Source: Kiloniella spongiae (GTDB taxonomy: Bacteria; Pseudomonadota; Alphaproteobacteria; Kiloniellales; Kiloniellaceae). Taken from it: a DNA stretch of 64,000 nucleotides. Made by a program: the position numbers and the translations under genes. Location of the stretch: assembly GCF_001026905.1 (NCBI RefSeq), contig NZ_LAQL01000007.1, positions 62,001-126,000 of the forward strand. Direction: 5' to 3'. The notes under the pieces were generated by a model that saw only the letters and a program-made list of their open reading frames with translations, was not told the origin of the DNA and did no database searches. Position 1 is the first letter of the stretch, and every line of letters starts with the position of its first letter. Below are positions 1-64,000 of this stretch, one piece after another.

Positions 1-1119
1 ATCAGGGTCAAGGCGCGTTGCTTGGAAAAAAGCTTCTTTGCTTGGAATGATTTCAACCGAGGGAAAACCGGCTTTATCAAGATGTCTGCGCAGTGCAGGC
101 AAAATATCATCCGTATTGGTTCCTACCACAAAGCGAAGTTGACAATGGGCGCTTGCATGGCCTGCAATGGCATTGACCGGCGCTTCGGGAACACCGCTTT
201 TCATGGCAAGAACTGCAAAGGAATTCCAGCCAAAGGCACGTTGTGCCGGATCCAATCCTTCTTCTCCCCAGTTCAAATTGATTTCCGGGCCTCCATCTAT
301 GGGCAGATCCTTCAAGATTTTTTTGATGTCGCTTGTCAGGCTTGTCGGTCGCCATTCGGGGATTTCAATCTGACCTCTGGCATCTGTGATTGTTGCTATG
401 GCGTGCGATAGTATTATCGCTGGATCCGCCAGCAACCCACCCCAGTTTCCTGAATGGTTAGCGCCTTCTCGTAAGTTTACAGAAAGATCAAAGTTAATGG
501 CACCACGTGTCCCCATGAACAGGGTCGGTGTATCAGGTTGAAGCCTTGGACCGTCAGATGCAATCAAGACATCTGCTTTTAATAGATCTTTGTGACATTC
601 AAAGAATTGGGCAAGGCCGGCTGACCCCGTCTCTTCCGACGTTTCTATGATGACTTTCAGGTTAAAGCCAAGAGATTCTCTTTCTTCTAGCAAACAAGAT
701 AGAGCTGCGAGATTGATAAGGTGCTGCCCTTTGTTGTCAGCAGTTCCCCGTCCATAGATTTTTTCGTCCCGGGTGACGACTTTGAACGGGTCCAGTCCTT
801 CCTGCCATTGATCCGTCTGCGCACGTATAACATCGCCGTGGCCATAGGTAAGTATCGTTGGTTGATCAGGGGATTCCTGTCGTTCTCCGACTAGAAAAGG
901 CCCCCCGGCAGGATCAGGGTTTTCGTATATGTTGCTCTTGATATCCAGTTTGTCCAAGAGTGGTGTTATTTCTTTGCTAAGATATCTGTAAAGTTCAGAT
1001 CGTTGATCTGGGTTCTGGCTTTCAGTTTCAACAGCAATTAGGCGTTCGAGTTCTGCGAGAAAATGGCCATTGTCAAAATAATCTTCTGCCCGCTTTATGG
1101 TTGCTTCACGTGTTGCCAT
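1..1119 (-). CDS. M20 family metallopeptidase, C-terminus beyond window
   Basis: This gene runs off the left edge; 373 codons are present with no stop. The translation shows the M20 zinc-peptidase pattern: YGHGDV near residue 92 (His ligand plus Asp), [10 protein letters not shown] near residue 122 (bridging Asp), and TSEETGSAG further on (catalytic Glu pair). M20 enzymes are cytoplasmic two-zinc hydrolases of dipeptides, acyl-amino acids or carbamoyl compounds; the exact substrate cannot be read here. Its ATG at 1119-1117 overlaps the stop codon of the upstream gamma-glutamyltransferase by one base (TAATG), so the two are almost certainly co-transcribed and translationally coupled. This suggests stepwise breakdown of gamma-glutamyl or small peptides. 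Acetylornithine deacetylase or succinyl-diaminopimelate desuccinylase are alternatives in the same fold, but the partner gene favours a peptidase. Confidence 0.85.
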
Positions 1120-2726
1120 TATTTTGTATCTCTCTCTGCAACAGCATCGCCCCAGGGGGACATAACTTCTGTACATCCAGAGTTCACACCGTTTTCTCTG
1201 GAAACACCAGCCGGACAGGCAAAGGCGTAGGGAAATACGGTTCGCTTTGTTGTGGTGACGGTGTGTTTTTGGGATAGCTCAGAAATAATTTCGGGGGCGA
1301 GATCCTCATCAGCGATAATAACGTCACCACCGGAAACATCCATTCTGGGATGGTGGAAAGCGTCTTCGAGACTCATATTGTAATCTGTCATAAAAGAAGA
1401 GAGTTGCATAACGGCAGGCATGATTTTTCGCCCGCCCGAGGCACCAATCGCAAAACGTTGCAGACTCTGTTTATCTGTCCCTTGTTCTCTGATTACCTGC
1501 TCACCGATAACGGGACAGACATTCATCAAGCAGCGTTTGTTAGGTGCCAGAGAGTTCGGGTGCCCCTGTTCCGGATCAAACCACATGATGCCATTGTTCA
1601 TAAGCAATCCGGTGCTTGGTGAAATAACACGAGATCCAAAAAGAGAAAGAAGAGTTTGGGTCATGGAGACCATGTTGCCTTGTCGATCAACGATAGAAAA
1701 ATGTGTGGTACATGACGGGGCATGGGGCGCATCTTGATCCCCCATTGTTACAAGGCGTTTTTCGTATGCTTTGCTTAAGGCCTCGGCATAGGCGCCGAAG
1801 CTGTTCGCTGCCGGAGAACTGCCGGGGGTAAACATGTTTTCCATCTGGCACAAAGTATCCGCGAGCGTGGGCCCCGCTGTGAGTGTCGGTGTCGCAAAAA
1901 TACGGCTGTCTCTATATGGAATAGTCAGAGGATCTTCGAATTCAATAGCATAGGATGCAAGGTCATCCAGTGAGAGAAAACCACCTTTGTCTTGAATGTC
2001 TTTTACCATCAATGCGGCGATATCCCCCCGATAGAAATCTTCGGGACCTTGTTCCGCCAAATGAGTAAGTGTGTTGGCAAGCAAGGACTGGTCTATGCGC
2101 TTTTCAGACAAGGCTGTCCACCCCGCGATGGTTGGCCATTGCCTGTCTTCCAAAAATGTTGCCGCTGCATCAGGATCTTTGGATAGAGCTTGAGTGGCTG
2201 ATGCGATAATTAGGGCTGCATACCAATCAACGAGCAGTCCTGATTTTGCTTCTTTGATGGCTGGTTGTAGCAAATCTTTCCATGGCATCTTACCAAACGC
2301 GTTATGAGCTTTCCCCGCGCCAGCTACTGTGCCAGGAACTGCGATGGACAGAGGTCCTTGTACGTTAAGATCCCCCTTTACTGCTCGCCAAGGGAATAAG
2401 TCGGCAGCTTTTCCGTCTGCCGATAAAGGAAACGCATTGGGATCCAGAGACTTTGGTGATTTCATTCCATAGGTGAGGGCATAGGATTTTTGTTCAGCCT
2501 CGCGCCATATCATCATGGCACCGCCACCGGCCGGACCACTCATCCAAGGTTCGAGAACTCCCATTGCAAAGGAAACGGCTACGGCAGCATCCACAGCATC
2601 ACCGCCCTGCTCGAGAATGTCTGCACCTATTTCCGCGGCTTTTACATGCTGGGCAGCGACAATACCACCTTCTGATTTTGTGGCAGGTTTACGGACGGTT
2701 TGAGATCTGGAAAAGCTATGTGACAC
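1119..2726 (-). CDS. Gamma-glutamyltransferase family protein
   Basis: A 535-residue Ntn-hydrolase of the gamma-glutamyltranspeptidase family. Near the N-terminus is the family block [20 protein letters not shown], followed by a glycine-rich GPAGGG. The predicted autoprocessing site and nucleophile is the second Thr of CTTHFS at about residue 341, and GASGGRKI lies near residue 445. These enzymes self-cleave into two subunits and transfer or hydrolyse gamma-glutamyl groups from glutathione-like compounds. No signal peptide is visible: the N-terminus is polar ([13 protein letters not shown]), so it is probably cytoplasmic, unlike periplasmic E. coli Ggt. It precedes and is coupled to the M20 peptidase gene. 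The specific substrate is unknown. Confidence 0.88.
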
Positions 2727-2976
2727 AGGGAGAACTCACTGTAATTTTTGAAAGGCAGGTATGATTGGAAAAGTTATTCTGGCGATCTTATGGTGTCAGG
2801 TCAAAGATTTGCTGAAACGCATTGTGGTATAATGATAGACAAAGAAACAAACGTCGGATTCTGAAAATTAACCATATATATTCATTCTGGTTATATGCTG
2901 GAAGAAATTCAGACGAAAAGTGTTTTGATCAACGATTAAGAACACAAACTGATTTATAACGGGGAAGGGGAGAAGA

Positions 2977-4653
2977 ATGATCGAGATCATATCGTTACTG
3001 GCAGCATCCGTAATAGCGGTTTTGTTGTTTAGTCGATTGGGTCTCGGGTCTGTTCTAGGGTATCTCGCTGCCGGTGCTTTCATTGGCCCTGCTGGTCTTG
3101 GCTTGGTGAATGATGCGGATTATATGCGTCATATCGGTGAATTCGGTGTTGTCTTCCTTCTCTTTTTAATCGGTATTGAAATTAAACCCCAACGCCTTTG
3201 GGTTTTGCGTAAGCTGGTATTTGGTCTTGGTGGGCTTCAGGTCACCGTTTCGGGTTTGATTATTGCTGCTCTTAGCTACTTTGCTTTTGGCATCGCGCGG
3301 GAAACGGCACTGGTTATCGGTTTTGGCCTGGCACTTTCTTCCACGGCTTTTGGCGTTCAAATTCTCGCTGATCAGCATCAAACGACCAGTCATTGGGGAC
3401 GAACCAGTTTTTCTATTCTTCTTTTTCAAGATCTTGCCGTCGTTCCCTTATTAATTCTTTTACCTCTGTTATCGTTTGGTGAGATGCGGTTTTCTGTTTC
3501 TATGGGATTTGCGCTTCTACAGTCGGTGGGCATTTTTATTTCGGTTCTTATTGCCGGGCGTTATGCGATCAATCCGATGTTGCATGCTATTGCACATAGT
3601 AAAAACAGCGATGTTTTTGTCGCAACCGCACTTTTGCTTGTACTTGGTTTCGCATGGATTATGGAGCTTGTCGGATTGTCTATGGCGATGGGTGCCTTTA
3701 TTGCCGGAGTTCTTCTTTCTGAATCAGAATACAAACAACAGATCGAAGCGGATGTTATGCCATTCCGCGGTCTATTGCTCGGGCTTTTTTTTATGAGCGT
3801 GGGCATGTCTTTTGTGCCGGAAACAGTTCTTGATAATTTGGAAACGGTTATTTTTGGTGCTGTTGCTCTTATTGCCGTCAAAGCCCTGGTTATCATTGTA
3901 CTGGCGAAGATCTGGAAAACGCCTTTAGCGATTGCTGTTAAGTGTGGGTTCTTACTCTCCCAGGCCGGAGAGTTCGGGTTTGTGCTCTTTACTCTTGGCG
4001 ATAGCTTGGGTCTGTTACCAGAAGACATGATGGAAACATTGATCGCTGTTATTGTTTTGAGCATGGTGACAACGCCAATGATGGTCAAGCTGGGGGAACT
4101 ACTTGCAGGATGGCTTAAATCCCCTGCATCCTCGGCGATGGAGGTTTCTGAACCTGTGCCGGAACGTCCAGTTGTTGTCGCTGGGTTTGGGCGTGTCGGT
4201 GAAGTGATCGCCGGAATGTTGCGTAAGGTTGAAGTGTCAACTGTGGCAATTGATATGGACGCCAAGAAAGTCGCTGAAGGACGCCGTCTTGGTTATAACG
4301 TGCTTTTTGGGGATGCCAGTCGTCCGGAAATTTTGAAGTCTGTCGGGGCAGGTCGAGCGCGTTTGGTTGTGATAACATTGGATAACTACAAAGCGGCCGA
4401 AGGAGTCGTGCGCACAATGAAGCGGCTCTATCCTGATGTACCGCTGCATGTACGGGTCAGAGACTGGCCGGATGCTGATCATTTTACGGAACTAGGCGCG
4501 TCCCATGCTATCCCTGAGACTGTGGAAGCGAGTTTGAGGTTAGGAGCGTCGGCTCTGGAAGCGGCAGGTGTTGGAGAAGAAGAGCGACGCACGCTGTTTG
4601 ATTATCTTCGAGAAGGAGATTACGAGAAACTTCGAGATTACCATAAACTCTAG
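2977..4653 (+). CDS. Kef-type monovalent cation:proton antiporter (CPA2) with TrkA-N domain
   Basis: A 558-residue integral inner-membrane protein. Residues 1 to about 385 form roughly twelve hydrophobic helices of the Na+/H+ exchanger (CPA2) fold. From about residue 398 a cytosolic RCK/TrkA-N nucleotide-binding domain starts with GFGRVG (dinucleotide loop), followed by an acidic strand end (AIDMD) and FGDASRPEIL. KefB/KefC proteins exchange K+ (or Na+) for protons and are gated by nucleotides or glutathione conjugates. The C-terminal tail is short and no KefF/KefG ancillary gene is adjacent. A strong ribosome site (GGGGAGAAG) precedes the ATG. The gene ends convergently with the next one, overlapping by four bases. 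Confidence 0.9.
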   Translation: MIEIISLLAASVIAVLLFSRLGLGSVLGYLAAGAFIGPAGLGLVNDADYMRHIGEFGVVFLLFLIGIEIKPQRLWVLRKLVFGLGGLQVTVSGLIIAALSYFAFGIARETALVIGFGLALSSTAFGVQILADQHQTTSHWGRTSFSILLFQDLAVVPLLILLPLLSFGEMRFSVSMGFALLQSVGIFISVLIAGRYAINPMLHAIAHSKNSDVFVATALLLVLGFAWIMELVGLSMAMGAFIAGVLLSESEYKQQIEADVMPFRGLLLGLFFMSVGMSFVPETVLDNLETVIFGAVALIAVKALVIIVLAKIWKTPLAIAVKCGFLLSQAGEFGFVLFTLGDSLGLLPEDMMETLIAVIVLSMVTTPMMVKLGELLAGWLKSPASSAMEVSEPVPERPVVVAGFGRVGEVIAGMLRKVEVSTVAIDMDAKKVAEGRRLGYNVLFGDASRPEILKSVGAGRARLVVITLDNYKAAEGVVRTMKRLYPDVPLHVRVRDWPDADHFTELGASHAIPETVEASLRLGASALEAAGVGEEERRTLFDYLREGDYEKLRDYHKL

Positions 4654-5468
4654 TGGTGCCAGTGAATGCCGTATTTATCGGCAATCCATTTGTATTTTGG
4701 GCTAGTGGTGACAGCGTAGATGATCTTTTCCAATGTTAAGGCAGAGATCGAGGCGTTTTTCCTTACAATACCAACAAAGTTATATTCTTGGTCGTAATTT
4801 TTAGAAATCACGATCCTATCTGCATTTTCTCTGTTTTCTCTTAGATATTTCTTGAGGAAAGTTTCAGTGACGACACCGATCTCTATACGGTTTGCCAAGA
4901 CTTGTTTTATGATTTGTTCCTGATTGGTGACCAAGTTTATGTCAAAGCGCTTATTTAGTTTCTGAGGGTCAGTTTCAAATTTTGCAAAACGGTAGTGATA
5001 ACCAAGGATGGCACCAATTTTCTTTGATGAAATATCTTGAAAGAAGTCTGTTTTTTTCTGTGTGCTATTCGAGCTGATATAACGCTCTCCTCCTTTTAGA
5101 TAGATATTGGTTGTCTCAACATTCTCAGAACTCCATCCCCAGTTCACATGATCGAACAGAGATACGTCATATAAGCCCTTCTGAAACATATCATGACGAC
5201 GGCGTGGGCTTGTTTCTACAGTTTCGAATTTATACTCAGACTGAACATCATTCATCGCTGATATCAGATCCAGCCCAAGGCCTATTCTGGGATGATTTTT
5301 TTCAACAATAAAAAAGGGAGGGAAATGATAAATGCTGGTTTTTATTACTTTGGGATTGGCTTGGGTTTCTGTTGTTGCGGCAAGAACCATGAAAATACCA
5401 AAGCAGAAAAAAAGAAGCTCTTTTCCCTTGCCTTTCCAGTATTTTAAAACGGGGTTCTTGGGGGGCAT
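4650..5468 (-). CDS. Orphan periplasmic solute-binding protein (SBP_bac_3-like)
   Basis: About 272 residues. A signal peptide with hydrophobic core LLFFCFGIFMVLAA ends near TETQA. The mature part begins VIKTSIYHFPPFFIVE and continues with a GLGLDLISAMN segment, the pattern of family 3 amino-acid-type binding proteins (TxxxPPF, then GxxxDL). A TTG start at 5477 is also open, but the ATG at 5468 is more likely. There is no ABC permease or ATPase nearby and no fused signalling domain, so it may serve a transporter encoded elsewhere or act in sensing. Remote similarity to lytic transglycosylase-associated binding domains cannot be excluded. It overlaps the antiporter gene tail by four bases, on the opposite strand. 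Confidence 0.75.
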   Translation of the reverse strand: MPPKNPVLKYWKGKGKELLFFCFGIFMVLAATTETQANPKVIKTSIYHFPPFFIVEKNHPRIGLGLDLISAMNDVQSEYKFETVETSPRRRHDMFQKGLYDVSLFDHVNWGWSSENVETTNIYLKGGERYISSNSTQKKTDFFQDISSKKIGAILGYHYRFAKFETDPQKLNKRFDINLVTNQEQIIKQVLANRIEIGVVTETFLKKYLRENRENADRIVISKNYDQEYNFVGIVRKNASISALTLEKIIYAVTTSPKYKWIADKYGIHWHH

Positions 5469-5579
5469 CGTTTGCAATATCCAAGTTGAAATATGTTAAT
5501 TATACTGTGAAATTTGAGAGGAAAGCTATCTTTTTTCGCTACGGCAAAAATCAGAGATATCTTTTGAGGAGAATGGTTT

Positions 5580-6068
5580 ATGAACAAGACTGTCTATGAT
5601 GATATTATTATCCGCTCAGCAGAACGGGATGATATGTCAAAAATTGTGAAGATGGCTGCAGAATTTGTGGACTATCTCTCCTCGTTGGGGGAACCACGGG
5701 CTAACTTTGATGCAGAAACCAATCTGGAAAAGCTCTTAAAACATGGCTTTGGAGCAAAGCCTCTCTTTTCTACACTTATAGCTGAGAATAACGGCGATGC
5801 TGTAGGATATGCGATTTATAGTTATGGATTTTGGGCAGATAGTTTTCAGGGAACTATTTTTATGACGGATCTATTTGTACGCCAAACTTGGCGTTCACAA
5901 GGTATTGGTCAAATAATGATAGAAGAGTTGCAACATATAGGCCGGAATAATGATTGTGAGTTGCTTATGTGGACGGTTTGGAATGATAATTCCCTAGCAC
6001 GTAAATTTTACGATAAACTGGGGGCGATCTCTTTAGATGATGAGATTTTTATGAAGCTGGATATTTAA
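5580..6068 (+). CDS. GNAT family N-acetyltransferase
   Basis: 162 residues, a single GNAT domain. The N-terminus IIIRSAERDDMSKIVKMA is the typical beta1-alpha1 opening. DLFVRQTWRSQGIGQIMIEEL is the acetyl-CoA motif A (R/Q-x-x-G-x-G/I), and the end WNDNSLARKFYDKLGA matches motif B. It resembles the diamine/spermidine acetyltransferase-like group in length and in the YGFWADSF...IFMTDLFV stretch, but the substrate cannot be assigned. GAGGAGA upstream of the ATG at 5580 is a good ribosome site. It is followed by a transposase remnant, so the gene lies at the edge of a disturbed locus. Confidence 0.85.
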   Translation: MNKTVYDDIIIRSAERDDMSKIVKMAAEFVDYLSSLGEPRANFDAETNLEKLLKHGFGAKPLFSTLIAENNGDAVGYAIYSYGFWADSFQGTIFMTDLFVRQTWRSQGIGQIMIEELQHIGRNNDCELLMWTVWNDNSLARKFYDKLGAISLDDEIFMKLDI

Positions 6069-6170
6069 CGGTTGGTTTTGTCACCATAATTTTCACGCAT
6101 AAAAATAATCCTAATCTACTATATAAAAAATGCTTAGGACTGTACCAGATAACACCAAATAGGTATTATT

Positions 6171-6380
6171 ATGGTGATGATGAGAAAGAGTCGTTTAAGT
6201 CAATGGAAATAAGCCCGTTTACAGGAATATTTTGTAGCGGGAACAACAGCGAGATGTGCTGTTTCTCTGGTTGGTGTAAATTTTAAAACATCAGCTTATT
6301 ACTATCGGCGCTTCCAAACATCTATTGCAGTTTCCCGTGTAAAGGCTACGACCTTTGTTCCCATGTCGATTGAGGATTGA
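6171..6380 (+). pseudogene. IS1595 (ISXO2)-type transposase N-terminal remnant
   Basis: Not an intact gene. Reading from ATG 6171 gives MVMMRKSRLSQWK, then an in-frame TAA at 6210-6212. Translation then continues in the same frame: ARLQEYFVAGTTARCAVSLV, GVNFKTSAYYYRRF, ending at TGA 6378-6380. That order (MRKSRLSxxK, then FVAGxTARxAAxLVGVNxxTxxYYxxRLR) is the N-terminal helix-turn-helix of IS1595/ISXO2-family transposases. The zinc-ribbon and DDE/DDEN catalytic parts are missing and no terminal repeats were found. It is a decayed relic between a GNAT gene and an AT-rich histidine kinase gene, marking past insertion at this locus. Confidence 0.75.
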
Positions 6381-6407
6381 ATTGATTTAGAAATTATCCA
6401 TAGGAAT

Positions 6408-8762
6408 TTAGGTTATTAATTTGATTAACTCGTTAATCTTAATTGGTTTAGATATATATTTGTTTGCCCCCATATCTAAGTATTTCTTTTCTGCGCCAGA
6501 CATGGCATCAGCTGTAATTACAAAAATAGGTATATCTTTGAATGGTTGGTCTGATGCTCTTATTATTTTGATAGCCTCGTCACCGTTCATAATGGGCATT
6601 TGGATATCCATTAATACGAGATCAAACGTTGTTTTCTCAAGGGCTTCAATTGCCTCTTGTCCATTGTTTGCAATGGTAACTCGTTTGTCCTGTTGTACGA
6701 GTATGTCTGTTAAAAGCCTTTGATTAATCGGGTTGTCTTCTGCAACAAGTATGTTGTTAAATATCTGTCCTGAAACGAGGGCCGATTTGCCGTTCAGTTG
6801 TTCTGAAGGTTGTGATGTAATCTTTTTCGTATTTTCATTTTCACTAATTTTGCGTAGCGGTAGCGTAATTGTGAAATCTGTACCAATATCAATTTGACTG
6901 TTGAGCTCAATCGTTCCGCCCATAAGATCAACAGTGCCTTTGGTAATTGATAAACCGATACCGACGCCTCCGTATTCTCGAATAGACGAGCTGTCGGCTT
7001 GATAGAACCGTTCAAATATTTTGCCTTGAATCTCGTTTGGAATGCCGCAACCTGTATCTTTTACACAAATTACGACGTTTTTATTTACGTACTCTGCAGT
7101 GATATCAATGTGACCGTCATCTGTGAATTTGACGGCATTAGATAGGATACTTACAAGAATTTGTTTGATCCTTAGGAAATCACCAATGTATCTACCGTCA
7201 TGTTCTTGTTTAATGATTATACGGTGTTTTAGTTTTTTTTCTTGTAATACGGGTTCAACGGTTGAAACAGCTTGTTCTATAACACTTTTTAAATTGAATG
7301 GTGCATTGTTAAGCTCCATGTTACCGCTCTCGATTTTCGAGAGGTCAAGCATGTCGCTAATAATAGATGATAAATTATTGCACGAAGATAAGATGATATC
7401 AGTATAGCTTTTTTGTTCATCGTCGAGCTGAGTTGTGTTTAACAGCTGTGCCATACCACAAATGCCGTTCATAGGTGTTCGTATTTCATGGCTCATATTT
7501 GCTAAAAATTCATCTTTTAATTTGTTTGAAGCTTCAGCACGGTTTTGTCTTATCCGAGCAACTTCCATTTCCTTACGAGCAATTTCAGCCTCTTGGAACA
7601 GTATTCTCTTTTCTTCTGTTTTTTCTTTTTCGATTAATTGTTTGTTTTTAATCATACTCTCTTTAAAAACTTGAACTGCCGCTGCCATTTGGCCAATTTC
7701 ATCTTTATGGCCTTGCCCGGGAATATCAATATTACAATTACCTGCCGCTAAAGTACCCATCGAATTTGTTATCTCTTGAACGGGACGTGTAATTCTACTT
7801 CCTATTGCCCATGCGCTTATCGTACCGACAATTAATCCTGTTACCGTAATAACCAGGGTTGACCACAAAGCGTAATCGCTTGCAATTGTCGCTTTTGGCC
7901 CAAGGATGTCTTGTTCCGATTTGATGCTCAGTTTCAAGTTTTCCATTTCAGTTGCGACACGCGGACCTATCTGATCTAAAATACCTGATATGATGCTATT
8001 ACGTTGAATAATAATATCATGAACTGCGATCAATGATGTGCGGTATTGCGATGCCAGTTGGCTTAAAGATGTGGTTATTGCTTGTTGAGTTGCATCTTGT
8101 GTATTGTTGGTTATTTGAGCAATATTTCTGCGCATTTGAAGCGATTCTGAAATCGCTCTGTCGTATTCATTTTGATCGTTTGTAACTAGAAATTTATACG
8201 CATAAAGGCGTAGTAATAATAAATTCCTCTGAATATCATTCATTCTGATCGCGGTTAAAATGTTCTTATTTTCAGAAGCATTTTCCATGATTGACGCCAG
8301 TTTTTGCTCTATTTGTGGGCCAATCACATCAAGGGAATTTATTACAAGTTTATTTCGTTTGTTTTGTAGATCAAGAACTTGTTCAAAAGCTAAAAGATAG
8401 GAACGTAAGTTTTGATCGGCACTGTCTACGATTGATAATCTTGATTTGTCCTGAATTAAATCATGGAATGTGCTATTAAGATCTAGTGCTTTATTAGCAC
8501 GTTCTCTTACTTGAGTAGCATTCTTACTTGATGCGTCAATAATGAAATTCTTTACTGCCAAGCGAGCTTCTAATAAATTGGCTTGAACTCTACCTGCCTG
8601 ATTGGTCTGTAAAGCAATAGAGCGGTATCGTTTAAAGTTTATATTGTCGTTGTTAACATTAATACTGCTAATAGTGCCTGTAATAAGTAGAAGAAAAAGT
8701 GTAATACCAAAACCACCAAAGACTTTCGTGGTAATATGGACGGATTTTAAAAAATCTAACAC
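6408..8762 (-). CDS. Hybrid sensor histidine kinase with HBM-like sensor, HAMP and receiver
   Basis: 784 residues. A first membrane helix (about 15-35) and a second (about 303-325) flank a long helical periplasmic region with two related arms, each containing a GPxIEQKL or GPRVATEM type segment. This resembles HBM/TorS-type four-helix sensors. HAMP follows (about 325-378) with a coiled segment, then HisKA with H-box NMSHEIRTPMNG (His about 424) and HATPase_c with N, G1 and G2 boxes (DTGCGIP, GVGIGLSI). A receiver domain at the end has phospho-acceptor Asp about 719 in LMDIQMP. There is no Hpt domain, so the relay partner lies elsewhere. The gene is visibly more AT-rich than its neighbours and sits beside an IS remnant. 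A perfect FNR-type box lies upstream. Confidence 0.92.
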   Translation of the reverse strand: MLDFLKSVHITTKVFGGFGITLFLLLITGTISSINVNNDNINFKRYRSIALQTNQAGRVQANLLEARLAVKNFIIDASSKNATQVRERANKALDLNSTFHDLIQDKSRLSIVDSADQNLRSYLLAFEQVLDLQNKRNKLVINSLDVIGPQIEQKLASIMENASENKNILTAIRMNDIQRNLLLLRLYAYKFLVTNDQNEYDRAISESLQMRRNIAQITNNTQDATQQAITTSLSQLASQYRTSLIAVHDIIIQRNSIISGILDQIGPRVATEMENLKLSIKSEQDILGPKATIASDYALWSTLVITVTGLIVGTISAWAIGSRITRPVQEITNSMGTLAAGNCNIDIPGQGHKDEIGQMAAAVQVFKESMIKNKQLIEKEKTEEKRILFQEAEIARKEMEVARIRQNRAEASNKLKDEFLANMSHEIRTPMNGICGMAQLLNTTQLDDEQKSYTDIILSSCNNLSSIISDMLDLSKIESGNMELNNAPFNLKSVIEQAVSTVEPVLQEKKLKHRIIIKQEHDGRYIGDFLRIKQILVSILSNAVKFTDDGHIDITAEYVNKNVVICVKDTGCGIPNEIQGKIFERFYQADSSSIREYGGVGIGLSITKGTVDLMGGTIELNSQIDIGTDFTITLPLRKISENENTKKITSQPSEQLNGKSALVSGQIFNNILVAEDNPINQRLLTDILVQQDKRVTIANNGQEAIEALEKTTFDLVLMDIQMPIMNGDEAIKIIRASDQPFKDIPIFVITADAMSGAEKKYLDMGANKYISKPIKINELIKLIT

Positions 8763-8851
8763 TCTTTTCCCTCACGTTTAAATCTTTATAAATTGTAATG
8801 CTCAATTTATTTGATGGGGTTTTTGTTTTTGATATAAAAGTTTTAAAACAT

Positions 8852-8862
8852 AGTATAATTAC
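8852..8862 (-). promoter_or_regulatory. Candidate -10 region of histidine kinase promoter
   Basis: Read on the minus strand, TAATTATACT-like sequence lies about 35 bases downstream of the FNR-type box. The predicted transcription start then falls near 8845-8850, placing the box centre at about -41 to -45, the geometry of an FNR-activated class II promoter. This is inference from spacing only. Confidence 0.4.
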
Positions 8863-8883
8863 AAAAACTGATGGGTATTTGAA

Positions 8884-8897
8884 TTGATTTAAATCAA
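8884..8897. promoter_or_regulatory. FNR/FixK-type operator
   Basis: TTGATTTAAATCAA is a perfect TTGAT-N4-ATCAA palindrome, the consensus for FNR-family regulators (Fnr, FnrL, Anr, FixK). It lies 122 bases upstream of the start of the hybrid histidine kinase and is the only strong palindrome in this AT-rich gap. The gap 8763-9122 otherwise shows no gene. Confidence 0.6.
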
Positions 8898-9122
8898 TTA
8901 TATGTGTTTTGAGAGAATTATTCCTGCTCTTAATTTCCTCATCTTGATCGAAGTCTCCAAGCTCAAATTATAGATATAATTTTGCAACAAAGGTATTTGT
9001 TGCACTGACTCTTCAATTCTGACTTAGTGCGAATACAGCTCTAGAAAATCTAAGATGTTGATTTTAATGATAATAGATTTACCGGATATCTCTGGTGAAA
9101 TAATACATATCTGTTGAAAGGA

Positions 9123-9539
9123 TCAGTGTTTCACTTTACCTCGGCCCTTTTTAATCTCACCGCGTTGTTTCTTTTTATCCGTCCGTTTGGTTTTCGCTGA
9201 TTTTGAAGGTTTGGTTGGTCGGCGAGATTTTTGTTGTATTGTGGCTTTTTTGATTAAATCTGTAAGTCTGTCACGCGCATCCTGACGGTTTCGTTCCTGG
9301 GTACGATAGCTGTTTGCCGTAATAAGTATTTCGCCATCTTGTGTCATCAGGTGGCTGGCAATGCTCTTTAAGCGATTGAAGACAAAAACAGAAATAGCGG
9401 CGCTGGTTTTTGCGTTAAATCGTAATTGTACAGCAGTGGATACTTTGTTCACATTCTGCCCGCCAGAGCCTGAGGCTCTGATGAACGTTTCTTCGAGCTC
9501 TTCCGGGGCAATTTGTATAGTATTGGTAATTTTTAACAT
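9123..9539 (-). CDS. arfB: Alternative ribosome-rescue factor ArfB (peptidyl-tRNA hydrolase)
   Basis: 138 residues, the usual ArfB/YaeJ length. The GGQ catalytic motif at residues 26-28 sits in RASGSGGQNVNKVSTAVQ, the class I release-factor signature. The C-terminal third (from about residue 100) is a Lys/Arg-rich tail that in ArfB enters the empty mRNA channel of stalled ribosomes. The protein hydrolyses peptidyl-tRNA on ribosomes stalled at mRNA ends without needing a stop codon. No codon-recognition domain is present, which excludes prfA/prfB. It is a stand-alone gene in a minus-strand run. Confidence 0.93.
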   Translation of the reverse strand: MLKITNTIQIAPEELEETFIRASGSGGQNVNKVSTAVQLRFNAKTSAAISVFVFNRLKSIASHLMTQDGEILITANSYRTQERNRQDARDRLTDLIKKATIQQKSRRPTKPSKSAKTKRTDKKKQRGEIKKGRGKVKH

Positions 9540-9663
9540 GATACTGCCTGCTATTGCCTGCGGAAAGCCCGTGTGATTTCACTAGAGCTGGTTGGCCCCG
9601 TCTATTGCGTTGATTTTAGGTATTTGTTCTATCAATCTAATATTTTCATGGGTAAGGTATCTT

Positions 9664-10329
9664 CTAAATTGAGAGATCTTCGGGGAAATAAGTAACAGGA
9701 TCTCCTGTTGTCCAGACGGGATATTTTTTCAAAATAGTTTTGAAACGGGAAGAGCCGAGGAATTCATTCAACCAGGATTTCAGATACGCATAATCTGTCT
9801 GATCGAACCATGTGCGATCAACATTGGCGAATTGCCTGATAAAAGGTGCGATCGCCATATCTGCTAATGATCTTTGTGATCCAAATAGAAATGAATTTTT
9901 TGTGAGCAACTTGTCTAGTTCATCCAAAAAATTTTCTGCCTGTGTACGATGTGTTATAGGGTCGACCTCTTCATAACGTGGGGCGTATTTGTATCGATCC
10001 AGATGTCCCTTGAACTCGTTCTCACAGCGATTTATAAGATTGAGCATTTCATCCAAGGTGCCGATTTCAGGGCTGAGCCAGTTTTCCGGGTCATTTTGGT
10101 TAAGTGCCCAGAGCATAATATCAAGACTTTCTTCCAGAACGTCGCCATTGGGCAGTATGAGAACAGGTACTGTGCCTTTTGGTGAGGCCTCTAGCATTTC
10201 CGAAGGTTTGTCGCGTAAAACGATTTCTCTTAACTCACAAAGTTGCTGACTGCTTTGCAAGCCGAGTCTGGCTCGCATGGCATAGGGGCATCGTCTAAAG
10301 CTGTATAGAAGAGGAGTTTTTTGCGACAT
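9664..10329 (-). CDS. Glutathione S-transferase family protein
   Basis: 221 residues. The N-terminal thioredoxin-like domain begins LLYSFRRCPYAMRARLGLQ. The CPYA active-site motif recalls glutaredoxin-2/omega-like GSTs, in which Cys rather than Tyr or Ser is catalytic. VPVLILPNGDVLEESLDIM supplies the cis-Pro and the Glu-Ser glutathione-binding pair. The all-helical C-terminal domain follows, with SLADMAIAPFIRQFA as the N-capping box. It is likely a cytosolic glutathione-dependent thiol transferase or dehalogenase-like enzyme; the substrate is unknown. It is divergent from the PAS_5 gene. Confidence 0.88.
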   Translation of the reverse strand: MSQKTPLLYSFRRCPYAMRARLGLQSSQQLCELREIVLRDKPSEMLEASPKGTVPVLILPNGDVLEESLDIMLWALNQNDPENWLSPEIGTLDEMLNLINRCENEFKGHLDRYKYAPRYEEVDPITHRTQAENFLDELDKLLTKNSFLFGSQRSLADMAIAPFIRQFANVDRTWFDQTDYAYLKSWLNEFLGSSRFKTILKKYPVWTTGDPVTYFPEDLSI

Positions 10330-10472
10330 AATTAATCAGCCTAGAGAGAAAATAACTTTATAGGTTTACCGCTATCTTTCTATCTTTTCAATGCCTTATA
10401 AAGCGAACAATTTTGCTGTTTTAATGGGAAATTATTCTCTAGGTACTATTGCGAATAGCTATGAACTCTATA

Positions 10473-10490
10473 TGTAAATATATATTTACA
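10473..10490. promoter_or_regulatory. Perfect 18-bp palindrome in divergent intergenic region
   Basis: TGTAAATATATATTTACA is a perfect inverted repeat (TGT-N12-ACA form) between the divergent GST and PAS_5 genes, 65 bases upstream of the latter. TGT-N12-ACA is the recognition form of PpsR/CrtJ-type and some other helix-turn-helix regulators. Which protein binds here is unknown, and an AT-rich palindrome could in part be chance. Confidence 0.5.
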
Positions 10491-10554
10491 ATAAGCGAGA
10501 CAAGTCGTTGTAATTTTTACTCGCATTCGTTCATAAAGGTAATGGTTTAGTTGC

Positions 10555-11112
10555 ATGCACAAAAATGTAACAGGGCTAAGAAATGAAACAGGATGGCATT
10601 CTGCTGTTGCAGTGCCAGTTGATGGGTCAATTTATAGAATGAAACCGAACTACGACAGATTGACAACACTGGATTTTCTGGACACCTGTCCAGACAGTAT
10701 TCGGGCGTTCTATGAATATTGGGATTCAAAGCGTAAAGAGCGCTCTATGCCGTCACGTGCTGATCTCGATCCGGTTGAGATGAAGTCATTTCTGGCGAGT
10801 ATGATATTGGTTGATGTAAAAAGAAAACCGCTTGATTTCATATATCGTCTTGTTGGCACAAAGGAAGTAGAGGCACGTGGATTTGATCCAACCGGGCGTA
10901 CTGTCGCCGATGGTAGTTTTGGCGCAACAGTAGAAGAGGTTTTGACAAACTATCGTATTGTATCAGAAAAGAAATGCGTGGTTTATGACCGCGAAGGCGT
11001 TCCATCTGATATTCCGAACTTATGGCAAGGTGATGCCATTTTGCTCCCACTTTCGGATGATGATGAAACTGTAAATATGGTTGTTACATTCACGGATTTT
11101 ATTCATCTTTAG
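10555..11112 (+). CDS. PAS_5 domain protein of unknown function
   Basis: 185 residues. From about residue 40 it has the PAS_5 (PF07310-like) layout common in Alphaproteobacteria: FYEYWDSKRKERSMPSRAD, then DPVEMKSFLASMILVDV, FIYRLVGTKEVEARGFDPTG and a terminal ILLPLSDDDETVNMVV strand. Such proteins consist of one PAS-like fold and usually lack an output domain; their ligand and partner are not established. Start 10555 (ATG) has a moderate AGGTAATGG-type ribosome site; a later ATG at 10639 would remove only the variable N-terminus. An 18-bp palindrome lies upstream, and a bidirectional terminator separates it from the convergent helicase gene. Confidence 0.8.
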   Translation: MHKNVTGLRNETGWHSAVAVPVDGSIYRMKPNYDRLTTLDFLDTCPDSIRAFYEYWDSKRKERSMPSRADLDPVEMKSFLASMILVDVKRKPLDFIYRLVGTKEVEARGFDPTGRTVADGSFGATVEEVLTNYRIVSEKKCVVYDREGVPSDIPNLWQGDAILLPLSDDDETVNMVVTFTDFIHL

Positions 11113-11143
11113 CGTATAAATAAATCGTTTTGTGATACAAAAG

Positions 11144-11177
11144 AAAAAAGGCTGCCGAATAGACAGCCTTTCTTTTT
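11144..11177. terminator. Bidirectional intrinsic terminator
   Basis: Stem AAAGGCTG/CAGCCTTT with a nine-base loop. It is flanked by an A-run upstream and TTTCTTTTT downstream, so it can stop transcription from both the PAS_5 gene and the convergent helicase gene. Confidence 0.85.
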
Positions 11178-11201
11178 GTATCGTTTGTTGCAAAGCGAGT
11201 T

Positions 11202-12581
11202 TTATGCCGCTTGACGCTTGGTAAACTTTTTCTGGGATCTGTTTTCACCATTGGCATTCTGAGCCTGACGTCCACCAAAGTTACCATTGCCGTTACCAGC
11301 GGAACGACCACGTCCACCCGGGCCGCCATTACGATTGGAATCATTGCGACCAGGGCCACCACGGCCACGGTTGCCGCCGGGTTTGCCAAAGTTACGGCCA
11401 CGACGGTTGTTTGGTCGTTGGGAGTTTGCATCACGTTTGCTGATTTCAACGTGGAAAGGATGATCCTTTTCAACGGTGATATCCTGACGGATGGATTTTT
11501 CAATACGTTTCAGAGTACCGATTTCTTTTGGTGAGCAGAATGAATAGGCGTCACCTGTCGCTTCAGCGCGGCCTGTACGACCAATACGGTGAACATAGTT
11601 TTCCGGATCAGTAGGTAGGTCGATATTCACAACAACCTTAATGCCTTGCACGTCGATACCACGGGCTGCAACATCAGTAGCAACCAGAACATCAATATCA
11701 CCGCGACGGAATTTATTCATCACCTTGGTTCTGATGCGTTGTTGCTTGTCACCGTGGATTGCATCCACACGACGTCCATCTTCGCGAAGGGCGTCGGACC
11801 AACGATCACATTCAGCTTTTGTTTGCATGAAAACAAGAACGCGTTCGCCCGGGTGTTTGTCCAGAATGTGGCTCAGAAGAGCTTGTTTCTGTCCGCCGTG
11901 AACATAAAATGCCCGTTGCGTAACGTTTGCAGCAGTTGTTGATTCTTTAGCCGTTTCAATGCGAACCGGATCTTTCAAAAGCTGTGTAATCAGGCGATCT
12001 ACAGATTTTGGCATTGTTGCAGAGAACAGAACGGTTTGGTGTTCAGTTGGCAGGCTGTTTGCTATTTCAACCACTTCATCTGAGAAACCAAGATCGAGCA
12101 TGCGATCTGCTTCATCAAGAATAAGCGTTGTTGTGTGATCAAATTTAACAGATCCGCGATTGACGTGATCGATCAGACGACCTGGTGTTGCCACAAGAAT
12201 ATGCACGCCGCGATTAAGGTCGCGGAACTGTGGGAACATTGGTGCGCCACCAGTAACCGTTGTGTAACGGATAGGTAGAAATTTAGACAGGCCGCGAAGA
12301 ACGTGGCCAATCTGCATGGCGATTTCACGTGTTGGCGCAAGAATCAAGGCCTGGGGATGGTTGGCAACGTAGCGCTCATTTCGTTCAAACAGACGCTGTA
12401 AAAGCGGAAGAACGAAGGCTGCTGTTTTACCACCACCTGTTTGGGAAAGGCCAATAACGTCTTTGCCTTCCATAAGGGCAGGAATAGTTTTGGACTGAAT
12501 CGCAGTAGGCGTCGTGAAACCTTGTGCGTCGATAGCACGTTGAAGCGGCTCAATCAGATTGAGCTCGGAAAACTGAGTCAT
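11202..12581 (-). CDS. DEAD-box ATP-dependent RNA helicase, RhlE-like
   Basis: 459 residues from the ATG at 12581, chosen because AAAGGAAC lies about ten bases upstream; the frame is open to 12605. Motifs in order: Q motif (FTTPTAIQ), Walker A variant SQTGGGKT, PTREIAMQ, LDEADRMLD (DEAD), SATMP, then the RecA2 motifs ARGIDVQG and HRIGRTGRA. The C-terminal tail (about 395-455) is low-complexity and rich in Gly, Arg and Asn (RGRGGPGR-like), typical of RNA-binding tails of RhlE/CsdA-type helicases. It probably remodels RNA structure in ribosome assembly, mRNA decay or cold adaptation. The paralogue name (RhlE, DeaD or RhlB) is not certain. Confidence 0.92.
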   Translation of the reverse strand: MTQFSELNLIEPLQRAIDAQGFTTPTAIQSKTIPALMEGKDVIGLSQTGGGKTAAFVLPLLQRLFERNERYVANHPQALILAPTREIAMQIGHVLRGLSKFLPIRYTTVTGGAPMFPQFRDLNRGVHILVATPGRLIDHVNRGSVKFDHTTTLILDEADRMLDLGFSDEVVEIANSLPTEHQTVLFSATMPKSVDRLITQLLKDPVRIETAKESTTAANVTQRAFYVHGGQKQALLSHILDKHPGERVLVFMQTKAECDRWSDALREDGRRVDAIHGDKQQRIRTKVMNKFRRGDIDVLVATDVAARGIDVQGIKVVVNIDLPTDPENYVHRIGRTGRAEATGDAYSFCSPKEIGTLKRIEKSIRQDITVEKDHPFHVEISKRDANSQRPNNRRGRNFGKPGGNRGRGGPGRNDSNRNGGPGGRGRSAGNGNGNFGGRQAQNANGENRSQKKFTKRQAA

Positions 12582-13073
12582 GCAGGAAAGTTCCTTTAAA
12601 AGCATGGTGAAGGCTATACCTGGATCAATCTAGCTCTTCGCCGCACTTTTGGAGACATCAATGTCCAACACAAGGATAAGCGCTATCGATCTAGGCGGGA
12701 TTATTACGCAATCCCATCAGAGCGAAAAAACATGTGCCGAAACACCACGATTTCTCGCGAAGTGACGCTTGAATATAGGAAGGGTCTCTTTGGGTCAAGC
12801 CCGATCCGCCGATATCTTTTGCATGGCGCCTATGCGTTGACAGTCATAGGTGGCAGGATTGGATACTGATTTATTGAAATATTTGGAGGGGTAAAGACAC
12901 AGGATACTCTCTCGCCGGCGATAAAAAGTTGCCTGTTCCAACCCCTTCGACTACCGTATTCGCCATAATAATATAAGGAGGTTCCGGACTTTTAGTTGCT
13001 TTTAGTTTCGGGCCAATAATTCTGGGACGTATTGACGAGGCAAGTTCTTGGCTCGTTTTTCAAGGGGCGAAAA
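12582..13073. other. Long divergent intergenic region, leader of the ABC-importer cluster
   Basis: About 490 bases with no convincing gene. On the plus strand TTGACA (12837-12842) with a GATACT 19 bases later could be a weak promoter for the importer. Downstream, GGAGGGGT (12884-12891) can pair with ACCCCTTC about 50 bases on, so the roughly 200-base leader may be structured. No known riboswitch was recognised. The helicase promoter must also lie here but could not be pinned down. Confidence 0.4.
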
Positions 13074-14261
13074 ATGAAAAAAAACAAACATCTGTTACCA
13101 ATGTTGATGGCGGGTGCAATGGCACTTAGTGCCGGTTTTGCATCTCCGGCTCTTCAGGCTGCGGAACCTGTTAAAATTGGTATGATCACAACATTATCCG
13201 GCGGAGGCGCTAGCCTTGGTATTGATATCCGTGACGGGTTCATGCTTGGCCTGAAAATGAAAGATGGCAAACTTGGAGGCGTTGAAACGCAAGTTATCGA
13301 AGTTGATGATGCCCGTAAGGTCGAAAACGCCAAGCAGATTGCAACGCGTATGATCAAGCAGGACGATGTTGATATTGTAACGGGGATTGTCTGGTCCAAC
13401 CTGGCGATGGCTGTTGTTCCAAGTGTGACTCGTGCAGGCAAGTTTTACATCAGCCCCAATGCAGGTCCTTCTGCTTTGGCGGGTAAGAAATGCCATGAAA
13501 ACTATTTTAATGTCGCATGGCAAAATGACAATCTGCACGAAGCTGCTGGGCAATATGTGACCGATAAGGGCTTGAAAAATGTGTATCTCATGGCCCCGAA
13601 CTATCCGGCTGGTAAAGATGCGATTGCCGGATTTAAGCGGTTTTATAAAGGTAACGTCGCGGGCGAAGTTTATACGAAACTTGGCCAAGTTGACTATGCA
13701 GCAGAGCTGGCGAACCTGCGTGCGGCGAAACCGGATGCCGTTTATTTCTTCTTGCCAGGTGGTATGGGTATCAATTTTGTGAAGCAATATTCGCAGGCTG
13801 GTCTTAGTGCTGATACGCCGCTTTTCGGCCCAGCGTTCTCATTTGACGAAGGTATCCTGAAGGCTGTTGGTGATGCGGCTATTGGTGTTTACAACACATC
13901 ACAGTGGAATAAGGACATTGATAATGCGGCAAATACATCTTTTGTAGAGGCATTCAAAGAAGCTTATGGGCGGAACCCATCTCTCTACGCCAGTCAGGGA
14001 TATGATGCTGCGCTTTTAATTGATTCAGCAATTACTTCTGTTGGCGGGGATCTGTCTGATGACGACAAGTTCCGCGATGCCCTTCGCAAGGCTGAGTTTG
14101 ATTCAGTCCGTGGCAACTTCAAATTTGGATCAAATCAGCACCCGATCCAGGACATCTATGTACGTGTTGTTCACAAAGATGGAGACACTGTCACCAACAA
14201 AATTGTGAGCAAAGTCTTCACGGCTCACCAGGATGCTTACGCGACAGAATGTAAGCTTTAA
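13074..14261 (+). CDS. ABC transporter substrate-binding protein (branched-chain amino acid type)
   Basis: 395 residues. The start is placed at ATG 13074, preceded by AAGGGGCG, because it opens a clean signal peptide: MKKNKHLLPMLMAGAMALSA with cleavage near LQA-AEP. A TTG 42 bases upstream is also in frame but spoils the signal. The mature protein is a Peripla_BP_6 (LivJ-type) fold: VKIGMITTLSGGGASLGIDI, NAKQIATRMIKQDDVDIVTG, and a C-terminal QGYDAALLIDSAI segment. It should capture the ligand in the periplasm for the permeases encoded downstream. The ligand may not be an amino acid, since the last gene of the cluster is an arylformamidase-like hydrolase. Confidence 0.9.
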   Translation: MKKNKHLLPMLMAGAMALSAGFASPALQAAEPVKIGMITTLSGGGASLGIDIRDGFMLGLKMKDGKLGGVETQVIEVDDARKVENAKQIATRMIKQDDVDIVTGIVWSNLAMAVVPSVTRAGKFYISPNAGPSALAGKKCHENYFNVAWQNDNLHEAAGQYVTDKGLKNVYLMAPNYPAGKDAIAGFKRFYKGNVAGEVYTKLGQVDYAAELANLRAAKPDAVYFFLPGGMGINFVKQYSQAGLSADTPLFGPAFSFDEGILKAVGDAAIGVYNTSQWNKDIDNAANTSFVEAFKEAYGRNPSLYASQGYDAALLIDSAITSVGGDLSDDDKFRDALRKAEFDSVRGNFKFGSNQHPIQDIYVRVVHKDGDTVTNKIVSKVFTAHQDAYATECKL

Positions 14262-14301
14262 GTATCGCCAAAGCCTAATGATAGGCCCTTAATTAATGAG
14301 T

Positions 14302-14364
14302 ATCAGGACTGGTTTCCATCTGGCGCAAGCGTTTTGCGCACTCAGAATGACAACCGGTCCTGAT
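14302..14364 (+). repeat. Long stem-loop between binding-protein and permease genes
   Basis: Outer arms ATCAGGACTGGTT (14302-14314) and AACCGGTCCTGAT (14352-14364) pair over 13 bases with one G-U. A second hairpin, GCGCAA/TTGCGC (14323-14328 with 14334-14339), sits inside. There is no T-run, so it is more likely an mRNA-stabilising or attenuating element that keeps the binding protein more abundant than the permeases. Confidence 0.65.
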
Positions 14365-14427
14365 TTTATGTGAGGGTGTCTGGCTTGGTCATGTCTGGTC
14401 GTATCTGGCCATATTTGGAATGTATTT

Positions 14428-15354
14428 ATGTTAACGATAGAGCTGTTTTTTGAACAGTCGCTGAACGGGCTTCAACAAGGAGTAATGCTTTTCCTTATGG
14501 CAGCGGGGTTGACGCTGGTTTTTGGAATTATGCACCTCATTAATCTGGCCCATGGTTCTCTCTATATGATCGGGGCTTATGTCGCAGCCAGTGTAACGCA
14601 GGCAAGTGACAGTTTTACCCTTGGTATTTTGGCTGCTTTAGTTGCGGCAGGGCTGACGGGAATGTTGTTGGAGTTCTCTGCGTTGCGAAGATTATATAAC
14701 CGTGATCACCTTGATCAGGTGCTCGCAACCTTTGGCATGATACTGTTTTTTAATGAGCTCGTTAAAATTCTGTGGGGGCCTCAAGCTCTCTTTCTATCAA
14801 CGCCGGAATTCCTTTCAGGAACACTTGAATTTATTCCCGGCGCTCCGTATCCATCCTATCGGCTGTTTATTATTGGGGCGGGCCTTGTTGTGGCTTTGCT
14901 TTTGCGTCATCTGATCATTCACACCCGGGTTGGTATGTTGATCCGGGCGGGGGCAACACACCGTGAAATGGTGGGTGCCCTAGGGGTGAATATTGATGAG
15001 CTTTATACAATTGTCTTCGGGTTAGGGGCGATGCTTGCGGGCCTTGCCGGGGCGTTGGCTGGTCCGATGCTGGCGGTAGAGGTTGGGATGGGAGAAAAAA
15101 TTCTGATCCTTACCTTTGTGGTGATTATTATCGGGGGAATTGGCTCTGTCCGTGGTGCATTGGTTGGTGCGTTACTGGTGGGGATGGTTGATACCTATGG
15201 GCGTGCCTTTTTACCGACCATTATGCGAGAACTTCTTGACCCTGCATCTGCGGATACCGTTGCCGCTTCCATGTCATCTGTTGCTATCTATGTGTTGATG
15301 GCTGTGGTGTTGATCTGGAAACCCCGTGGTTTGTTTCAGGCATACGGGAGCTAG
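14428..15354 (+). CDS. Branched-chain-type ABC transporter permease (LivH-like)
   Basis: 308 residues with eight or so membrane helices. The N-terminus QSLNGLQQGVMLFLMAAGLT and FGIMHLINLAHGSLYMIGAY are hallmark LivH segments. GAMLAGLAGALAGPMLAVEV matches the cytoplasmic coupling-loop region that contacts the ATPases. It forms the inner-membrane channel with the next gene product. The ATG follows a weak ribosome site (GGAATG), consistent with lower expression than the binding protein upstream. Confidence 0.92.
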   Translation: MLTIELFFEQSLNGLQQGVMLFLMAAGLTLVFGIMHLINLAHGSLYMIGAYVAASVTQASDSFTLGILAALVAAGLTGMLLEFSALRRLYNRDHLDQVLATFGMILFFNELVKILWGPQALFLSTPEFLSGTLEFIPGAPYPSYRLFIIGAGLVVALLLRHLIIHTRVGMLIRAGATHREMVGALGVNIDELYTIVFGLGAMLAGLAGALAGPMLAVEVGMGEKILILTFVVIIIGGIGSVRGALVGALLVGMVDTYGRAFLPTIMRELLDPASADTVAASMSSVAIYVLMAVVLIWKPRGLFQAYGS

Positions 15355-15362
15355 ATGGTCAT

Positions 15363-16379
15363 ATGTTTCTTAGTAAAATTATCGGCTCTGATGCCAGTTT
15401 TAGAACTAAAATCGTTACCTTGTTGGGGCTTTTGATCCTCTTTGCCGTTCCACTTCTTGCAAACCTCTTCAATGAACCTTTCCTGGTTGATATCGCAAGC
15501 CGGATCCTGATTTATGCCCTCGTGGCTGTAAGTTTGGATCTCATCCTTGGGTATGGTGGGATGGTTAGCTTTGGTCATGGTGCTTTTCTGGGTTTGGGGG
15601 CCTATGTCGTTGGTATCTTGACCCATCATAGCTACGAAGGAACCGCGGTGGCCTTTTTGCCGGGGGACTGGCAGGGGACAACACAGGCATTTGTTCAATG
15701 GCCACTTGCAATGATCCTTAGCGGTTTGTTGGCATTGATTATCGGGGCCTTGAGCCTGCGAACATCAGGCGTTTATTTCATCATGATAACGTTAGCCTTT
15801 GCCCAGATGCTGTACTTTTTCATGATCTCTATTCCGACCTATGGTGGTGAAGACGGCCTTAATATCTGGGAGAGAAGTGAGATCCCTCTGTTGGATCTTT
15901 ATGACGCCAAAAGCTTTTATTTCATTTGTTTGGTTCTTCTGCTTTTGTGTCTTTGGTGTTGTTCGCGGATTGTAAAAAGTCGCTTCGGCATGGTTCTGCG
16001 CGGATGCCGCCAAAATGAAGTCAGAATGAAAGCTTTGGGATATCCTGTATATCGCTACAAGCTGATGGCTTTTGTTCTGTCAGGCATGATTGCCGGACTT
16101 GCAGGTGCGCTTTTGGCGAACCATACCGAGTTTGTTGGCCCCGGCCTGATGCATTGGACCCGTTCTGGAGAAATTATGATTATGGTTATCCTCGGGGGAA
16201 TGGGGTCACTCATAGGGCCTGTTCTCGGTTCCGCGACTTTGTTGATGATGGAAGAAGTTTTGGCAGGTCTGACAGAACACTGGATGATTTTTCTGGGACC
16301 GATGCTGGTCTTGATTGTTCTCTTCGCGCGGAAAGGGCTTTATGGGCTTTTGATCGGGAAAGGGACAGATAATGGCTGA
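15363..16379 (+). CDS. Branched-chain-type ABC transporter permease (LivM-like)
   Basis: 338 residues, multi-spanning. Family signatures are ISRILIYALVAVSLDLILGYGGMVSFGHGAFLG near residues 42-75 and GCRQNEVRMKALGYPVYRYK (EAA-like coupling loop) near residue 215. It heterodimerises with the LivH-like subunit. It starts eight bases after the previous stop and overlaps the ATPase gene by eight bases, so it is co-translated with it. Nothing unusual in length or composition. Confidence 0.92.
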   Translation: MFLSKIIGSDASFRTKIVTLLGLLILFAVPLLANLFNEPFLVDIASRILIYALVAVSLDLILGYGGMVSFGHGAFLGLGAYVVGILTHHSYEGTAVAFLPGDWQGTTQAFVQWPLAMILSGLLALIIGALSLRTSGVYFIMITLAFAQMLYFFMISIPTYGGEDGLNIWERSEIPLLDLYDAKSFYFICLVLLLLCLWCCSRIVKSRFGMVLRGCRQNEVRMKALGYPVYRYKLMAFVLSGMIAGLAGALLANHTEFVGPGLMHWTRSGEIMIMVILGGMGSLIGPVLGSATLLMMEEVLAGLTEHWMIFLGPMLVLIVLFARKGLYGLLIGKGTDNG

Positions 16380-17118
16380 TCCAATTCTTGAAGTAATTAG
16401 TCTGACAAAATGTTTTGGGGCTATTGCCGCGAGTGATGGCCTGACTTTTTCGGTAAAACGCGGAACTATTCACGGATTAATTGGCCCCAATGGTGCCGGT
16501 AAATCCACGGCGATTGCACAACTGTCGGGTGAACTACAATCTGATACAGGGCGTGTTCGTTTTGACGGACAGGATGTGACCCGCTGGGCCGTGGATAAAC
16601 GGGCGAGATCGGGATTGCAGCGGTCATATCAGATAACCAGTTTGCTACCGGAATTCACCGCTGAAGATAACGTGGCAATGGCGATACAGTCTCAGCAAGG
16701 TCATAGTTTCCGCTTTTGGGAGAATGCGCGTAAGGACAATAGCTTGCGTACGCCGTCACGGAAAATACTGGAACGTGTCGGTCTCTCTGATTTTGCAGAT
16801 AATCCTGCCATGGATCTGGCGCACGGACAGCAAAGACAGCTGGAGCTGGCCATGGTTTTGGCAACAGCGCCGTCTATGTTGTTACTGGATGAACCGATGG
16901 CAGGCATGGGGCAGTCGGAATCCCTTCGTATGATGGAACTTTTACGTCCTCTGAAGGGGGATGTCACCATGTTGCTAGTGGAACATGACATGGATGTTGT
17001 TTTTGCTCTTGCCGATATGATCACAGTCTTGGTCAAAGGACAGGTCTTGTTAACGGGAACACCTGACGAGATTAAGAACCATCCCGAGGTACGGCGTGCT
17101 TATTTGGGGGACTATTAA
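16372..17118 (+). CDS. ABC transporter ATP-binding protein (LivG-like)
   Basis: 248 residues. Walker A is GPNGAGKST (about 37-45), the signature motif is the LivG-type variant AHGQQRQLELAMVLA instead of LSGGQ, Walker B is MLLLDEPMAGMG, and the switch His is in LLVEHDMDVVF. It hydrolyses ATP to power import through the two permeases. It starts inside the end of the livM-like gene and stops immediately before the second ATPase. Confidence 0.93.
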   Translation: MADPILEVISLTKCFGAIAASDGLTFSVKRGTIHGLIGPNGAGKSTAIAQLSGELQSDTGRVRFDGQDVTRWAVDKRARSGLQRSYQITSLLPEFTAEDNVAMAIQSQQGHSFRFWENARKDNSLRTPSRKILERVGLSDFADNPAMDLAHGQQRQLELAMVLATAPSMLLLDEPMAGMGQSESLRMMELLRPLKGDVTMLLVEHDMDVVFALADMITVLVKGQVLLTGTPDEIKNHPEVRRAYLGDY

Positions 17119-17829
17119 ATGGGTGATTTAAAGCTCTCAGGCGTTGAAACCAGTTATGGCACCAGTCAGGTTCTGTTCGGCGTTGATCTGGAAATCAAGT
17201 CCGGAGAGGTTGTAACCCTGATGGGCCGCAATGGTATGGGGAAAACCACCACCGTTCGTTCGATTATGGGACTGACACCTGCGAAAAGAGGCGAAATATC
17301 TTTTGGTGGTGTCGTGATTCAGAATTCTCGAAGTCATAATATAGCGCAGTTGGGTATAGGGTATGTTCCCGAAGGGCGACAGGTTTTTTCGAACCTCACC
17401 GTGTTGGAAAATTTGGTTGCCACCGCAGCTAATCACGCGGGTGTTGATGATCCCTGGACTGTTGATATGGTCATGGATCTGTTCCCACGGCTCCGAGAGC
17501 GAGCCAAGCAATATGCCAGAACGCTTTCAGGTGGAGAACAACAAATGTTAGCGATTGGCCGTGCCTTAATGACGAACCCGAGTTTTATGATCTTGGACGA
17601 AGCGACAGAAGGGCTTGCACCGATTATTCGCGATGAAATATGGCACGTTCTGGAACACAATCTCAAAAAATCCGGACAGGCAATTCTTGTGATTGATAAA
17701 CATCCGGAAGCAATGGCCCGTATTGCTGATAGGCATTATGTTATGGAAAAAGGTCGGGTTGTCTGGTCTGGTGTTTCAGAAGAACTTCTGGCGAATAAAG
17801 ATATGCAGCATCGGTATCTGGGGGTGTAA
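17119..17829 (+). CDS. ABC transporter ATP-binding protein (LivF-like)
   Basis: 236 residues. Walker A is GRNGMGKTT, the typical LivF spelling; QVFSNLTVLENL precedes the helical domain. The signature is LSGGEQQMLAIGRAL, Walker B FMILDEATEGLAP, and the usual switch region reads ILVIDKHPEAM. Together with the LivG-like protein it forms the ATPase heterodimer. Its ATG directly follows the stop of the previous gene with no gap, indicating one polycistronic mRNA. Confidence 0.93.
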   Translation: MGDLKLSGVETSYGTSQVLFGVDLEIKSGEVVTLMGRNGMGKTTTVRSIMGLTPAKRGEISFGGVVIQNSRSHNIAQLGIGYVPEGRQVFSNLTVLENLVATAANHAGVDDPWTVDMVMDLFPRLRERAKQYARTLSGGEQQMLAIGRALMTNPSFMILDEATEGLAPIIRDEIWHVLEHNLKKSGQAILVIDKHPEAMARIADRHYVMEKGRVVWSGVSEELLANKDMQHRYLGV

Positions 17830-17832
17830 GTC

Positions 17833-18678
17833 GTGATCATAAATCCCGAATTAGACAAGCTTTACAATGTGCGGGCAGCGATCCCTAATCACACGGATAT
17901 TTTCGCGGATTGGGAACAACGATCTGTTGAGTTTAGTCAGAATGTGAAGGGGCAACTGGATTTACGTTACGGCAAAGGGCCGCGCGAAAAGCTTGATCTT
18001 TATTTAGCCTCGGAAAAGAACGCCCCGTTGCATGTCTTTATTCACGGTGGTTACTGGCAAGCAATGGATAAGAGCCAGTCAAATTTTCTGGGGAAAACTT
18101 TTCTGGACGCTGGGATTAATGTGGCCATGATTGGCTATGATCTTTGCCCCGATGTTACATTGAGAGAGCTTGTTGAAGAGATTAGGCGGGCTTTTGTCTG
18201 GTTGTGGAACCATGCTGAAGAGTATGGGTATGATCAAGGGAAAGTACAGATATCTGGCCATTCAGCAGGGGGGCATTTGGTCTGCATGTTGCTGGCAACG
18301 AACTGGTTGAGCTATGGCCTGCCAACAGATGTAAATCCTATTCACAGTGCAATCGCTATCAGTGGCCTTTTTGATCTTACACAGCTGGTCCCAACGTCTA
18401 TTAATGCCAAGTTGGGTTTAGAGTTGGAAGAAGCAAAATTGCTAAGCCCCTTGTTTGTTGATCCACAAAATATCTGCCCTTTGTTGCTCGTTGTTGGCAG
18501 TGATGAAAGTAGTGGGTTTCATCAACAGTCTGATAATTTGAGTGTAGGGTGGGGGGAGAATTTCGAACAGCTTGATCGTATGAATGCGGTAAACTGTCAT
18601 CACCTATCGGTTGTCGCTTTACTAGCTGAAAAACAAAGTTCCCTATTCCAATGGGCGATACGCCATTTGGGCAGCTGA
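17833..18678 (+). CDS. Alpha/beta hydrolase, arylformamidase-like
   Basis: 281 residues starting with GTG three bases after the ATPase stop, so it belongs to the importer operon. HVFIHGGYWQAMDKS is the oxyanion-hole HGG-W motif characteristic of animal-type kynurenine formamidases (AFMID). GHSAGGH holds the nucleophile Ser at about residue 142, VVGSDESSGF supplies the acid, and the His is probably in NCHHLSV near the end. AFMID hydrolyses N-formylkynurenine. Related bacterial enzymes cleave other formamides, esters or carbamates. Linkage to an importer suggests it processes the imported compound; no other tryptophan catabolism gene is nearby, so the substrate is open. Confidence 0.82.
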   Translation: MIINPELDKLYNVRAAIPNHTDIFADWEQRSVEFSQNVKGQLDLRYGKGPREKLDLYLASEKNAPLHVFIHGGYWQAMDKSQSNFLGKTFLDAGINVAMIGYDLCPDVTLRELVEEIRRAFVWLWNHAEEYGYDQGKVQISGHSAGGHLVCMLLATNWLSYGLPTDVNPIHSAIAISGLFDLTQLVPTSINAKLGLELEEAKLLSPLFVDPQNICPLLLVVGSDESSGFHQQSDNLSVGWGENFEQLDRMNAVNCHHLSVVALLAEKQSSLFQWAIRHLGS

Positions 18679-18750
18679 CCTTAGGCTGAGTATCTGGACA
18701 TTATTCGCCGTTGGCTTGGTATAATAAACCTGTAAAAGTAACCTGAGATA

Positions 18751-19389
18751 TTAGTCCCATTCGGGAAAATGGCCTTGCTTTGACAGGTCGGTTATCTGTG
18801 CTTCCAGCTTTTGCATGAAGAGATCTTTTTCTCCTTCCCAGAGTTGAGCATTTCCAACAAATATATCGCAAAAGAAGGGCACAAATACAGCGTCACCTTT
18901 GGGGAGAGCTTTGCCTAGCCCATGTAAGAATAGTGGCGTTATGGGGATCTCGGGGAATTTTTTACTGATGAGCGAGATGCCCTTTTTGAACTTTGTTAGT
19001 TCTTCAGGAACACCACGTGATCCTTCTGGATAAATAATAAGAATCTCATTATTGCGTAAGGCTTCAAAAGCTTGGTGTAACGGGTTTCCGCCTTTAGTCG
19101 CACGCTGGATAGGGATGATGCCAATAATTTTGGTGGCGAACCAGGCCAGGAATGGATTGCGCAGAAAGTAATCCGCAGCGGCAACTGGGCGTACTCTGGA
19201 TAAGAGGCTTAGAGGGAAGAGGGACAGGATCACTAGTGTATCAAGGTGCGAATTGTGATTGGCAATAATCACAGCAGGTCCTTGGGTCGGTAGCGCTTTC
19301 CTGTTGCGGATATTAATCCCCAACCCGATCAGTACTAATGGGCGGACAAGTAGCATGAAAAAGAGTGATCTGAGAAGAGTATTGATCAT
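18751..19389 (-). CDS. 1-acyl-sn-glycerol-3-phosphate acyltransferase family protein (PlsC)
   Basis: 212 residues. Acyltransferase block I is NHNSHLDTL (H-x4-D), block II involves the RATKGG region and block III is YPEGSRG, followed by a proline-rich IPITPLFLHG. An N-terminal hydrophobic segment (FFMLLVRPLVLIGLG) anchors it in the membrane. These enzymes add an acyl chain to lysophosphatidic acid or related lysolipids. It begins two bases after the CdsA-like gene and is the last member of a coupled three-gene phospholipid cassette. Confidence 0.88.
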   Translation of the reverse strand: MINTLLRSLFFMLLVRPLVLIGLGINIRNRKALPTQGPAVIIANHNSHLDTLVILSLFPLSLLSRVRPVAAADYFLRNPFLAWFATKIIGIIPIQRATKGGNPLHQAFEALRNNEILIIYPEGSRGVPEELTKFKKGISLISKKFPEIPITPLFLHGLGKALPKGDAVFVPFFCDIFVGNAQLWEGEKDLFMQKLEAQITDLSKQGHFPEWD

Positions 19390-19391
19390 CG

Positions 19392-20360
19392 TTAGTAGTA
19401 AAAATAGCGAAGGAAATGGAAGAAGACCGGGGCTGTGTAAGTCAAACTATCTACTCTGTCGAGCAAGCCGCCGTGCCCGGGTATTGTGCTGCCGGTATCT
19501 TTGACTTTCAGATCTCTTTTTATTGCTGAAATGGTGACGTCACCAATAAAACCTGTGAAGGAGATAATAACGCCGGCAAGGGCTGCCATGTGCAGGGACA
19601 TTGGTGAGATTACAAGGGATAATAACATGGACAGTAGGGCTGTTGAGATAATGCCGCCTAAGAAACCAACCCATGTTTTCCCCGGACTTACCTTGGGAAT
19701 AATTTTAGGGCCACCAATCAATCGTCCCCACACGTATTGAGCGACATCATTAAACTGTGTCAGCAATACGAGTAAGAACAATAGCGCAGCACCGCTTTTA
19801 TCGAAAATGGGTGTATGATTTTCCGAGGCTGTTTCTGGTAGAACTATCAGATAAGCGGCATGGGAAAGACTGAAGACTGTCATCATCAATCCCCAGTTCA
19901 GAGTGCCAATAGCTTTGAGGAAACCGTCGGTCTCTCCCTTTAAAACCATTCGGAAGGGAAGGAAAAGGAAGACCCAAACGGGGATGAAGATAATGAACAT
20001 GCCGTACCAACCGCTATAGACCCAGTAGTACTGCAAGGGGATGGCAATATAGGCCCAAAAGAGTACGCGCCGATCCGCGCGCCGCGTCGGGATCATCGAC
20101 AGATATTCTTTTAGTGCCAAGTAAGATATCAGGCCAAGGAAGATAACCGATAATGCACGGTTTATGCAGATTGCAAAGGTAAAGATAGTGATCATATACC
20201 ACCAGGACTTTACCCTGAGCCAAAGTTCCAGATGTTTTTCCGGCGCTTGTCCTCGACGCATCAAGGAAACAATAACTGTTGCCAGGCACAAGAGTACATA
20301 AACGCCAGCGATAATGTAGAGAAGATCTTGTGTAATAGGTAGCTGTTCTAGCAAGTTCAT
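19392..20360 (-). CDS. Phosphatidate cytidylyltransferase-like protein (CdsA/YnbB-like)
   Basis: 322 residues, about eight membrane helices. The C-terminal CDS signature is seen as SPGKTWVGFLGG followed by GFIGDVTISAIKRDLKVKD and IPGHGGLLDRVDSLTYTAP, the conserved Asp-rich metal-binding end of CTP:phosphatidate cytidylyltransferases. Such enzymes make CDP-diacylglycerol. It is likely an accessory paralogue of the housekeeping CdsA, because it is linked by a four-base overlap to a CDP-alcohol phosphotransferase upstream and by a two-base gap to PlsC downstream. This layout recalls ynbA-ynbB of E. coli. Confidence 0.88.
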   Translation of the reverse strand: MNLLEQLPITQDLLYIIAGVYVLLCLATVIVSLMRRGQAPEKHLELWLRVKSWWYMITIFTFAICINRALSVIFLGLISYLALKEYLSMIPTRRADRRVLFWAYIAIPLQYYWVYSGWYGMFIIFIPVWVFLFLPFRMVLKGETDGFLKAIGTLNWGLMMTVFSLSHAAYLIVLPETASENHTPIFDKSGAALLFLLVLLTQFNDVAQYVWGRLIGGPKIIPKVSPGKTWVGFLGGIISTALLSMLLSLVISPMSLHMAALAGVIISFTGFIGDVTISAIKRDLKVKDTGSTIPGHGGLLDRVDSLTYTAPVFFHFLRYFYY

Positions 20361-20971
20361 GATGTTTCCCCTGCTTCAATCAGTGCCTGTTTTGCCCGAT
20401 TAAAGATTGTGTAACAAGACAGAACGATTAAAACAGAAAGTAATATATTCAACCACAGCACAGGTACAAAGCCCAAGGCGATCACGACGGCAATAAAACC
20501 AAAGACAAAAGCGCGATCACTTTTTCCAAAGGGACCGTCGTATCGTCTGGATGCTCCAATCTGAATAGAGACAACCCCGATCATTTCAACAAGAATTCCG
20601 AGTGTTACAATTGCAATGATCAGATAGGCATCTATACCGGGTATCAACGCAAAAGGTAGATATAAAAGGGCATCAGCGATAACATCTGTGAGCTCATTGA
20701 GTATAGCCCCGAGATTACTTTTTTGATTAAACTCCCGCGCCATCATGCCGTCTATGGCATTTAGAGCCATGCGGATAAATAGCAATACAGGCAAAAACAG
20801 CAAAGGCGCTGGGCTAGCCGGGTTAAACAGGATCGCGGCCCCACCAATCGCCGATAATAAAGTTGCGAAGATAGTGACTTGGTTTGCCGTTATCCCCATG
20901 ACTACAAGCTTGCTACAAAGAGGGCGTAGAAGATTTTGGAACCTGGGTTTTAAATCATAAATAGTAATCAC
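20357..20971 (-). CDS. CDP-alcohol phosphatidyltransferase family protein with altered catalytic motif
   Basis: 204 residues with about six membrane helices. The family motif is D-x2-D-G-x2-A-R-x8-G-x3-D-x3-D. Here residues 71-96 give N71, D74, G75, A78, R79, G88, N92 and D96: the first and third acidic positions, usually metal ligands, are Asn. Spacing is otherwise perfect, so this is a variant family member and not a misread frame. It may be a YnbA-like branch with different metal use or substrate, or a non-catalytic subunit. Its stop overlaps the CdsA-like start (ATGA), showing translational coupling. Confidence 0.85.
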   Translation of the reverse strand: MITIYDLKPRFQNLLRPLCSKLVVMGITANQVTIFATLLSAIGGAAILFNPASPAPLLFLPVLLFIRMALNAIDGMMAREFNQKSNLGAILNELTDVIADALLYLPFALIPGIDAYLIIAIVTLGILVEMIGVVSIQIGASRRYDGPFGKSDRAFVFGFIAVVIALGFVPVLWLNILLSVLIVLSCYTIFNRAKQALIEAGETS

Positions 20972-21056
20972 GTTTGGCCTGTGCTGATTATTTTTGACTC
21001 AGATAGAGTAAAATCACCATAAGGTGTTGGTGATCGGCTTGTAAATGTTTACGGCG

Positions 21057-21524
21057 TTATTCAATCAGGCGTTTTTTCAGCTTACTGTCTGGCAACAGAC
21101 AACTGTCTGCCCGTCCAAATAAACGGTATCGGTTTTGTGCGATCAGATCATAAAGCCAAGTGTCCAGCGGAGAGGGAATATATTTTGCTAGACTAAGGAA
21201 CTTTGCAGGATAGGGCAGTAGAGACGTGGTTTGCGAAAATGCAGACATCTTGGCATAGGCTTTGCCTCTTGAGATCAAAAGATTGGTTTCGAAATTTACG
21301 GTATCCAAGCCATAGTGTTGGAACAGTGCCTGGCCTAAACTGGATTGCCCTGTTGTAAACTGAAATTCTTCGCGTTTATCGTGCCTGATTACAAATTGGA
21401 TAAAAGCAGAGCAAAGGGCACATTCACCATCAAAGACAATTGTCGGCCTTGTGTCATCAAAATCAGAGGCCTTGAGGTCATTGCGATAACTATAGGCTTT
21501 AAAAGGTAACGCGTTTGTCGACAT
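21057..21524 (-). CDS. DCC family thiol-disulfide oxidoreductase-like protein (DUF393)
   Basis: 155 residues from ATG 21524, chosen because AAAAGGGAAAAG lies just upstream; the frame is open to 21563. The DCC signature appears as TIVFDGECALCSAFIQFVIRHDK, with the DGxCxxC core, followed by FQFTTGQSSLGQALF. DUF393 proteins have a thioredoxin-like fold, but their substrates are unknown. The C-terminal part (PSPLDTWLYDLIAQNRYRLFGR) is typical. It stands alone, divergent from the following binding-protein gene. Confidence 0.88.
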   Translation of the reverse strand: MSTNALPFKAYSYRNDLKASDFDDTRPTIVFDGECALCSAFIQFVIRHDKREEFQFTTGQSSLGQALFQHYGLDTVNFETNLLISRGKAYAKMSAFSQTTSLLPYPAKFLSLAKYIPSPLDTWLYDLIAQNRYRLFGRADSCLLPDSKLKKRLIE

Positions 21525-21661
21525 AGGCTTTTCCCTTTTGAATTGAATACCAGTATTAACCAAACAGAAAATAAAGAAAAGTTGTTAACCTATTTGTGAT
21601 ATACTCTTTTGGTAGAGGGTTAAAAACATCAGCAAGACTGATGAATCTAACGAGGTTGGCG

Positions 21662-22465
21662 ATGAAATCGCGCGTGTGTTCCGTTGTTTTCCTAGGCATC
21701 TTTGCGTGCTTCTGGGCGCAGGTTACTATTGCGGCTGGTTGTGAGAGATCTTACTCTATTGCTTACTCTAATAATTATATTCCCTATCAATACATTCCCA
21801 AAAATTCAGTTCTGACCGGATTAGATATTGATGTTGTGAAGTCAGTTATGTCTGAAATGGGTTGTGAATATAATTTGCTTTTGATGCCTTCCAAGCGGGC
21901 GCAAATGCTTTTGAAACGTGGAACACTGGATATTATGCCTGCGGCTTCGATCACCGTCGAACGCTCAGCCTATGCCTATTTTTCGGAATCCTATCGTGAT
22001 GAGACAGTGGCGATGTTTGTTCGTGCTTCCGACTACAACAGCTATAAAGGTTATAAGCTTACGGACGCAGTCGATCAAAAATTAAGCATTACGGCTGGAT
22101 TAGGAGGCTGGTATGGCCCCGAATATGGCGAAGAAAAGCAGCGAGCACTTGATGTTGGTGTATTGAGATTGAACGCAGAGACAGAGGTTCGTATCCAGCA
22201 ACTATTGAATAACCGTGTGGATATGGTCATTGCTGATATGTATGTGGGATATCATCACGCCATAAAAGCGCGACGTTTAGATGCCATTCGGCCTTTACCC
22301 CATTTACTCAATGCTGATCCGGTTCACTTCATGCTGAGTAAAGAATCTGTGTCTCCAGGCTTTGTCGCAAAATTTAATCAGGCTTTGGCTACTGTTTTGA
22401 AAAGTCAAGCATACAAAGAACTTCTTGAGAAATATCAACCGGTTGAGGGTGCGCCATCCAATTAA
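21662..22465 (+). CDS. Orphan periplasmic solute-binding protein (SBP_bac_3)
   Basis: 267 residues from ATG 21662, preceded by CGAGG; it opens with signal peptide MKSRVCSVVFLGIFACFWAQ and a likely cleavage after TIA or IAA-GC. The mature part has NYIPYQYIPKNSVLTGLDID (the GLDID strand binding the ligand carboxylate or amine), then MPSKRAQMLLKRGTLDIMPA and the conserved SESYRDETVAMFV. This is the periplasmic amino-acid-type fold. As with the other such gene in this window, no permease or ATPase is nearby. The frame is open upstream to 21596 but that extension would bury the signal peptide. Confidence 0.82.
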   Translation: MKSRVCSVVFLGIFACFWAQVTIAAGCERSYSIAYSNNYIPYQYIPKNSVLTGLDIDVVKSVMSEMGCEYNLLLMPSKRAQMLLKRGTLDIMPAASITVERSAYAYFSESYRDETVAMFVRASDYNSYKGYKLTDAVDQKLSITAGLGGWYGPEYGEEKQRALDVGVLRLNAETEVRIQQLLNNRVDMVIADMYVGYHHAIKARRLDAIRPLPHLLNADPVHFMLSKESVSPGFVAKFNQALATVLKSQAYKELLEKYQPVEGAPSN

Positions 22466-22485
22466 GGAGCTTACTTACCCTTTGA

Positions 22486-23106
22486 TTACGTAAAGAGTAT
22501 GTACAAACCAAACCCACCAATAATGATGCCTGACGCGATGTTGATAGTGGAGATAATTTTGGGTGACAATCGTGTGCGTAAAACGCTGCCGATGAAAGCA
22601 ATAACGATCCACCAACCCAGAGATCCGAAAAAAATTCCAACAGCGACAATCCACTTCCCTTCGTGAGAAACCTCGTCTCCTAATCCAGCAAATATCGCCA
22701 GAAAGACCAGTATGGTCATTGGGTTTGTCATCGTCAGGCCGTAGGCCGTAGTAAAAATCAGAATTAGATCTTTTGATGCAATGTTTTGGGGGAGTGGTTT
22801 GGATTTAGCAGCTTCTTTGCCTTTTTCCACTTTCAGGAGACTATGAATTGCAAGCGCGAGTAGGCCAACGCCACCGATCAAACGGATAGTTTCATTATAG
22901 TCCAGCAGGACTGTCATCAAGGCAGAGAAACCCAGTAAGGCAACGATGCCATAGGTCATGTCTGCTATGGCAATTCCCAATCCAGTCGCAATGCCAGATT
23001 TAATGCCTTTTTCCAGGCTGAGTTTTAAGCAAAGAAGTGCCATGGGGCCAACAGGGGCGGCAATGGCAAGGCCCATTAGAAGGCCTTTGAGGATAAGTGC
23101 TAACAT
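22486..23106 (-). CDS. LysE family amino acid exporter
   Basis: 206 residues, six helices. The N-terminus LKGLLMGLAIAAPVGPMALLCLK and SGIATGLGIAIADMTYG are the LysE/RhtB signature (GPG/GPM region followed by G-x-GxxxxD). TNPMTILVFLAIFAGLG marks the fourth helix. These inner-membrane proteins export amino acids or their analogues with the proton gradient. Sixty-eight bases upstream on the same strand is an Lrp/AsnC regulator gene, the standard partner sensing the exported amino acid. The substrate is unknown. Confidence 0.92.
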   Translation of the reverse strand: MLALILKGLLMGLAIAAPVGPMALLCLKLSLEKGIKSGIATGLGIAIADMTYGIVALLGFSALMTVLLDYNETIRLIGGVGLLALAIHSLLKVEKGKEAAKSKPLPQNIASKDLILIFTTAYGLTMTNPMTILVFLAIFAGLGDEVSHEGKWIVAVGIFFGSLGWWIVIAFIGSVLRTRLSPKIISTINIASGIIIGGFGLYILFT

Positions 23107-23174
23107 TGTTTGATCTCTTCATTGGTTTGTTGAGCCAATGAAAACAATGTTTTGGCCAATGTTTACAGCGGCGA

Positions 23175-23621
23175 TTAGGTTGGAAGGGCTGTTGTTTCTT
23201 TTTCACTTTGTAAAACAACGAGAGTTTCTGTTTGAGCGATACCTGGTTGTCGCTTGAGTTTTTGAGACAAGAAACTTTGCAGTCCTTTGGTGTTTTTGAC
23301 GCGAACCTTGGCAAGATAGTTATGTTGCCCTGTCACGTGATGAAGCTCTTGTATTTCAACAAGGCTTTTCATTTGCTGTATAAAAGCCTCTTCATCGGCA
23401 TCTTGGTGGAGATCAATGAAAAGGAAAGCGAGAAGCTCTAATCCTAAAACTCCTGGATCTAGGACAGCGCAGTTTTCTTTTATTGTGCCGTTGGTTTGAA
23501 GTTTACGCACACGATCGTTAACCGCTGATACACTCAGTTCTGCATGCTCTGCCAGAGTGGTCATCGAGGTTTTGTTGTCGCTTTGTAAGAGTGACAGTAT
23601 TTTTCGATCCGTTTCATCCAT
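23175..23621 (-). CDS. Lrp/AsnC family transcriptional regulator
   Basis: 148 residues: an AsnC-type helix-turn-helix (MDETDRKILSLLQSDNKTS, TTLAEHAELSVSAVNDRVRKL) and a C-terminal RAM ligand domain with VTGQHNYLAKVRVKNTKGLQ. It forms dimers to octamers whose DNA binding responds to amino acids. It lies directly upstream of the LysE exporter gene in the same orientation and very likely controls it, as ArgP- or Lrp-type regulators do for exporters. Confidence 0.92.
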   Translation of the reverse strand: MDETDRKILSLLQSDNKTSMTTLAEHAELSVSAVNDRVRKLQTNGTIKENCAVLDPGVLGLELLAFLFIDLHQDADEEAFIQQMKSLVEIQELHHVTGQHNYLAKVRVKNTKGLQSFLSQKLKRQPGIAQTETLVVLQSEKETTALPT

Positions 23622-23770
23622 TATAGAATATTGGGTGTATTTTGCTGGTGAGTCAATAAATTATCCTGATTATTTAAGTTTTTTCAGGAATATGTTTTGT
23701 AAATCAAAAGAATTGTATTGTTTTTGCCTGTTCGACTCGATTTGTTGGGGGAGTGTGTGAAGATAAAGAA

Positions 23771-23800
23771 AAAGCCCTGAAAGTTTTTCAGGGCTTTAGA
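23771..23800 (-). terminator. Intrinsic terminator after ovoA
   Basis: Stem AAAGCCCTGAAA/TTTCAGGGCTTT with a three-base loop. On the minus strand it is followed by a T-rich stretch, positioned just beyond the ovoA stop codon. The plus strand has no gene ending here. Confidence 0.8.
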
Positions 23801-23823
23801 GGAATAAAAAAGAATGAAGCTAC

Positions 23824-25992
23824 TTAGGATATCTTCTTCCATACAGAAAGCTCTGCAAGCGTATGCTGGTATTTACGCTTGGTTTCCCGAATAACAAAAG
23901 GAACATCGACGGGTTGATCTGTGAGCTCAAACTCTGGAGCAAGTGCATCGCGCAATCCGTCCAGTGTTGTGTAGTTCTCACCGGTGTTCGCTTTAAAACC
24001 ACCCAGCCAGTTATCTCGCTCAGTAAAGTCTTTTAACCAGGTGTAGGGGGATGCGAGGATCAAGTAACCACCAGATCTTATGCGATCCTTTATTGAGGCA
24101 ATGAATTTTTGGGGATCATAGAGCCGATCAATAAGGTTACCGGCGAAAACGAGGTCGTAGTTCGTATATTTAGAGGCAAGATTACAGGCATCTCCCTGCA
24201 TGAAGCTTATTTTGTCTTTGATATCTGGATAACCCTCAAAATCATCCAGATTGATTTCTTTGTAACTGACCAACTCACCTTCATCCTGGATGGTGTAGCG
24301 TTGTGTTCCTTTTTGTTGTAGTGCTGATGGGGCCTGAATCAACCGGGCAGAAAAATCGATCGCATCAACATGGTTGTATGCTTTTGCCAGTTCAAAAGAT
24401 GCACGCCCCGTTGCGCAACCAAGATCAAGTGCTCTTTCTCGTCGAGCTTCTTTTGTATGTGTCAGGCAAATTTGTGCACAGGCAACGGGGAAGTTCGGAA
24501 CCTTAAAGTATTCCTCGCCATAGTGGAATTCGATATATTGTGCGACGATATCGTCGGTCTCATACATGTTAACCTCGGTTTCGTGGAGCTCTGGTGCTTC
24601 GACGTAGCGCAGGCCTGAATATTGAAAAAAGTGGCGACGAAAAGCATATCGGGAATCTTTGAGTGCATAATTCCCTGTAGAAATCCAACAACCGCCTTTG
24701 AAGACATTGTGTTTACCATCAAAGGTCGGCGTTGAAAAATCGTCATAGATCGGATGTACTGCAAAGCCTTCATATCCGTCAATTGCAGTTTCTGTCCATT
24801 GCCAGACATTCCCGATTATATCAAAAAATCCTTGAGCGAATTCATTTCTGTTTACTGGGCAGGGTGACATTTCCTGCTCCAGATTAATATTTCCGGGGGC
24901 TTTGTGCCATGTGGATTGATCGTTAGGCTCCAGTGTGCGGAGCTGATACCACTCTGCTTCTGTTGGCAATCTAATTGAGAGTCCGGTTTTCTCTGACTTC
25001 CAATTGCAAAATGCCTTGGCTTCAAGGTAGTTGATATCGACTGGCCAGTTCCAAGGCATTGGAATGACTTCAAGCATTGTCCGGTATCTGAATTCACCGT
25101 TATGTTTGACCCAGTAGGCAGGCGCCTTTGCTTCGCGATAGGAAACCCATTTCCAGCCTTCTTCGGTCCAAAAATTTTCTCGACCGTAACCATTGTCTTT
25201 TACAAACTCAAAATACTCTTGATTTGAAACTAGATATTTACTGGCTTTGAAATCTTTGATCTCAACTTTATGATATCCATATTCGTTATCCCAACCAAAG
25301 TGCTGGTTGTTTTGACCTTTTCCTAACGTCAGCTTGCCGCCGTTTATGGGGAGGAGATCATTTTTGGGTGCTTCACCACTGCTTTGGCAAATCTTGCTCC
25401 AGATACGGTGTGGACGAATTTTATCCAACGGAAGTTCCCGTATGAGAACCGCTGAGGTTTCAAGGTGGATACGTTCGTGCTCAATCCCCATCATAATGAT
25501 CCACAAAGGATCTGTTTGCTTGATGGGGACGGAAAGGTCACAGGTGCGAATAAAGTGGTCAACCAGTGTTCTTACTTTATCCCGGTAAGCTTTTACTTTT
25601 TTCGGGGTTGGCCAAGTGTAATTATTTTCATTTAGATCATCCCAGGACATTTCATCGACGCCGATAGCCAGCGTTGATTCCAGCGTTTCGTCAATTCGAG
25701 TATCTATAAATTTGGCAACGTTAAGTTTATTGATAAAGAAAACAGCCGTATGTCCGTAATAAAAAATCAAGGGATGGCGCAGTGAATTGGCCCGGGTATA
25801 AAAAGCATTGTCTCCTTTAAGGCACTCAAAAAGCGTTTCATAAAGGCTGAATGTCTTGTGGAAATAGTCGAGTATCTCCTGACGTTTTTCTTCCGGATTT
25901 CCTTGATCAAGAATGGTCGTATGTGTTTTTAGTAAGTTACTGTCTGAAAGGATAATACTGTTATCTTGGTGGTGTACGGCATCGGGTGACAT
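23824..25992 (-). CDS. ovoA: 5-histidylcysteine sulfoxide synthase / mercaptohistidine methyltransferase (OvoA)
   Basis: 722 residues, the full-length three-domain OvoA. Domain 1 (about 1-200) is DinB-like with the iron-binding H-x3-H-x-E at 172-178 (HERIHLE) and an upstream His at 81 (YYGHTAVF). Domain 2 (about 215-470) is a formylglycine-generating-enzyme fold with RLPTEAEWYQLR and FDIIGNVWQWTETA. Domain 3 (about 480-722) is a SAM methyltransferase with ALDLGCATGRASFELA. OvoA joins cysteine sulfur to C5 of histidine using O2 and iron, and its methyltransferase later N-methylates the imidazole, making ovothiol A, a redox-protective thiol. The required C-S lyase (OvoB) is not obvious nearby. 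Confidence 0.95.
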   Translation of the reverse strand: MSPDAVHHQDNSIILSDSNLLKTHTTILDQGNPEEKRQEILDYFHKTFSLYETLFECLKGDNAFYTRANSLRHPLIFYYGHTAVFFINKLNVAKFIDTRIDETLESTLAIGVDEMSWDDLNENNYTWPTPKKVKAYRDKVRTLVDHFIRTCDLSVPIKQTDPLWIIMMGIEHERIHLETSAVLIRELPLDKIRPHRIWSKICQSSGEAPKNDLLPINGGKLTLGKGQNNQHFGWDNEYGYHKVEIKDFKASKYLVSNQEYFEFVKDNGYGRENFWTEEGWKWVSYREAKAPAYWVKHNGEFRYRTMLEVIPMPWNWPVDINYLEAKAFCNWKSEKTGLSIRLPTEAEWYQLRTLEPNDQSTWHKAPGNINLEQEMSPCPVNRNEFAQGFFDIIGNVWQWTETAIDGYEGFAVHPIYDDFSTPTFDGKHNVFKGGCWISTGNYALKDSRYAFRRHFFQYSGLRYVEAPELHETEVNMYETDDIVAQYIEFHYGEEYFKVPNFPVACAQICLTHTKEARRERALDLGCATGRASFELAKAYNHVDAIDFSARLIQAPSALQQKGTQRYTIQDEGELVSYKEINLDDFEGYPDIKDKISFMQGDACNLASKYTNYDLVFAGNLIDRLYDPQKFIASIKDRIRSGGYLILASPYTWLKDFTERDNWLGGFKANTGENYTTLDGLRDALAPEFELTDQPVDVPFVIRETKRKYQHTLAELSVWKKIS

Positions 25993-26221
25993 ACCGGGCT
26001 CCCTATTTTATTTGTTGGCGAACAAAACAAGTACAAATTAGACATATAGTTTCCGCCCGAGGGATTACATCAGTTCTAACAAAAGTGTGATAAATTTCGG
26101 TAGTTTTTCTGATTTTGGTAACTGGCTTGAAAAATAACCAAGTAATCATAATGTTTTAAGTTGTGTTTCTTATGCCTTTTAGGTGAAATCTATCTCTTGC
26201 TATTTTATTCAGGTGAAAGCT

Positions 26222-27154
26222 GTGTCAGGACATATTACACAATCGACAATTTTGAATGCTTACGATTTGATAAAAGAACATGTTCGCCGTACGCCTATTT
26301 TAAGAGTACCTGCCGGAGAACTCGTCGATGATGTCTCGATAACGTTAAAGTTAGAGCAGATGCAGCACTCCGGATCTTTTAAAGCCAGAGGCGGATTTAA
26401 TGCTCTCTTGTCTGGTGGTGTACCGGCGACAGGTGTCATTGCTGCTTCTGGTGGCAACCATGGCGCTGCGGTTGCTTACGCAGCAAATAAACTAGGGGTA
26501 CGTGCCGAAATTTTTGTACCTGAAATAGTATCTCCTGCAAAACTTGCAAAGCTGGAACAGTATGGTGCCCGGATTAATGTTATTGGGGCAAATTTCTCTG
26601 AAGCTTTGGTTGCGTGTCTTGAGCGTCAGAAAGAAACAGGTGCCAAGTTACTTCATGCCTATGATCAACAGGAAATTGTTGCTGGTCAGGGAACTGCTGG
26701 CCTCGAATTTGAAGAGCAAGCACCGGAGATTGATAGTCTGTTAGTGGCTGTTGGCGGCGGCGGATTAATTGGAGGTCTTGCGTCCTGGTATCGTGGCAAA
26801 ATCAAAATTATTGCTGTCGAAACCGAAGGAACAGCGACGCTGCACTCTGCATTGAATGCAGGTCAGCCCGTTAGTGTTTCTGTCTCTGGTCTTGCAGCGG
26901 ATGCTTTGGGGGCTAGCCTGATTGGTGACTATGGTTTTGACGCTGGGCAAAACTTTGTCCACCAATCGGTTCTTGTTACCGATGCCGATGTCAAAGCCGC
27001 GCAGGATTGCCTTTGGAACAATTATCGTCAAATTGCAGAACCAGGTGGTGCAACGGCCTTGGCTGCATTGTTGTCCGGTGTTTATGCTCCTGACAAAAAC
27101 GAGAAGGTTGGCGTCTTGATTTGTGGCGGCAATGCTTCGCTGTCAGGTTTTTAG
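26222..27154 (+). CDS. Threonine dehydratase-like fold-type II PLP enzyme
   Basis: About 310 residues. No ATG is available; GTG codons at 26183, 26213 and 26222 are possible. GTG 26222 has AGGTGAAAG at a sensible distance and starts near the family N-terminus (QSTILNAYDLIKEHVRRTPIL). SGSFKARGGFNALL contains the PLP Lys, ASGGNHGAAVAYAA is the substrate loop, and VGGGGLIGG binds the cofactor phosphate. Family members deaminate threonine or serine, or eliminate from related beta-substituted amino acids. No C-terminal ACT regulatory domain is present, so it is a catabolic type. It is divergent from ovoA, but a role in ovothiol C-S cleavage is only a guess. Confidence 0.85.
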   Translation: MSGHITQSTILNAYDLIKEHVRRTPILRVPAGELVDDVSITLKLEQMQHSGSFKARGGFNALLSGGVPATGVIAASGGNHGAAVAYAANKLGVRAEIFVPEIVSPAKLAKLEQYGARINVIGANFSEALVACLERQKETGAKLLHAYDQQEIVAGQGTAGLEFEEQAPEIDSLLVAVGGGGLIGGLASWYRGKIKIIAVETEGTATLHSALNAGQPVSVSVSGLAADALGASLIGDYGFDAGQNFVHQSVLVTDADVKAAQDCLWNNYRQIAEPGGATALAALLSGVYAPDKNEKVGVLICGGNASLSGF

Positions 27155-27186
27155 TGCAATTATTTGATTTCATCTGAAAACCCAAA

Positions 27187-27226
27187 AAAAACGACTAACC
27201 AAATAAGTGGTTAGTCGTTTTCTTTT
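27187..27226 (+). terminator. Intrinsic terminator after the PLP enzyme gene
   Basis: Stem AAACGACTAACC/GGTTAGTCGTTT with an eight-base loop followed by TTCTTTT; an A-run precedes the stem, so it can work in both directions for the convergent DM13 gene too. Confidence 0.85.
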
Positions 27227-27284
27227 GAATAGACCCTTCCGGGGGGAGGAGCGGCCTATTCCGTAACCTTCGGGAGAGTTTAGG

Positions 27285-27677
27285 TTACTTTAGACTTGCA
27301 ACGCCAAGAGGAACGTCGAATTTTTCACACCAAACATAAATTTCGTTAAAGTTTGCTGGGTTAATACTTGCAGGCAGGCTGTATTCCTGTTTACCTGTTT
27401 TGCTTTTAAGCGGTGCGAAGATTGTGCTTTTGTCCACGCCATCTTTACCAAAGGCTAGTTTGGGATCCGGCGCGCCATCAAGTGAGAAGTTATCCGCAAG
27501 AATGACAATGTAGCTGCCGTCACTTGCTTTTTTAATCTCAACATTACCTGTGGTTATGTGGTCGCTTCTGCCTTCAAAAGATCCTTTTGAAACGCTACCG
27601 CCTGCGTGGGCAGATGTGATTGAGAAAGTTGTTGCTGCCAAGAAAGCTACGGCGAGGAATTTGAATAAACGTTTCAT
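27285..27677 (-). CDS. Secreted DM13 domain protein
   Basis: 130 residues. Signal peptide MKRLFKFLAVAFLAATTFSI, cleavage near AHA. The mature part is one DM13 domain: GSVSKGSFEGRSDHITTGNV, ILADNFSLDGAPDPKLAF, and the C-terminal EIYVWCEKFDVPLGVA carrying the near-invariant Cys of this family. DM13 domains are proposed redox or electron-transfer modules, often in periplasmic or extracellular proteins; biochemical proof is thin. It is divergent from a TetR regulator gene and has an imperfect FNR-like site upstream. Confidence 0.85.
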   Translation of the reverse strand: MKRLFKFLAVAFLAATTFSITSAHAGGSVSKGSFEGRSDHITTGNVEIKKASDGSYIVILADNFSLDGAPDPKLAFGKDGVDKSTIFAPLKSKTGKQEYSLPASINPANFNEIYVWCEKFDVPLGVASLK

Positions 27678-27732
27678 TTTTTATCTCCACAATAAAGAAG
27701 TACTGAACGGTCTTAATCAAGCCATCCATTAT

Positions 27733-27746
27733 CTGATTTAGATCAC
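27733..27746. promoter_or_regulatory. Imperfect CRP/FNR-like site
   Basis: CTGATTTAGATCAC keeps the inner TGAT-N4-ATCA of an FNR-type box but has C at both outer positions. It lies 56 bases upstream of the DM13 start. A good -10 at the right distance on the minus strand was not found, so support is weak. Confidence 0.3.
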
Positions 27747-27761
27747 TACCCAATCGGACAC

Positions 27762-27805
27762 TTGATCCGGCTTCCTAGCTAATATAGTATTAGGAACTGA
27801 TCAGT
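27762..27805 (+). promoter_or_regulatory. TetR promoter with overlapping operator
   Basis: TTGATC (27762-27767) and TAGTAT (27785-27790) are 17 bases apart, a good sigma70-like promoter. The perfect palindrome ACTGATCAGT (27796-27805), inside GGAACTGATCAGTCC, covers the predicted start site. This is the arrangement expected for TetR autorepression. The leader to the TTG start would be about 105 bases. Confidence 0.55.
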
Positions 27806-27903
27806 CCAAAACACAAAAGCGTGATGATGATGTTATATCAATGAGATCTAATATCTAAGAGGCATCATTTGATTAAATGAGTAAGCTTAAAAGGTAAGAT
27901 GAT

Positions 27904-28497
27904 TTGGCAAGACCACGTGAGTTCGATGAAGCGGATGCCTTGGATAGAGCAATGCAGGTTTTCTGGACGAAAGGCTATGAAGGGACTGGAATCAGTGACC
28001 TTCTGGAAGCCATGCAAATTGGCCGGGGGAGTCTTTATAAAGCTTTTGGCGATAAAAAAGGGTTGTTTCTGGCTGCGTTGAAACAATACGAAAAAAACTG
28101 TATTGAACCGGGTTTGCAGTTTTTAAACGATAGAAATATCCCTGATGGTGCGCAACGTATTCAGATGCTGTTGGAAACGGTTGTTGCTGTTGTTGAGAGT
28201 GACAATGACCGCCGAGGATGTTTCCTGTGTAATACTGCTGTTGATCAAGCCCCCCATGATCCGGAAATAAGTAAGACCTGTCAGGATATGATGGGGAAAA
28301 TGGTACAGGGATTTTATGGAGCCCTGAAAGATACAACTCGACATAAGAATCTCGGTGAAGAGGCTTTACAAAAAAAGGCAATGGGATTGAATATTGCCTA
28401 CAACGGTCTTCGCATTATGGTCAAAGCAGGATATGCACCGGAAGATGTACGAAAAACAATTAATACGATCTTGGCCGAGTTTGATCTGCTGACATAA
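27904..28497 (+). CDS. TetR/AcrR family transcriptional regulator
   Basis: 197 residues from a TTG codon at 27904, preceded by AAAGGTAAG. The N-terminus MARPREFDEADALDRAMQVF and TGISDLLEAMQIGRGSLYKAFGDKKGLF form the TetR helix-turn-helix. The C-terminal domain with GCFLCNTAVDQAPHDPEI (the GC/CFL block) matches the TetR_C subgroup that often senses reactive electrophiles or controls dehydrogenases and efflux. An ACTGATCAGT palindrome lies at its predicted promoter. Targets could include itself and the divergent DM13 gene. Confidence 0.9.
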   Translation: MARPREFDEADALDRAMQVFWTKGYEGTGISDLLEAMQIGRGSLYKAFGDKKGLFLAALKQYEKNCIEPGLQFLNDRNIPDGAQRIQMLLETVVAVVESDNDRRGCFLCNTAVDQAPHDPEISKTCQDMMGKMVQGFYGALKDTTRHKNLGEEALQKKAMGLNIAYNGLRIMVKAGYAPEDVRKTINTILAEFDLLT

Positions 28498-28698
28498 AGC
28501 CGTCTTTATAGTTTAGGCAAACTTATACGGTCTCTTAAATAATTGTCGGGAAAATAAAGCCTAACAACCTTAATTGTGGCTTTTTTAAATTCATGCCTTG
28601 CTGAACTCTATCCCATGCCTTAGCGTCCTTTTGTCTGCGATAGATAAGATGATTTACCGTTGGCAATATCCCCTAAAACGCCTGAAAATGAGGTTGGC

Positions 28699-29610
28699 AT
28701 GTCTTCTCAACGCTGGGCAATTCTGTTCTTGATAGTTGCACAACTTCTTTGGGCGGGGAACTTTGTTGTTGGTCGGGCCGTTTCAACAGAAATAGCGCCT
28801 CTGACACTTTCTTTCTGGCGCTGGACGCTTGCGCTTGCTTGCCTTCTCCCCTTTACAGTTGCTTCGTTAAAAAAAGATTGGCATCTGTTCCAACCGGTTA
28901 TTGGGAAGATGATTATCCTGGGACTGTTGAGTGTTGCCAGCTTTAATACGCTTCTTTATTTTGGGCTGCAAACAACGGCCGCAACCAATGCTGCGCTGTT
29001 TAATTCGATGATTCCGGTTATCATTATTGGACTGTCATTTGTGTTTTTTGGTGACAGAATCCGGTCAATACAGGCTGTTGGAATCGTGATCTCTTTTTGT
29101 GGTGTGTTGACACTTCTCGTTCGAGGACATCCTGAAAACCTGTTGAACCTCACTTTGAATAAGGGGGATCTGTTCGTTCTTGGGGCTGTGTTGAGTTGGT
29201 CCTTGTATTCTTTGCTGCTCCGGTGGAAGCCGACGGGTGCATCACCGTTCTCGTTCATTTTGTTAAATGTACTTATTGGTGAAGCGGCTCTTGCGATGCT
29301 CTACTTACCCGGCTGGATAGAATCTACCCCATTGGAAATGACAACAGATAACCTGTTGGCAGTCTTTTATGCGGGCGTACCGGTCTCTATTGTTGCCTTC
29401 ATTTGCTGGAACGAAGGGGTTAAACATGTGGGAGCCAGTTTGGCCGGGCAATTTATTCATCTCTTGCCTGTTTTTGCCGCAACGCTAGCTATTTTATTAC
29501 TTGGGGAAAAACCGGAGATATATCACGCTGTTGGGGCTGTATTAATCGGGTTTGGAGTTTGGTTGTCGGTTCGAAAAAAACGTAAACCTGTGGTGGTTTC
29601 TTCCCAATAG
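28699..29610 (+). CDS. EamA/DMT family transporter
   Basis: 303 residues from ATG 28699, chosen for the nearby GAGG; an in-frame TTG at 28660 would add 13 polar residues. It has ten predicted helices in two EamA repeats. The first opens LFLIVAQLLWAGNFVVGRAV and contains PLTLSFWRWTLAL; the second starts near GDLFVLGAVLSWSLYSLLLR. The end, GASLAGQFIHLLPVFAATLA and LGEKPEIYHAVGAVLIGFGV, is classic. These proteins move metabolites or drugs across the inner membrane; the substrate is unknown. It stands alone between TetR and BASS-type genes. Confidence 0.9.
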   Translation: MSSQRWAILFLIVAQLLWAGNFVVGRAVSTEIAPLTLSFWRWTLALACLLPFTVASLKKDWHLFQPVIGKMIILGLLSVASFNTLLYFGLQTTAATNAALFNSMIPVIIIGLSFVFFGDRIRSIQAVGIVISFCGVLTLLVRGHPENLLNLTLNKGDLFVLGAVLSWSLYSLLLRWKPTGASPFSFILLNVLIGEAALAMLYLPGWIESTPLEMTTDNLLAVFYAGVPVSIVAFICWNEGVKHVGASLAGQFIHLLPVFAATLAILLLGEKPEIYHAVGAVLIGFGVWLSVRKKRKPVVVSSQ

Positions 29611-29669
29611 TTGGTCAGACGACCGATACAAATCTGATAATCAAAGGGTATCAAAGATAAAGAGGTTAT

Positions 29670-30650
29670 ATGAGGCTGCTATCCAAACTGTTTACAGACA
29701 TTGGGAATAGGGCCTCTCTGATTTTGGCGCTGAGTTTGCCTCTTTGTGCCTACCTGCCTTCCGCTGTTAGTAAGATGTTGTTGCCTTATATGACGCTTAT
29801 CATCATTGGTCTTATCTCTTTGGCTATGATCAGGGTCGATTTAACACGCGTCATTGGCCATTTAAATAACCCGATTTCTTTGTCGCTTGCTCTACTAATT
29901 TTAATGCTTGTTTTTCCTTTGGGTGTGAATTGGATCGCGCTGTATTTTTCCCTTTCAGCTCCAATCCATATCGCGTTGGTTCTGATGGCTTGTGCACCGC
30001 CTTTGGGGGCTGCACCAAATCTTGCGTATATTTTGAAGCTTGATGGTGAATTGGTGTTCAATATCACCTTGGCAGGAACTGCAATTATTCCGCTAACAGC
30101 ACCTTGGATTATCGGCATTACGCTAGGGGATCAGATGTTTTTTGATCAATGGGCACTTTTTCAAAAATTACTGATCACCGTGGGAAGTTCTTTTCTGATT
30201 GCGATTATCGTTCGAAAGGTCTTAGGGCGAGAGTGGATTAAAAAAAGTGGTACGCAGCTGGATGGCATAAGCACTGTTATAATGGTGCTGTTTGTGGCAA
30301 CGGCAATGGCTGGTGTATCTGAAATTATAGAGAGAGATCCTTTGTATATGCTCTTTCTATTAAGTATTGCTGTTGCATCTAATTTTGGTGCCCAATTTCT
30401 ATTTTCGATCATCGGGATTTTGGTTCGACGTGTTTGTCGCCCGTTTAATTCAATCAAGGATGTGAAAAGAGAGAGCGTCTTGTCTTTTGCGATGATTGCG
30501 GGCAACAGAAATTTAGGACTTGTTGCGGCAGCTATCCCGATCACTTTTCTAGAGGAAATACTTCCTTTTTTAGCTCTTTATCAAGTGCCAATCTATTTAA
30601 CACCTATGGTGGGTGGCGTGTTGTATGGATATCTCTTGAGAAGAAAATAG
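29670..30650 (+). CDS. Bile acid:sodium symporter-like (BASS/SBF) membrane protein
   Basis: 326 residues, about ten helices. MACAPPLGAAPNLAYILKLDGELVFNITLAGTAIIPLTAPW resembles the unwound transmembrane-4 region with its polar Na+-site residues in BASS-fold transporters, and FAMIAGNRNLGLVAAAIPIT resembles the transmembrane-9 crossover. Similarity to arsenite permease ACR3, which shares the fold, is possible, but the Cys essential in ACR3 is not obvious. The likely role is Na+-coupled uptake of an organic anion. The ATG follows AAAGAGG. It is unusual for the family to be rich in Ile/Leu with short loops, but the length is normal. Confidence 0.75.
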   Translation: MRLLSKLFTDIGNRASLILALSLPLCAYLPSAVSKMLLPYMTLIIIGLISLAMIRVDLTRVIGHLNNPISLSLALLILMLVFPLGVNWIALYFSLSAPIHIALVLMACAPPLGAAPNLAYILKLDGELVFNITLAGTAIIPLTAPWIIGITLGDQMFFDQWALFQKLLITVGSSFLIAIIVRKVLGREWIKKSGTQLDGISTVIMVLFVATAMAGVSEIIERDPLYMLFLLSIAVASNFGAQFLFSIIGILVRRVCRPFNSIKDVKRESVLSFAMIAGNRNLGLVAAAIPITFLEEILPFLALYQVPIYLTPMVGGVLYGYLLRRK

Positions 30651-30800
30651 TGGTTGAGAAGGCACTAATGATTGTCTGAACGTTATTCTTTTAACGAGTA
30701 CGATTCGTAAGGGAATTAAAAAAAACGTTCAATATAATTTTATTTAATACATTGATAAATATTGAGTATTTTAATTTTAATTATTTATGACAATCAAGTT

Positions 30801-30815
30801 GTTCTCTTTTTGTTC
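30801..30815 (+). promoter_or_regulatory. LexA (SOS) box, alphaproteobacterial type
   Basis: GTTCTCTTTTTGTTC fits GTTC-N7-GTTC, the direct-repeat LexA operator of Alphaproteobacteria, with the usual T-rich spacer. It ends 21 bases before the ATG of the radical SAM gene. Its position also argues that translation starts at 30837 and not at the in-frame TTG at 30762. Confidence 0.7.
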
Positions 30816-30836
30816 TCTTTAGTGTATTTTTTGATT

Positions 30837-31997
30837 ATGGAACAGATCACAGAGAAAACATCCGAAAATCAGGAAGGACTTGCAAAGGGCATTCTTCATC
30901 CCGATGCCCGTCGCGGACGTGGGGCAGTAACAAACCGGATGGGACGATTTGAATCATACCAGCGTGAGCGAACAGATGATGGTTGGGGTAGTCTGGACGA
31001 AGGTGAAAGATTGCAAACAGAGATCTCTCCTGACCCAAGTCGCTCTGTGATTTCAAAAAACAAATCTCCGGATATACCTTTTGAGCTATCTTTCAACCCA
31101 TATAAAGGATGTGAGCATGGTTGTATCTATTGCTTTGCAAGACCGACGCATGCTTATCTAGGCCATTCACCGGGCGTTGATTTTGAACGCCTGATTTACG
31201 TAAAAGATGCCGCTGCCGAGTTGTTAGGTAAAGAGCTATCCAAAAAATCATACAAGTGTCAGGCCATTGCATTTGGTGCCAATACGGATCCCTATCAACC
31301 CATTGAACGCGAGCAAAAAATTACCCGACAAGCTCTGGAGGTTTGCGAAGCTTTTAATCAACCCGTTGGTATCATCACCAAAGGGTATCTGGTGATGCGG
31401 GATGCCGATATCCTACAGCGGATGGCACAGAAGAATCTGGTATCTGTAGCTATATCAGTAACAACCCTGGATCGTAAGTTGGCACGGGCGATGGAACCCA
31501 GAGCGAGTACTCCGTCTAAGCGTCTTGATGCTGTCCGGCAGCTGACGGAACTAGGCGTACCCGTATCTGTTTTAATGGCACCGATTATTCCAGCGTTAAA
31601 TGACCACGAAATTGAACGGGTTCTCGGGCTTTCTGCGCGTGCCGGCGCAGTTTCCTGTAGCTATGTTTTACTACGGTTACCAGGTGAGATCAGGGACCTG
31701 TGGGTTGAGTGGCTGTGTCTGCATTATCCAAACCGGGCTAATCGTGTCATGGGAATATTGAAATCAATGCGGGGCGGGCGTGACTATGATGCGCGATGGG
31801 GAAAACGTATGCGAGGTGAAGGTGTTTTTGCGCAATTGATTGCCGATCGTTTTGCTTTGGCCCGTAAACGCTATGGATTGAACAAAAGATCCCTGCGGTA
31901 TCTTGATGTCAGCCAGTTTACAGTTCCGCCTGATTTAAAGAAAACCGAATGCAAGAAGAGAACTCTTTCTTCTGATCAATTGGACCTGTTTGGCTGA
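30837..31997 (+). CDS. PA0069-type radical SAM protein, SOS-regulated candidate
   Basis: 386 residues from ATG 30837. NPYKGCEHGCIYCFARPTHAY holds C-x3-C-x2-C for the 4Fe-4S cluster that cleaves SAM. The N-terminal RRGRGAVTNRMGRFE and the C-terminal MRGEGVFAQLIADRF are characteristic of the PA0069 family, distantly related to spore photoproduct lyase SplB. The reaction is not established, but a nucleic-acid role is often suspected. A LexA box overlaps the presumed promoter. No clear Shine-Dalgarno precedes the ATG, so a leaderless transcript is possible. No imuA/imuB/dnaE2 genes are within this window. Confidence 0.9.
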   Translation: MEQITEKTSENQEGLAKGILHPDARRGRGAVTNRMGRFESYQRERTDDGWGSLDEGERLQTEISPDPSRSVISKNKSPDIPFELSFNPYKGCEHGCIYCFARPTHAYLGHSPGVDFERLIYVKDAAAELLGKELSKKSYKCQAIAFGANTDPYQPIEREQKITRQALEVCEAFNQPVGIITKGYLVMRDADILQRMAQKNLVSVAISVTTLDRKLARAMEPRASTPSKRLDAVRQLTELGVPVSVLMAPIIPALNDHEIERVLGLSARAGAVSCSYVLLRLPGEIRDLWVEWLCLHYPNRANRVMGILKSMRGGRDYDARWGKRMRGEGVFAQLIADRFALARKRYGLNKRSLRYLDVSQFTVPPDLKKTECKKRTLSSDQLDLFG

Positions 31998-32014
31998 TGC
32001 TTCTTCAGAGCAAC

Positions 32015-32509
32015 TTAATCCTGAGCACGCAAATAATACATGATATCAAGAGAAGGAGGAGGAACATCGGTCTGGCTTAAAAGGCAGTGCACTTGACCAC
32101 GGTGATGCGTTTGGTGATTAAAAGCGTGTCGAAGAAGGGCGCTCATGGGGTCGCAGTGAGTATTGCCGGCAACATTGGTATAGGTAAGGTTATCATCCAG
32201 TGTGGTTTGAGCAATGTTTTGAGCATATTTGATAATGCGTAAATCTTCCGCCTCACGTGCTGTTTGTAAGCTGGCAAAGTCTTGATAGAGGATGTCGGAT
32301 AAAGATAAGCTTTCTGGAGAGGCCTCGAAACGACCAAACCAAATCTTGTCACCAACAAGGATGTGGTTCAGCGTGTTATGGATTGATCCGAAAAAACTGG
32401 GGCGTTGCGCTTTGTAATCTGCTTCTGACAGTTTTGAGCAGCTTTTGTAAAGCGTTTGATTTGCCCAATGATTATATTCGGCGAGTTGTGCAAGTTCGTT
32501 AGGCGTCAT
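32015..32509 (-). CDS. DinB family protein
   Basis: 164 residues, a four-helix bundle. The N-terminal LAEYNHWANQTLYKSCSKLS and the metal-ligand set, His in TLNHILVGDKIWFGRF and two His in HAFNHQTHHRGQVHCLL, identify DinB/YfiT-type proteins. These bind a divalent metal and may act as thiol (bacillithiol, mycothiol or glutathione-like) transferases; function here is unknown. The family name comes from a DNA-damage-inducible Bacillus gene, and it lies convergent to the SOS-box gene, which may be coincidence. Confidence 0.9.
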   Translation of the reverse strand: MTPNELAQLAEYNHWANQTLYKSCSKLSEADYKAQRPSFFGSIHNTLNHILVGDKIWFGRFEASPESLSLSDILYQDFASLQTAREAEDLRIIKYAQNIAQTTLDDNLTYTNVAGNTHCDPMSALLRHAFNHQTHHRGQVHCLLSQTDVPPPSLDIMYYLRAQD

Positions 32510-32619
32510 GTGCTGAGGATCCCAATTTTTGACATAATGTTGAGCTATGTAGTGTGTGGTTAAATCGTTATCTTTTCAATATTATATTATCGTAATTTAT
32601 TCATCTAAAAGGTTTTTTT

Positions 32620-33480
32620 GTGACTGACAGCATAAACAAAGATCATTTTGAAATACGTCTTGTCGAAAAACAGGAAATTCAATTTTTATGCGATCTAGCT
32701 GCGGGAGAAGGCTGGAATCCAGGTTTGAGAGATATTGAGTGTTTTTATCAGGCGGATAAAAGCGGCTTTTTTATCGGGCTATTAAACGGTGAGCCCATCG
32801 CGTGTATCTCTGCTGTTAAATATGGCGAAGATTATGGGTTTGTTGGGTTTTATATTGTCAGGGAACCCTGGCGTGGAAAAGGTTTTGGGCTTGCTATATG
32901 GGACTATGCGTTGGATAGCCTGAGTGGCAGAGTCATTGGCTTGGATGGTGTTGTTGATCAACAGGATAATTACATTCGTTCAGGCTTTAAGCTTGCACAC
33001 CGTAATATTCGCTTTGAAGGAACGGCAAAGGCCGAAGGAAATAAAGCTAAAAGCCTTGTTGACGTGAAATCCTTGCCTTTTGAACAGATCGCCGCTTTTG
33101 ATGCAGGCTGTTTCTTCGAAGAGCGTAAGAATTTTTTAAAGGCTTGGTTCGGAGAAGAAGGTCATGTTGGATTTGCCAAAATCAATGGCAAGGAAATAAA
33201 AGGTTACGGCCTCATCCGACCCTATTGTGATGGTTATAAAACGGGCCCTTTATTTGCTGCTGATCCAACTGTGGCGAATGATATTTTCAATGCCTTATGC
33301 ACCGAAGTTGAAGGCAGTAACATCATTCTGGATGTACCAGAAAATAACACGAATGGGCTATTGCTGGCAGAACATTACGGGCTTGAACAAAGCTTTGAAA
33401 CGGCCAGAATGTATAAGGGGGGTAATATTGATCTGCCGTTGGAGAAAATTTACGGGATCACCTCGTTTGAGCTAGGATAG
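32620..33480 (+). CDS. GNAT acetyltransferase with C-terminal second GNAT-like domain
   Basis: 286 residues from a GTG start preceded by AAAAGG. The N-terminal GNAT domain shows GFVGFYIVREPWRGKGFGLAIWDYAL (acetyl-CoA pyrophosphate loop RGKGFG). The second half, with GYGLIRPYCDGYKTGPLFAADPTVANDIFNAL, matches the YitH/HolE-type C-terminal acetyltransferase domain, and NGLLLAEHYGLEQSFETARMYKG is the usual end. The tandem architecture is common in bacteria; the substrate is unknown. Alone between convergent dinB and the DUF983 gene. Confidence 0.88.
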   Translation: MTDSINKDHFEIRLVEKQEIQFLCDLAAGEGWNPGLRDIECFYQADKSGFFIGLLNGEPIACISAVKYGEDYGFVGFYIVREPWRGKGFGLAIWDYALDSLSGRVIGLDGVVDQQDNYIRSGFKLAHRNIRFEGTAKAEGNKAKSLVDVKSLPFEQIAAFDAGCFFEERKNFLKAWFGEEGHVGFAKINGKEIKGYGLIRPYCDGYKTGPLFAADPTVANDIFNALCTEVEGSNIILDVPENNTNGLLLAEHYGLEQSFETARMYKGGNIDLPLEKIYGITSFELG

Positions 33481-33608
33481 TGATTCTGTAAGATAATACT
33501 GGGTAAGATGTGCTGCGACGTTGTGAAGCGTCACTTTGTTATCGTATGAAGCGTAATTAAAGGCTATTTATCATTCCATAACAAATCGGCCCGTTCTTTT
33601 TGAGCAGG

Positions 33609-34034
33609 ATGTCGAAAAACAATGTGGAATTTAACATGCACGATACAGCAGAGAAAATTTATCCCAAACTGTCTTCTATGAAGACAGGTACCCGTGGGAA
33701 ATGCCCTAGGTGCGGTGAGGGGAAAATCTTTGACGGATTTTTGACTGTTGCCAAAGGATGCAATGTTTGCGATCTTGACTATTCCTTTGCTGATCCTGCT
33801 GACGGTCCTGCTTTTTTTATTCAGATGCTGTTTTGTATTCCTGTTGTTGTCTTTGCCCTTTGGTTCGAGGTCAAGTTTGAGCCTGCAATTTGGGCGCATC
33901 TCTTAACAACAATGCCCTTGCTACTGTTAACCTGTATTCTTCCTTTGCGTCCCTTGAAAGGATGGTTGATTGCAAGCCAGTTCTTCTTCAAGGCCGAAGA
34001 AGGTCGGTTGGTTGTCGAGGGCGACGAAAAGTAA
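33609..34034 (+). CDS. DUF983 membrane protein
   Basis: 141 residues. A zinc-ribbon-like pair CPRCGEGKIF and CNVCDLDYSF is followed by DPADGPAFFIQML and two membrane helices, the DUF983 pattern. In several Alphaproteobacteria such genes lie near cytochrome oxidase assembly genes, but none is here. The start is uncertain: TTG 33600, ATG 33609 and ATG 33636 are all in frame, and no well-spaced ribosome site decides. ATG 33609 is chosen. Confidence 0.82.
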   Translation: MSKNNVEFNMHDTAEKIYPKLSSMKTGTRGKCPRCGEGKIFDGFLTVAKGCNVCDLDYSFADPADGPAFFIQMLFCIPVVVFALWFEVKFEPAIWAHLLTTMPLLLLTCILPLRPLKGWLIASQFFFKAEEGRLVVEGDEK

Positions 34035-34079
34035 AACTCAATTCAAGATGTTTTAAAGTTGATCACAAAAGCTCTTAAT

Positions 34080-34511
34080 CTAAGCTTCAAGTTCTCGGTT
34101 AAGAACCAAAGATGTTTTCAATTCGCTTACGACAGTATTGGCAGAAAGTCTGTTGCGCACATCATTGAGGGCTTCGGGGGTTTCTGCCATGACCTCGACC
34201 AGGAGGTCTGGTTCGCCAGCCAGGGAATAACACCGGATTACTTCCGGAAAACTGGATATTTCGGTGATTAAATCTTTTGCAGGTGTATGTGTCAGGTTCA
34301 AAAACAGGAAAGCCCGGAAACCACGGGTTGATGCATTTTTTAGCTCTACTCTGTATCCAGTAATGATTTGATCGTCTTCGAGACGTTGCAGACGGTGGCG
34401 AACAGTTGATCTGGCAATATTGGTTTGTGTCGCAATACCTTTGATAGTTTCGCGCGCGTTGTTACGCAATACCTGTAAAATCTGGCGATCAGTTTTATCT
34501 AAATCACGCAT
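34080..34511 (-). CDS. Lrp/AsnC family transcriptional regulator
   Basis: 143 residues from ATG 34511 (a TTG at 34541 is also open). The helix-turn-helix is LDKTDRQILQVLRNNARETI plus GIATQTNIARSTVRHRLQRL; the RAM domain follows with CYSLAGEPDLLVEVMAETPE. It is divergent from the large kinase/M23/PLP fusion gene with about 156 bases between start codons, and is its most likely regulator. An amino acid or amine effector would fit a catabolic PLP enzyme. Confidence 0.9.
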   Translation of the reverse strand: MRDLDKTDRQILQVLRNNARETIKGIATQTNIARSTVRHRLQRLEDDQIITGYRVELKNASTRGFRAFLFLNLTHTPAKDLITEISSFPEVIRCYSLAGEPDLLVEVMAETPEALNDVRNRLSANTVVSELKTSLVLNRELEA

Positions 34512-34667
34512 CAAAATGCCAATATCTTCTGCCAATTGCAAATACCGGGCAGAGAATATCAGGCACCTGTCATAAAAACAATCAAACGCGCATAATGGCG
34601 AAAGATGTGGGCGTTTATTTTTTTTATACTGCTTTCAAATAATTAACTGCAGTACAGGGTGCATGAT

Positions 34668-37600
34668 ATGTCTGTTGATAAACTCCATGTTTATACTGAA
34701 AGTGAAGCCGAAGCTCTTTTTCAGGAGTTTTATGGTATTGCAGCAAAGGCTTACAGCTTGCCAAGTGAGAGGGATCAGAACTTTCGAATGGATGCTGTGG
34801 AGGATAAGAGCTTTGTTCTTAAGCTCTATGCACCAGAGACAGATCTATGCTGGTTGGACGCACAGGATCAGTTGCTAATTGAACTGGCAAGTCAGGATGC
34901 TGGTCTACCGTTACCGAGAATAATTGAAAACAGAAAAAAAACGACAACCCATAAGATCACGGATTGCGACGGACAGGTTAGATTCATCCGCGCATTGACC
35001 TGGTTGAATGGAGAAGTTTGGAATAAAGTAGCACAGTCGCAGGATTTGGATTTCTCTCAAATTGGGGCATTGATGGCGCGTATGGATCTGGCGTTAAAAT
35101 CTTTTATGCATGCCGGGGCCGACAGAACCTTTTTGTGGGATATTGCTCAAGCATCGGCACACACGGCTTTTATTGACTTGATTGAGGATGTCGCCATACG
35201 CGATGTCGTAGCATCTATTCTGGATAAATTTTCAAAAGAAACGGCGAGTGCTTTGAGCCGATTGCCACGGCAAATCATTCACAACGATGCAAATGACTAC
35301 AACATTCTCGTGGATAAACGGGGCGAGATTAGTGGTCTTATTGATTTTGGTGATTTCATTCAAAGCCATCGGATATGCGAAGTCGCTGTTGCTTGTGCCT
35401 ATGCCATGTTGGCCCAGAAGGATCCCGTCGGACGGATTTGCGATGTTGTGTCGGGGTATCACAGGGTAAATCCGCTTCAGGAAGAAGAGCTTGCCATTCT
35501 TTATGATTTGATCAGAGTGCGTCTAGCTGAATCATCCTGTATGGCAGCCCAGCAATATTCAGCCAATCCGGAAAACGAATATTTGTTGATCAGCCAGAAA
35601 GACATCCGGGATCTTCTGCTCAAGATGGAGCAAATCAATTCACAGGTTGTTCATTATCGTTTGCGTGACGTCTGTGGTTACGAGGCCTGTGCCGGATCAC
35701 GGAAGCTGGAACAGTGGCTTTTGACCAATGCCGATAAAATCGGACCAATTTGCCAGCACAATCTTTCGCCTGAAAATGTACTGGTTCTCGACCTCTCTCC
35801 CCTGTCAGTAAACGACGAGGGGATCCCCCGCAGTGCTGAAGAAGCCACTGATGTTATCTTTGCTATGATGAAGGAAGCGGATACTGCCGTTGGGATTGGC
35901 AGCTATCTGGAAGATCGTGATGTGTATAAAGGGGACTTTTTTGAGACAGTAGATCCGGACGAAAAACGCACCGTTCATCTGGGTATTGATCTCTTCCTTC
36001 CTGCCTATGAGCCGCTCTATGCGCCGTTAGATGGTATTGTCCGTGTGCATAATGATAACACGCGGGATTATGACTATGGCCCGGTTGTGATTCTAGAGCA
36101 CCAGACAGATGAGGGTCAGGTATTCTACACAAAATACGGTCACCTGAGCCGGACATCTTTGGAGCTTTGGGAGGATGGCAAGGCCTTTAAGAAGGGAGAT
36201 GTAATCGGCTATCTCGGCCCCTATCCTGAAAACGGAAACTGGGCCCCCCATGTTCATTTCCAGCTTTTGCTAGATCTGATGGGAATGGAAAACGATGTCT
36301 GCGGTGTGGCTGCGCGCAGCGAAATCAATGTCTGGTCATCTGTTTGCCCAAGTCCAAATCTCATTCTCGGTATGAAAAGCAAATGTCAGGGAGATGTGTC
36401 GAGAAGCCCTAAAAGCATCCGTGAAGAACGCGCCAGGCATTTAAGTCCGAACCTGAGTTTGTCTTACGCGGAGCCTCTTAAAATTGTTCGCGGTGAAGGA
36501 CAGTATCTCTATACTGAGCAGGGTGAAGAGTATTTGGATATGGTGAATAATGTTTGCCATGTAGGGCATTGTCACCCTCGTGTTGTTGCTGCGGCCACCG
36601 GGCAAATGCCTGTTCTCAATACAAATACGCGCTATATGCACGACAATATTGTCAACTATGCGCGTGAACTGTTAGCAACCTTTCCGGACTCTCTTGAAGT
36701 TTGCTTTTTTACGAACTCTGGCAGTGAGGCCAATGACCTCGCGCTGCGCCTGTCGCAGAACTATACGGGGCAGAAGGATATGCTGATTGTTGATCACGCA
36801 TACCATGGAAACCTGACGTCTCTCATTGACCTCAGCCCTTATAAGTTCAATCGCAAAGGGGGCAAGGGCTGCCCGGATCATGTGAAAATCTGTCCGATGC
36901 CTGATGGATATCGTGGTTCGGTAAAATGGGATGATCCTGATTGTGGCGAGAAATACGCTGATATGGCAATTGAACAGCTAGAGGCATTACAAAAACAGGG
37001 GCGGAAACCTGCTGCCTTTATTGCAGAATCTTTGCTGGGGTGTGGTGGGCAGATTGTTCTGCCAGATGGGTATCTGAAACGTGTTTATGGGGCCGTACGA
37101 AGTGCGGGTGGACTTTGTATTGCGGATGAAGTTCAAGTTGGTTTTGGCCGCATCGGAAGCCATATGTGGGGCTTTGAGCTTCAGGATGTGGTGCCGGATA
37201 TTGTTACCCTTGGAAAGCCGATCGGAAATGGTCATCCCCTGGGGGCTGTTATTACAACCCGGGCGGTTGCGGATGCTTTTTTCAATGGTATGGAATATTT
37301 TAATACTTTTGGCGGAAACCCGGTTTCCTGTGCAATCGGGCGGGAAGTGTTACAGGTAATCCGGGATGAACGTTTGCAACATAACGCTGGAAAAGTCGGG
37401 CAACATATTCTGGACGGCCTGACAGAAATGATGGATCTCTATCCGCTCATCGGTGAAGTTCGCGGGCGGGGACTCTTTATCGGGGCTGAACTGGTGTATG
37501 ATCGGGACACCTTGGAACCAGCAACGGCTGAGGCCAGCAAAGTTGTTAATTTTATGAAAGAAAGAAATATTCTACTTTCAACGGATGGTCCCTTGGACAA

Positions 37601-37700
37601 TGTCGTGAAGATCAAACCGCCGGTTTGCTTTACGATGGAAAACGCAGATCAATTCCTGAAAGAGTTTGATGACTGTATGGCTGTGATTAGTCAGGCCTGA
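34668..37700 (+). CDS. Trifunctional fusion: APH/HYKK-like kinase, M23 peptidase domain, class III PLP phospho-lyase-like
   Basis: 1010 residues from ATG 34668 (AGGG eight bases upstream; GTG 34659 also open). Domain 1 (about 10-330) is a choline-kinase/aminoglycoside-phosphotransferase fold with catalytic loop HNDANDYN (about 204-211) and metal Asp in GLIDFGD. Domain 2 (about 425-540) is LytM/M23 with HLGID (His 436, Asp 440) and HVH near 528. Domain 3 (about 575-1010) is a class III aminotransferase fold: FTNSGSEAND, DHAYHGN, and LGKPIGNGHPLG with PLP Lys about 850. In animals, hydroxylysine kinase and the phosphohydroxylysine or phosphoethanolamine phospho-lyases match domains 1 and 3. A phosphorylate-then-eliminate route for an amino alcohol is therefore likely. 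The M23 role is unclear, and no signal peptide is seen. Confidence 0.9.
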   Translation: MSVDKLHVYTESEAEALFQEFYGIAAKAYSLPSERDQNFRMDAVEDKSFVLKLYAPETDLCWLDAQDQLLIELASQDAGLPLPRIIENRKKTTTHKITDCDGQVRFIRALTWLNGEVWNKVAQSQDLDFSQIGALMARMDLALKSFMHAGADRTFLWDIAQASAHTAFIDLIEDVAIRDVVASILDKFSKETASALSRLPRQIIHNDANDYNILVDKRGEISGLIDFGDFIQSHRICEVAVACAYAMLAQKDPVGRICDVVSGYHRVNPLQEEELAILYDLIRVRLAESSCMAAQQYSANPENEYLLISQKDIRDLLLKMEQINSQVVHYRLRDVCGYEACAGSRKLEQWLLTNADKIGPICQHNLSPENVLVLDLSPLSVNDEGIPRSAEEATDVIFAMMKEADTAVGIGSYLEDRDVYKGDFFETVDPDEKRTVHLGIDLFLPAYEPLYAPLDGIVRVHNDNTRDYDYGPVVILEHQTDEGQVFYTKYGHLSRTSLELWEDGKAFKKGDVIGYLGPYPENGNWAPHVHFQLLLDLMGMENDVCGVAARSEINVWSSVCPSPNLILGMKSKCQGDVSRSPKSIREERARHLSPNLSLSYAEPLKIVRGEGQYLYTEQGEEYLDMVNNVCHVGHCHPRVVAAATGQMPVLNTNTRYMHDNIVNYARELLATFPDSLEVCFFTNSGSEANDLALRLSQNYTGQKDMLIVDHAYHGNLTSLIDLSPYKFNRKGGKGCPDHVKICPMPDGYRGSVKWDDPDCGEKYADMAIEQLEALQKQGRKPAAFIAESLLGCGGQIVLPDGYLKRVYGAVRSAGGLCIADEVQVGFGRIGSHMWGFELQDVVPDIVTLGKPIGNGHPLGAVITTRAVADAFFNGMEYFNTFGGNPVSCAIGREVLQVIRDERLQHNAGKVGQHILDGLTEMMDLYPLIGEVRGRGLFIGAELVYDRDTLEPATAEASKVVNFMKERNILLSTDGPLDNVVKIKPPVCFTMENADQFLKEFDDCMAVISQA

Positions 37701-37725
37701 TCCATCTTAAGAGATGTTATGTGTT

Positions 37726-37768
37726 AACCCAAAGGAGCTTGAGCGGTTTCAAGTTCTTTTGGGTTTTC
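37726..37768 (+). terminator. Intrinsic terminator after the fusion gene
   Basis: AACCCAAAGGAGCTTGA pairs with TTCAAGTTCTTTTGGGTT (allowing G-U pairs) around a short loop, followed by TTCGTTT. It lies 25 bases after the stop codon. Confidence 0.75.
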
Positions 37769-37796
37769 GTTTGCGCATTCAGTAGTATAGTGAGTG

Positions 37797-37827
37797 CTTA
37801 ATCACAATTGGAATTGAGTTGATTAAG
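37797..37827. promoter_or_regulatory. Inverted repeat before TetR gene
   Basis: CTTAATCA (37797-37804) and TGATTAAG (37820-37827) are perfect 8-base arms separated by 15 bases and end two bases before the ATG of the TetR gene. It may be an autoregulatory operator; the arm would also cover the ribosome-binding region. Confidence 0.4.
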
Positions 37828-37829
37828 TT

Positions 37830-38399
37830 ATGCGTGATGGCACGGCGACAAAAAACAAAATCAATCGAGTGGCGATGGAGCTCTTTGCCGAACAGGGGGT
37901 GACGGAAACCACGACCAAAGATATTGCATCCGGAGCGGGCATTGCCGAAGGTACAATATATCGCCATTACAAAAGCAAAGATGAATTGGTGAAAAAACTC
38001 TTCCTGTCGCTCTATGAAGAGCAGGGGAATTATTTACGCGACATTGCTGCGAGTGAAAAAGATCCCAAGCAGAAAATTGCCGACATGATTGCTCGGTTTT
38101 GCCAGCTGTTTGCAGAGGACAAGGCGCTGTTTACCTTCTTACTTTTGACGCAGCATGGACAGCTGAAAGAAGTTCCGGATGACATGGTAACCCCCGTCGT
38201 TGTCTTGCGAGATATGATTGCCCAAGGACAAGGCATTGGAATAATAAAGCAGGGTGATCCTGATCTGATGGCGGCGATGGTTTTGGGTGTTGTTGTTCAA
38301 CCCGCTGTCTTTCATGTCTATGGGCGCCTAACACAAGACTATAAAAGTTTTACGCAGGATCTGACAGAAGCTGCGTGGGGTGTTCTTGGTCTTACTTGA
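37830..38399 (+). CDS. TetR/AcrR family transcriptional regulator
   Basis: 189 residues. The helix-turn-helix spans INRVAMELFAEQGVTETTTK and DIASGAGIAEGTIYRHYKSKDELV. The C-terminal domain (TFLLLTQHGQLKEVPDDM, AMVLGVVVQPAVFHVYGRL) resembles regulators of fatty-acid or efflux genes, but the ligand cannot be read. It is convergent to a DMT transporter gene and downstream of the trifunctional gene, from which a terminator separates it. An inverted repeat directly precedes the ATG. Confidence 0.9.
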   Translation: MRDGTATKNKINRVAMELFAEQGVTETTTKDIASGAGIAEGTIYRHYKSKDELVKKLFLSLYEEQGNYLRDIAASEKDPKQKIADMIARFCQLFAEDKALFTFLLLTQHGQLKEVPDDMVTPVVVLRDMIAQGQGIGIIKQGDPDLMAAMVLGVVVQPAVFHVYGRLTQDYKSFTQDLTEAAWGVLGLT

Positions 38400-38424
38400 T
38401 AAGTACGTGTAATTTTCAGGTTTG

Positions 38425-39327
38425 CTACTGTATCTTCTGTTTTCGAGGCCATTTGGTGAAGACAATCAGGTTTCCGCCCAGAGCCAGTATAACGCCCAGA
38501 ACTGCTGTCTCTGTCCAGACATAGCCTTCAAAAATGGTTGAGAGTGACAGGGCGACAATTGGGAACAAAACAGTGGAATAGGCCGCTTTTTCCGCACCGA
38601 TCTTGCCAATAAGCTTAAGGTACATGGCGAAACCGATTACAGTCCCCGGGATGGCGAGATAAAAAAGAGCTCCCAGATATTTGTAAGAATTTTCTACGTC
38701 AAATGAGTAGCCTTGAAACAGACACCAAAGCCCAAGAGTTACACTGCCATAAACCAAAGCATAGGAGTTCGAGACAAGGACGTTACGTCCCGCCTTTTGC
38801 TGATGTTGCGAGACCAGATTGCCAAGAGAGAAGCAATAGGTTCCGGCAATGGATAAAAACAAACCCAGTAGGCCGGAATTGGACCAAGCACCCTGTTGCC
38901 AACTTCCCGGTTGAATATCATTCCAGAAGAGAGCGCAAACACCCAAAACGCCCAGGCTCGAACCAGCAAGGGATTTTATCGTTGGCGGTTTTTGTTGAAA
39001 AACAAAGGCGTTGATCATATTGAAGATGCTTGCCAGCGAAAAAACAACGGCGATCAGGCCACTTGGTAGAAATTTTGCAGCGTTATAAAAGAAAATAAAA
39101 TTCAGGCAAAAGAGGCACCAGCCCTGTAGAACAAACCATTTATGCTGTTTGAGAGGAACCCAAGTGAGTTTCCTTAAGGCAAGCATAAAGAGGATTTGTA
39201 CTAACGCTGCCAAAGAGAACCGATAAAAGGCTGAAACTTCGACCTGTATTGTTCCGATCTGGAAAGCAATTGCTAGCCAAGTGGTTCCCCAAATGAGGAC
39301 TGTTCCCAGATACAGCAGTATGCTCAC
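38425..39327 (-). CDS. EamA/DMT family transporter
   Basis: About 300 residues. GTG 39327 is favoured because GGATGG lies just upstream; an in-frame TTG at 39366 would add thirteen non-membrane residues. Ten helices in two EamA repeats: LYLGTVLIWGTTWLAIAFQI, VEVSAFYRFSLAALVQILFM, and SNSGLLGLFLSIAGTYCFSL, ending with GYVWTETAVLGVILALGGNL. Substrate unknown. It is divergent from an AraC-type regulator gene that may control it. Confidence 0.88.
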   Translation of the reverse strand: MSILLYLGTVLIWGTTWLAIAFQIGTIQVEVSAFYRFSLAALVQILFMLALRKLTWVPLKQHKWFVLQGWCLFCLNFIFFYNAAKFLPSGLIAVVFSLASIFNMINAFVFQQKPPTIKSLAGSSLGVLGVCALFWNDIQPGSWQQGAWSNSGLLGLFLSIAGTYCFSLGNLVSQHQQKAGRNVLVSNSYALVYGSVTLGLWCLFQGYSFDVENSYKYLGALFYLAIPGTVIGFAMYLKLIGKIGAEKAAYSTVLFPIVALSLSTIFEGYVWTETAVLGVILALGGNLIVFTKWPRKQKIQ

Positions 39328-39502
39328 CAAACCATCCAGACAATTTACTGTTCGACATATGTTCAAGTCATAGAACGGAGAACTTGGGATGTATATCAGC
39401 TTTCTCTGCTTTTTTCACATTCTTGCGGTTAAGTGAAAACTGAACCCTTCTCAAAAGGAAATAAGGTGATTAAATTGAAGGAAACTTGTTTCGGCGAAAG
39501 TC

Positions 39503-40378
39503 ATGCGACCAGAAGAGCTTTATGTATATAAAACCCTGAAAAAAGTGGGGGCGCAATCCAGTCAGACTCTTGATGTTGGATCGGGGCTCTCTTTGTCTGC
39601 ATGGCACAATGACGGCGGTTATGCGGTATATGAGAAAGCAAGTCATCACACGCTGAGTTATTATCTGCAGGGTGGCAAGGGGACGCGACGCCATAATGGA
39701 GAACGCTCACTGGGGAAGGGACATCCGGGTGCTGTTTGCATCATGCCTGCGGGTGTTCGTTCTGAATGGAGCATTGAGGCCCCTTTCAAGTTTATGCATC
39801 TCTATTTTGATCAGGCAGAGTTCGACCATATTGCTTTGGAAAGCTATGGTATTGATCCTAATCTGGTTGAGCTGGAAGATGTGGCCTTTCAAAGTGATCC
39901 TGTTATTGAACAGTTGTTTCGCCAGGTTATTCTGCCTTTGGATTGGCAGAACCCAGCTGATAGAATGAGCCTGTCTCATGCTGGACAGCTTTTGGTACAG
40001 CATCTCTTTCGCCACTATAGTAATAAAAATGCCGAACCGACGTTTGTCCGGGGCGGATTGTCTCCCTTTGTGATAAAAAGAGTTAAGGACTATATTGAAG
40101 AGGCTTTGGATCAGGGATTGGTCATTGAAGATCTGGCTGCAGTTGCTGAGTTGAGCCCTTTTCACTTTACGCGCATGTTTCAACTGACAATGGGGGTTAG
40201 CCCACATCAGTATGTTTTGTTGCGCCGTGTGGAACGAGCCAAGGATTTACTAGGCGATACTCATAATACGTTGAGTGCAATTGCGCTTCAATGTGGCTTT
40301 AGCAGCCAAAGCCATCTGACAACACGCTTCCGTCGAGCTACGGGCTTAACGCCGAGTAAATTCCGACAGCTATCTTAA
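39503..40378 (+). CDS. AraC family transcriptional regulator
   Basis: 291 residues. The N-terminal half is a cupin-like sensing domain with PAGVRSEWSIEAPFKFMHLYF (about 83-104). The C-terminal 100 residues form the double helix-turn-helix: LAAVAELSPFHFTRMFQLTM, GVSPHQYVLLRRVERAKDLL, and IALQCGFSSQSHLTTRFRRA, TGLTPSKFRQ. Effector unknown. Neighbours are a divergent DMT transporter and a downstream FMN reductase gene, either of which may be a target. Confidence 0.92.
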   Translation: MRPEELYVYKTLKKVGAQSSQTLDVGSGLSLSAWHNDGGYAVYEKASHHTLSYYLQGGKGTRRHNGERSLGKGHPGAVCIMPAGVRSEWSIEAPFKFMHLYFDQAEFDHIALESYGIDPNLVELEDVAFQSDPVIEQLFRQVILPLDWQNPADRMSLSHAGQLLVQHLFRHYSNKNAEPTFVRGGLSPFVIKRVKDYIEEALDQGLVIEDLAAVAELSPFHFTRMFQLTMGVSPHQYVLLRRVERAKDLLGDTHNTLSAIALQCGFSSQSHLTTRFRRATGLTPSKFRQLS

Positions 40379-40493
40379 GAATTTTATCTGCCTTAAAATT
40401 TTATCTGGCCTTGTTAATCTCTCTGGGTTCAAAGCCCGTCTCATGTTATGGCATATTTAGTCGATAACATTCTTGTCTAAAGGGGGAAGTAAG

Positions 40494-41087
40494 ATGGCTT
40501 TGCCGGAAGATCAAAACAAATCTTTTCATGTCGTTGCTGTCGTTGGGAGTTTACGAAAAGATTCTTATAATCGTGCCTTGCTGAAGGAAGCGATCAGGGC
40601 TGCACCGGAAGGTGTGACCATCGACGTTTTTGATCAACTAGCAGATATGCCATTTTTCAACCAGGACCAGGAAGACATTGAAACACCTGCTGCGGCGTTG
40701 GCTTTTAAAGAGGCTATTCGCAAAGCGGATGGGATGCTTGTTGTCACCCCCGAATATAATAGTGGTTTACCCGCGGTTTTGAAAAATGCCATTGATTGGG
40801 CTTCTCGAGGGACACCGTCTGTTTTCAAAAACCTTGCCGTGGGTATTATGGGGACCAGTCCGGGGGCTTTGGGCACATCAAAAGTGCAGCAGCAATTAAA
40901 GCAAAGTCTTTCAGGGCTGGGGGCCTACCCTTTGGCGGCACCAGATTTTGTCTTGCCGTTATATAAAAGTCAATTTGATGATGAGATGAAATTGAATGAC
41001 CCCAAAACGGTGACACGGATAACAAAATATCTGGATCGTTTGCGGGAACTCGGACTCTGCCTCAATGCCATCCGACCTAAATTATAG
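40494..41087 (+). CDS. NADPH-dependent FMN reductase family protein
   Basis: 197 residues from ATG 40494, directly after AGGGGGAAG; the frame is open to 40473. VVGSLRKDSYNRALLKEA is the flavodoxin-like phosphate loop (GSLRxxSxN), TPEYNSGLPAVLKNAIDWAS the flavin-ring-binding segment, and GTSPGALGT the third loop. Members reduce quinones, azo dyes or chromate with NAD(P)H and protect from redox stress (ChrR/ArsH/YieF-like). The physiological substrate is unknown. Confidence 0.9.
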   Translation: MALPEDQNKSFHVVAVVGSLRKDSYNRALLKEAIRAAPEGVTIDVFDQLADMPFFNQDQEDIETPAAALAFKEAIRKADGMLVVTPEYNSGLPAVLKNAIDWASRGTPSVFKNLAVGIMGTSPGALGTSKVQQQLKQSLSGLGAYPLAAPDFVLPLYKSQFDDEMKLNDPKTVTRITKYLDRLRELGLCLNAIRPKL

Positions 41088-41142
41088 AGGTATAAGGTGG
41101 TGTTGTATTTCTGAAACATAAAACATAACCAAGAGGTTTACA

Positions 41143-41790
41143 GTGCCTGTAGCTAGTTTGGGGATGAGTGATGCAATTGCAATGCAGCTCAGAAGTGACA
41201 TTCTCCGGGGTGAGATCGTTGGCGGGGACCGTTTACGTCAGGATCATATTGCTGCGCGATTTGGTGCAAGCCATGTCCCTGTACGTGAGGCGTTACAGAA
41301 GCTCGGTGCAGAAGGTTTGGTGCTTTTCCAACCGCGTCGAGGAGCAATGGTTACACCACTAACGCAGGAAGATGCTCAGGAAATTACGGACATGCGGGTT
41401 GAACTGGAATGTTTGGCTCTTAAAAAAGCAATGACTCTTTTCAAAATAACTGATCATGAAGAGGCACGAGAGGCTATTGCAAGAGGTAACACATCAGAGG
41501 ATCTTGATCAGCTAATGTCAGCGAACTGGGATTTTCACCGGTCAATTTATGCCGGAGAGCAACAACCCAGATTAATGAATTCCCTTAATGAGTTGTGGTT
41601 GCATAATGAGCGTTATCAGCGATTGGTGTTCGAAACAATGCCCTACAAATTAAAATCTCAGCAAGAACATGTAGATATTTTGACGGCGGTTGAGTCTGAT
41701 AAGTGTGATGACGCGGTTGACTTACTTGTGAAACATATCTGTGAGGGCGGAGCGATGATGACACAAATCTTAAGAGATCGGCTGGCTTGA
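41143..41790 (+). CDS. GntR family transcriptional regulator (FCD/FadR-type)
   Basis: 215 residues from GTG 41143, preceded by AAGAGG. The winged helix is LRSDILRGEIVGGDRLRQDH with RFGASHVPVREALQKLGAEG; the C-terminal FCD ligand domain contains D-x3-H as NWDFHRSIYAGEQQPRL and a second His pattern near HVDILTAVESDKCDDAVDLL, the metal/carboxylate site. FCD regulators sense small carboxylic acids. No adjacent catabolic gene makes the target clear. Confidence 0.9.
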   Translation: MPVASLGMSDAIAMQLRSDILRGEIVGGDRLRQDHIAARFGASHVPVREALQKLGAEGLVLFQPRRGAMVTPLTQEDAQEITDMRVELECLALKKAMTLFKITDHEEAREAIARGNTSEDLDQLMSANWDFHRSIYAGEQQPRLMNSLNELWLHNERYQRLVFETMPYKLKSQQEHVDILTAVESDKCDDAVDLLVKHICEGGAMMTQILRDRLA

Positions 41791-41944
41791 ATTTCCTTGC
41801 CGCGAATAGTTTTTTCTCGACTGGAAAGTTTATAATTCGGATGTTAAATCTAGAGGCGCAATATAAATAGCCATGCATAATATTGCCATAATATTGGTGC
41901 ATTTCGTTTAAACATACTCTTACCTCCCACAAAAAGGTTCTCTC

Positions 41945-42511
41945 GTGTCGTTTCAAAATTATTGCCAGACTGTTGTGAAAAACTTTGAAGCTCTCAGTGC
42001 TTTGGGGGATGTCATGGATGAGGCTGCTGATATTTGGGTGCAGGCACTTAAGCGTGGTAATAAAATCATCTTCTGTGGTAATGGAGGCTCGGCTTCAGAT
42101 TCACAACATCTGGCCGCTGAGTTGGTAGGACGTTACATTATCGAACGTGATTCTCTTCCCTCTATCGCCTTAACCGTAGATACCTCTGCTTTGACGGCGA
42201 TTGCAAATGACTATGGATATGAACAGGTCTTTGCACGTCAACTAAGTGGATTGGGTAGAGAGGGCGATGTTTTTGTTGGCATTACGACAAGCGGTAACAG
42301 TGGGAATATTGTTGCCGCCGTTGATGTGGCAAAAAAGATGGGGATAACAGTGATGGGCTTTACCGGGCAAGGTGGCGGCAAACTTGCCGAGCTTTGTGAT
42401 CTCTGTATCAAAGTACCATCGGATACAACAAACCATATTCAGGAAATGCATATTGCTGTTGGGCATTATATCTGCGGTGTGACGGAAATTAGATTGCGTG
42501 ACGAGAAATAA
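41945..42511 (+). CDS. gmhA: Phosphoheptose isomerase GmhA
   Basis: 188 residues from GTG 41945 after AAAAAGG. It is a single SIS domain with FCGNGGSASDSQHLAAELVG (about residues 40-59), DTSALTAIANDYGYEQVFAR and ITTSGNSGNIVAAVDVA, and the metal-binding Glu/His end IQEMHIAVGHYICG. GmhA converts sedoheptulose-7-phosphate to D-glycero-D-manno-heptose-7-phosphate, first step toward ADP-heptose for the LPS core. DiaA-like SIS proteins are an alternative, but the HLAAELVGRY block favours GmhA. It is convergent with the gmhB-like gene. Confidence 0.9.
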   Translation: MSFQNYCQTVVKNFEALSALGDVMDEAADIWVQALKRGNKIIFCGNGGSASDSQHLAAELVGRYIIERDSLPSIALTVDTSALTAIANDYGYEQVFARQLSGLGREGDVFVGITTSGNSGNIVAAVDVAKKMGITVMGFTGQGGGKLAELCDLCIKVPSDTTNHIQEMHIAVGHYICGVTEIRLRDEK

Positions 42512-42657
42512 ACAACATGCTTTGTGTTGTTAGCTGTAACTCTTCCAGAGTAATTCTCTTTAATTCCAGGATTATACTAAGGTTCTTAAGGTGCTCTATT
42601 TTTGAGAATAAGCATATATACTGCTTTTTGACCTACTCAGATTAAAAAACAAAAACT

Positions 42658-43362
42658 TCACGACATGAACAGCGGCAAGCTTTGAGCGTCTTTAATCGAA
42701 TTAACTTCCTGGATTTGGTAATTCGAACTGGATAGCTGTTTTGAGAGTGTGACTTCTCCTTCGCGAGAACCGTGCCCGGTTAAAACATGCAAGCCTCCTG
42801 CAAGCCCTGCTTTTTTTCCTGCTTCAAGATCTGAGGCTCGATCACCGACAATCCATGATTGTTCCATGTTGATGGACAACATGTTTTTTGCCCGCATCAG
42901 CATACCGTTATTGGGCTTTCTTGCTTCGTGATTTGGGTGTCCGCCCCAAGTTGTTTGGCCCTTTTGGTGAAAGGGACAGGCATAGACCGCGTTTACATAG
43001 GCGCCTTGGCTTTCTAGTTCTTTGTGCATTTTGTTTTGGACGAGCAGAAAATCCTGCCAACCAAAATAACCATAGGCAATTCCAGCTTGATTGGTGACGA
43101 CAACCACGGGGATATTTCGCTTGTTTGCTGCTTGAATCGTCTCGGCAGCACCAGGGATGAGTTCTACATCATCCGGATTTTGAAGATAGTTCACTTCTTT
43201 AACGATAACGCCATCACGATCCAGAAATAGAGCAGGAGTATTGTCTGACACCGTTCGGCCTCTGATGTCCCTTTTCTCACACCAGATGCCATCTTCCTGA
43301 ATATGAGGCAGCGTTGTGTAAGGAAAATTGGGATCATTAAAAAGGATGTTCATGTCTCTCAT
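42658..43362 (-). CDS. gmhB: Heptose-bisphosphate phosphatase-like HAD hydrolase (GmhB-like)
   Basis: About 234 residues from ATG 43362; the frame is open to 43458 but that extension is AT-rich and unlike the family. HAD motif I is FLDRDGVI, motif II VVVTNQAGIAYG, and motif IV IVGDRASDLEAGKKAGL. The zinc-loop region reads YACPFHQKG with GGHPNHEARKP, whereas E. coli GmhB has CPHH and CDCRKP. The two late Cys are therefore replaced, and zinc binding is altered or lost. GmhB removes the C7 phosphate of heptose-1,7-bisphosphate. The neighbouring gmhA supports the assignment; the HldE-type kinase is not in the window. Confidence 0.85.
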   Translation of the reverse strand: MRDMNILFNDPNFPYTTLPHIQEDGIWCEKRDIRGRTVSDNTPALFLDRDGVIVKEVNYLQNPDDVELIPGAAETIQAANKRNIPVVVVTNQAGIAYGYFGWQDFLLVQNKMHKELESQGAYVNAVYACPFHQKGQTTWGGHPNHEARKPNNGMLMRAKNMLSINMEQSWIVGDRASDLEAGKKAGLAGGLHVLTGHGSREGEVTLSKQLSSSNYQIQEVNSIKDAQSLPLFMS

Positions 43363-43793
43363 TTTATCCGGGAATCTGAAGAAGAATATATACCCTGAGT
43401 ATCTTGCAGAGGACAAATTCTCAAGTTCATAAAACGAAGAAATTAAATTTAAATACATTTTTTAAGTGTTATTTATGATTTTTTCTTTGATTTTGAGAGA
43501 AGGAAGTTAAAGAGATATTTTATTAAAATATTGATATAAAATACAAATTTTAATTTTAATTAATAACATTAAAAATATGTGTAATATTAATATTTATCTT
43601 TCCATGTTGTTAAATAGGGTGTAATAACTATTTAACAGATTGAGATGGTGTTGATTTTGTTTATCAACATATTTTTAGTGTTTAATTTGTAGCTCTAAGT
43701 TTGACTAAGAACTTGACATTTGCTGAGTTTGTGGCTGCTTTGGGGCTGTATTTTTGTATTTATCTGCTTGAGAGCAGTAATTCGGAGAAAACG
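43363..43793. other. AT-rich intergenic region before cysD
   Basis: About 430 bases between the divergent gmhB-like and cysD genes. It is strongly AT-rich around 43460-43600 and contains one conspicuous inverted repeat at 43608-43637. No convincing gene; an in-frame extension of cysD to 43701 is open but not supported. Confidence 0.5.
43608..43637. promoter_or_regulatory. Perfect 10-bp inverted repeat upstream of cysDNC
   Basis: TGTTAAATAG and CTATTTAACA are exact complements separated by ten bases (GGTGTAATAA). It lies about 155 bases before the cysD GTG start. A dimeric repressor or activator site is likely; a sulfur or cysteine regulator is a natural candidate. Confidence 0.5.
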
Positions 43794-44702
43794 GTGAGCG
43801 ATCCGTATCTGACACACTTGAAACAGCTGGAAGCTGAGAGCATTCATATTATTCGAGAGGTCGCGGCAGAGTTCCGTAACCCTGTGATGCTCTATTCCAT
43901 TGGTAAAGATTCTGCCGTTATGTTGCATCTGGCACGTAAGGCTTTTTACCCTTCAAAACCTCCTTTTCCTCTGATGCATGTTGATACGACATGGAAGTTC
44001 AAGGAAATGATTGCTTTCCGTGACAAGATAGCTGCGGAATATGGGTTTGATCTCATCGTACATACTAATGAAGATGGACGTGAAAAGGGAATGAACCCCT
44101 TTGATCATGGTTCAGCGCTTTATACGGACGTGATGAAAACCGAGGCTTTGAAACAAGCGCTGGAGAAATACAAGTTTGATGCTGCTTTTGGGGGCGCGCG
44201 GCGGGACGAAGAAAAATCCCGTGCTAAAGAACGCGTATTCTCTTTCCGATCAGAAAATCATCGTTGGGATCCGAAAAATCAACGTCCCGAGCTATGGAAT
44301 GTGTACAACGCCCGTGTAAAACCGGGTGAGAGCATTCGTGCCTTCCCGATATCTAACTGGACCGAGCTGGATATCTGGCAATATATCTATCGTGAAAATA
44401 TTCCGATTGTCCCGCTTTATTATTCTGCGGAACGTCCGGTTGTTGAGCGCGACGGCGCTTTGATTATGGTCGATGATGATCGCATGCCGTTGAAGCCGGG
44501 TGAAACGCCAGAGATGAAATCTGTCCGTTTTAGAACGCTTGGGTGTTATCCGCTTACAGGCGCGGTTGAATCAGAAGCTGCGACACTGCCGGACATCATT
44601 CAGGAAATGTTGCTGACAACAACTTCAGAACGCCAGGGACGTGTCATTGATCACGATCAGGCGGGTTCAATGGAAAAGAAAAAGCAGGAGGGCTACTTCT
44701 AA
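43794..44702 (+). CDS. cysD: Sulfate adenylyltransferase small subunit CysD
   Basis: 302 residues from GTG 43794, chosen because GGAG is eight bases upstream and the protein then starts like known CysD ([20 protein letters not shown]). The PP-loop is [18 protein letters not shown]; downstream are [20 protein letters not shown] and [16 protein letters not shown]. CysD forms APS from ATP and sulfate, with the CysN GTPase driving the reaction. Its TAA overlaps the ATG of cysNC by one base (TAATG). No cysH, cysI or cysJ gene is adjacent, so this unit may serve PAPS for sulfation as well as assimilation. Confidence 0.95.
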
Positions 44703-46600
44703 TGGCCCACAAAGATACCCTTATTTCCGAAGACATTCTGGCCTATCTTAAAGCGCAGGAAGAAAAAAGCCTGTTGAGGTTTATTACCTGTGGCTCTGTG
44801 GATGATGGAAAATCAACCCTTATTGGTCGATTGCTTTATGATTCAAAGCTTATTTTTGAAGATCAGCTAACCGCACTGGAAAGTGATAGCAAAAAAGTAG
44901 GCACCACGGGCGAAGATATCGATCTGGCCCTGTTGGTTGATGGCCTTCAGGCTGAGCGAGAGCAAGGCATTACCATCGACGTCGCCTATCGCTTTTTCTC
45001 GACGGATAAACGCAAATTTATCGTCGCTGATACGCCGGGTCACGAACAGTATACCCGGAACATGGCAACGGGCGCATCAGGGGCAGAGCTTGCGCTCATT
45101 CTTGTTGATGCGCGCAAAGGTGTTCTGACCCAAACCCGACGTCACAGTTATATCGTATCTCAACTTGGCATTAAAAATGTTGTTCTGGTGGTCAACAAGA
45201 TGGACTTGGTTGACTATTCCCAGGACAGATACAACGAGGTAGTTGAAGAGTATCTGTCCTTTGCTGACAAGCTGGATATTCCAAATATTATCACTGCGCC
45301 GATCTCTGCACTTAAAGGTGAAAATGTTATCGAACCAAGTGCTGAGATGGACTGGTACAAAGGTCCAACTTTGCTTGGTCACCTTGAGACTGTTGATGTT
45401 ACAACGGATATAACCGAGACAGCTTTCCGGATGCCTGTTCAGTGGGTAAACCGTCCTAATCTTGATTTCCGGGGTTTTAGCGGAACGATTTCATCCGGGC
45501 GTATAAAGCCGGGGGATGATATTGCCGTTTCTCCGTCGGGTAAAACATCGAAAATTGATCGTATTGTTACCTTTGATGGTGATCTGGAAGAAGCGATTGC
45601 CGGGCAAGCTGTGACAATCACCTTGAAGGATGAGATTGATATTAGCCGCGGCGACATTCTCTCCAAAGCAGATGAAGTGCCGGAATTAAGTGATCAGTTA
45701 AAGGCGCATATTTTGTGGATGCAAGAAGATGCCTTGTTGCCGGGTCGTCCGTACCTTTTAAAAACGGCAGCAACCACAGTGCCTGTGGTGATTTCGGATC
45801 TTCATCACAAGGTAAATGTGAATACACTGGAAGAACAAGCTGGTAAAACACTGGAATTAAATGAGGTCGGTGTCTGTAATCTGGCTCTTGATCGGGCCAT
45901 TCCATTCGATGCCTATAAAGAAAACCGGGAAACAGGTTCTTTCATTCTGATTGACCGCTACACCAACTCAACGGTCGGTGCGGGTATGATTGACTTTGGG
46001 TTGCGCCGTGCAAGTAATATTGTTTGGCAAGAGCTGGATGTTAACAAAGGTAATCGAGCAGAGCAGAAGGGGCAAAAGCCCTGTGTTCTATGGTTTACCG
46101 GTTTATCTGGCGCGGGTAAGTCAACTGTCGCCAACCTGGTTGAGAAAAAGCTCTTTGCTGAAGGTCGGCATACCTACACGCTGGATGGTGACAATGTTCG
46201 TCATGGCTTAAACAAGGATCTTGGCTTTACAGATGCAGACCGTGTTGAAAACATTCGTCGTGTTTCAGAAACTGCAAGTTTGTTTGTCGATGCCGGGTTG
46301 ATTGTTCTCGTGTCTTTCATTTCGCCTTTCAGAAGTGAACGTCGTATGGCGCGTGAACTGATGGGTGAAAGCGAGTTTCTCGAAGTCTTTGTGGATACAC
46401 CACTGGAAGTTTGTGAAGAGCGGGATCCAAAAGGGCTTTATAAGAAAGCCCGCGCCGGAGACATCAAAAACTTCACCGGAATTGATTCTGCTTATGAAGC
46501 GCCTGTGAATGCCGAGATTGTTTTGGCTGGAGGAAGTGCTGAACCGGAAGTTTTGGCTGATCGGGTCATTGCCCAGCTCAAAGAGCGCGGATTTGTATAA
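44702..46600 (+). CDS. cysNC: Bifunctional sulfate adenylyltransferase large subunit / APS kinase (CysNC)
   Basis: 632 residues. The N-terminal translational-GTPase domain has [24 protein letters not shown] and NKMD, followed by two beta-barrel domains to about residue 445. The C-terminal APS kinase has [18 protein letters not shown] near residue 470, [15 protein letters not shown], and [13 protein letters not shown]. CysN couples GTP hydrolysis to APS formation with CysD, and CysC phosphorylates APS to PAPS. Fused CysN-CysC is common in Alphaproteobacteria (NodQ-type). Translationally coupled to cysD; a strong terminator follows. Confidence 0.96.
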
Positions 46601-46624
46601 AGCAAACCGTGTTTGTTAACAGGA

Positions 46625-46658
46625 AAAAGGGGCTGGTGATTATACCAGCCCCTTTTTT
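46625..46658 (+). terminator. Intrinsic terminator after cysNC
   Basis: Stem GGGGCTGGT/ACCAGCCCC with a six-base loop followed by six T, a textbook rho-independent terminator 24 bases after the stop. Confidence 0.92.
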
Positions 46659-46863
46659 ACGCCTTAATTTTACGCGAAAGTAAGTAATATTAATACTACC
46701 TTAGCCCGTATTATGGTTTACTTGATGGTGTGAGGATTCAGAGGTGATAACTCTTGATCTCAGAATTGTGATTTTCAACTGGGGATGACCGTACACAGAT
46801 AATTACTATAAAGCTGCATTCTAATATCATAAGGGTATTGAGAGAAACGGCTTAGGTGGGGAG

Positions 46864-49215
46864 ATGGATACAGAACTGGACCTCGACTTTAAACCAACAT
46901 ACGACTGGTGTGTGAAGGCTTTTTCTTTGGTCAAAAAGCGCCTGGGCATCAACATCTGCTTGCATGATGATTACGATAAATTTGCCGAAGGTGATATTTA
47001 TCTTTTCAATCATTTTGCCCGGTTCGAAACCATTATTCCTCAATATCTTATTCATGAAGAAACAGGCCAGTATTGTCGGTGTGTCGCGGCGGGTGAGTTG
47101 TTTGAAGGCAATGAGTCCTTTGCCAGCTTTTTATACGGCGTTGGTGCTGTACCCCATAATCATCCGGGATTACTTCCGTTCCTGGCTGCCGAAATTCTGC
47201 GAGGCCGCAAAGTCATCATTTTTCCCGAAGGGGGAATGGTTAAAGACAGGCACGTTGTTGGTCCATCAGGCGAATATAGTATTTTTTCGCCAACTGCGAA
47301 GATCAGACGTAAGCACCATACTGGGGCCGCTGTTCTTGCGTTGACGGTGGAGTTATTCAAACAACGTGTTTTATCTGTTTTCGAAGCCAAGGAATATGCC
47401 CGCCTTGAACGGTGGGCAAAGGCGCTGGAAATGGAAACAACAGAAGAACTTTTGGCTGTTGCTAGTAAGCCAACCGAGATTATCCCGGCAAATATCACCT
47501 TTTATCCGATCAGGGCGAGCGATAACATTTTAAGTCGAAGCGCGGAATTCTTCAGCAAGGGCAGCAATCCGAGGCTCGTTGAAGAAGTCCTGATCGAAGC
47601 GAATATGATTCTTAAGGATTGCGATATGGATATCCGTGTCAGCAAACCACTGGATGTGACACATGTATGGAAATGGTGGGAAAAACGCCTTCTTTCCAGA
47701 GTATTTAGTCAAATCAACTCGCTTGATGATTTTTTCAAATTATCCCATGCGCCGGATACATTGAACGAAAAGATATTCAAGCTGTGTAGCTCTCGCGGAA
47801 CCAATCGCCTGCGTGATTACTATATGGATGCGATCTATACCGGGGTTACGGTTAATCTCTATCATTTGGCATCTTCTTTAATTCGATATCTTGTTTTGAA
47901 AAAAGAACCACGAATTTTAAAGGGAAACTTTCATAAGGCACTCTATCTCGCCATTAAATCCTGTCAGAAAAAAGAAGATGTTCACCTGCACCGTAGCCTG
48001 ACAAAGCCGGAAAATTATTGGAACTTGGGTAGCGGGCAGATCTGTGAGTCATTGAAGAAGTATATGTCTGCCGTAGGCTGTGCTGAACATATCAGACAAG
48101 ATGAAGATTATTATCACTTTGATGAAACAGTTATTGAGATAACAAGCTTTAATACAGTGCGCCTTGAGAACTTGATACGTGTCTATGCCAATGAAGTTAT
48201 GCCGATAAAAGAAGCTGTTATCAGTGTTGAGGAAGCGTATGAAACGTTATTGGATGTTGAGCGGGATACATTAGCATATCACCTTCTGGATGATGAGTAT
48301 GTATCGCTCGAATGTGACCGCAAGACCTATACAAAACCGCATCATGTGGAAATTAATGCTAAGGAAATGGCTTGCGCCCCGGCTGAGCCTTATCTGATTG
48401 TACCGGAAAATTGCCGTAATACTGGCGTGCTTATCGTTCACGGTCTTTTGGCCTCACCTGCGGAACTTTATGAATTCGGACGGGAAATATCCGAACTTGG
48501 CTATGCTGTCATGGGGGTTCGTTTGAAGGGGCATGGTACATCCCCTTGGGATTTGAGGGATCGACATTGGCAGGATTGGATGAGTTCCATTGCACGAGGG
48601 CGTCAAATTTTATCTGCTTTTGTGGATGACATCAGTTTAGTTGGCTTTGCAACTGGTGGCACCCTGTCGTTACTTGAAGCGGCTAATAACCCGGAAGGTA
48701 TATCATCGGTTTCCGCCGTTTCTGTCCCTTGGCAGTTTAAGACTAGTAATCTGTTGTTTGCGCATTTGGCACATGGTTTGGAAAAGTTGACAAGCTGGGT
48801 TCCGGCGATCGAAGAAAAGGGGGTTTTCAAAGAACATCCTGCCGAAAATCCAGAAATAAATTATCATAGTGTCCCTGTGCGAACGACATATGAACTTTAC
48901 CAACTGCATGAGCAACTCCGAGAAAACCTTCCGCATGTTTCCTGCCCGGTGAAACTTTTCCAGGGGATGGAAGATCCGATTGTAGATGCCAAGGGGATTA
49001 ATAAAGTTTTCGATTTGATCGGTACTCAGGATAAAGAGCTGATTATGGTCGAATCAAAGCGGCATGGAATTCTGCACGAGAACATTGGTAACTGCCGTCA
49101 GGGTATTCGTGGTTTCTTGGAAAGTATTGACCAACAAGCGGCAGAACGTCAGGAGATTGCGCAAGAAAAACGCTTAGAAGCGCATCTGCAGGAACAACGA
49201 GGTGTCAGGTCATGA
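46864..49215 (+). CDS. Two-domain acyltransferase / alpha-beta-hydrolase-like fusion with altered motifs
   Basis: 783 residues. The N-terminal domain (about 20-260) is PlsC-like: NHFARFE gives H-x4-E (His 50, Glu 55) instead of H-x4-D, and FPEGGMV near residue 120 is block III. A helical linker of about 250 residues follows. The C-terminal domain (about 520-760) is an alpha/beta hydrolase: VLIVHGLLASP, GFATGGTLSL, GMEDPIVD and KRHGILHE. The nucleophile Ser of GxSxG is Ala596 (codon GCA), so classic hydrolysis is not expected. First gene of the fatty-acid operon, overlapping the acyl-CoA ligase by four bases. It may transfer acyl chains or bind acyl substrates; the real reaction is unknown. 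Confidence 0.82.
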   Translation: MDTELDLDFKPTYDWCVKAFSLVKKRLGINICLHDDYDKFAEGDIYLFNHFARFETIIPQYLIHEETGQYCRCVAAGELFEGNESFASFLYGVGAVPHNHPGLLPFLAAEILRGRKVIIFPEGGMVKDRHVVGPSGEYSIFSPTAKIRRKHHTGAAVLALTVELFKQRVLSVFEAKEYARLERWAKALEMETTEELLAVASKPTEIIPANITFYPIRASDNILSRSAEFFSKGSNPRLVEEVLIEANMILKDCDMDIRVSKPLDVTHVWKWWEKRLLSRVFSQINSLDDFFKLSHAPDTLNEKIFKLCSSRGTNRLRDYYMDAIYTGVTVNLYHLASSLIRYLVLKKEPRILKGNFHKALYLAIKSCQKKEDVHLHRSLTKPENYWNLGSGQICESLKKYMSAVGCAEHIRQDEDYYHFDETVIEITSFNTVRLENLIRVYANEVMPIKEAVISVEEAYETLLDVERDTLAYHLLDDEYVSLECDRKTYTKPHHVEINAKEMACAPAEPYLIVPENCRNTGVLIVHGLLASPAELYEFGREISELGYAVMGVRLKGHGTSPWDLRDRHWQDWMSSIARGRQILSAFVDDISLVGFATGGTLSLLEAANNPEGISSVSAVSVPWQFKTSNLLFAHLAHGLEKLTSWVPAIEEKGVFKEHPAENPEINYHSVPVRTTYELYQLHEQLRENLPHVSCPVKLFQGMEDPIVDAKGINKVFDLIGTQDKELIMVESKRHGILHENIGNCRQGIRGFLESIDQQAAERQEIAQEKRLEAHLQEQRGVRS

Positions 49216-50894
49216 GCAGAAAGGGTAAAAAAGCATCTCATATCGGTACTTACCCCGAGGCTTCTTTAGCACGGGATGATGCCGTTCAATCTGATAACCA
49301 GTCTCTTTACCAAAACCTGGAACAGGTTGTCGCGCGGTTCCCTGATCGTTCTTGTGTCGAGTTTCTTGGCCGGAGCTACAGTTACGCTGATATTTTTGAT
49401 CAGATACAGTCTGTTGCTGCTGGCTTGCAAAGACAAGGTGTTGGTAAGGGGGATTGTGTGGTCTTGTTCTTGCCGAACTGTCCTTATTTTGTGATCTGTT
49501 ACTACGCGCTTTTAAAAATTGGGGCAGTCGTTGTTAATTCAAACCCCTTGTACGCGCCTGAAGAGTTGGAATATCAGTTGAATGACTGTGGCGCGAAGCT
49601 TTTGATTACACTGGATGTTAAAGAACTTTGCGAGAAAGTTGAAAAACAGTTTTCCCAAACGCCGCTGGAAAAGGTCGTTATCTGTAGGCTAGCACAGGCA
49701 ATGCCGATGCTTAAGGGGACGCTATTTTCTTTATTACAGTTTCATAAGATATCGCATCCCTCGGGGCCAGAGTTCATAGAATTTACGGATCTGGCTGAAA
49801 GTACAGACGGCGCTTACCCCGTGGATGTCTCACGTAAAGATAAAGCGGTATTACAATATACTGGCGGGACCACAGGTAAGCCCAAAGGGGCGATTTTGAG
49901 TCATGGGAATGTTATTGCCAATACATCACAGGTTGTTGCCTGGTTTTCAGATGCTGTTCCGGGCGAAGAACGTATTCTTGGTGTTTTACCGATGTTCCAT
50001 GTTTTTGCCATGACGACGGTCTTGAACATGGGGGTTGCTCTTGGCGCAGAATTAATTCTGCTTCCCCGCTTTAAATTGGGACAGATGCTGAAGACAATTG
50101 ATCGATTAAAACCGACGCTAATGATGGGGGTGCCAACCCTTTATGGTGCGGTCAATAATTCACCTATTGTCGGGCGGTATGACCTTTCTTCGATTAAGTA
50201 CTGTATTTCTGGTGGGGCGCCTTTGCCCTTGGATACCAAAATACAATTTGAAACCTTTACCGGGTGTACTCTTGTTGAAGGCTATGGATTGAGTGAGGCC
50301 TCGCCTGTTTGTGCCTGTAATCCTGTTGGTGGACAGAACAAAGAAGGATCTATCGGGCTTCCTCTGCCAGAAACCTGTTTTGAAATTAGAGATATCGAAG
50401 CGCCCCATGCGTTGCTTGATATTGGCGAAATGGGTGAACTTTGTGTTTCGGGGCCTCAAGTTATGCAGGGCTATTGGAATAACGATGAAGCAACTGGTCG
50501 TGCGATCAAGGGAGGCTATCTTCATACCGGGGATGTAGGTTATATGGATGACGAAGGTTATGTTTTCCTTCTGGACCGTCTTAAAGACTTGATTATATGC
50601 AATGGATACAATGTTTACCCCCGAAATATTGAGGAGGCGATCAATCGTCATCCGTCTGTAGAAGAAGTCACGGTCATTGGTATTGCAGAGGCCGAACACG
50701 GCGAAATTCCAAAAGCATTTATCAAGCTGAGAGAAGGTGCAAGTATAGAAAGTGAAGAGCTTTTAGAGTTCCTGAAAGAGTACTTATCCCCAATGGAAAT
50801 GCCGAGAGAAATTGAATTTAGGTCTGAACTGCCAAAAACCATGATTGGCAAACTTTCCAAGAAAGAGTTACGGGAAGAAACGTCTTCGATGTGA
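49212..50894 (+). CDS. Long-chain fatty acid-CoA ligase (FadD-like)
   Basis: 560 residues of the ANL adenylating family. The P-loop-like A3 motif is YTGGTTGKPKGAILSH, A5 is LVEGYGLSEASPV, A8 contains HTGDVGYMDDEGY and LDRLKDLIICNGYNVYPRN, and A10 Lys lies in PKTMIGKLSKKELR. It activates fatty acids to acyl-CoA through an acyl-AMP intermediate. It starts inside the stop of the preceding acyltransferase gene (ATGA), and thiolase follows after a short gap. Chain-length preference cannot be read. Confidence 0.92.
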   Translation: MSRKGKKASHIGTYPEASLARDDAVQSDNQSLYQNLEQVVARFPDRSCVEFLGRSYSYADIFDQIQSVAAGLQRQGVGKGDCVVLFLPNCPYFVICYYALLKIGAVVVNSNPLYAPEELEYQLNDCGAKLLITLDVKELCEKVEKQFSQTPLEKVVICRLAQAMPMLKGTLFSLLQFHKISHPSGPEFIEFTDLAESTDGAYPVDVSRKDKAVLQYTGGTTGKPKGAILSHGNVIANTSQVVAWFSDAVPGEERILGVLPMFHVFAMTTVLNMGVALGAELILLPRFKLGQMLKTIDRLKPTLMMGVPTLYGAVNNSPIVGRYDLSSIKYCISGGAPLPLDTKIQFETFTGCTLVEGYGLSEASPVCACNPVGGQNKEGSIGLPLPETCFEIRDIEAPHALLDIGEMGELCVSGPQVMQGYWNNDEATGRAIKGGYLHTGDVGYMDDEGYVFLLDRLKDLIICNGYNVYPRNIEEAINRHPSVEEVTVIGIAEAEHGEIPKAFIKLREGASIESEELLEFLKEYLSPMEMPREIEFRSELPKTMIGKLSKKELREETSSM

Positions 50895-50964
50895 TGGTTT
50901 AGGGAGAAGAGTAAAAAAGATTGAAATACAGAGCATAGGTTCTGAGAACAACAGAGGTAAGAAG

Positions 50965-52107
50965 ATGGTCGATATTGTTATTGCAGGCTACGCACGCTCC
51001 CCCTTTCATTTTGCGAACAAAGGAGCTTTGGCAAAAGTGCGACCTGATGATCTTGTCGCACAAGTCATTAAAGGATTGGTGCACAAAACCGGGATTGAAG
51101 GCAAAGCCATTGAGGCCGTTTTCATGGGGTGTGCTTTTCCCGAAGGCGAACAGGGATTAAACGTCGCCCGGCTGGCTGTGTTCTTGGCTGATTTACCGCA
51201 ATCCGTGGGCGGTGCTACGGTCAATCATTTCTGTGGTTCATCCATGCAGGCCATTCACATGGCAGCGGGCGCGATTTCAATGGGTGCCGGGGATGCTTAT
51301 GTTTGTGCAGGTATCGAATCAATGACACGGGTGCCGATGATGGGCTTCAATCCCTTGTTGAATCCGGCGCTCGCAAAAGAGTATCCCCCGGCCTATGTTT
51401 CCATGGGGGAAACGGCAGAAAATGTTGCTGATAAATATACTATTAGTCGTAAGGATCAGGATCAGTTTTCTCTTAACAGTCATCTGAAGGCGGCTGAAGC
51501 GCAGGGCAAGGGAAACTTCAGGGATGAAATCATTCCCATAAAAACCGATGCTGGCGATATGGTCGATCAGGATGGTTGTATTCGAGGGAACAGTACGATT
51601 GAAGGATTGGCCGGACTTTCGCCTGCTTTCAAAGAAGAGGGCAATGTAACGGCCGGATCTTCATCTCCGCTTACTGATGGGGCAACGGCAGTTATTGTTT
51701 GTACGGCTGATTTTGCAAAAGCGCAGGAACTGGATGTGCTTGCCAAAATTCGCAGTATTGCGGTTGCAGGCTGTGCGCCAGAAATAATGGGTATTGGTCC
51801 TGTTGCGGCGACAAACAAGGCAATTGCGCGCGCAGGCATTACACTTTCTGACCTGGACGTTATTGAACTCAACGAAGCTTTTGCCAGTCAGGCACTGGCC
51901 TGTATGGCTGATTTGAATCTGGACGAGAGTAAAATCAATCTGGATGGTGGTGCGATTGCCATCGGACATCCCTTGGGGGCAACCGGAGCCCGTATTACAG
52001 GTAAAGCAGCCCAGTTGTTAAAGCGGGAAAAGGGCAAGTTCGCCCTAGCCACTCAGTGTATTGGCGGCGGTCAAGGAATAGCGACTGTTCTGGAGGCTGT
52101 TGGATGA
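50965..52107 (+). CDS. Acetyl-CoA C-acyltransferase (thiolase)
   Basis: 380 residues from ATG 50965 after AGAGGTAAG; the frame is open upstream to 50845, but that part overlaps the ligase gene and lacks family similarity. Acylation Cys is in NHFCGSSMQAIHMA (about residue 91), His in the GGAIAIGHPLGATGARI block, and the second Cys in CIGGGQGIA. It performs the last step of beta-oxidation, releasing acetyl-CoA. Its stop overlaps the start of the next gene (ATGA), showing coupling to the bifunctional enzyme with which it works. Confidence 0.94.
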   Translation: MVDIVIAGYARSPFHFANKGALAKVRPDDLVAQVIKGLVHKTGIEGKAIEAVFMGCAFPEGEQGLNVARLAVFLADLPQSVGGATVNHFCGSSMQAIHMAAGAISMGAGDAYVCAGIESMTRVPMMGFNPLLNPALAKEYPPAYVSMGETAENVADKYTISRKDQDQFSLNSHLKAAEAQGKGNFRDEIIPIKTDAGDMVDQDGCIRGNSTIEGLAGLSPAFKEEGNVTAGSSSPLTDGATAVIVCTADFAKAQELDVLAKIRSIAVAGCAPEIMGIGPVAATNKAIARAGITLSDLDVIELNEAFASQALACMADLNLDESKINLDGGAIAIGHPLGATGARITGKAAQLLKREKGKFALATQCIGGGQGIATVLEAVG

Positions 52108-54446
52108 AGGGGATAAATAAAGTTGCTGTTATTGGCGCAGGTGTTATGGGGGCAGGCATTGCAGCGCAGATTGCGAATGCTGGCGTACCTGTTCTTCTTT
52201 TCGATCGCCCGGCAGAAAAAAAATCTGTGGATAAAGCAGAGCGTAATCAGATAGCTACAGATGCCATTGGTAAGCTGATCAAAAGTAATCCGGCTGCTTT
52301 GATGAGTAAAAGGAATGCAAAACGCATTACCCCTGCGAATACAGAAGATGATCTGGGACTTTTAACGGACTGTGACTGGATTATTGAGGCGATTATTGAA
52401 GACGTCGAGATTAAACAGGCACTCTATAAGAAAATCGACAAATTTCGCAAGAAGGATGCAGTTGTTTCGTCGAACACTTCTACCCTTTGCCGTGAACAGC
52501 TTGTTGCTGGCTTACCTGAAAGCTTCAAGCGCGACTTTCTGATCACTCACTTTTTTAACCCGCCCCGTTATATGCGTTTGCTTGAACTTGTCTCGGGTCC
52601 TGAAGTTTCCGAAGAACAGTGCAAACTTATTGAAAGGTTCTGTGATCACAGCCTGGGTAAGGGAGTGGTTCAATGTAAAGATACACCGGGTTTTCTTGCT
52701 AATCGTATCGGTATTTTTTGGCTGCAATGCGCCGTTGTCGAAGCCATGCAGCAGAATATTTCCATAGAGGTTGCAGATGCTGTGATCGGGCGTCCTTTTA
52801 GTATTCCCAAAACAGGTGTTTTTGCGCTACTGGATATGGTCGGGTTGGATCTTATGCCCCATGTCCTTTCCTCAATGTCAGAAAGCTTGCCACCCGAAGA
52901 TCCTTTTCATGAAATCTATCAGGAACCGGAACTGATCAAGACCCTTATTGCCGATGGCTATACCGGACGTAAAGGCAAGGGAGGTTTTTACCGTCTCAGG
53001 CCCGATAGCTCAGACAAGATAAAAGAGGCGATTGATTTAAACACAGGCAACTATGCGAAAGCGAAACGTCCATCGGTTGCTATTGTTAAAAAGGCCGGGC
53101 GCAAGAACCCGCGCAAGGTTTTGGAAGATGACAGCGCTGCCGGGCGCTACGCCTGGTCTGTTATGTCAAAAACTTTGGCCTATGCAGCATCATTAGTGCC
53201 AAGTGTTTCCGATGACATTGAAGCCATCGATGAGGCTATGCGGTTGGGGTACAACTGGAAATATGGCCCCTTTGAGCTGTTGGACCAAATCGGAGCGGAA
53301 TGGTTCTGTACGAAGTTGCAGTCTGAAAAGGTAGATGTCCCAACCGTTTTAAGAAGTGTTGGAAAGGGTAAGTTTTATCGTAAATCCAAGGGCTTTAGAG
53401 AGGTCTTCGGGTATGAAGGACAGTATTTAAAGCGTTCTCCCAATGCCGGGGTTCTCAGGCTTGATGATATTAAAGCCAGATCAAAACCTGTCATGCGTAA
53501 CCCGTCTGCATCCCTATGGGATCTGGATGATGATGTTTTGTGTCTGGAATTTCATAGCAAAATGAATTCTCTCAATCTTTGGACCTTGTCCATGATGGAT
53601 CGCGCCAGAGAGAAAATTGAAAACAGTGAATACAAAGCACTGGTTGTTTATAACGATGGAACCAATTTTTCTGTTGGGGCTAATATTGGTTTAATGTCTG
53701 TTGCGGCAAGGCTTTGGGCCTATCCCTTTATTGATTACATGGTCCGCCGCGGTCAGGAAACTTACAAAGCATTGAAGTTTGCACCTTTTCCCGTTGTTTC
53801 AGCGCCTTCGGGGATGGCCTTGGGTGGGGCCTGTGAACTGCTGTTACACAGTGATGCTGTGCAGGCGCATGCAGAAACCTATACGGGACTGGTAGAGGTT
53901 GGTGTTGGCATTATCCCGGGATGGGGCGGGTGTAAGGAAATGATGTGCCGCTGGTCTTTGGCATCCGATACACCGCGCGGGCCAATGCCGGCTGTGTCGA
54001 AAGTCTTTGAGTTGATCGGGTTGGCACAGGTTGCCAAATCAGCAGAAGAAGCGCGGGATATGAAAATCATTCGGGCGGATGACAGGATTACGATGAACCG
54101 TGATCGTGTTCTTGCAGACGCCAAAGAGCGAGCACTTGAGTTGGTTGCAGGATATCATGCGCCAACAGCGGTTGAAATAACGCTACCGGGTGAAAGTGGT
54201 AAAGTTGCTTTGGATCTGGCCGTGGAGGGCTTCCGAAAATCAGGAAAAGCCACACCGCATGATGTCGTTGTTTCGGCTGCACTTTCAACGATCCTGAGTG
54301 GTGGTGATACGGATATGACAGGCAAAGTCAGTGAAGACAGGCTGTTACAGTTAGAGCGGGAGGCGTTTCATACCCTGTGCCGCCACCCTGATACGATTGA
54401 GCGTGTACATCATATGCTCAAGACCGGTAAGCCTTTGAGGAATTAG
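52104..54446 (+). CDS. 3-hydroxyacyl-CoA dehydrogenase / enoyl-CoA hydratase, FadN-type domain order
   Basis: 780 residues. The NAD-binding domain comes first: VAVIGAGVMGAGIAAQIANAG, then SNTSTLC and HFFNPPRYMRLLELVSG (catalytic His) and the dehydrogenase C-terminal domains to about residue 450. The enoyl-CoA hydratase/crotonase domain is at the C-terminus: YNDGTNFSVGANIGLMS (oxyanion Gly) and GMALGGACELLLHSDAVQA with GLVEVGVGIIPGWGG. E. coli FadB has the reverse order; this order is that of Bacillus FadN. It catalyses hydration and NAD-dependent oxidation in the beta-oxidation cycle. Overlaps the thiolase by four bases. Confidence 0.94.
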   Translation: MKGINKVAVIGAGVMGAGIAAQIANAGVPVLLFDRPAEKKSVDKAERNQIATDAIGKLIKSNPAALMSKRNAKRITPANTEDDLGLLTDCDWIIEAIIEDVEIKQALYKKIDKFRKKDAVVSSNTSTLCREQLVAGLPESFKRDFLITHFFNPPRYMRLLELVSGPEVSEEQCKLIERFCDHSLGKGVVQCKDTPGFLANRIGIFWLQCAVVEAMQQNISIEVADAVIGRPFSIPKTGVFALLDMVGLDLMPHVLSSMSESLPPEDPFHEIYQEPELIKTLIADGYTGRKGKGGFYRLRPDSSDKIKEAIDLNTGNYAKAKRPSVAIVKKAGRKNPRKVLEDDSAAGRYAWSVMSKTLAYAASLVPSVSDDIEAIDEAMRLGYNWKYGPFELLDQIGAEWFCTKLQSEKVDVPTVLRSVGKGKFYRKSKGFREVFGYEGQYLKRSPNAGVLRLDDIKARSKPVMRNPSASLWDLDDDVLCLEFHSKMNSLNLWTLSMMDRAREKIENSEYKALVVYNDGTNFSVGANIGLMSVAARLWAYPFIDYMVRRGQETYKALKFAPFPVVSAPSGMALGGACELLLHSDAVQAHAETYTGLVEVGVGIIPGWGGCKEMMCRWSLASDTPRGPMPAVSKVFELIGLAQVAKSAEEARDMKIIRADDRITMNRDRVLADAKERALELVAGYHAPTAVEITLPGESGKVALDLAVEGFRKSGKATPHDVVVSAALSTILSGGDTDMTGKVSEDRLLQLEREAFHTLCRHPDTIERVHHMLKTGKPLRN

Positions 54447-54505
54447 GTATCGTTCGTAAACTTGGCCAAAGTTTTGAAATTACAAAATAAGAAGAGGTCT
54501 CCGTT

Positions 54506-56926
54506 ATGATTATCCTTTTCACGTTCATACTTGCGATCATTGTTTTCGCGACATTGTTGTATCGCGGGCAAGGGTTTTGGGGATGGGTGCTGGCTCTTCT
54601 TGTGCTCATAGCTGGCGGAGACCTTGCCGGGATGCCAGTTGTCATGACAGGATGGGCAATCATCTTTACGGCTGTTCTTTCTGGCTTGTTTGGCGTTCAT
54701 GCCATCAGGCAACCTTTTGTAACTGCTGCGTTGATGAAAATTGTCAAACGTAGCCTGCCAAAGATCAGTGAAACAGAACAGACTGCATTGGACGCCGGTA
54801 CAGTGTGGTGGGACGCTGAAATATTCAGTGGGCGACCTGATTGGGATAAGCTCGAAGAATTTAATGTTTCCGGACTAACAAAAGAAGAGCAGGCGTTCTT
54901 AGATGGCCAGGTAGAAGAAATTTGCCGGGAAACGGATGACTGGAAAATTGCTCAGGATCGTGATCTTCCCGAAGAGCTATGGCAAAAACTAAGAGATATG
55001 AAGTTTTTCGGGATGATCATTCCCAAAAAATACGGGGGGCTGGGGTTTTCTGCACAGGCGCATTCTGCTGTGGTTTTGAAGCTCTCATCCCGTTCTCTGC
55101 CTTTGTCGGTTATTGTGATGGTGCCGAATTCTTTGGGGCCTGCTGAGCTGTTACTCCATTACGGAACGGAAGAACAAAAAGATCATTACCTTCCTCGTTT
55201 GGCTTCGGGGGAAGAAATGCCGTGTTTTGCTTTAACGGAACCCAAAGCAGGGAGCGATGCAGCCTCTATTCAAAGTCATGGTGTGATTTGTGAAGAGAAG
55301 ATAAAGGGCAAGAAGGTTCTGGGCATTCGTCTTAACTGGCGCAAGCGCTATATTACATTGGCCCCTGTTGCAACGGTTATTGGTCTGGCGTTCAAGCTGA
55401 GCGACCCCGATGGTTTGTTAGGCAATAAAGAAGATCTTGGAATAACTTGCGCCTTGATCCCGCGGGATACAAAGGGCATGTCAATTGGTCGACGCCATGA
55501 CCCGATGGGTATTCCTTTTCCAAATGGTCCTATTGAGGGCAAGGATGTTTTCATTCCAATCAGCTATGTTATCGGTGGTGAAGAAGGTGTTGGTCAGGGC
55601 TGGCGTATGCTGATGGAATCACTTGCTGCTGGTAGGTCCGTTTCTCTGCCGTCTCTGTCGTTGGGGGCTGCACAATTGGCAACCCGTGTGACTGGGGCTT
55701 ATTCCTCTGTCCGTCGACAGTTCGGATTGCCAATTGGTAAGTTTGAAGGGGTTGCTGAACGACTGGCCCGAATTGGTGGTTTGACCTATGGGATGGATGC
55801 TGCGCGTCAATTAACCTGTGCCGCTGTTGACGCGGGTGAGCGCCCGTCAGTGTTATCGGGAATAGCCAAGGCTTATTTAACAGAAAACATGCGGACGGTT
55901 TTTCTTGATGCCATGGATATATTGGGCGGTGCCGCCATTTGCCGAGGCCCTAAAAATCTTCTGAGTCGAGCCTATGATGGGTTACCAATTGCCATTACGG
56001 TTGAAGGGGCAAATATCCTGACTCGTTCCATGATTATCTTTGGACAGGGATCCATTCGTGGTCATCCCTTTGTCCCAAAAGAGCTGGAAGCGGTTGCTAA
56101 AAACAGTCTCAAAGATTTTGATGATGCTTTTTGGGGGCATATCAATTTTACAGTTTGTAATGCGGCCAGAGCTGGCATTGACGGTTTGACAGCCGGGCGT
56201 TTTCTTAAGGTTAAGGGCACGGCAAAAGCGCGCCGCCACAAACAGTTGATTACTCGTTATTCATCGGCTTTTGTCTTGGTGGCGGATGTTTCCATGTTGC
56301 TTCTGGGCAGCAGTTTGAAACGACGAGAAACTCTCAGTGGGCGCCTGGCGGATGCTTTATCTTGGCTTTATCTAGCGACAGCAGCAGTAAAGCGCTTTGA
56401 AGATGAAGGCAGTACCAAAGAAGACGAACTTTATCTGGACTGGTTCTGTGCCCATGCCTATCAGGAAATTGAGCAGGCATTGCTGACAATAACGCACAAC
56501 TATCCGGTAAAATTTGTCGGAACGATGCTGCGGTTATGCCTGTTCCTGCTTGGACGAAAAGCCCATGGTCCAACAGATATGCAAAACATAGCACTGGCTA
56601 ATCGGATGATGGGTGATCTCGGTGGGCGCGAAAAACTCTCCAGTGATATTTCTGTCTCGGATAACCCTGATGATGCCATGGGTGCTTTGGAAGAAGCCTA
56701 TCGTAAAATACAGGCGGTTATCCCGTTGGAGGCTCGTATCCGCACATCACGGAAAACAGGTGTTTTGAGGGGTGTCGCGCGTGAAGACCTTTATCACGTT
56801 GCTTTGCAAAAAGGTGTTGTTGATGAAGAAGAATTTCAGCAGGTGATGGCAGCGCAAAGTCTGGCAGATGCCGTCGTAGAAGTGGATGACTATAGCCAGG
56901 CCGCCTACAAACGGCTAAAGGGGTAA
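54506..56926 (+). CDS. fadE: Acyl-CoA dehydrogenase, FadE-type
   Basis: 806 residues, close to E. coli FadE (814). Two N-terminal membrane helices (about 1-22 and 28-70) are followed by the acyl-CoA dehydrogenase core: MKFFGMIIPKKYGGLGFSAQ, CFALTEPKAGSDAAS (FAD/substrate loop) and GVGQGWRMLMESLAAGRSVSLPS. The C-terminal 250 residues are the DUF1974-like extension. FadE makes the first oxidation of beta-oxidation and passes electrons to the respiratory chain. AAGAGG precedes the ATG. It is the last of the contiguous fatty-acid genes. Confidence 0.93.
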   Translation: MIILFTFILAIIVFATLLYRGQGFWGWVLALLVLIAGGDLAGMPVVMTGWAIIFTAVLSGLFGVHAIRQPFVTAALMKIVKRSLPKISETEQTALDAGTVWWDAEIFSGRPDWDKLEEFNVSGLTKEEQAFLDGQVEEICRETDDWKIAQDRDLPEELWQKLRDMKFFGMIIPKKYGGLGFSAQAHSAVVLKLSSRSLPLSVIVMVPNSLGPAELLLHYGTEEQKDHYLPRLASGEEMPCFALTEPKAGSDAASIQSHGVICEEKIKGKKVLGIRLNWRKRYITLAPVATVIGLAFKLSDPDGLLGNKEDLGITCALIPRDTKGMSIGRRHDPMGIPFPNGPIEGKDVFIPISYVIGGEEGVGQGWRMLMESLAAGRSVSLPSLSLGAAQLATRVTGAYSSVRRQFGLPIGKFEGVAERLARIGGLTYGMDAARQLTCAAVDAGERPSVLSGIAKAYLTENMRTVFLDAMDILGGAAICRGPKNLLSRAYDGLPIAITVEGANILTRSMIIFGQGSIRGHPFVPKELEAVAKNSLKDFDDAFWGHINFTVCNAARAGIDGLTAGRFLKVKGTAKARRHKQLITRYSSAFVLVADVSMLLLGSSLKRRETLSGRLADALSWLYLATAAVKRFEDEGSTKEDELYLDWFCAHAYQEIEQALLTITHNYPVKFVGTMLRLCLFLLGRKAHGPTDMQNIALANRMMGDLGGREKLSSDISVSDNPDDAMGALEEAYRKIQAVIPLEARIRTSRKTGVLRGVAREDLYHVALQKGVVDEEEFQQVMAAQSLADAVVEVDDYSQAAYKRLKG

Positions 56927-57077
56927 CAGTTGTATCAGGTAGATGAGATTAAAGAAACGGGTTGTAAGTACAGGTAAATTATAGCACTTATCAGCCTCGG
57001 AATAATAAGCTAATTTAATTAGGTGATGAGTAGCTCTCGCATCTTAATATCTAGGGATGGCTTTTATTGCTATCCGA

Positions 57078-57091
57078 TTGATGTTGATCAA
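57078..57091. promoter_or_regulatory. FNR/FixK-type operator upstream of sthA
   Basis: TTGATGTTGATCAA is a full match to TTGAT-N4-ATCAA. A TATATA element at 57115-57120 puts the predicted start near 57126, so the box centre (57084.5) lies at about -41.5, the class II activator position. The gap 56927-57229 holds no gene. Confidence 0.65.
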
Positions 57092-57229
57092 TAGAGATTG
57101 AATACACCTTGCACTATATAAGCTGTCGTATGAAGGAAATATCATCCGAGTTCTTCAATGACTTTGGGTGCTTTAGCTGAGTTTGTTAAAATAAAACTCG
57201 ACATAGAAGAAAGATCGCTGGGGGAAAGT

Positions 57230-58621
57230 ATGGAACGATATGAACTTGTTGTTATCGGAAGTGGGCCATCAGGGCGGCGTGCCGCTGTTCAGGCTGCGAA
57301 ATGGAACAAACGAGTTCTTGTTATCGAGAAAAGCCCTGCCATCGGCGGAGTCTCTGTCCATACGGGGACGTTGCCAAGTAAAACGTTGCGAGAAACCGTT
57401 CTGAACTTGTCAGGTTGGCGTGAGCGTACTTTCTATGGTCGTTCCTATCGTGTGAAAGATAACATTACCGCGGGTGACCTGCTGGAACGTTTACATATGA
57501 CGTTGCAGCACGAGGTGGATAATCTGGAACACCAGTTTGTACGCAACAAGGTTGATTGGATACAGGGGCTTGCGCATTTTGTCGATCCGAACACGCTTGA
57601 AATTGTTGATGACGATGGCGAGATAACATCTGTTCATGGCGATAAAATTCTGATTGCTACCGGAACGCAACCACACAGGCCGGATTATATTCCCTTTGAT
57701 GGGGAGACGATCATTGATAGTGATGAAATCATTGATTTAAAAACATTACCAAGGTCGCTTGCCGTGATTGGCGCCGGGGTTATCGGTATTGAGTACGCCA
57801 CCATTTTCAGTGCATTGGATGTCGCGGTAACGGTTATTGAACCGCGGGAAACAATGCTCGATTTTATTGATCGTGAACTTATTGCAGAATTTACGCATCT
57901 GCTCAGACAACAGAATGTTACGTTCCGTTTTGGCCAAGGGGTTGAAGCGATTGATAAGGTCGAAGGTGGGGGTAACATGATTACGCTTGAGAATAAGCGT
58001 ATCGTTAAAGCCGATATGGTTCTCTTTTCTGCCGGGCGAATGGGTGCGACAGATAAGTTAAGCTTGGATAAAGCCGGTATTAAAGCCGACCATCGCAACC
58101 GAATTCAAGTGAATGAAAATTTCCAGACTGAGGTTGATCACATCTATGCGGCGGGGGATGTTATTGGCTTCCCAAGTCTGGCTTCGACTTCGATGGAGCA
58201 AGGACGTATTGTTGCCTGCCACGCCTTTGAGCAAGATGCTTATGATGCGCCAGAGTATTTCCCTTATGGTATTTATTCTGTCCCGGAAATGTCGACGGTT
58301 GGTATGTCAGAGGAAGAAGTACAACAGCGCGGTATTCCATATGAATGCGGTGTTTGTCATTTCCATGAAACGGCACGGGGGCAAATCATGGGCCTTAGTC
58401 ATGGTATGATGAAAATGATTTTCTCGCTTAAAACCCGTCGTCTTCTAGGGGTTCATATTGTTGGGGAAGGGGCGACAGAGCTTATTCATATCGGGCAGGC
58501 CGTTCTCAATCTAAAGGGAACATTGGAATATTTTGTTGAAAACACATTCAATTATCCAACGCTTGCCGAGGCCTATAAAGTCGCAGCCTTGGATGCCTGG
58601 AACAGAATGCCGTCTGAATAG
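57230..58621 (+). CDS. sthA: Soluble NAD(P) transhydrogenase SthA
   Basis: 463 residues from ATG 57230, preceded by GGGGAAAG; the frame is open to 57158 but the family starts at this ATG (MERYELVVIGSGPSGRRAA). FAD-binding loop GSGPSG, then VHTGTLPSKTLRE, where lipoamide dehydrogenase has its redox-active Cys pair but SthA does not. The NAD-binding loop is VIGAGVIGIEYATIF, the second FAD loop IYAAGDVIGFPSLA, and the interface end is NTFNYPTLAEAYK. SthA moves reducing equivalents between NADPH and NADH. Following a beta-oxidation operon that makes NADH, and carrying an FNR box, it likely balances cofactors at low oxygen. Confidence 0.93.
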   Translation: MERYELVVIGSGPSGRRAAVQAAKWNKRVLVIEKSPAIGGVSVHTGTLPSKTLRETVLNLSGWRERTFYGRSYRVKDNITAGDLLERLHMTLQHEVDNLEHQFVRNKVDWIQGLAHFVDPNTLEIVDDDGEITSVHGDKILIATGTQPHRPDYIPFDGETIIDSDEIIDLKTLPRSLAVIGAGVIGIEYATIFSALDVAVTVIEPRETMLDFIDRELIAEFTHLLRQQNVTFRFGQGVEAIDKVEGGGNMITLENKRIVKADMVLFSAGRMGATDKLSLDKAGIKADHRNRIQVNENFQTEVDHIYAAGDVIGFPSLASTSMEQGRIVACHAFEQDAYDAPEYFPYGIYSVPEMSTVGMSEEEVQQRGIPYECGVCHFHETARGQIMGLSHGMMKMIFSLKTRRLLGVHIVGEGATELIHIGQAVLNLKGTLEYFVENTFNYPTLAEAYKVAALDAWNRMPSE

Positions 58622-58684
58622 CCCTCAATAGGGCGTGATCACGGTCAATTTTGCTATAGCTGATCGTGGATAGGTATAACTCAT

Positions 58685-59170
58685 TTATGTTTTGGGTTTT
58701 ATCTCTATTTTTATTTGTGGTTTGTGATGCACAGGGAAGTTTACTGATCTGGCAATAAAGCAGAGTTTATTTGCTTCATGATGAAGCTGAATGGCTTTTT
58801 CTTTATCTGAACCTTCGGTGATTGTGGCAATCGGATTAAGTGTTGCCGCAGAGAATTGCCCGCCCCCATCTGAGTTCATGGTCATTATTGCTGCTGATGT
58901 ATCTTGATAATCGACCACAACGATTTTACTAATCGAACAGAGATGCAAATACCACAGCATGTGACAGGATGAAATCGACGCAAGTAAAAGGTCTTCCGGG
59001 TTATGTCGCGTCGGATCTCCACGAAAAGCAGGATCAGAAGAACCCGACAACGTGGTTTTGCCTTCGATTATAATATCATAGTTGCGGTCATAAGCTTTGT
59101 AGTTACTTGTTCCACTTCCCTTGTTTCCTGTCCAGGAAAGGTGCGTTTTGTATTGGTGCTCTTGGCTCAT
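58685..59170 (-). CDS. OsmC family protein
   Basis: 161 residues. HLSWTGNKGSGTSNYKAYDR is the usual opening; DPTRHNPEDLLLASISSCHMLWYLHL contains the conserved Glu and the peroxidatic Cys, and CFIARSVNFPVHHKPQI is the C-terminal end with a second Cys of the pair. OsmC/Ohr proteins reduce organic hydroperoxides with thiols. The SISSCHMLWYLH form is the general OsmC group, not classical Ohr. It is divergent from a LysR gene, its likely regulator. Confidence 0.9.
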   Translation of the reverse strand: MSQEHQYKTHLSWTGNKGSGTSNYKAYDRNYDIIIEGKTTLSGSSDPAFRGDPTRHNPEDLLLASISSCHMLWYLHLCSISKIVVVDYQDTSAAIMTMNSDGGGQFSAATLNPIATITEGSDKEKAIQLHHEANKLCFIARSVNFPVHHKPQIKIEIKPKT

Positions 59171-59214
59171 CGGCGTGATCCTGTCGCAGATTGTTCATTC
59201 AGGTAGAAGCATAC

Positions 59215-59226
59215 GAAATTAATTTC
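59215..59226. promoter_or_regulatory. 12-bp palindrome in the osmC/lysR intergenic region
   Basis: GAAATTAATTTC is a perfect palindrome at 59215-59226, between the divergent starts (59170 and 59276). LysR-type regulators commonly bind such sites (T-N11-A core with dyad symmetry), controlling both their own gene and the divergent target. Confidence 0.45.
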
Positions 59227-59275
59227 ATAAATAAAAATGTTTGTTTTTGGTCTTAATTAATACAAAAATGAATAG

Positions 59276-60163
59276 ATGAGCGATTGGGATGATTATCGAT
59301 ATTTTCAGGCCGTGATTAAATGCGGTGGGCTTTCTGCCGCTGCGCGAGAGCTAGAGGTGAGCCAGCCAACGGTTGGTCGACGCATTACAGCTATGGAAGA
59401 GCGGCTTGGGCAACAGCTTTTGGAACGCGATGGCAAGTATGTTCGGCCAACGGCTTATGGACTTCTACTTGCCAAGCGAATTACGCCTCTTGTTGAAACG
59501 GCTTTTCGTCTCGAAAGAGAATTGGAGAGTTTTGGGCGGCGCGATTATCCTCCGGTACGTTTGACAGCAACCGAGGGGCTGGCAACCTATTGGCTGCCGA
59601 AGGTTATTGCTCAACTTCATGAGCGGGAGCCGGATCTGAAGGTTTTACTGACGCCCGGGAACCAAGTGGAAGACATACATCGGGGCGATGCTGATATTGC
59701 GTTCAGAATTGGTGGACGAAAAGAAACAGAACTTGTTGAGAAACAGATATTTGCTTTGAAAAATGGATTGTGGGCATCTGAAAAATATCTGGAGACTTAT
59801 GGAATGCCTCGCTCTAAGGCGGACCTTGGCCTGCATAAGCTTGTTGCCTTTAACGAGGCTTATATGTCGATGCCCTCTATGGAAAGTTTTGCATCACGGG
59901 AGGTTTCCCGGAATATTGTCTTTCGATCGGATAATGTACCTGTTCAGGCGCAGGCCGTACTAGCCGGGATCGGGGTAGGTATTTTGCCAAGCTATATCGC
60001 AATCCCTCTGGGGCTTTGTCGTATCCAGTGGCAAGATTCAATACCTGAAACTCAGGTTTCAATGCTGTGTCATCCTGAGGCACTGAAAAATTCCCATGTT
60101 AACTTCCTCTGGCATAGATTCTTACAGGACGGAGCTGGTTTGATGGCTTCACTGCAAACTTAG
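59276..60163 (+). CDS. LysR family transcriptional regulator
   Basis: 295 residues. The N-terminal winged helix is DYRYFQAVIKCGGLSAAARELEVSQPTVGRRITAMEERLG. The C-terminal substrate domain shows VRLTATEGLATYWLPKVIAQ and GIGVGILPSYIA. It resembles the LysR branch where the ligand is unknown. It is divergent from osmC, so regulation of peroxide defence is plausible but not shown. Confidence 0.92.
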   Translation: MSDWDDYRYFQAVIKCGGLSAAARELEVSQPTVGRRITAMEERLGQQLLERDGKYVRPTAYGLLLAKRITPLVETAFRLERELESFGRRDYPPVRLTATEGLATYWLPKVIAQLHEREPDLKVLLTPGNQVEDIHRGDADIAFRIGGRKETELVEKQIFALKNGLWASEKYLETYGMPRSKADLGLHKLVAFNEAYMSMPSMESFASREVSRNIVFRSDNVPVQAQAVLAGIGVGILPSYIAIPLGLCRIQWQDSIPETQVSMLCHPEALKNSHVNFLWHRFLQDGAGLMASLQT

Positions 60164-60199
60164 GGTGCCATCGCGACATTCTAATCGTGGCACCCTAAG
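60159..60199. terminator. Perfect 12-bp stem-loop at end of lysR
   Basis: CTTAGGGTGCCA (60159-60170, covering the lysR stop) and TGGCACCCTAAG (60188-60199) are exact complements with a 17-base loop. No clear T-run follows, so it may be a rho-dependent or bidirectional RNA-end stabiliser. Confidence 0.55.
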
Positions 60200-60222
60200 A
60201 GTTACTGCTGGTGAGTTTGATA

Positions 60223-61173
60223 TCACACTTTCTGTTTTTGAGAAATTATCGTGATGATAATTCCGATGGCTATTATACCAGCTCCGCCCCATGTAAAGAG
60301 GCTGTAGCGCTCGCCTAAAATAACGGTAGCGGTTATGAGGCCTACTGCGGCGGCAACATACCCAATTTGGCTGAGAAGAACAGGTCCACCCTTTTGTTGC
60401 AATCTAAAGAAAACCGGAAAAGTCAGACCTGCAACAACGGCTTGAGTTACAGCGATCCATGGGATTACTGCCAGTTCTGAAATGGGGATTGTTCCCGTTG
60501 TGGAAAGAAGCAAGCCAATGAACACAACTATTGCAAAACTATGGCTCCAGAATGCGAGACTATCGGGCAAGGCATCTTCCGGCCAGTCAATCGTTCTATA
60601 GATATTTCCACAAGCCAATGTCAGGGGGATCAAGATTGCTGCGATAATCCAGATAAGGTCTGGTGCCTCGGCTGAACCTGCCCGGGTGATACTGACCACG
60701 ACGGCACCAATTAGGCCAATAGCGATGCCAACTAATCCCAGAACATTGGGTGTTTTTAACCTGAATAAAGTCGCAAGTGCTAGGGTGAACACAGGGGAGA
60801 GTGCAAACATTAACCCTGTATAGCCGGCTCCGGCATGGGGGATAACGCTAAAAAGCAAAAGGTTTGGAATCACAAAAGAAATAAGAGCAGATAAAATCGC
60901 ATATCGTAGGGTTTTTCCTCTGGGGAGAATAAGCTGTTTCCGAAAGAGCAAACTTGGCAAAATCAGGCTACAAACCCCGAATGATACAAGAAGAGACCAG
61001 ATCATCGGCGAAACGTTTGCTTCACCAGCAATCTTTCCCAAGGGAAAGTTGAAACCGATTAAAGTACCGGTGATCAGGAGAAGGCTGGTTGGGTTTTTCA
61101 GTATACGGGCACCCTTAACATTCTTGTCGTTAGTATTCTTACTTTGGCCATTGTGTGTGGTTGATAGACTCAT
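60223..61173 (-). CDS. EamA/DMT family transporter
   Basis: 316 residues from ATG 61173, preceded by AGGAGA; the frame is open to 61206. After a polar N-terminus of about 28 residues there are ten helices in two EamA repeats: SLLLITGTLIGFNFPLGKIA, LRYAILSALISFVIPNLLLF, VIPHAGAGYTGLMFALSPVF, then QKGGPVLLSQIGYVAAAVGL and LGERYSLFTWGGAGIIAIGI. Substrate unknown. It runs the same way as the nitroreductase gene upstream, with about 90 bases between. Confidence 0.88.
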   Translation of the reverse strand: MSLSTTHNGQSKNTNDKNVKGARILKNPTSLLLITGTLIGFNFPLGKIAGEANVSPMIWSLLVSFGVCSLILPSLLFRKQLILPRGKTLRYAILSALISFVIPNLLLFSVIPHAGAGYTGLMFALSPVFTLALATLFRLKTPNVLGLVGIAIGLIGAVVVSITRAGSAEAPDLIWIIAAILIPLTLACGNIYRTIDWPEDALPDSLAFWSHSFAIVVFIGLLLSTTGTIPISELAVIPWIAVTQAVVAGLTFPVFFRLQQKGGPVLLSQIGYVAAAVGLITATVILGERYSLFTWGGAGIIAIGIIITIISQKQKV

Positions 61174-61260
61174 TTGTTTTCTCCTGAATACTAGATCAGT
61201 CTTCATTTAACCTAAAGCAGGAAAAATGCTTAGGGTATGAAACCCTATTAACGTGTCGTC

Positions 61261-61860
61261 TTATGAAAAGGTACCTGCAAAAATAATATCATTGCTTGCA
61301 AGGCGTTGACTGGGGATTTCTCTTTCCTGTAATTCAGGCGCAAGAAAATCCGGAGTGATGTTTTTACCGATGGCAACGGCAATTTCTACTTTGTACCTTT
61401 CGGGCAGTTTAAACACCTGTTGTGCTTTATCGAAATAAACACCAGCCATAGCATGTGCTTTATATCCGCTGATAGAAGCCTGAAGAGCCAATTGTGCCCA
61501 GGCAGCACCGGTGTCAAAGCTATTGTAATTTGATGGACGATCGGGCTCCGTACCATTCCCAGAAATAATTTTGTCAGATATTACAAAAACCAGTGCCGAA
61601 GCATTTTGTGCCCAGCTTTTGTTGAAAGGATCGAGTAGATCCAACTGCGTATTCCAGTATTCATCGCCACGATGTGCATAAACAAAGCGCCAAGGTTGCA
61701 CATTAAATGCAGAAGGGGCCCATCTTGCGGCTTCCAGAATGATTTGAAGATCTTTGTTGGGGATCTTGCTGCTGTCAAAGGCCCGGGGGGACCATCTGTT
61801 GATGAATATTGGGTCGATTGGGTGGTTCGGTGTGCGGTGTGGAAGTGATGTATCTGGCAT
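61261..61860 (-). CDS. Nitroreductase family protein
   Basis: 199 residues. HPIDPIFINRWSPRAFDSSKI and EAARWAPSAFNVQPWRFVYAHRG are the FMN-phosphate-binding start (R-S-x-R-F and A-P-S-x-x-N-x-Q-P-W). SFDTGAAWAQLALQASISGYKAHAMAGVYFD matches the second flavin segment. It is a dimeric FMN-dependent NAD(P)H oxidoreductase that reduces nitro compounds, quinones or similar electrophiles. It is divergent from a MarR gene, and three operator-like repeats lie between them. Confidence 0.91.
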   Translation of the reverse strand: MPDTSLPHRTPNHPIDPIFINRWSPRAFDSSKIPNKDLQIILEAARWAPSAFNVQPWRFVYAHRGDEYWNTQLDLLDPFNKSWAQNASALVFVISDKIISGNGTEPDRPSNYNSFDTGAAWAQLALQASISGYKAHAMAGVYFDKAQQVFKLPERYKVEIAVAIGKNITPDFLAPELQEREIPSQRLASNDIIFAGTFS

Positions 61861-61946
61861 AACGCAATCCTTTACAGTCGATGGGCCTTTAGAGCTTATG
61901 TGGCCTTTACAATTTTGAGGGCGTCATGTATCTCTATCTGGGATAA

Positions 61947-61988
61947 TTTGATATAAGATATTTTGACGTCAAATAATTTGATATCAAA
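61947..61988. promoter_or_regulatory. Three MarR operator-like sites at 15-bp spacing
   Basis: Sites are TTTGATATAAGA (61947-61958, imperfect), TTTGACGTCAAA (61962-61973, perfect) and TTTGATATCAAA (61977-61988, perfect). Centres are exactly 15 bases apart. A further TTTGATA half-site (62004-62010) abuts the marR start. This is a convincing cluster for cooperative MarR binding. Confidence 0.7.
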
Positions 61989-62009
61989 ATAAATAAGGAT
62001 TGTTTTGAT

Positions 62010-62540
62010 ATGAGTCAAGACCCTAAAAAGGTGAATTCAAAAAAGGATACTTCTTCAGAGGCAGTAGAAGGCGGCCCGATGGAAGGAATTTTAACCCAAT
62101 GGCGTAGGGAAAGGCCTGATATCGATCCGGCGCCTATGGCTGTCTGCGGAGAAGTCTGGCGGGCAGGGGAAAAGCTACGTCAGGGGGTCTTGGATAATAT
62201 CGCGAGCTATAATTTGGACTTTGCTGGCATGGATGTGTTGTTTACACTGCGTCGTCAAGGGGAAGGAGAGACATTATCCCCCTCACTGTTGGCAAAAGAT
62301 ATGATGCTCTCGACATCTGCCATGACCAACCGGCTTGATCGCCTTGAGAAGCGCGGTCTTGTGGAGCGAATGATGGACCCAAATGACAGACGGGGACAGA
62401 TGGTTGCCTTAACCAGTGAAGGCTTTGATCTTGCTAATGAGGTGGTTGTGACGCATGTGGCACGGGAAGAAAAGATGCTGTCGAACCTGTCAGATCAAGA
62501 ACGACAGCAACTTCGAACATTATTGGAAAAAATAGTCTGA
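62010..62540 (+). CDS. MarR family transcriptional regulator
   Basis: 176 residues. The winged-helix core is LDFAGMDVLFTLRRQGEGET, LSPSLLAKDMMLSTSAMTNRLDRLEKRGLVERMMDPNDRRGQMVALT. The N-terminal 45 residues are polar and variable. MarR proteins repress efflux or detoxification genes and release DNA on binding phenolic compounds or on Cys oxidation. It is divergent from a nitroreductase gene with shared operators, so it probably senses a compound the nitroreductase acts on. AAGGA lies upstream of the ATG. Confidence 0.92.
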   Translation: MSQDPKKVNSKKDTSSEAVEGGPMEGILTQWRRERPDIDPAPMAVCGEVWRAGEKLRQGVLDNIASYNLDFAGMDVLFTLRRQGEGETLSPSLLAKDMMLSTSAMTNRLDRLEKRGLVERMMDPNDRRGQMVALTSEGFDLANEVVVTHVAREEKMLSNLSDQERQQLRTLLEKIV

Positions 62541-62572
62541 TTAATGCATTTAAAAGCGCTCAGACGTCATCG

Positions 62573-63568
62573 TTAGGCATGATAATAACCATTCGGTTTT
62601 AGCGGATCAGGCAAGTTTTCTTCATTAAGTGTTTCGAGCAGATTGACCTCAATACTATGGGACATTGTGGTCAGTGCCAGATCGTGTGCAGACGTGCCAA
62701 AAGGATCTTCCAATTCTTCACCCAAGGCGTCTAACCCGAAGAAGGTGTATGCGATTATTGCTGTTACAAAGGGTGTCATGATACCGATGGACGTAACGAG
62801 GCCAAAAGGAAGGCAGAAGCAATAGATATAGGCCGTTCTGTGAAGGAGGAGATTATAGGCAAAAGGGAGGGGTGTATTACGGATACGTTCACAAGCAGCG
62901 AGAATAAAAGATAATGATGTCAGGCGTTCTTCGAGATTACGTGCTGAGATTTCACTAATAAACTCTTTTTGAAGCATCTGCTGTAGCTCTTCGCCCATTA
63001 AATTTAAAATGAAATTGGGTTTGTGCCGTACTTTGTTAAGCCGATTGAGATCTTCTGCGGATAGGAATTGGTGAACATCATCGTTATAATCTGTGCCCCT
63101 GAGGTGATGCCGTAATGCATGTGAAAAGCTAATTGCGAGCTGAACAAATCGCTTTTGACGAGCTTTACATTGGAAAGTTATCTCATCGAATTCATTCGTG
63201 GTATTGAGGCGTGATTCATTATCTCCGATATCTTCTTCCGAAGTATCTTTTACCCATGCATATGTTTGAATCTGCCTTGCAAGAGAACGTGTATCTATAA
63301 TCAATTGTCCCCAAAGTTTTCTGGCTTCCCACCATCTTTCATAAGACGCGCGGTTCCTAAAGCCGAGAAAAATTGAAAGCGTAACGCCCAGCAAGATAAA
63401 GGGCGTTACAGTCAGGTTTGGTAGATAATTCAGGAAGTGACTGTGAGCCAAATAGGCAAACAAGCCTACCAAAGCTGAAAACAGGATTTGAGGCGCGATT
63501 GTTGGAACAACAGATCCTTTTAGAACGAAAAAGAGCTTAAACGCGTTGGGTTTATCCCGGATAATCAT
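62573..63568 (-). CDS. Bestrophin-like (RFP-TM/UPF0187) chloride channel family protein
   Basis: 331 residues, about four helices. The bestrophin core is recognised in VTPFILLGVTLSIFLGFRNRASYERWWEARKLWGQLI, where R-x-x-R-W-W is the family signature. HQFLSAEDLNRLNKVRHKPN and PFAYNLLLHRTAYIYCFCLPFGL follow, and the C-terminal acidic ELEDPFGTSAHDLAL is the conserved segment (EDPFG). Bacterial bestrophins form pentameric ion channels, some of them cation-selective. Its physiological role here is unknown. Stands alone. Confidence 0.93.
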   Translation of the reverse strand: MIIRDKPNAFKLFFVLKGSVVPTIAPQILFSALVGLFAYLAHSHFLNYLPNLTVTPFILLGVTLSIFLGFRNRASYERWWEARKLWGQLIIDTRSLARQIQTYAWVKDTSEEDIGDNESRLNTTNEFDEITFQCKARQKRFVQLAISFSHALRHHLRGTDYNDDVHQFLSAEDLNRLNKVRHKPNFILNLMGEELQQMLQKEFISEISARNLEERLTSLSFILAACERIRNTPLPFAYNLLLHRTAYIYCFCLPFGLVTSIGIMTPFVTAIIAYTFFGLDALGEELEDPFGTSAHDLALTTMSHSIEVNLLETLNEENLPDPLKPNGYYHA

Positions 63569-63736
63569 TAGGAAGCTTGCCTTGGATATAAGAAAGTTAT
63601 CCGCAAGATTTATGATAATGTGTGATCATGGCAATTCGTATATTTGGTATATGAATTTTGATATTTCGAACAGAAAAAATATGGGGCTAATTTTTGCGTA
63701 AAAATACGGCTCTTTCTTTTGATTGGCAGAATAAAA

Positions 63737-64000
63737 TTAGCGTTCTTTGTATCGTGAGTGTGCAGTGAAGAGTGTCCATTCAACAAGCTTCTTTGTCACT
63801 TTTCCCAAGCCTTCATCAAAGGCGGCAACGACAGAGTTCAGCTGATCAGATCGGGCTGGAATGTTTGCTTCAAAGCTCTGTGAGCCAATAATCGTTCGAC
63901 GAGGCATTTGTACGATCTTGGCATTGAGGACAACTCTGACTTCTGGAGTGTTTCCTAAATAGAGAGTTTGGAATTCACGAAGTTCTGTTTTTAAAATAAA
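63737..64000 (-). CDS. ABC-type transport auxiliary lipoprotein, C-terminal part
   Basis: Gene extends beyond the right edge; 87 residues and a TAA stop at 63739-63737 are present. FILKTELREFQTLYLGNT, VRVVLNAKIVQMPRRTIIG, SQSFEANIPARSDQLNSVVA and AAFDEGLGKVTKKLVEWTLF match the C-terminus of the ABC-type transport auxiliary lipoprotein family (PF03886, PqiC-related). Such lipoproteins work with MlaD/MCE-type transporters that move lipids between the membranes. The upstream part and partner genes are outside the window. Confidence 0.8.
   Translation of the reverse strand, partial: FILKTELREFQTLYLGNTPEVRVVLNAKIVQMPRRTIIGSQSFEANIPARSDQLNSVVAAFDEGLGKVTKKLVEWTLFTAHSRYKER

What the first reader, a model, noticed from the sequence alone, without database searches (positions are those of the whole stretch)
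34668..37700. Single protein joins a small-molecule kinase, an M23 peptidase domain and a class III PLP enzyme, facing an Lrp regulator
Seen: one open frame with APH-type catalytic residues (HNDANDYN), complete M23 metal residues (HLGID and HVH) and a PLP Lys in LGKPIGNGHPLG. Known: hydroxylysine kinase and the hydroxylysine/ethanolamine phospho-lyases are the separate animal counterparts of the first and third domains. Inferred: phosphorylate-then-eliminate catabolism of an amino alcohol. The middle peptidase domain, intact in its metal ligands but with no signal peptide, is the puzzle: it may release the substrate from a modified peptide, or may serve only as a scaffold.
Basis: partly seen in the sequence, partly recalled or inferred. 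Interest (0 to 1): 0.7.

Follow-up and report, generated by a model that had tools for sequence, protein, structure and literature searches.

The report
Kinase–M23–phospholyase fusion, probably for hydroxylysine
One bacterial protein carries a small-molecule kinase, a peptidase-like domain with an intact metal site and a phosphate-eliminating enzyme; its gene neighbours in some other bacteria suggest that it breaks down hydroxylysine, a building block found in collagen.

Summary
One frame, 34659-37700 (+), 1013 aa, joins APH kinase, M23 and class III PLP domains, with a divergent Lrp gene. The architecture is already catalogued as NF004799/PRK06148 'hypothetical protein'. The PLP domain is of phospho-lyase type: 53% identity and TM 0.95 to human ethanolamine-phosphate phospho-lyase. 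Phosphorylate-then-eliminate is well supported.

The substrate is best read as 5-hydroxylysine from collagen, not ethanolamine. In relatives the gene lies beside trans-3-hydroxyproline-dehydratase-like genes (two lineages), a saccharopine dehydrogenase (one locus), and glycosidase genes that fit Glc-Gal-hydroxylysine. The window's genome has a hydroxyproline cluster. This is inference: 53 of 80 loci show none of these neighbours.

M23 metal and catalytic residues are invariant in 53 of 53 fusions, and the domain also occurs as a stand-alone gene in 7 of 398 genomes. But the sister family NF004800 keeps the domain with all its active-site histidines lost, 7 of 7. I favour a cytosolic peptidase or amidase, at modest confidence.

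The parts
34659..37700 (+). whole fusion gene, 1013 aa; GTG start at 34659 or ATG at 34668
   Evidence: NF004799 1313 bits
34779..35429 (+). APH-type kinase domain (Pfam stretch, aa 41-257); folded kinase region is about aa 14-338
   Evidence: Pfam APH 66.9 bits; AlphaFold kinase model pLDDT 94.2
35280..35303 (+). kinase catalytic loop HNDANDYN (aa 208-215); D210, N212, N215 invariant, H208 is H in 46 and Y in 7 of 53; second motif D229, G231, D232 invariant
35664..35903 (+). linker between kinase and M23 domain (aa 336-415)
   Evidence: 2 of 80 positions invariant
35973..36266 (+). M23 metallopeptidase-like domain (Pfam stretch, aa 439-536)
   Evidence: Pfam M23 52.8 bits; a profile of the region finds solved M23 peptidases, best 2hsi E 6.7e-10
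35976..35990 (+). HLGID, metal ligands H440 and D444 (roles by analogy with M23 peptidases, recalled)
   Evidence: 53 of 53 conserved
36135..36146 (+). YGHL, H495 (catalytic position by analogy with LytM, recalled)
   Evidence: 53 of 53 conserved
36249..36257 (+). HVH, H531 and metal ligand H533 (roles recalled); Q535 follows and is also invariant
   Evidence: 53 of 53 conserved; H531 lies inside a fetch pattern, H533 does not
36477..37676 (+). class III PLP domain, phospho-lyase type (Pfam stretch, aa 607-1006)
   Evidence: Pfam 245 bits; 6tor E 5.6e-152; TM 0.95
37215..37217 (+). Lys853, the PLP lysine by its motif
   Evidence: 53 of 53
34080..34541 (-). Lrp/AsnC-family regulator gene, divergent
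   Evidence: Pfam; divergent and next to the fusion in 10 of 10 Kiloniella-type and Thalassospira loci L039-L048

Best explanation
The protein is a cytosolic catabolic enzyme that takes 5-hydroxylysine, released from collagen-type proteins, through two or three steps on one chain. The kinase domain phosphorylates the 5-hydroxyl from a nucleoside triphosphate. The PLP domain eliminates ammonia and phosphate to give 2-aminoadipate-6-semialdehyde, which enters lysine metabolism by oxidation or by the saccharopine route. The M23 domain most likely acts first, as a metal-dependent cytosolic peptidase or amidase that frees hydroxylysine from a short peptide (collagen has hydroxylysine next to glycine, and several M23 enzymes cut at glycine; both recalled). 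Shown by sequence: the three domains, the catalytic residues, the phospho-lyase family of the PLP domain, the conserved M23 site. Inferred: the substrate, the order of steps, the M23 reaction. Lrp control in Kiloniella and Thalassospira is inferred from the divergent gene.
For: Phospho-lyase: nearest solved structures are human ETNPPL (510 bits) and bacterial A1RDF1 (332 bits), the next match of any kind having 188 bits (best 60 of 186 shown); Foldseek TM 0.95 and 0.94. Hydroxylysine: of 80 named loci, 4 have a proline-racemase-family gene directly upstream with the Cys/Thr pair of trans-3-hydroxyproline dehydratase (L053, L070, L088 and, from another phylum, L110; 3 of the 4 scanned by NCBIfam, closest to that family). 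One (L117) has an AlaDh/PNT-family gene and a saccharopine dehydrogenase directly downstream. Three Bacteroidota loci (L091, L110, L113) have a GH63-type gene adjacent, L110's being nearest to YgjK; Rhizobiaceae loci carry another MGH1-like glycosidase and a sugar-type ABC importer, and 5 a GH42 beta-galactosidase. Collagen hydroxylysine carries Glc-alpha1,2-Gal-beta (PMC8537180, passages). None of these queries hit 15 M23-less loci. The window's genome has 4-hydroxyproline epimerase (584 bits, cut-off 376) clustered with a T3LHyp-dehydratase-like gene and D-amino-acid and ketoglutarate-semialdehyde dehydrogenase-like genes, these three below cut-off; a saccharopine dehydrogenase 44% identical to L117's; and a piperidine-6-carboxylate dehydrogenase frame (625 bits, cut-off 730). 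M23: invariant site, lowest nonsynonymous change of the three enzyme domains in 3 of 4 comparisons, stand-alone genes.
Against: The nearest characterised enzyme acts on phosphoethanolamine, and the animal hydroxylysine enzymes are in no collection I could search. By lineage the telling neighbours are few: two for the dehydratase, one for saccharopine dehydrogenase. The window's genome has no PF22422 glycosidase. Rhizobiaceae and Bacteroidota glycosidases are only about 24-27% identical to each other over part of their length and their sugars are untested. The dehydratase genes score below the NCBIfam equivalog cut-off (391-422 against 540). The sister family NF004800 does without the M23 histidines. 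The piperidine-6-carboxylate dehydrogenase frame is interrupted in this assembly, and no match to L117's AlaDh/PNT gene was found in the 15 kb around the saccharopine dehydrogenase.
Confidence: 0.55

Rival explanations
1. The same two-step chemistry acts on ethanolamine or 1-amino-2-propanol, giving acetaldehyde or propionaldehyde; the M23 domain is incidental.
For: Nearest solved PLP relative is human ethanolamine-phosphate phospho-lyase and the next is bacterial A1RDF1. The kinase profile's best solved match is 6ef6, E 1e-12, titled microcompartment-associated aminopropanol kinase. The window's genome has no EutB match, so it may lack the classical ethanolamine route.
Against: In the PLP tree A1RDF1 groups with the M23-less forms (92/91), human ETNPPL with the M23-containing ones (99/95) (A1RDF1 is a long branch, and animals have both an ethanolamine and a hydroxylysine member, PMC9283133, passages, so this does not settle it). 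Among the neighbours scanned none was named ethanolamine permease or CoA-acylating aldehyde dehydrogenase; L050 does have a formaldehyde-dehydrogenase-family gene. No ExaC acetaldehyde dehydrogenase reaches its cut-off in the genome (best 444, cut-off 900).
Confidence: 0.27
2. The M23 domain is only a scaffold or a metal-dependent regulatory domain holding kinase and lyase together. The M23 fold resembles the sugar-PTS IIA fold (recalled), which can bind zinc and regulates a kinase without hydrolysing anything.
For: NF004800 proteins keep the domain in place with H440, H495, H531 and H533 lost in 7 of 7; an Asp stays at the D444 column in 3 of 7. Several relatives fuse or pair kinase and lyase without it.
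Against: H440, D444, H495 and H533 are invariant in 53 of 53 across several phyla; M23 has more invariant positions (28 of 155) than the kinase (13 of 316). Stand-alone M23 genes of this subfamily occur in genomes without a close phospho-lyase (5 of 7). The alpha NF004800 loci have an S58 peptidase and an oligopeptide importer downstream (Pfam on L193, same gene clusters in L194 and L196, one genus), as if another peptidase had taken over.
Confidence: 0.35
3. The PLP domain is an ordinary aminotransferase or racemase and the kinase acts on an unrelated sugar or antibiotic.
For: NF004800 and many other NCBIfam matches are named aminotransferase; the kinase fold is shared with amicoumacin, spectinomycin and aminoglycoside kinases.
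Against: Both phospho-lyases outscore every other PDB match by over 140 bits. Kinase and lyase are fused or adjacent in a number of genomes, as expected of consecutive steps.
Confidence: 0.05

Closest known systems
NF004799 / PRK06148 (NCBIfam 'hypothetical protein', 1015 positions)
   Same: Full-length match, 1313 bits over the cut-off of 1128; same three domains.
   Different: No function is assigned there.
NF004800 / PRK06149 ('aminotransferase', 972 positions)
   Same: Kinase, middle domain and PLP lyase in the same order; kinase and PLP residues kept.
   Different: Below cut-off for the window (732 against 973); its middle domain has lost the M23 histidines (7 of 7).
Human ethanolamine-phosphate phospho-lyase ETNPPL/AGXT2L1 (6tor), its paralogue AGXT2L2 (PHYKPL) and the hydroxylysine kinase
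   Same: PLP domain 53% identical, TM 0.95; nests within the M23-containing clade. AGXT2L1 and AGXT2L2 act on phosphoethanolamine and phosphohydroxylysine (PMC9283133, passages).
   Different: Separate proteins in animals, no M23 domain (recalled); PHYKPL and the kinase could not be compared here.
A1RDF1 phospholyase of Arthrobacter (5g4i)
   Same: PLP phospho-lyase fold, 40% identity.
   Different: 446-aa chain without the other domains; groups with M23-less forms in the tree.
Microcompartment aminopropanol kinase (6ef6) with a phospho-lyase partner (partner recalled)
   Same: Amino-alcohol kinase by its title, best solved match of the kinase profile.
   Different: Foldseek TM 0.62-0.65 and 14% identity; a separate protein, microcompartment-associated by its title.
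M23 peptidases (lysostaphin, LytM, ShyA)
   Same: Metal and catalytic motifs; profile hits.
   Different: Window domain has no export signal and an invariant ENGxW...HxHxQ segment; the two alignments printed (2hsi, 6jmx) lack the ENGxW part.

Membership tests
NF004799 / PRK06148 | score above curated cut-off over the whole length | tested here: met
   1313 bits, cut-off 1128, positions 10-1012 of 1015
NF004800 / PRK06149 | score above curated cut-off | tested here: not met
   732 bits, cut-off 973
PLP phospho-lyases (ETNPPL/A1RDF1 type) | closer to phospho-lyases than to aminotransferases, with PLP lysine | tested here: met
   6tor 508, 5g4i 331, next 188 bits; Lys853 invariant
PLP phospho-lyases (ETNPPL/A1RDF1 type) | elimination of phosphate and ammonia from a phosphorylated amino alcohol | not testable with these tools
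   needs an assay
5-phosphohydroxylysine phospho-lyase (PHYKPL) | orthology to the animal enzyme | not testable with these tools
   its sequence was not found in the PDB searches; only ETNPPL was compared
Hydroxylysine kinase | APH-type kinase motifs | tested here: met
   D210, N212, N215, D229 invariant in 53; Pfam APH; common to APH kinases, so not specific
Hydroxylysine kinase | phosphorylates 5-hydroxylysine | not testable with these tools
   needs an assay
M23 peptidase | HxxxD, catalytic His and HxH residues | tested here: met
M23 peptidase | exported protein (usual for characterised members; recalled) | tested here: not met
   no hydrophobic N-terminus in the window protein or in 7 stand-alone genes (highest 19-residue mean in the first 60 residues 0.89)
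M23 peptidase | peptide hydrolysis | not testable with these tools
   needs an assay
trans-3-hydroxyproline dehydratase (neighbour gene c38) | Cys/Thr catalytic pair | tested here: met
   4 of 4; human Cys104/Thr273 from PMC9309405 passages
trans-3-hydroxyproline dehydratase (neighbour gene c38) | NCBIfam equivalog cut-off | tested here: not met
   408, 422 and 391 bits against 540 for the 3 of 4 scanned
Aminopropanol microcompartment system | shell protein genes nearby | not tested
   neighbours were only partly scanned; none of those scanned was named a shell protein

The most novel reading that the evidence does not exclude
The M23 module is a new kind of cytosolic, non-cell-wall M23 enzyme that frees hydroxylysine from collagen fragments, and the fusion is a three-step enzyme turning hydroxylysyl peptide into aminoadipate semialdehyde, ammonia and phosphate. 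It would be the centre of a widespread, undescribed bacterial pathway for (glycosylated) collagen hydroxylysine. The animal lyases would come from this M23-containing branch without keeping the peptidase.
Probability: 0.3. Interest if true: 0.78.

Novelty: new variant of a known kind. Interest (0 to 1): 0.6.

Why it matters
Collagen is a very abundant animal protein (recalled), and I found no account of how bacteria use its hydroxylysine by a kinase/phospho-lyase route: the listings, over the held papers only, showed none. If right, an unnamed family seen in at least eight bacterial phyla or phylum-level groups gets a function, and a cytosolic M23 enzyme becomes testable in isolation because stand-alone versions exist. 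The sister family with a degenerate M23 domain gives a natural control for catalytic against structural roles.

Tried and rejected
Foldseek with the full-length model returned PLP enzymes only in the 50 rows shown, so it said nothing about the M23 domain. The kinase alone had no PDB match by single sequence; the 36-sequence profile did. Scanned neighbours of M23-less forms and of stand-alone M23 genes gave no consistent pathway. The listings of paper searches showed no paper on the bacterial fusion; one search was badly worded. 'PRK06148' occurs in one held paper, as a domain label of a Mycoplasma bovis lipoprotein in a table, without discussion in the passage shown (PMC8249566). The 2012 paper on hydroxylysine kinase and the phospho-lyases is not held (cited in PMC9283133 and PMC8154272, passages); it may mention bacterial fusions. 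YgjK as a GH63 alpha-glycosidase is from PMC7263609 (passages). Distances between the active sites could not be measured because I saw no model coordinates.

Weak points of my own analysis: the 80 loci were fetched by similarity to the M23 region and the patterns contain ENGxW...H and E[DK]RxVY, so E524, N525, W528, H531, E418, R420 and Y423 were partly selected for; H440, D444, H495, H533 and Q535 were not. For A2 I used 52 of 80 loci (under 88% identity, 960-1080 aa). Outside A2, the four fusions L009, L010, L012 and L013 keep the same histidines and Asp, but L009 has Trp at the Y493 column. In 79 of 80 loci the frame covers all three domains (L095 stops at query residue 914, L073 at 982); in L102 it matches residues 23-570 only. 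In one search L114 was labelled M23-less by my naming rule although it is a three-domain protein; the 'changes' counts of that call are affected, the branching is not. One search's gene calls were length-greedy; redid them with codon usage.
Full report
Observation. Pfam places an APH kinase at residues 41-257, Peptidase_M23 at 439-536 and class III aminotransferase at 607-1006. The Lrp/AsnC gene at 34080-34541 is divergent. The whole protein matches NF004799/PRK06148 'hypothetical protein' above its cut-off. The genome is probably of a Kiloniella relative: locus L039, K. litopenaei, is 92% identical.

PLP domain. Human ethanolamine-phosphate phospho-lyase (508 bits) and A1RDF1 phospholyase (331 bits) lead the PDB search, the next being a racemase at 188 bits (best 60 of 186 shown). 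The AlphaFold model of the full protein (53 sequences; pLDDT 89, pTM 0.80) overlays 6tor with TM 0.95 by target and 53% identity. The elimination step is therefore well founded, though no assay was possible.

Kinase. D210, N212, N215, D229 and D232 are invariant in 53 of 53 and H208 is His in 46 and Tyr in 7. A profile of 36 kinase regions finds, best first, 6ef6 (E 1e-12) and a homoserine kinase (8e-12). Foldseek lists 6ef6, titled microcompartment-associated aminopropanol kinase, at rank 8 after amicoumacin, homoserine and spectinomycin kinase chains. This fits an amino-alcohol or amino-acid hydroxyl as acceptor but does not fix it.

Distribution. A scan with the M23 region found 558 relatives, of which 80 were kept. 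In 79 of the 80 one frame covers kinase, M23 and lyase (two of these cut near the end); in L102 the frame matches only kinase and M23. They span Pseudomonadota, Actinomycetota, Acidobacteriota, Bacteroidota, Rhodothermota, Planctomycetota, Thermodesulfobacteriota, a MAG filed under Myxococcota, and SAR324. In 190 genomes of the window's class, 4 (the window's own included) pass the NF004799 cut-off; others fuse kinase and lyase without M23 or hold them as neighbours. One genome also has M23 plus lyase without kinase.

Tree. Among 58 PLP domains the M23-containing forms, one M23-lyase and human ETNPPL form one group (99/95); A1RDF1 and 16 M23-less forms form another (92/91), and two further M23-less forms lie outside both (L114 there is a mislabelled three-domain protein). 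The tree links the human enzyme to the M23-containing branch, but since humans have both a phosphoethanolamine and a phosphohydroxylysine member (PMC9283133, passages) it does not settle the substrate.

Gene context. In Rhizobiaceae the gene sits among a LacI regulator, dehydrogenases, a sugar-type ABC importer and an MGH1-like glycoside hydrolase, or with a GH42 beta-galactosidase in 5 loci. In three Bacteroidota loci a GH63-type enzyme is adjacent, that of L110 being nearest to E. coli YgjK (2.3e-73 to 3w7s), and in Maribacter (L113) a GH2 beta-galactosidase follows. Directly upstream in L053, L070, L088 and L110 is a proline-racemase-family gene with the Cys/Thr pair of trans-3-hydroxyproline dehydratase (4 of 4; the human pair from PMC9309405, passages); the 3 scanned are nearest to that family, below its cut-off. 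The first three are one lineage by the tree (L053 and L070) and by 86-88% identity of the dehydratase, L110 another phylum. In the planctomycete L117 an AlaDh/PNT-family gene and a saccharopine dehydrogenase follow. Counting GH63/MGH1, GH42, GH2, dehydratase and saccharopine-type hits, 27 of 80 loci have at least one, 20 of them Rhizobiaceae. The same queries gave no hit in 15 M23-less, 7 stand-alone and 6 NF004800 loci, and, apart from LacI and SDR in L169, none in 9 further intact fusion loci; the last is a result against generality. Glc-alpha1,2-Gal-beta on collagen hydroxylysine is described in PMC8537180 (passages). One molecule, Glc-Gal-hydroxylysine, would explain alpha-glucosidase, beta-galactosidase, amino-alcohol kinase, phospho-lyase and lysine-pathway genes together. 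That is an inference from few lineages; the neighbours I scanned in Flavobacteriia other than Maribacter, SAR324, Acidobacteriota and Kiloniella were uninformative.

Window genome. It has a cluster with 4-hydroxyproline epimerase (584 bits, cut-off 376), a Cys/Thr dehydratase-like gene (343 bits, cut-off 540), and D-amino-acid dehydrogenase-like and ketoglutarate-semialdehyde-dehydrogenase-like genes, both below cut-off; a saccharopine dehydrogenase-like gene; a piperidine-6-carboxylate dehydrogenase frame, 625 bits over positions 114-475 (cut-off 730), interrupted upstream; no EutB, no ExaC over cut-off, no PF22422 glycosidase. So it seems able to use collagen hydroxyprolines and could use aminoadipate semialdehyde.

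M23 domain. H440, G442, D444, Y493, G494, H495, H531, H533 and Q535 are invariant in 53 of 53. The domain has 28 of 155 invariant positions, against 68 of 419 in the lyase and 13 of 316 in the kinase. Nonsynonymous differences per site from the window are, for M23/lyase/kinase, 0.006/0.019/0.093 (L039), 0.034/0.102/0.201 (L043), 0.060/0.144/0.208 (L044) and 0.230/0.155/0.324 (L046); synonymous sites are near or past saturation in most, so I compare pN, not ratios. Stand-alone genes of 205-298 aa by my gene calls occur in 7 of 398 genomes searched in the phylum and have no hydrophobic start. In 5 of these 7 no close phospho-lyase was found; two have one of 40-42% identity elsewhere. Against this, all 7 NF004800 proteins over cut-off keep the domain's place but none of the four histidines; an Asp remains at the D444 column in 3 of 7. 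In their alpha members (three genomes, one genus) an S58 peptidase, a LysR gene and an oligopeptide importer follow (Pfam on L193, same clusters in L194 and L196). My reading is that the window's subfamily has a working cytosolic hydrolase, replaced in the sister family, while the barrel also has structural value. The reaction is unknown; hydroxylysyl peptide or amide cleavage is the most economical guess.

Verdict. A real, well conserved, database-known but functionally unnamed fusion. The chemistry of two domains is well supported, the hydroxylysine substrate is likely but unproven, and the M23 role is open with a testable lead.

Noticed in passing
window 23824-25992 (-): 722-aa frame that by eye looks like an OvoA-type ovothiol synthase with a C-terminal methyltransferase; not searched.
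   Followed up: no
L161:8131-9646 and L162:8357-9863: A phosphomethylpyrimidine-kinase-type gene (Pfam on L161) overlaps the start of a stand-alone M23-subfamily gene by my gene calls, perhaps translationally coupled.
   Followed up: partly
L163:9396-11332: A stand-alone M23-subfamily gene follows an MFS transporter gene with 2 bases between them.
   Followed up: partly
L191, L192, L195 downstream of the NF004800 gene: In the non-alpha genomes a conserved gene follows the degenerate-M23 fusion within two genes; in L191 it is a peptidyl-arginine/agmatine deiminase family protein.
   Followed up: partly
L202 (G000:C11:19629-20717): Piperidine-6-carboxylate dehydrogenase frame lacks its first 113 model positions in this assembly; described only.
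   Followed up: partly
L051:5773, L078:6752, L086:10010: An M81 (MlrC-type) metallopeptidase-family gene follows the fusion in two SAR324 loci and a related MAG (Pfam on L078; tblastn).
   Followed up: partly
window 13032-17829: Branched-chain-amino-acid-type ABC importer operon, by eye; about 17 kb from the fusion, no link shown.
   Followed up: no
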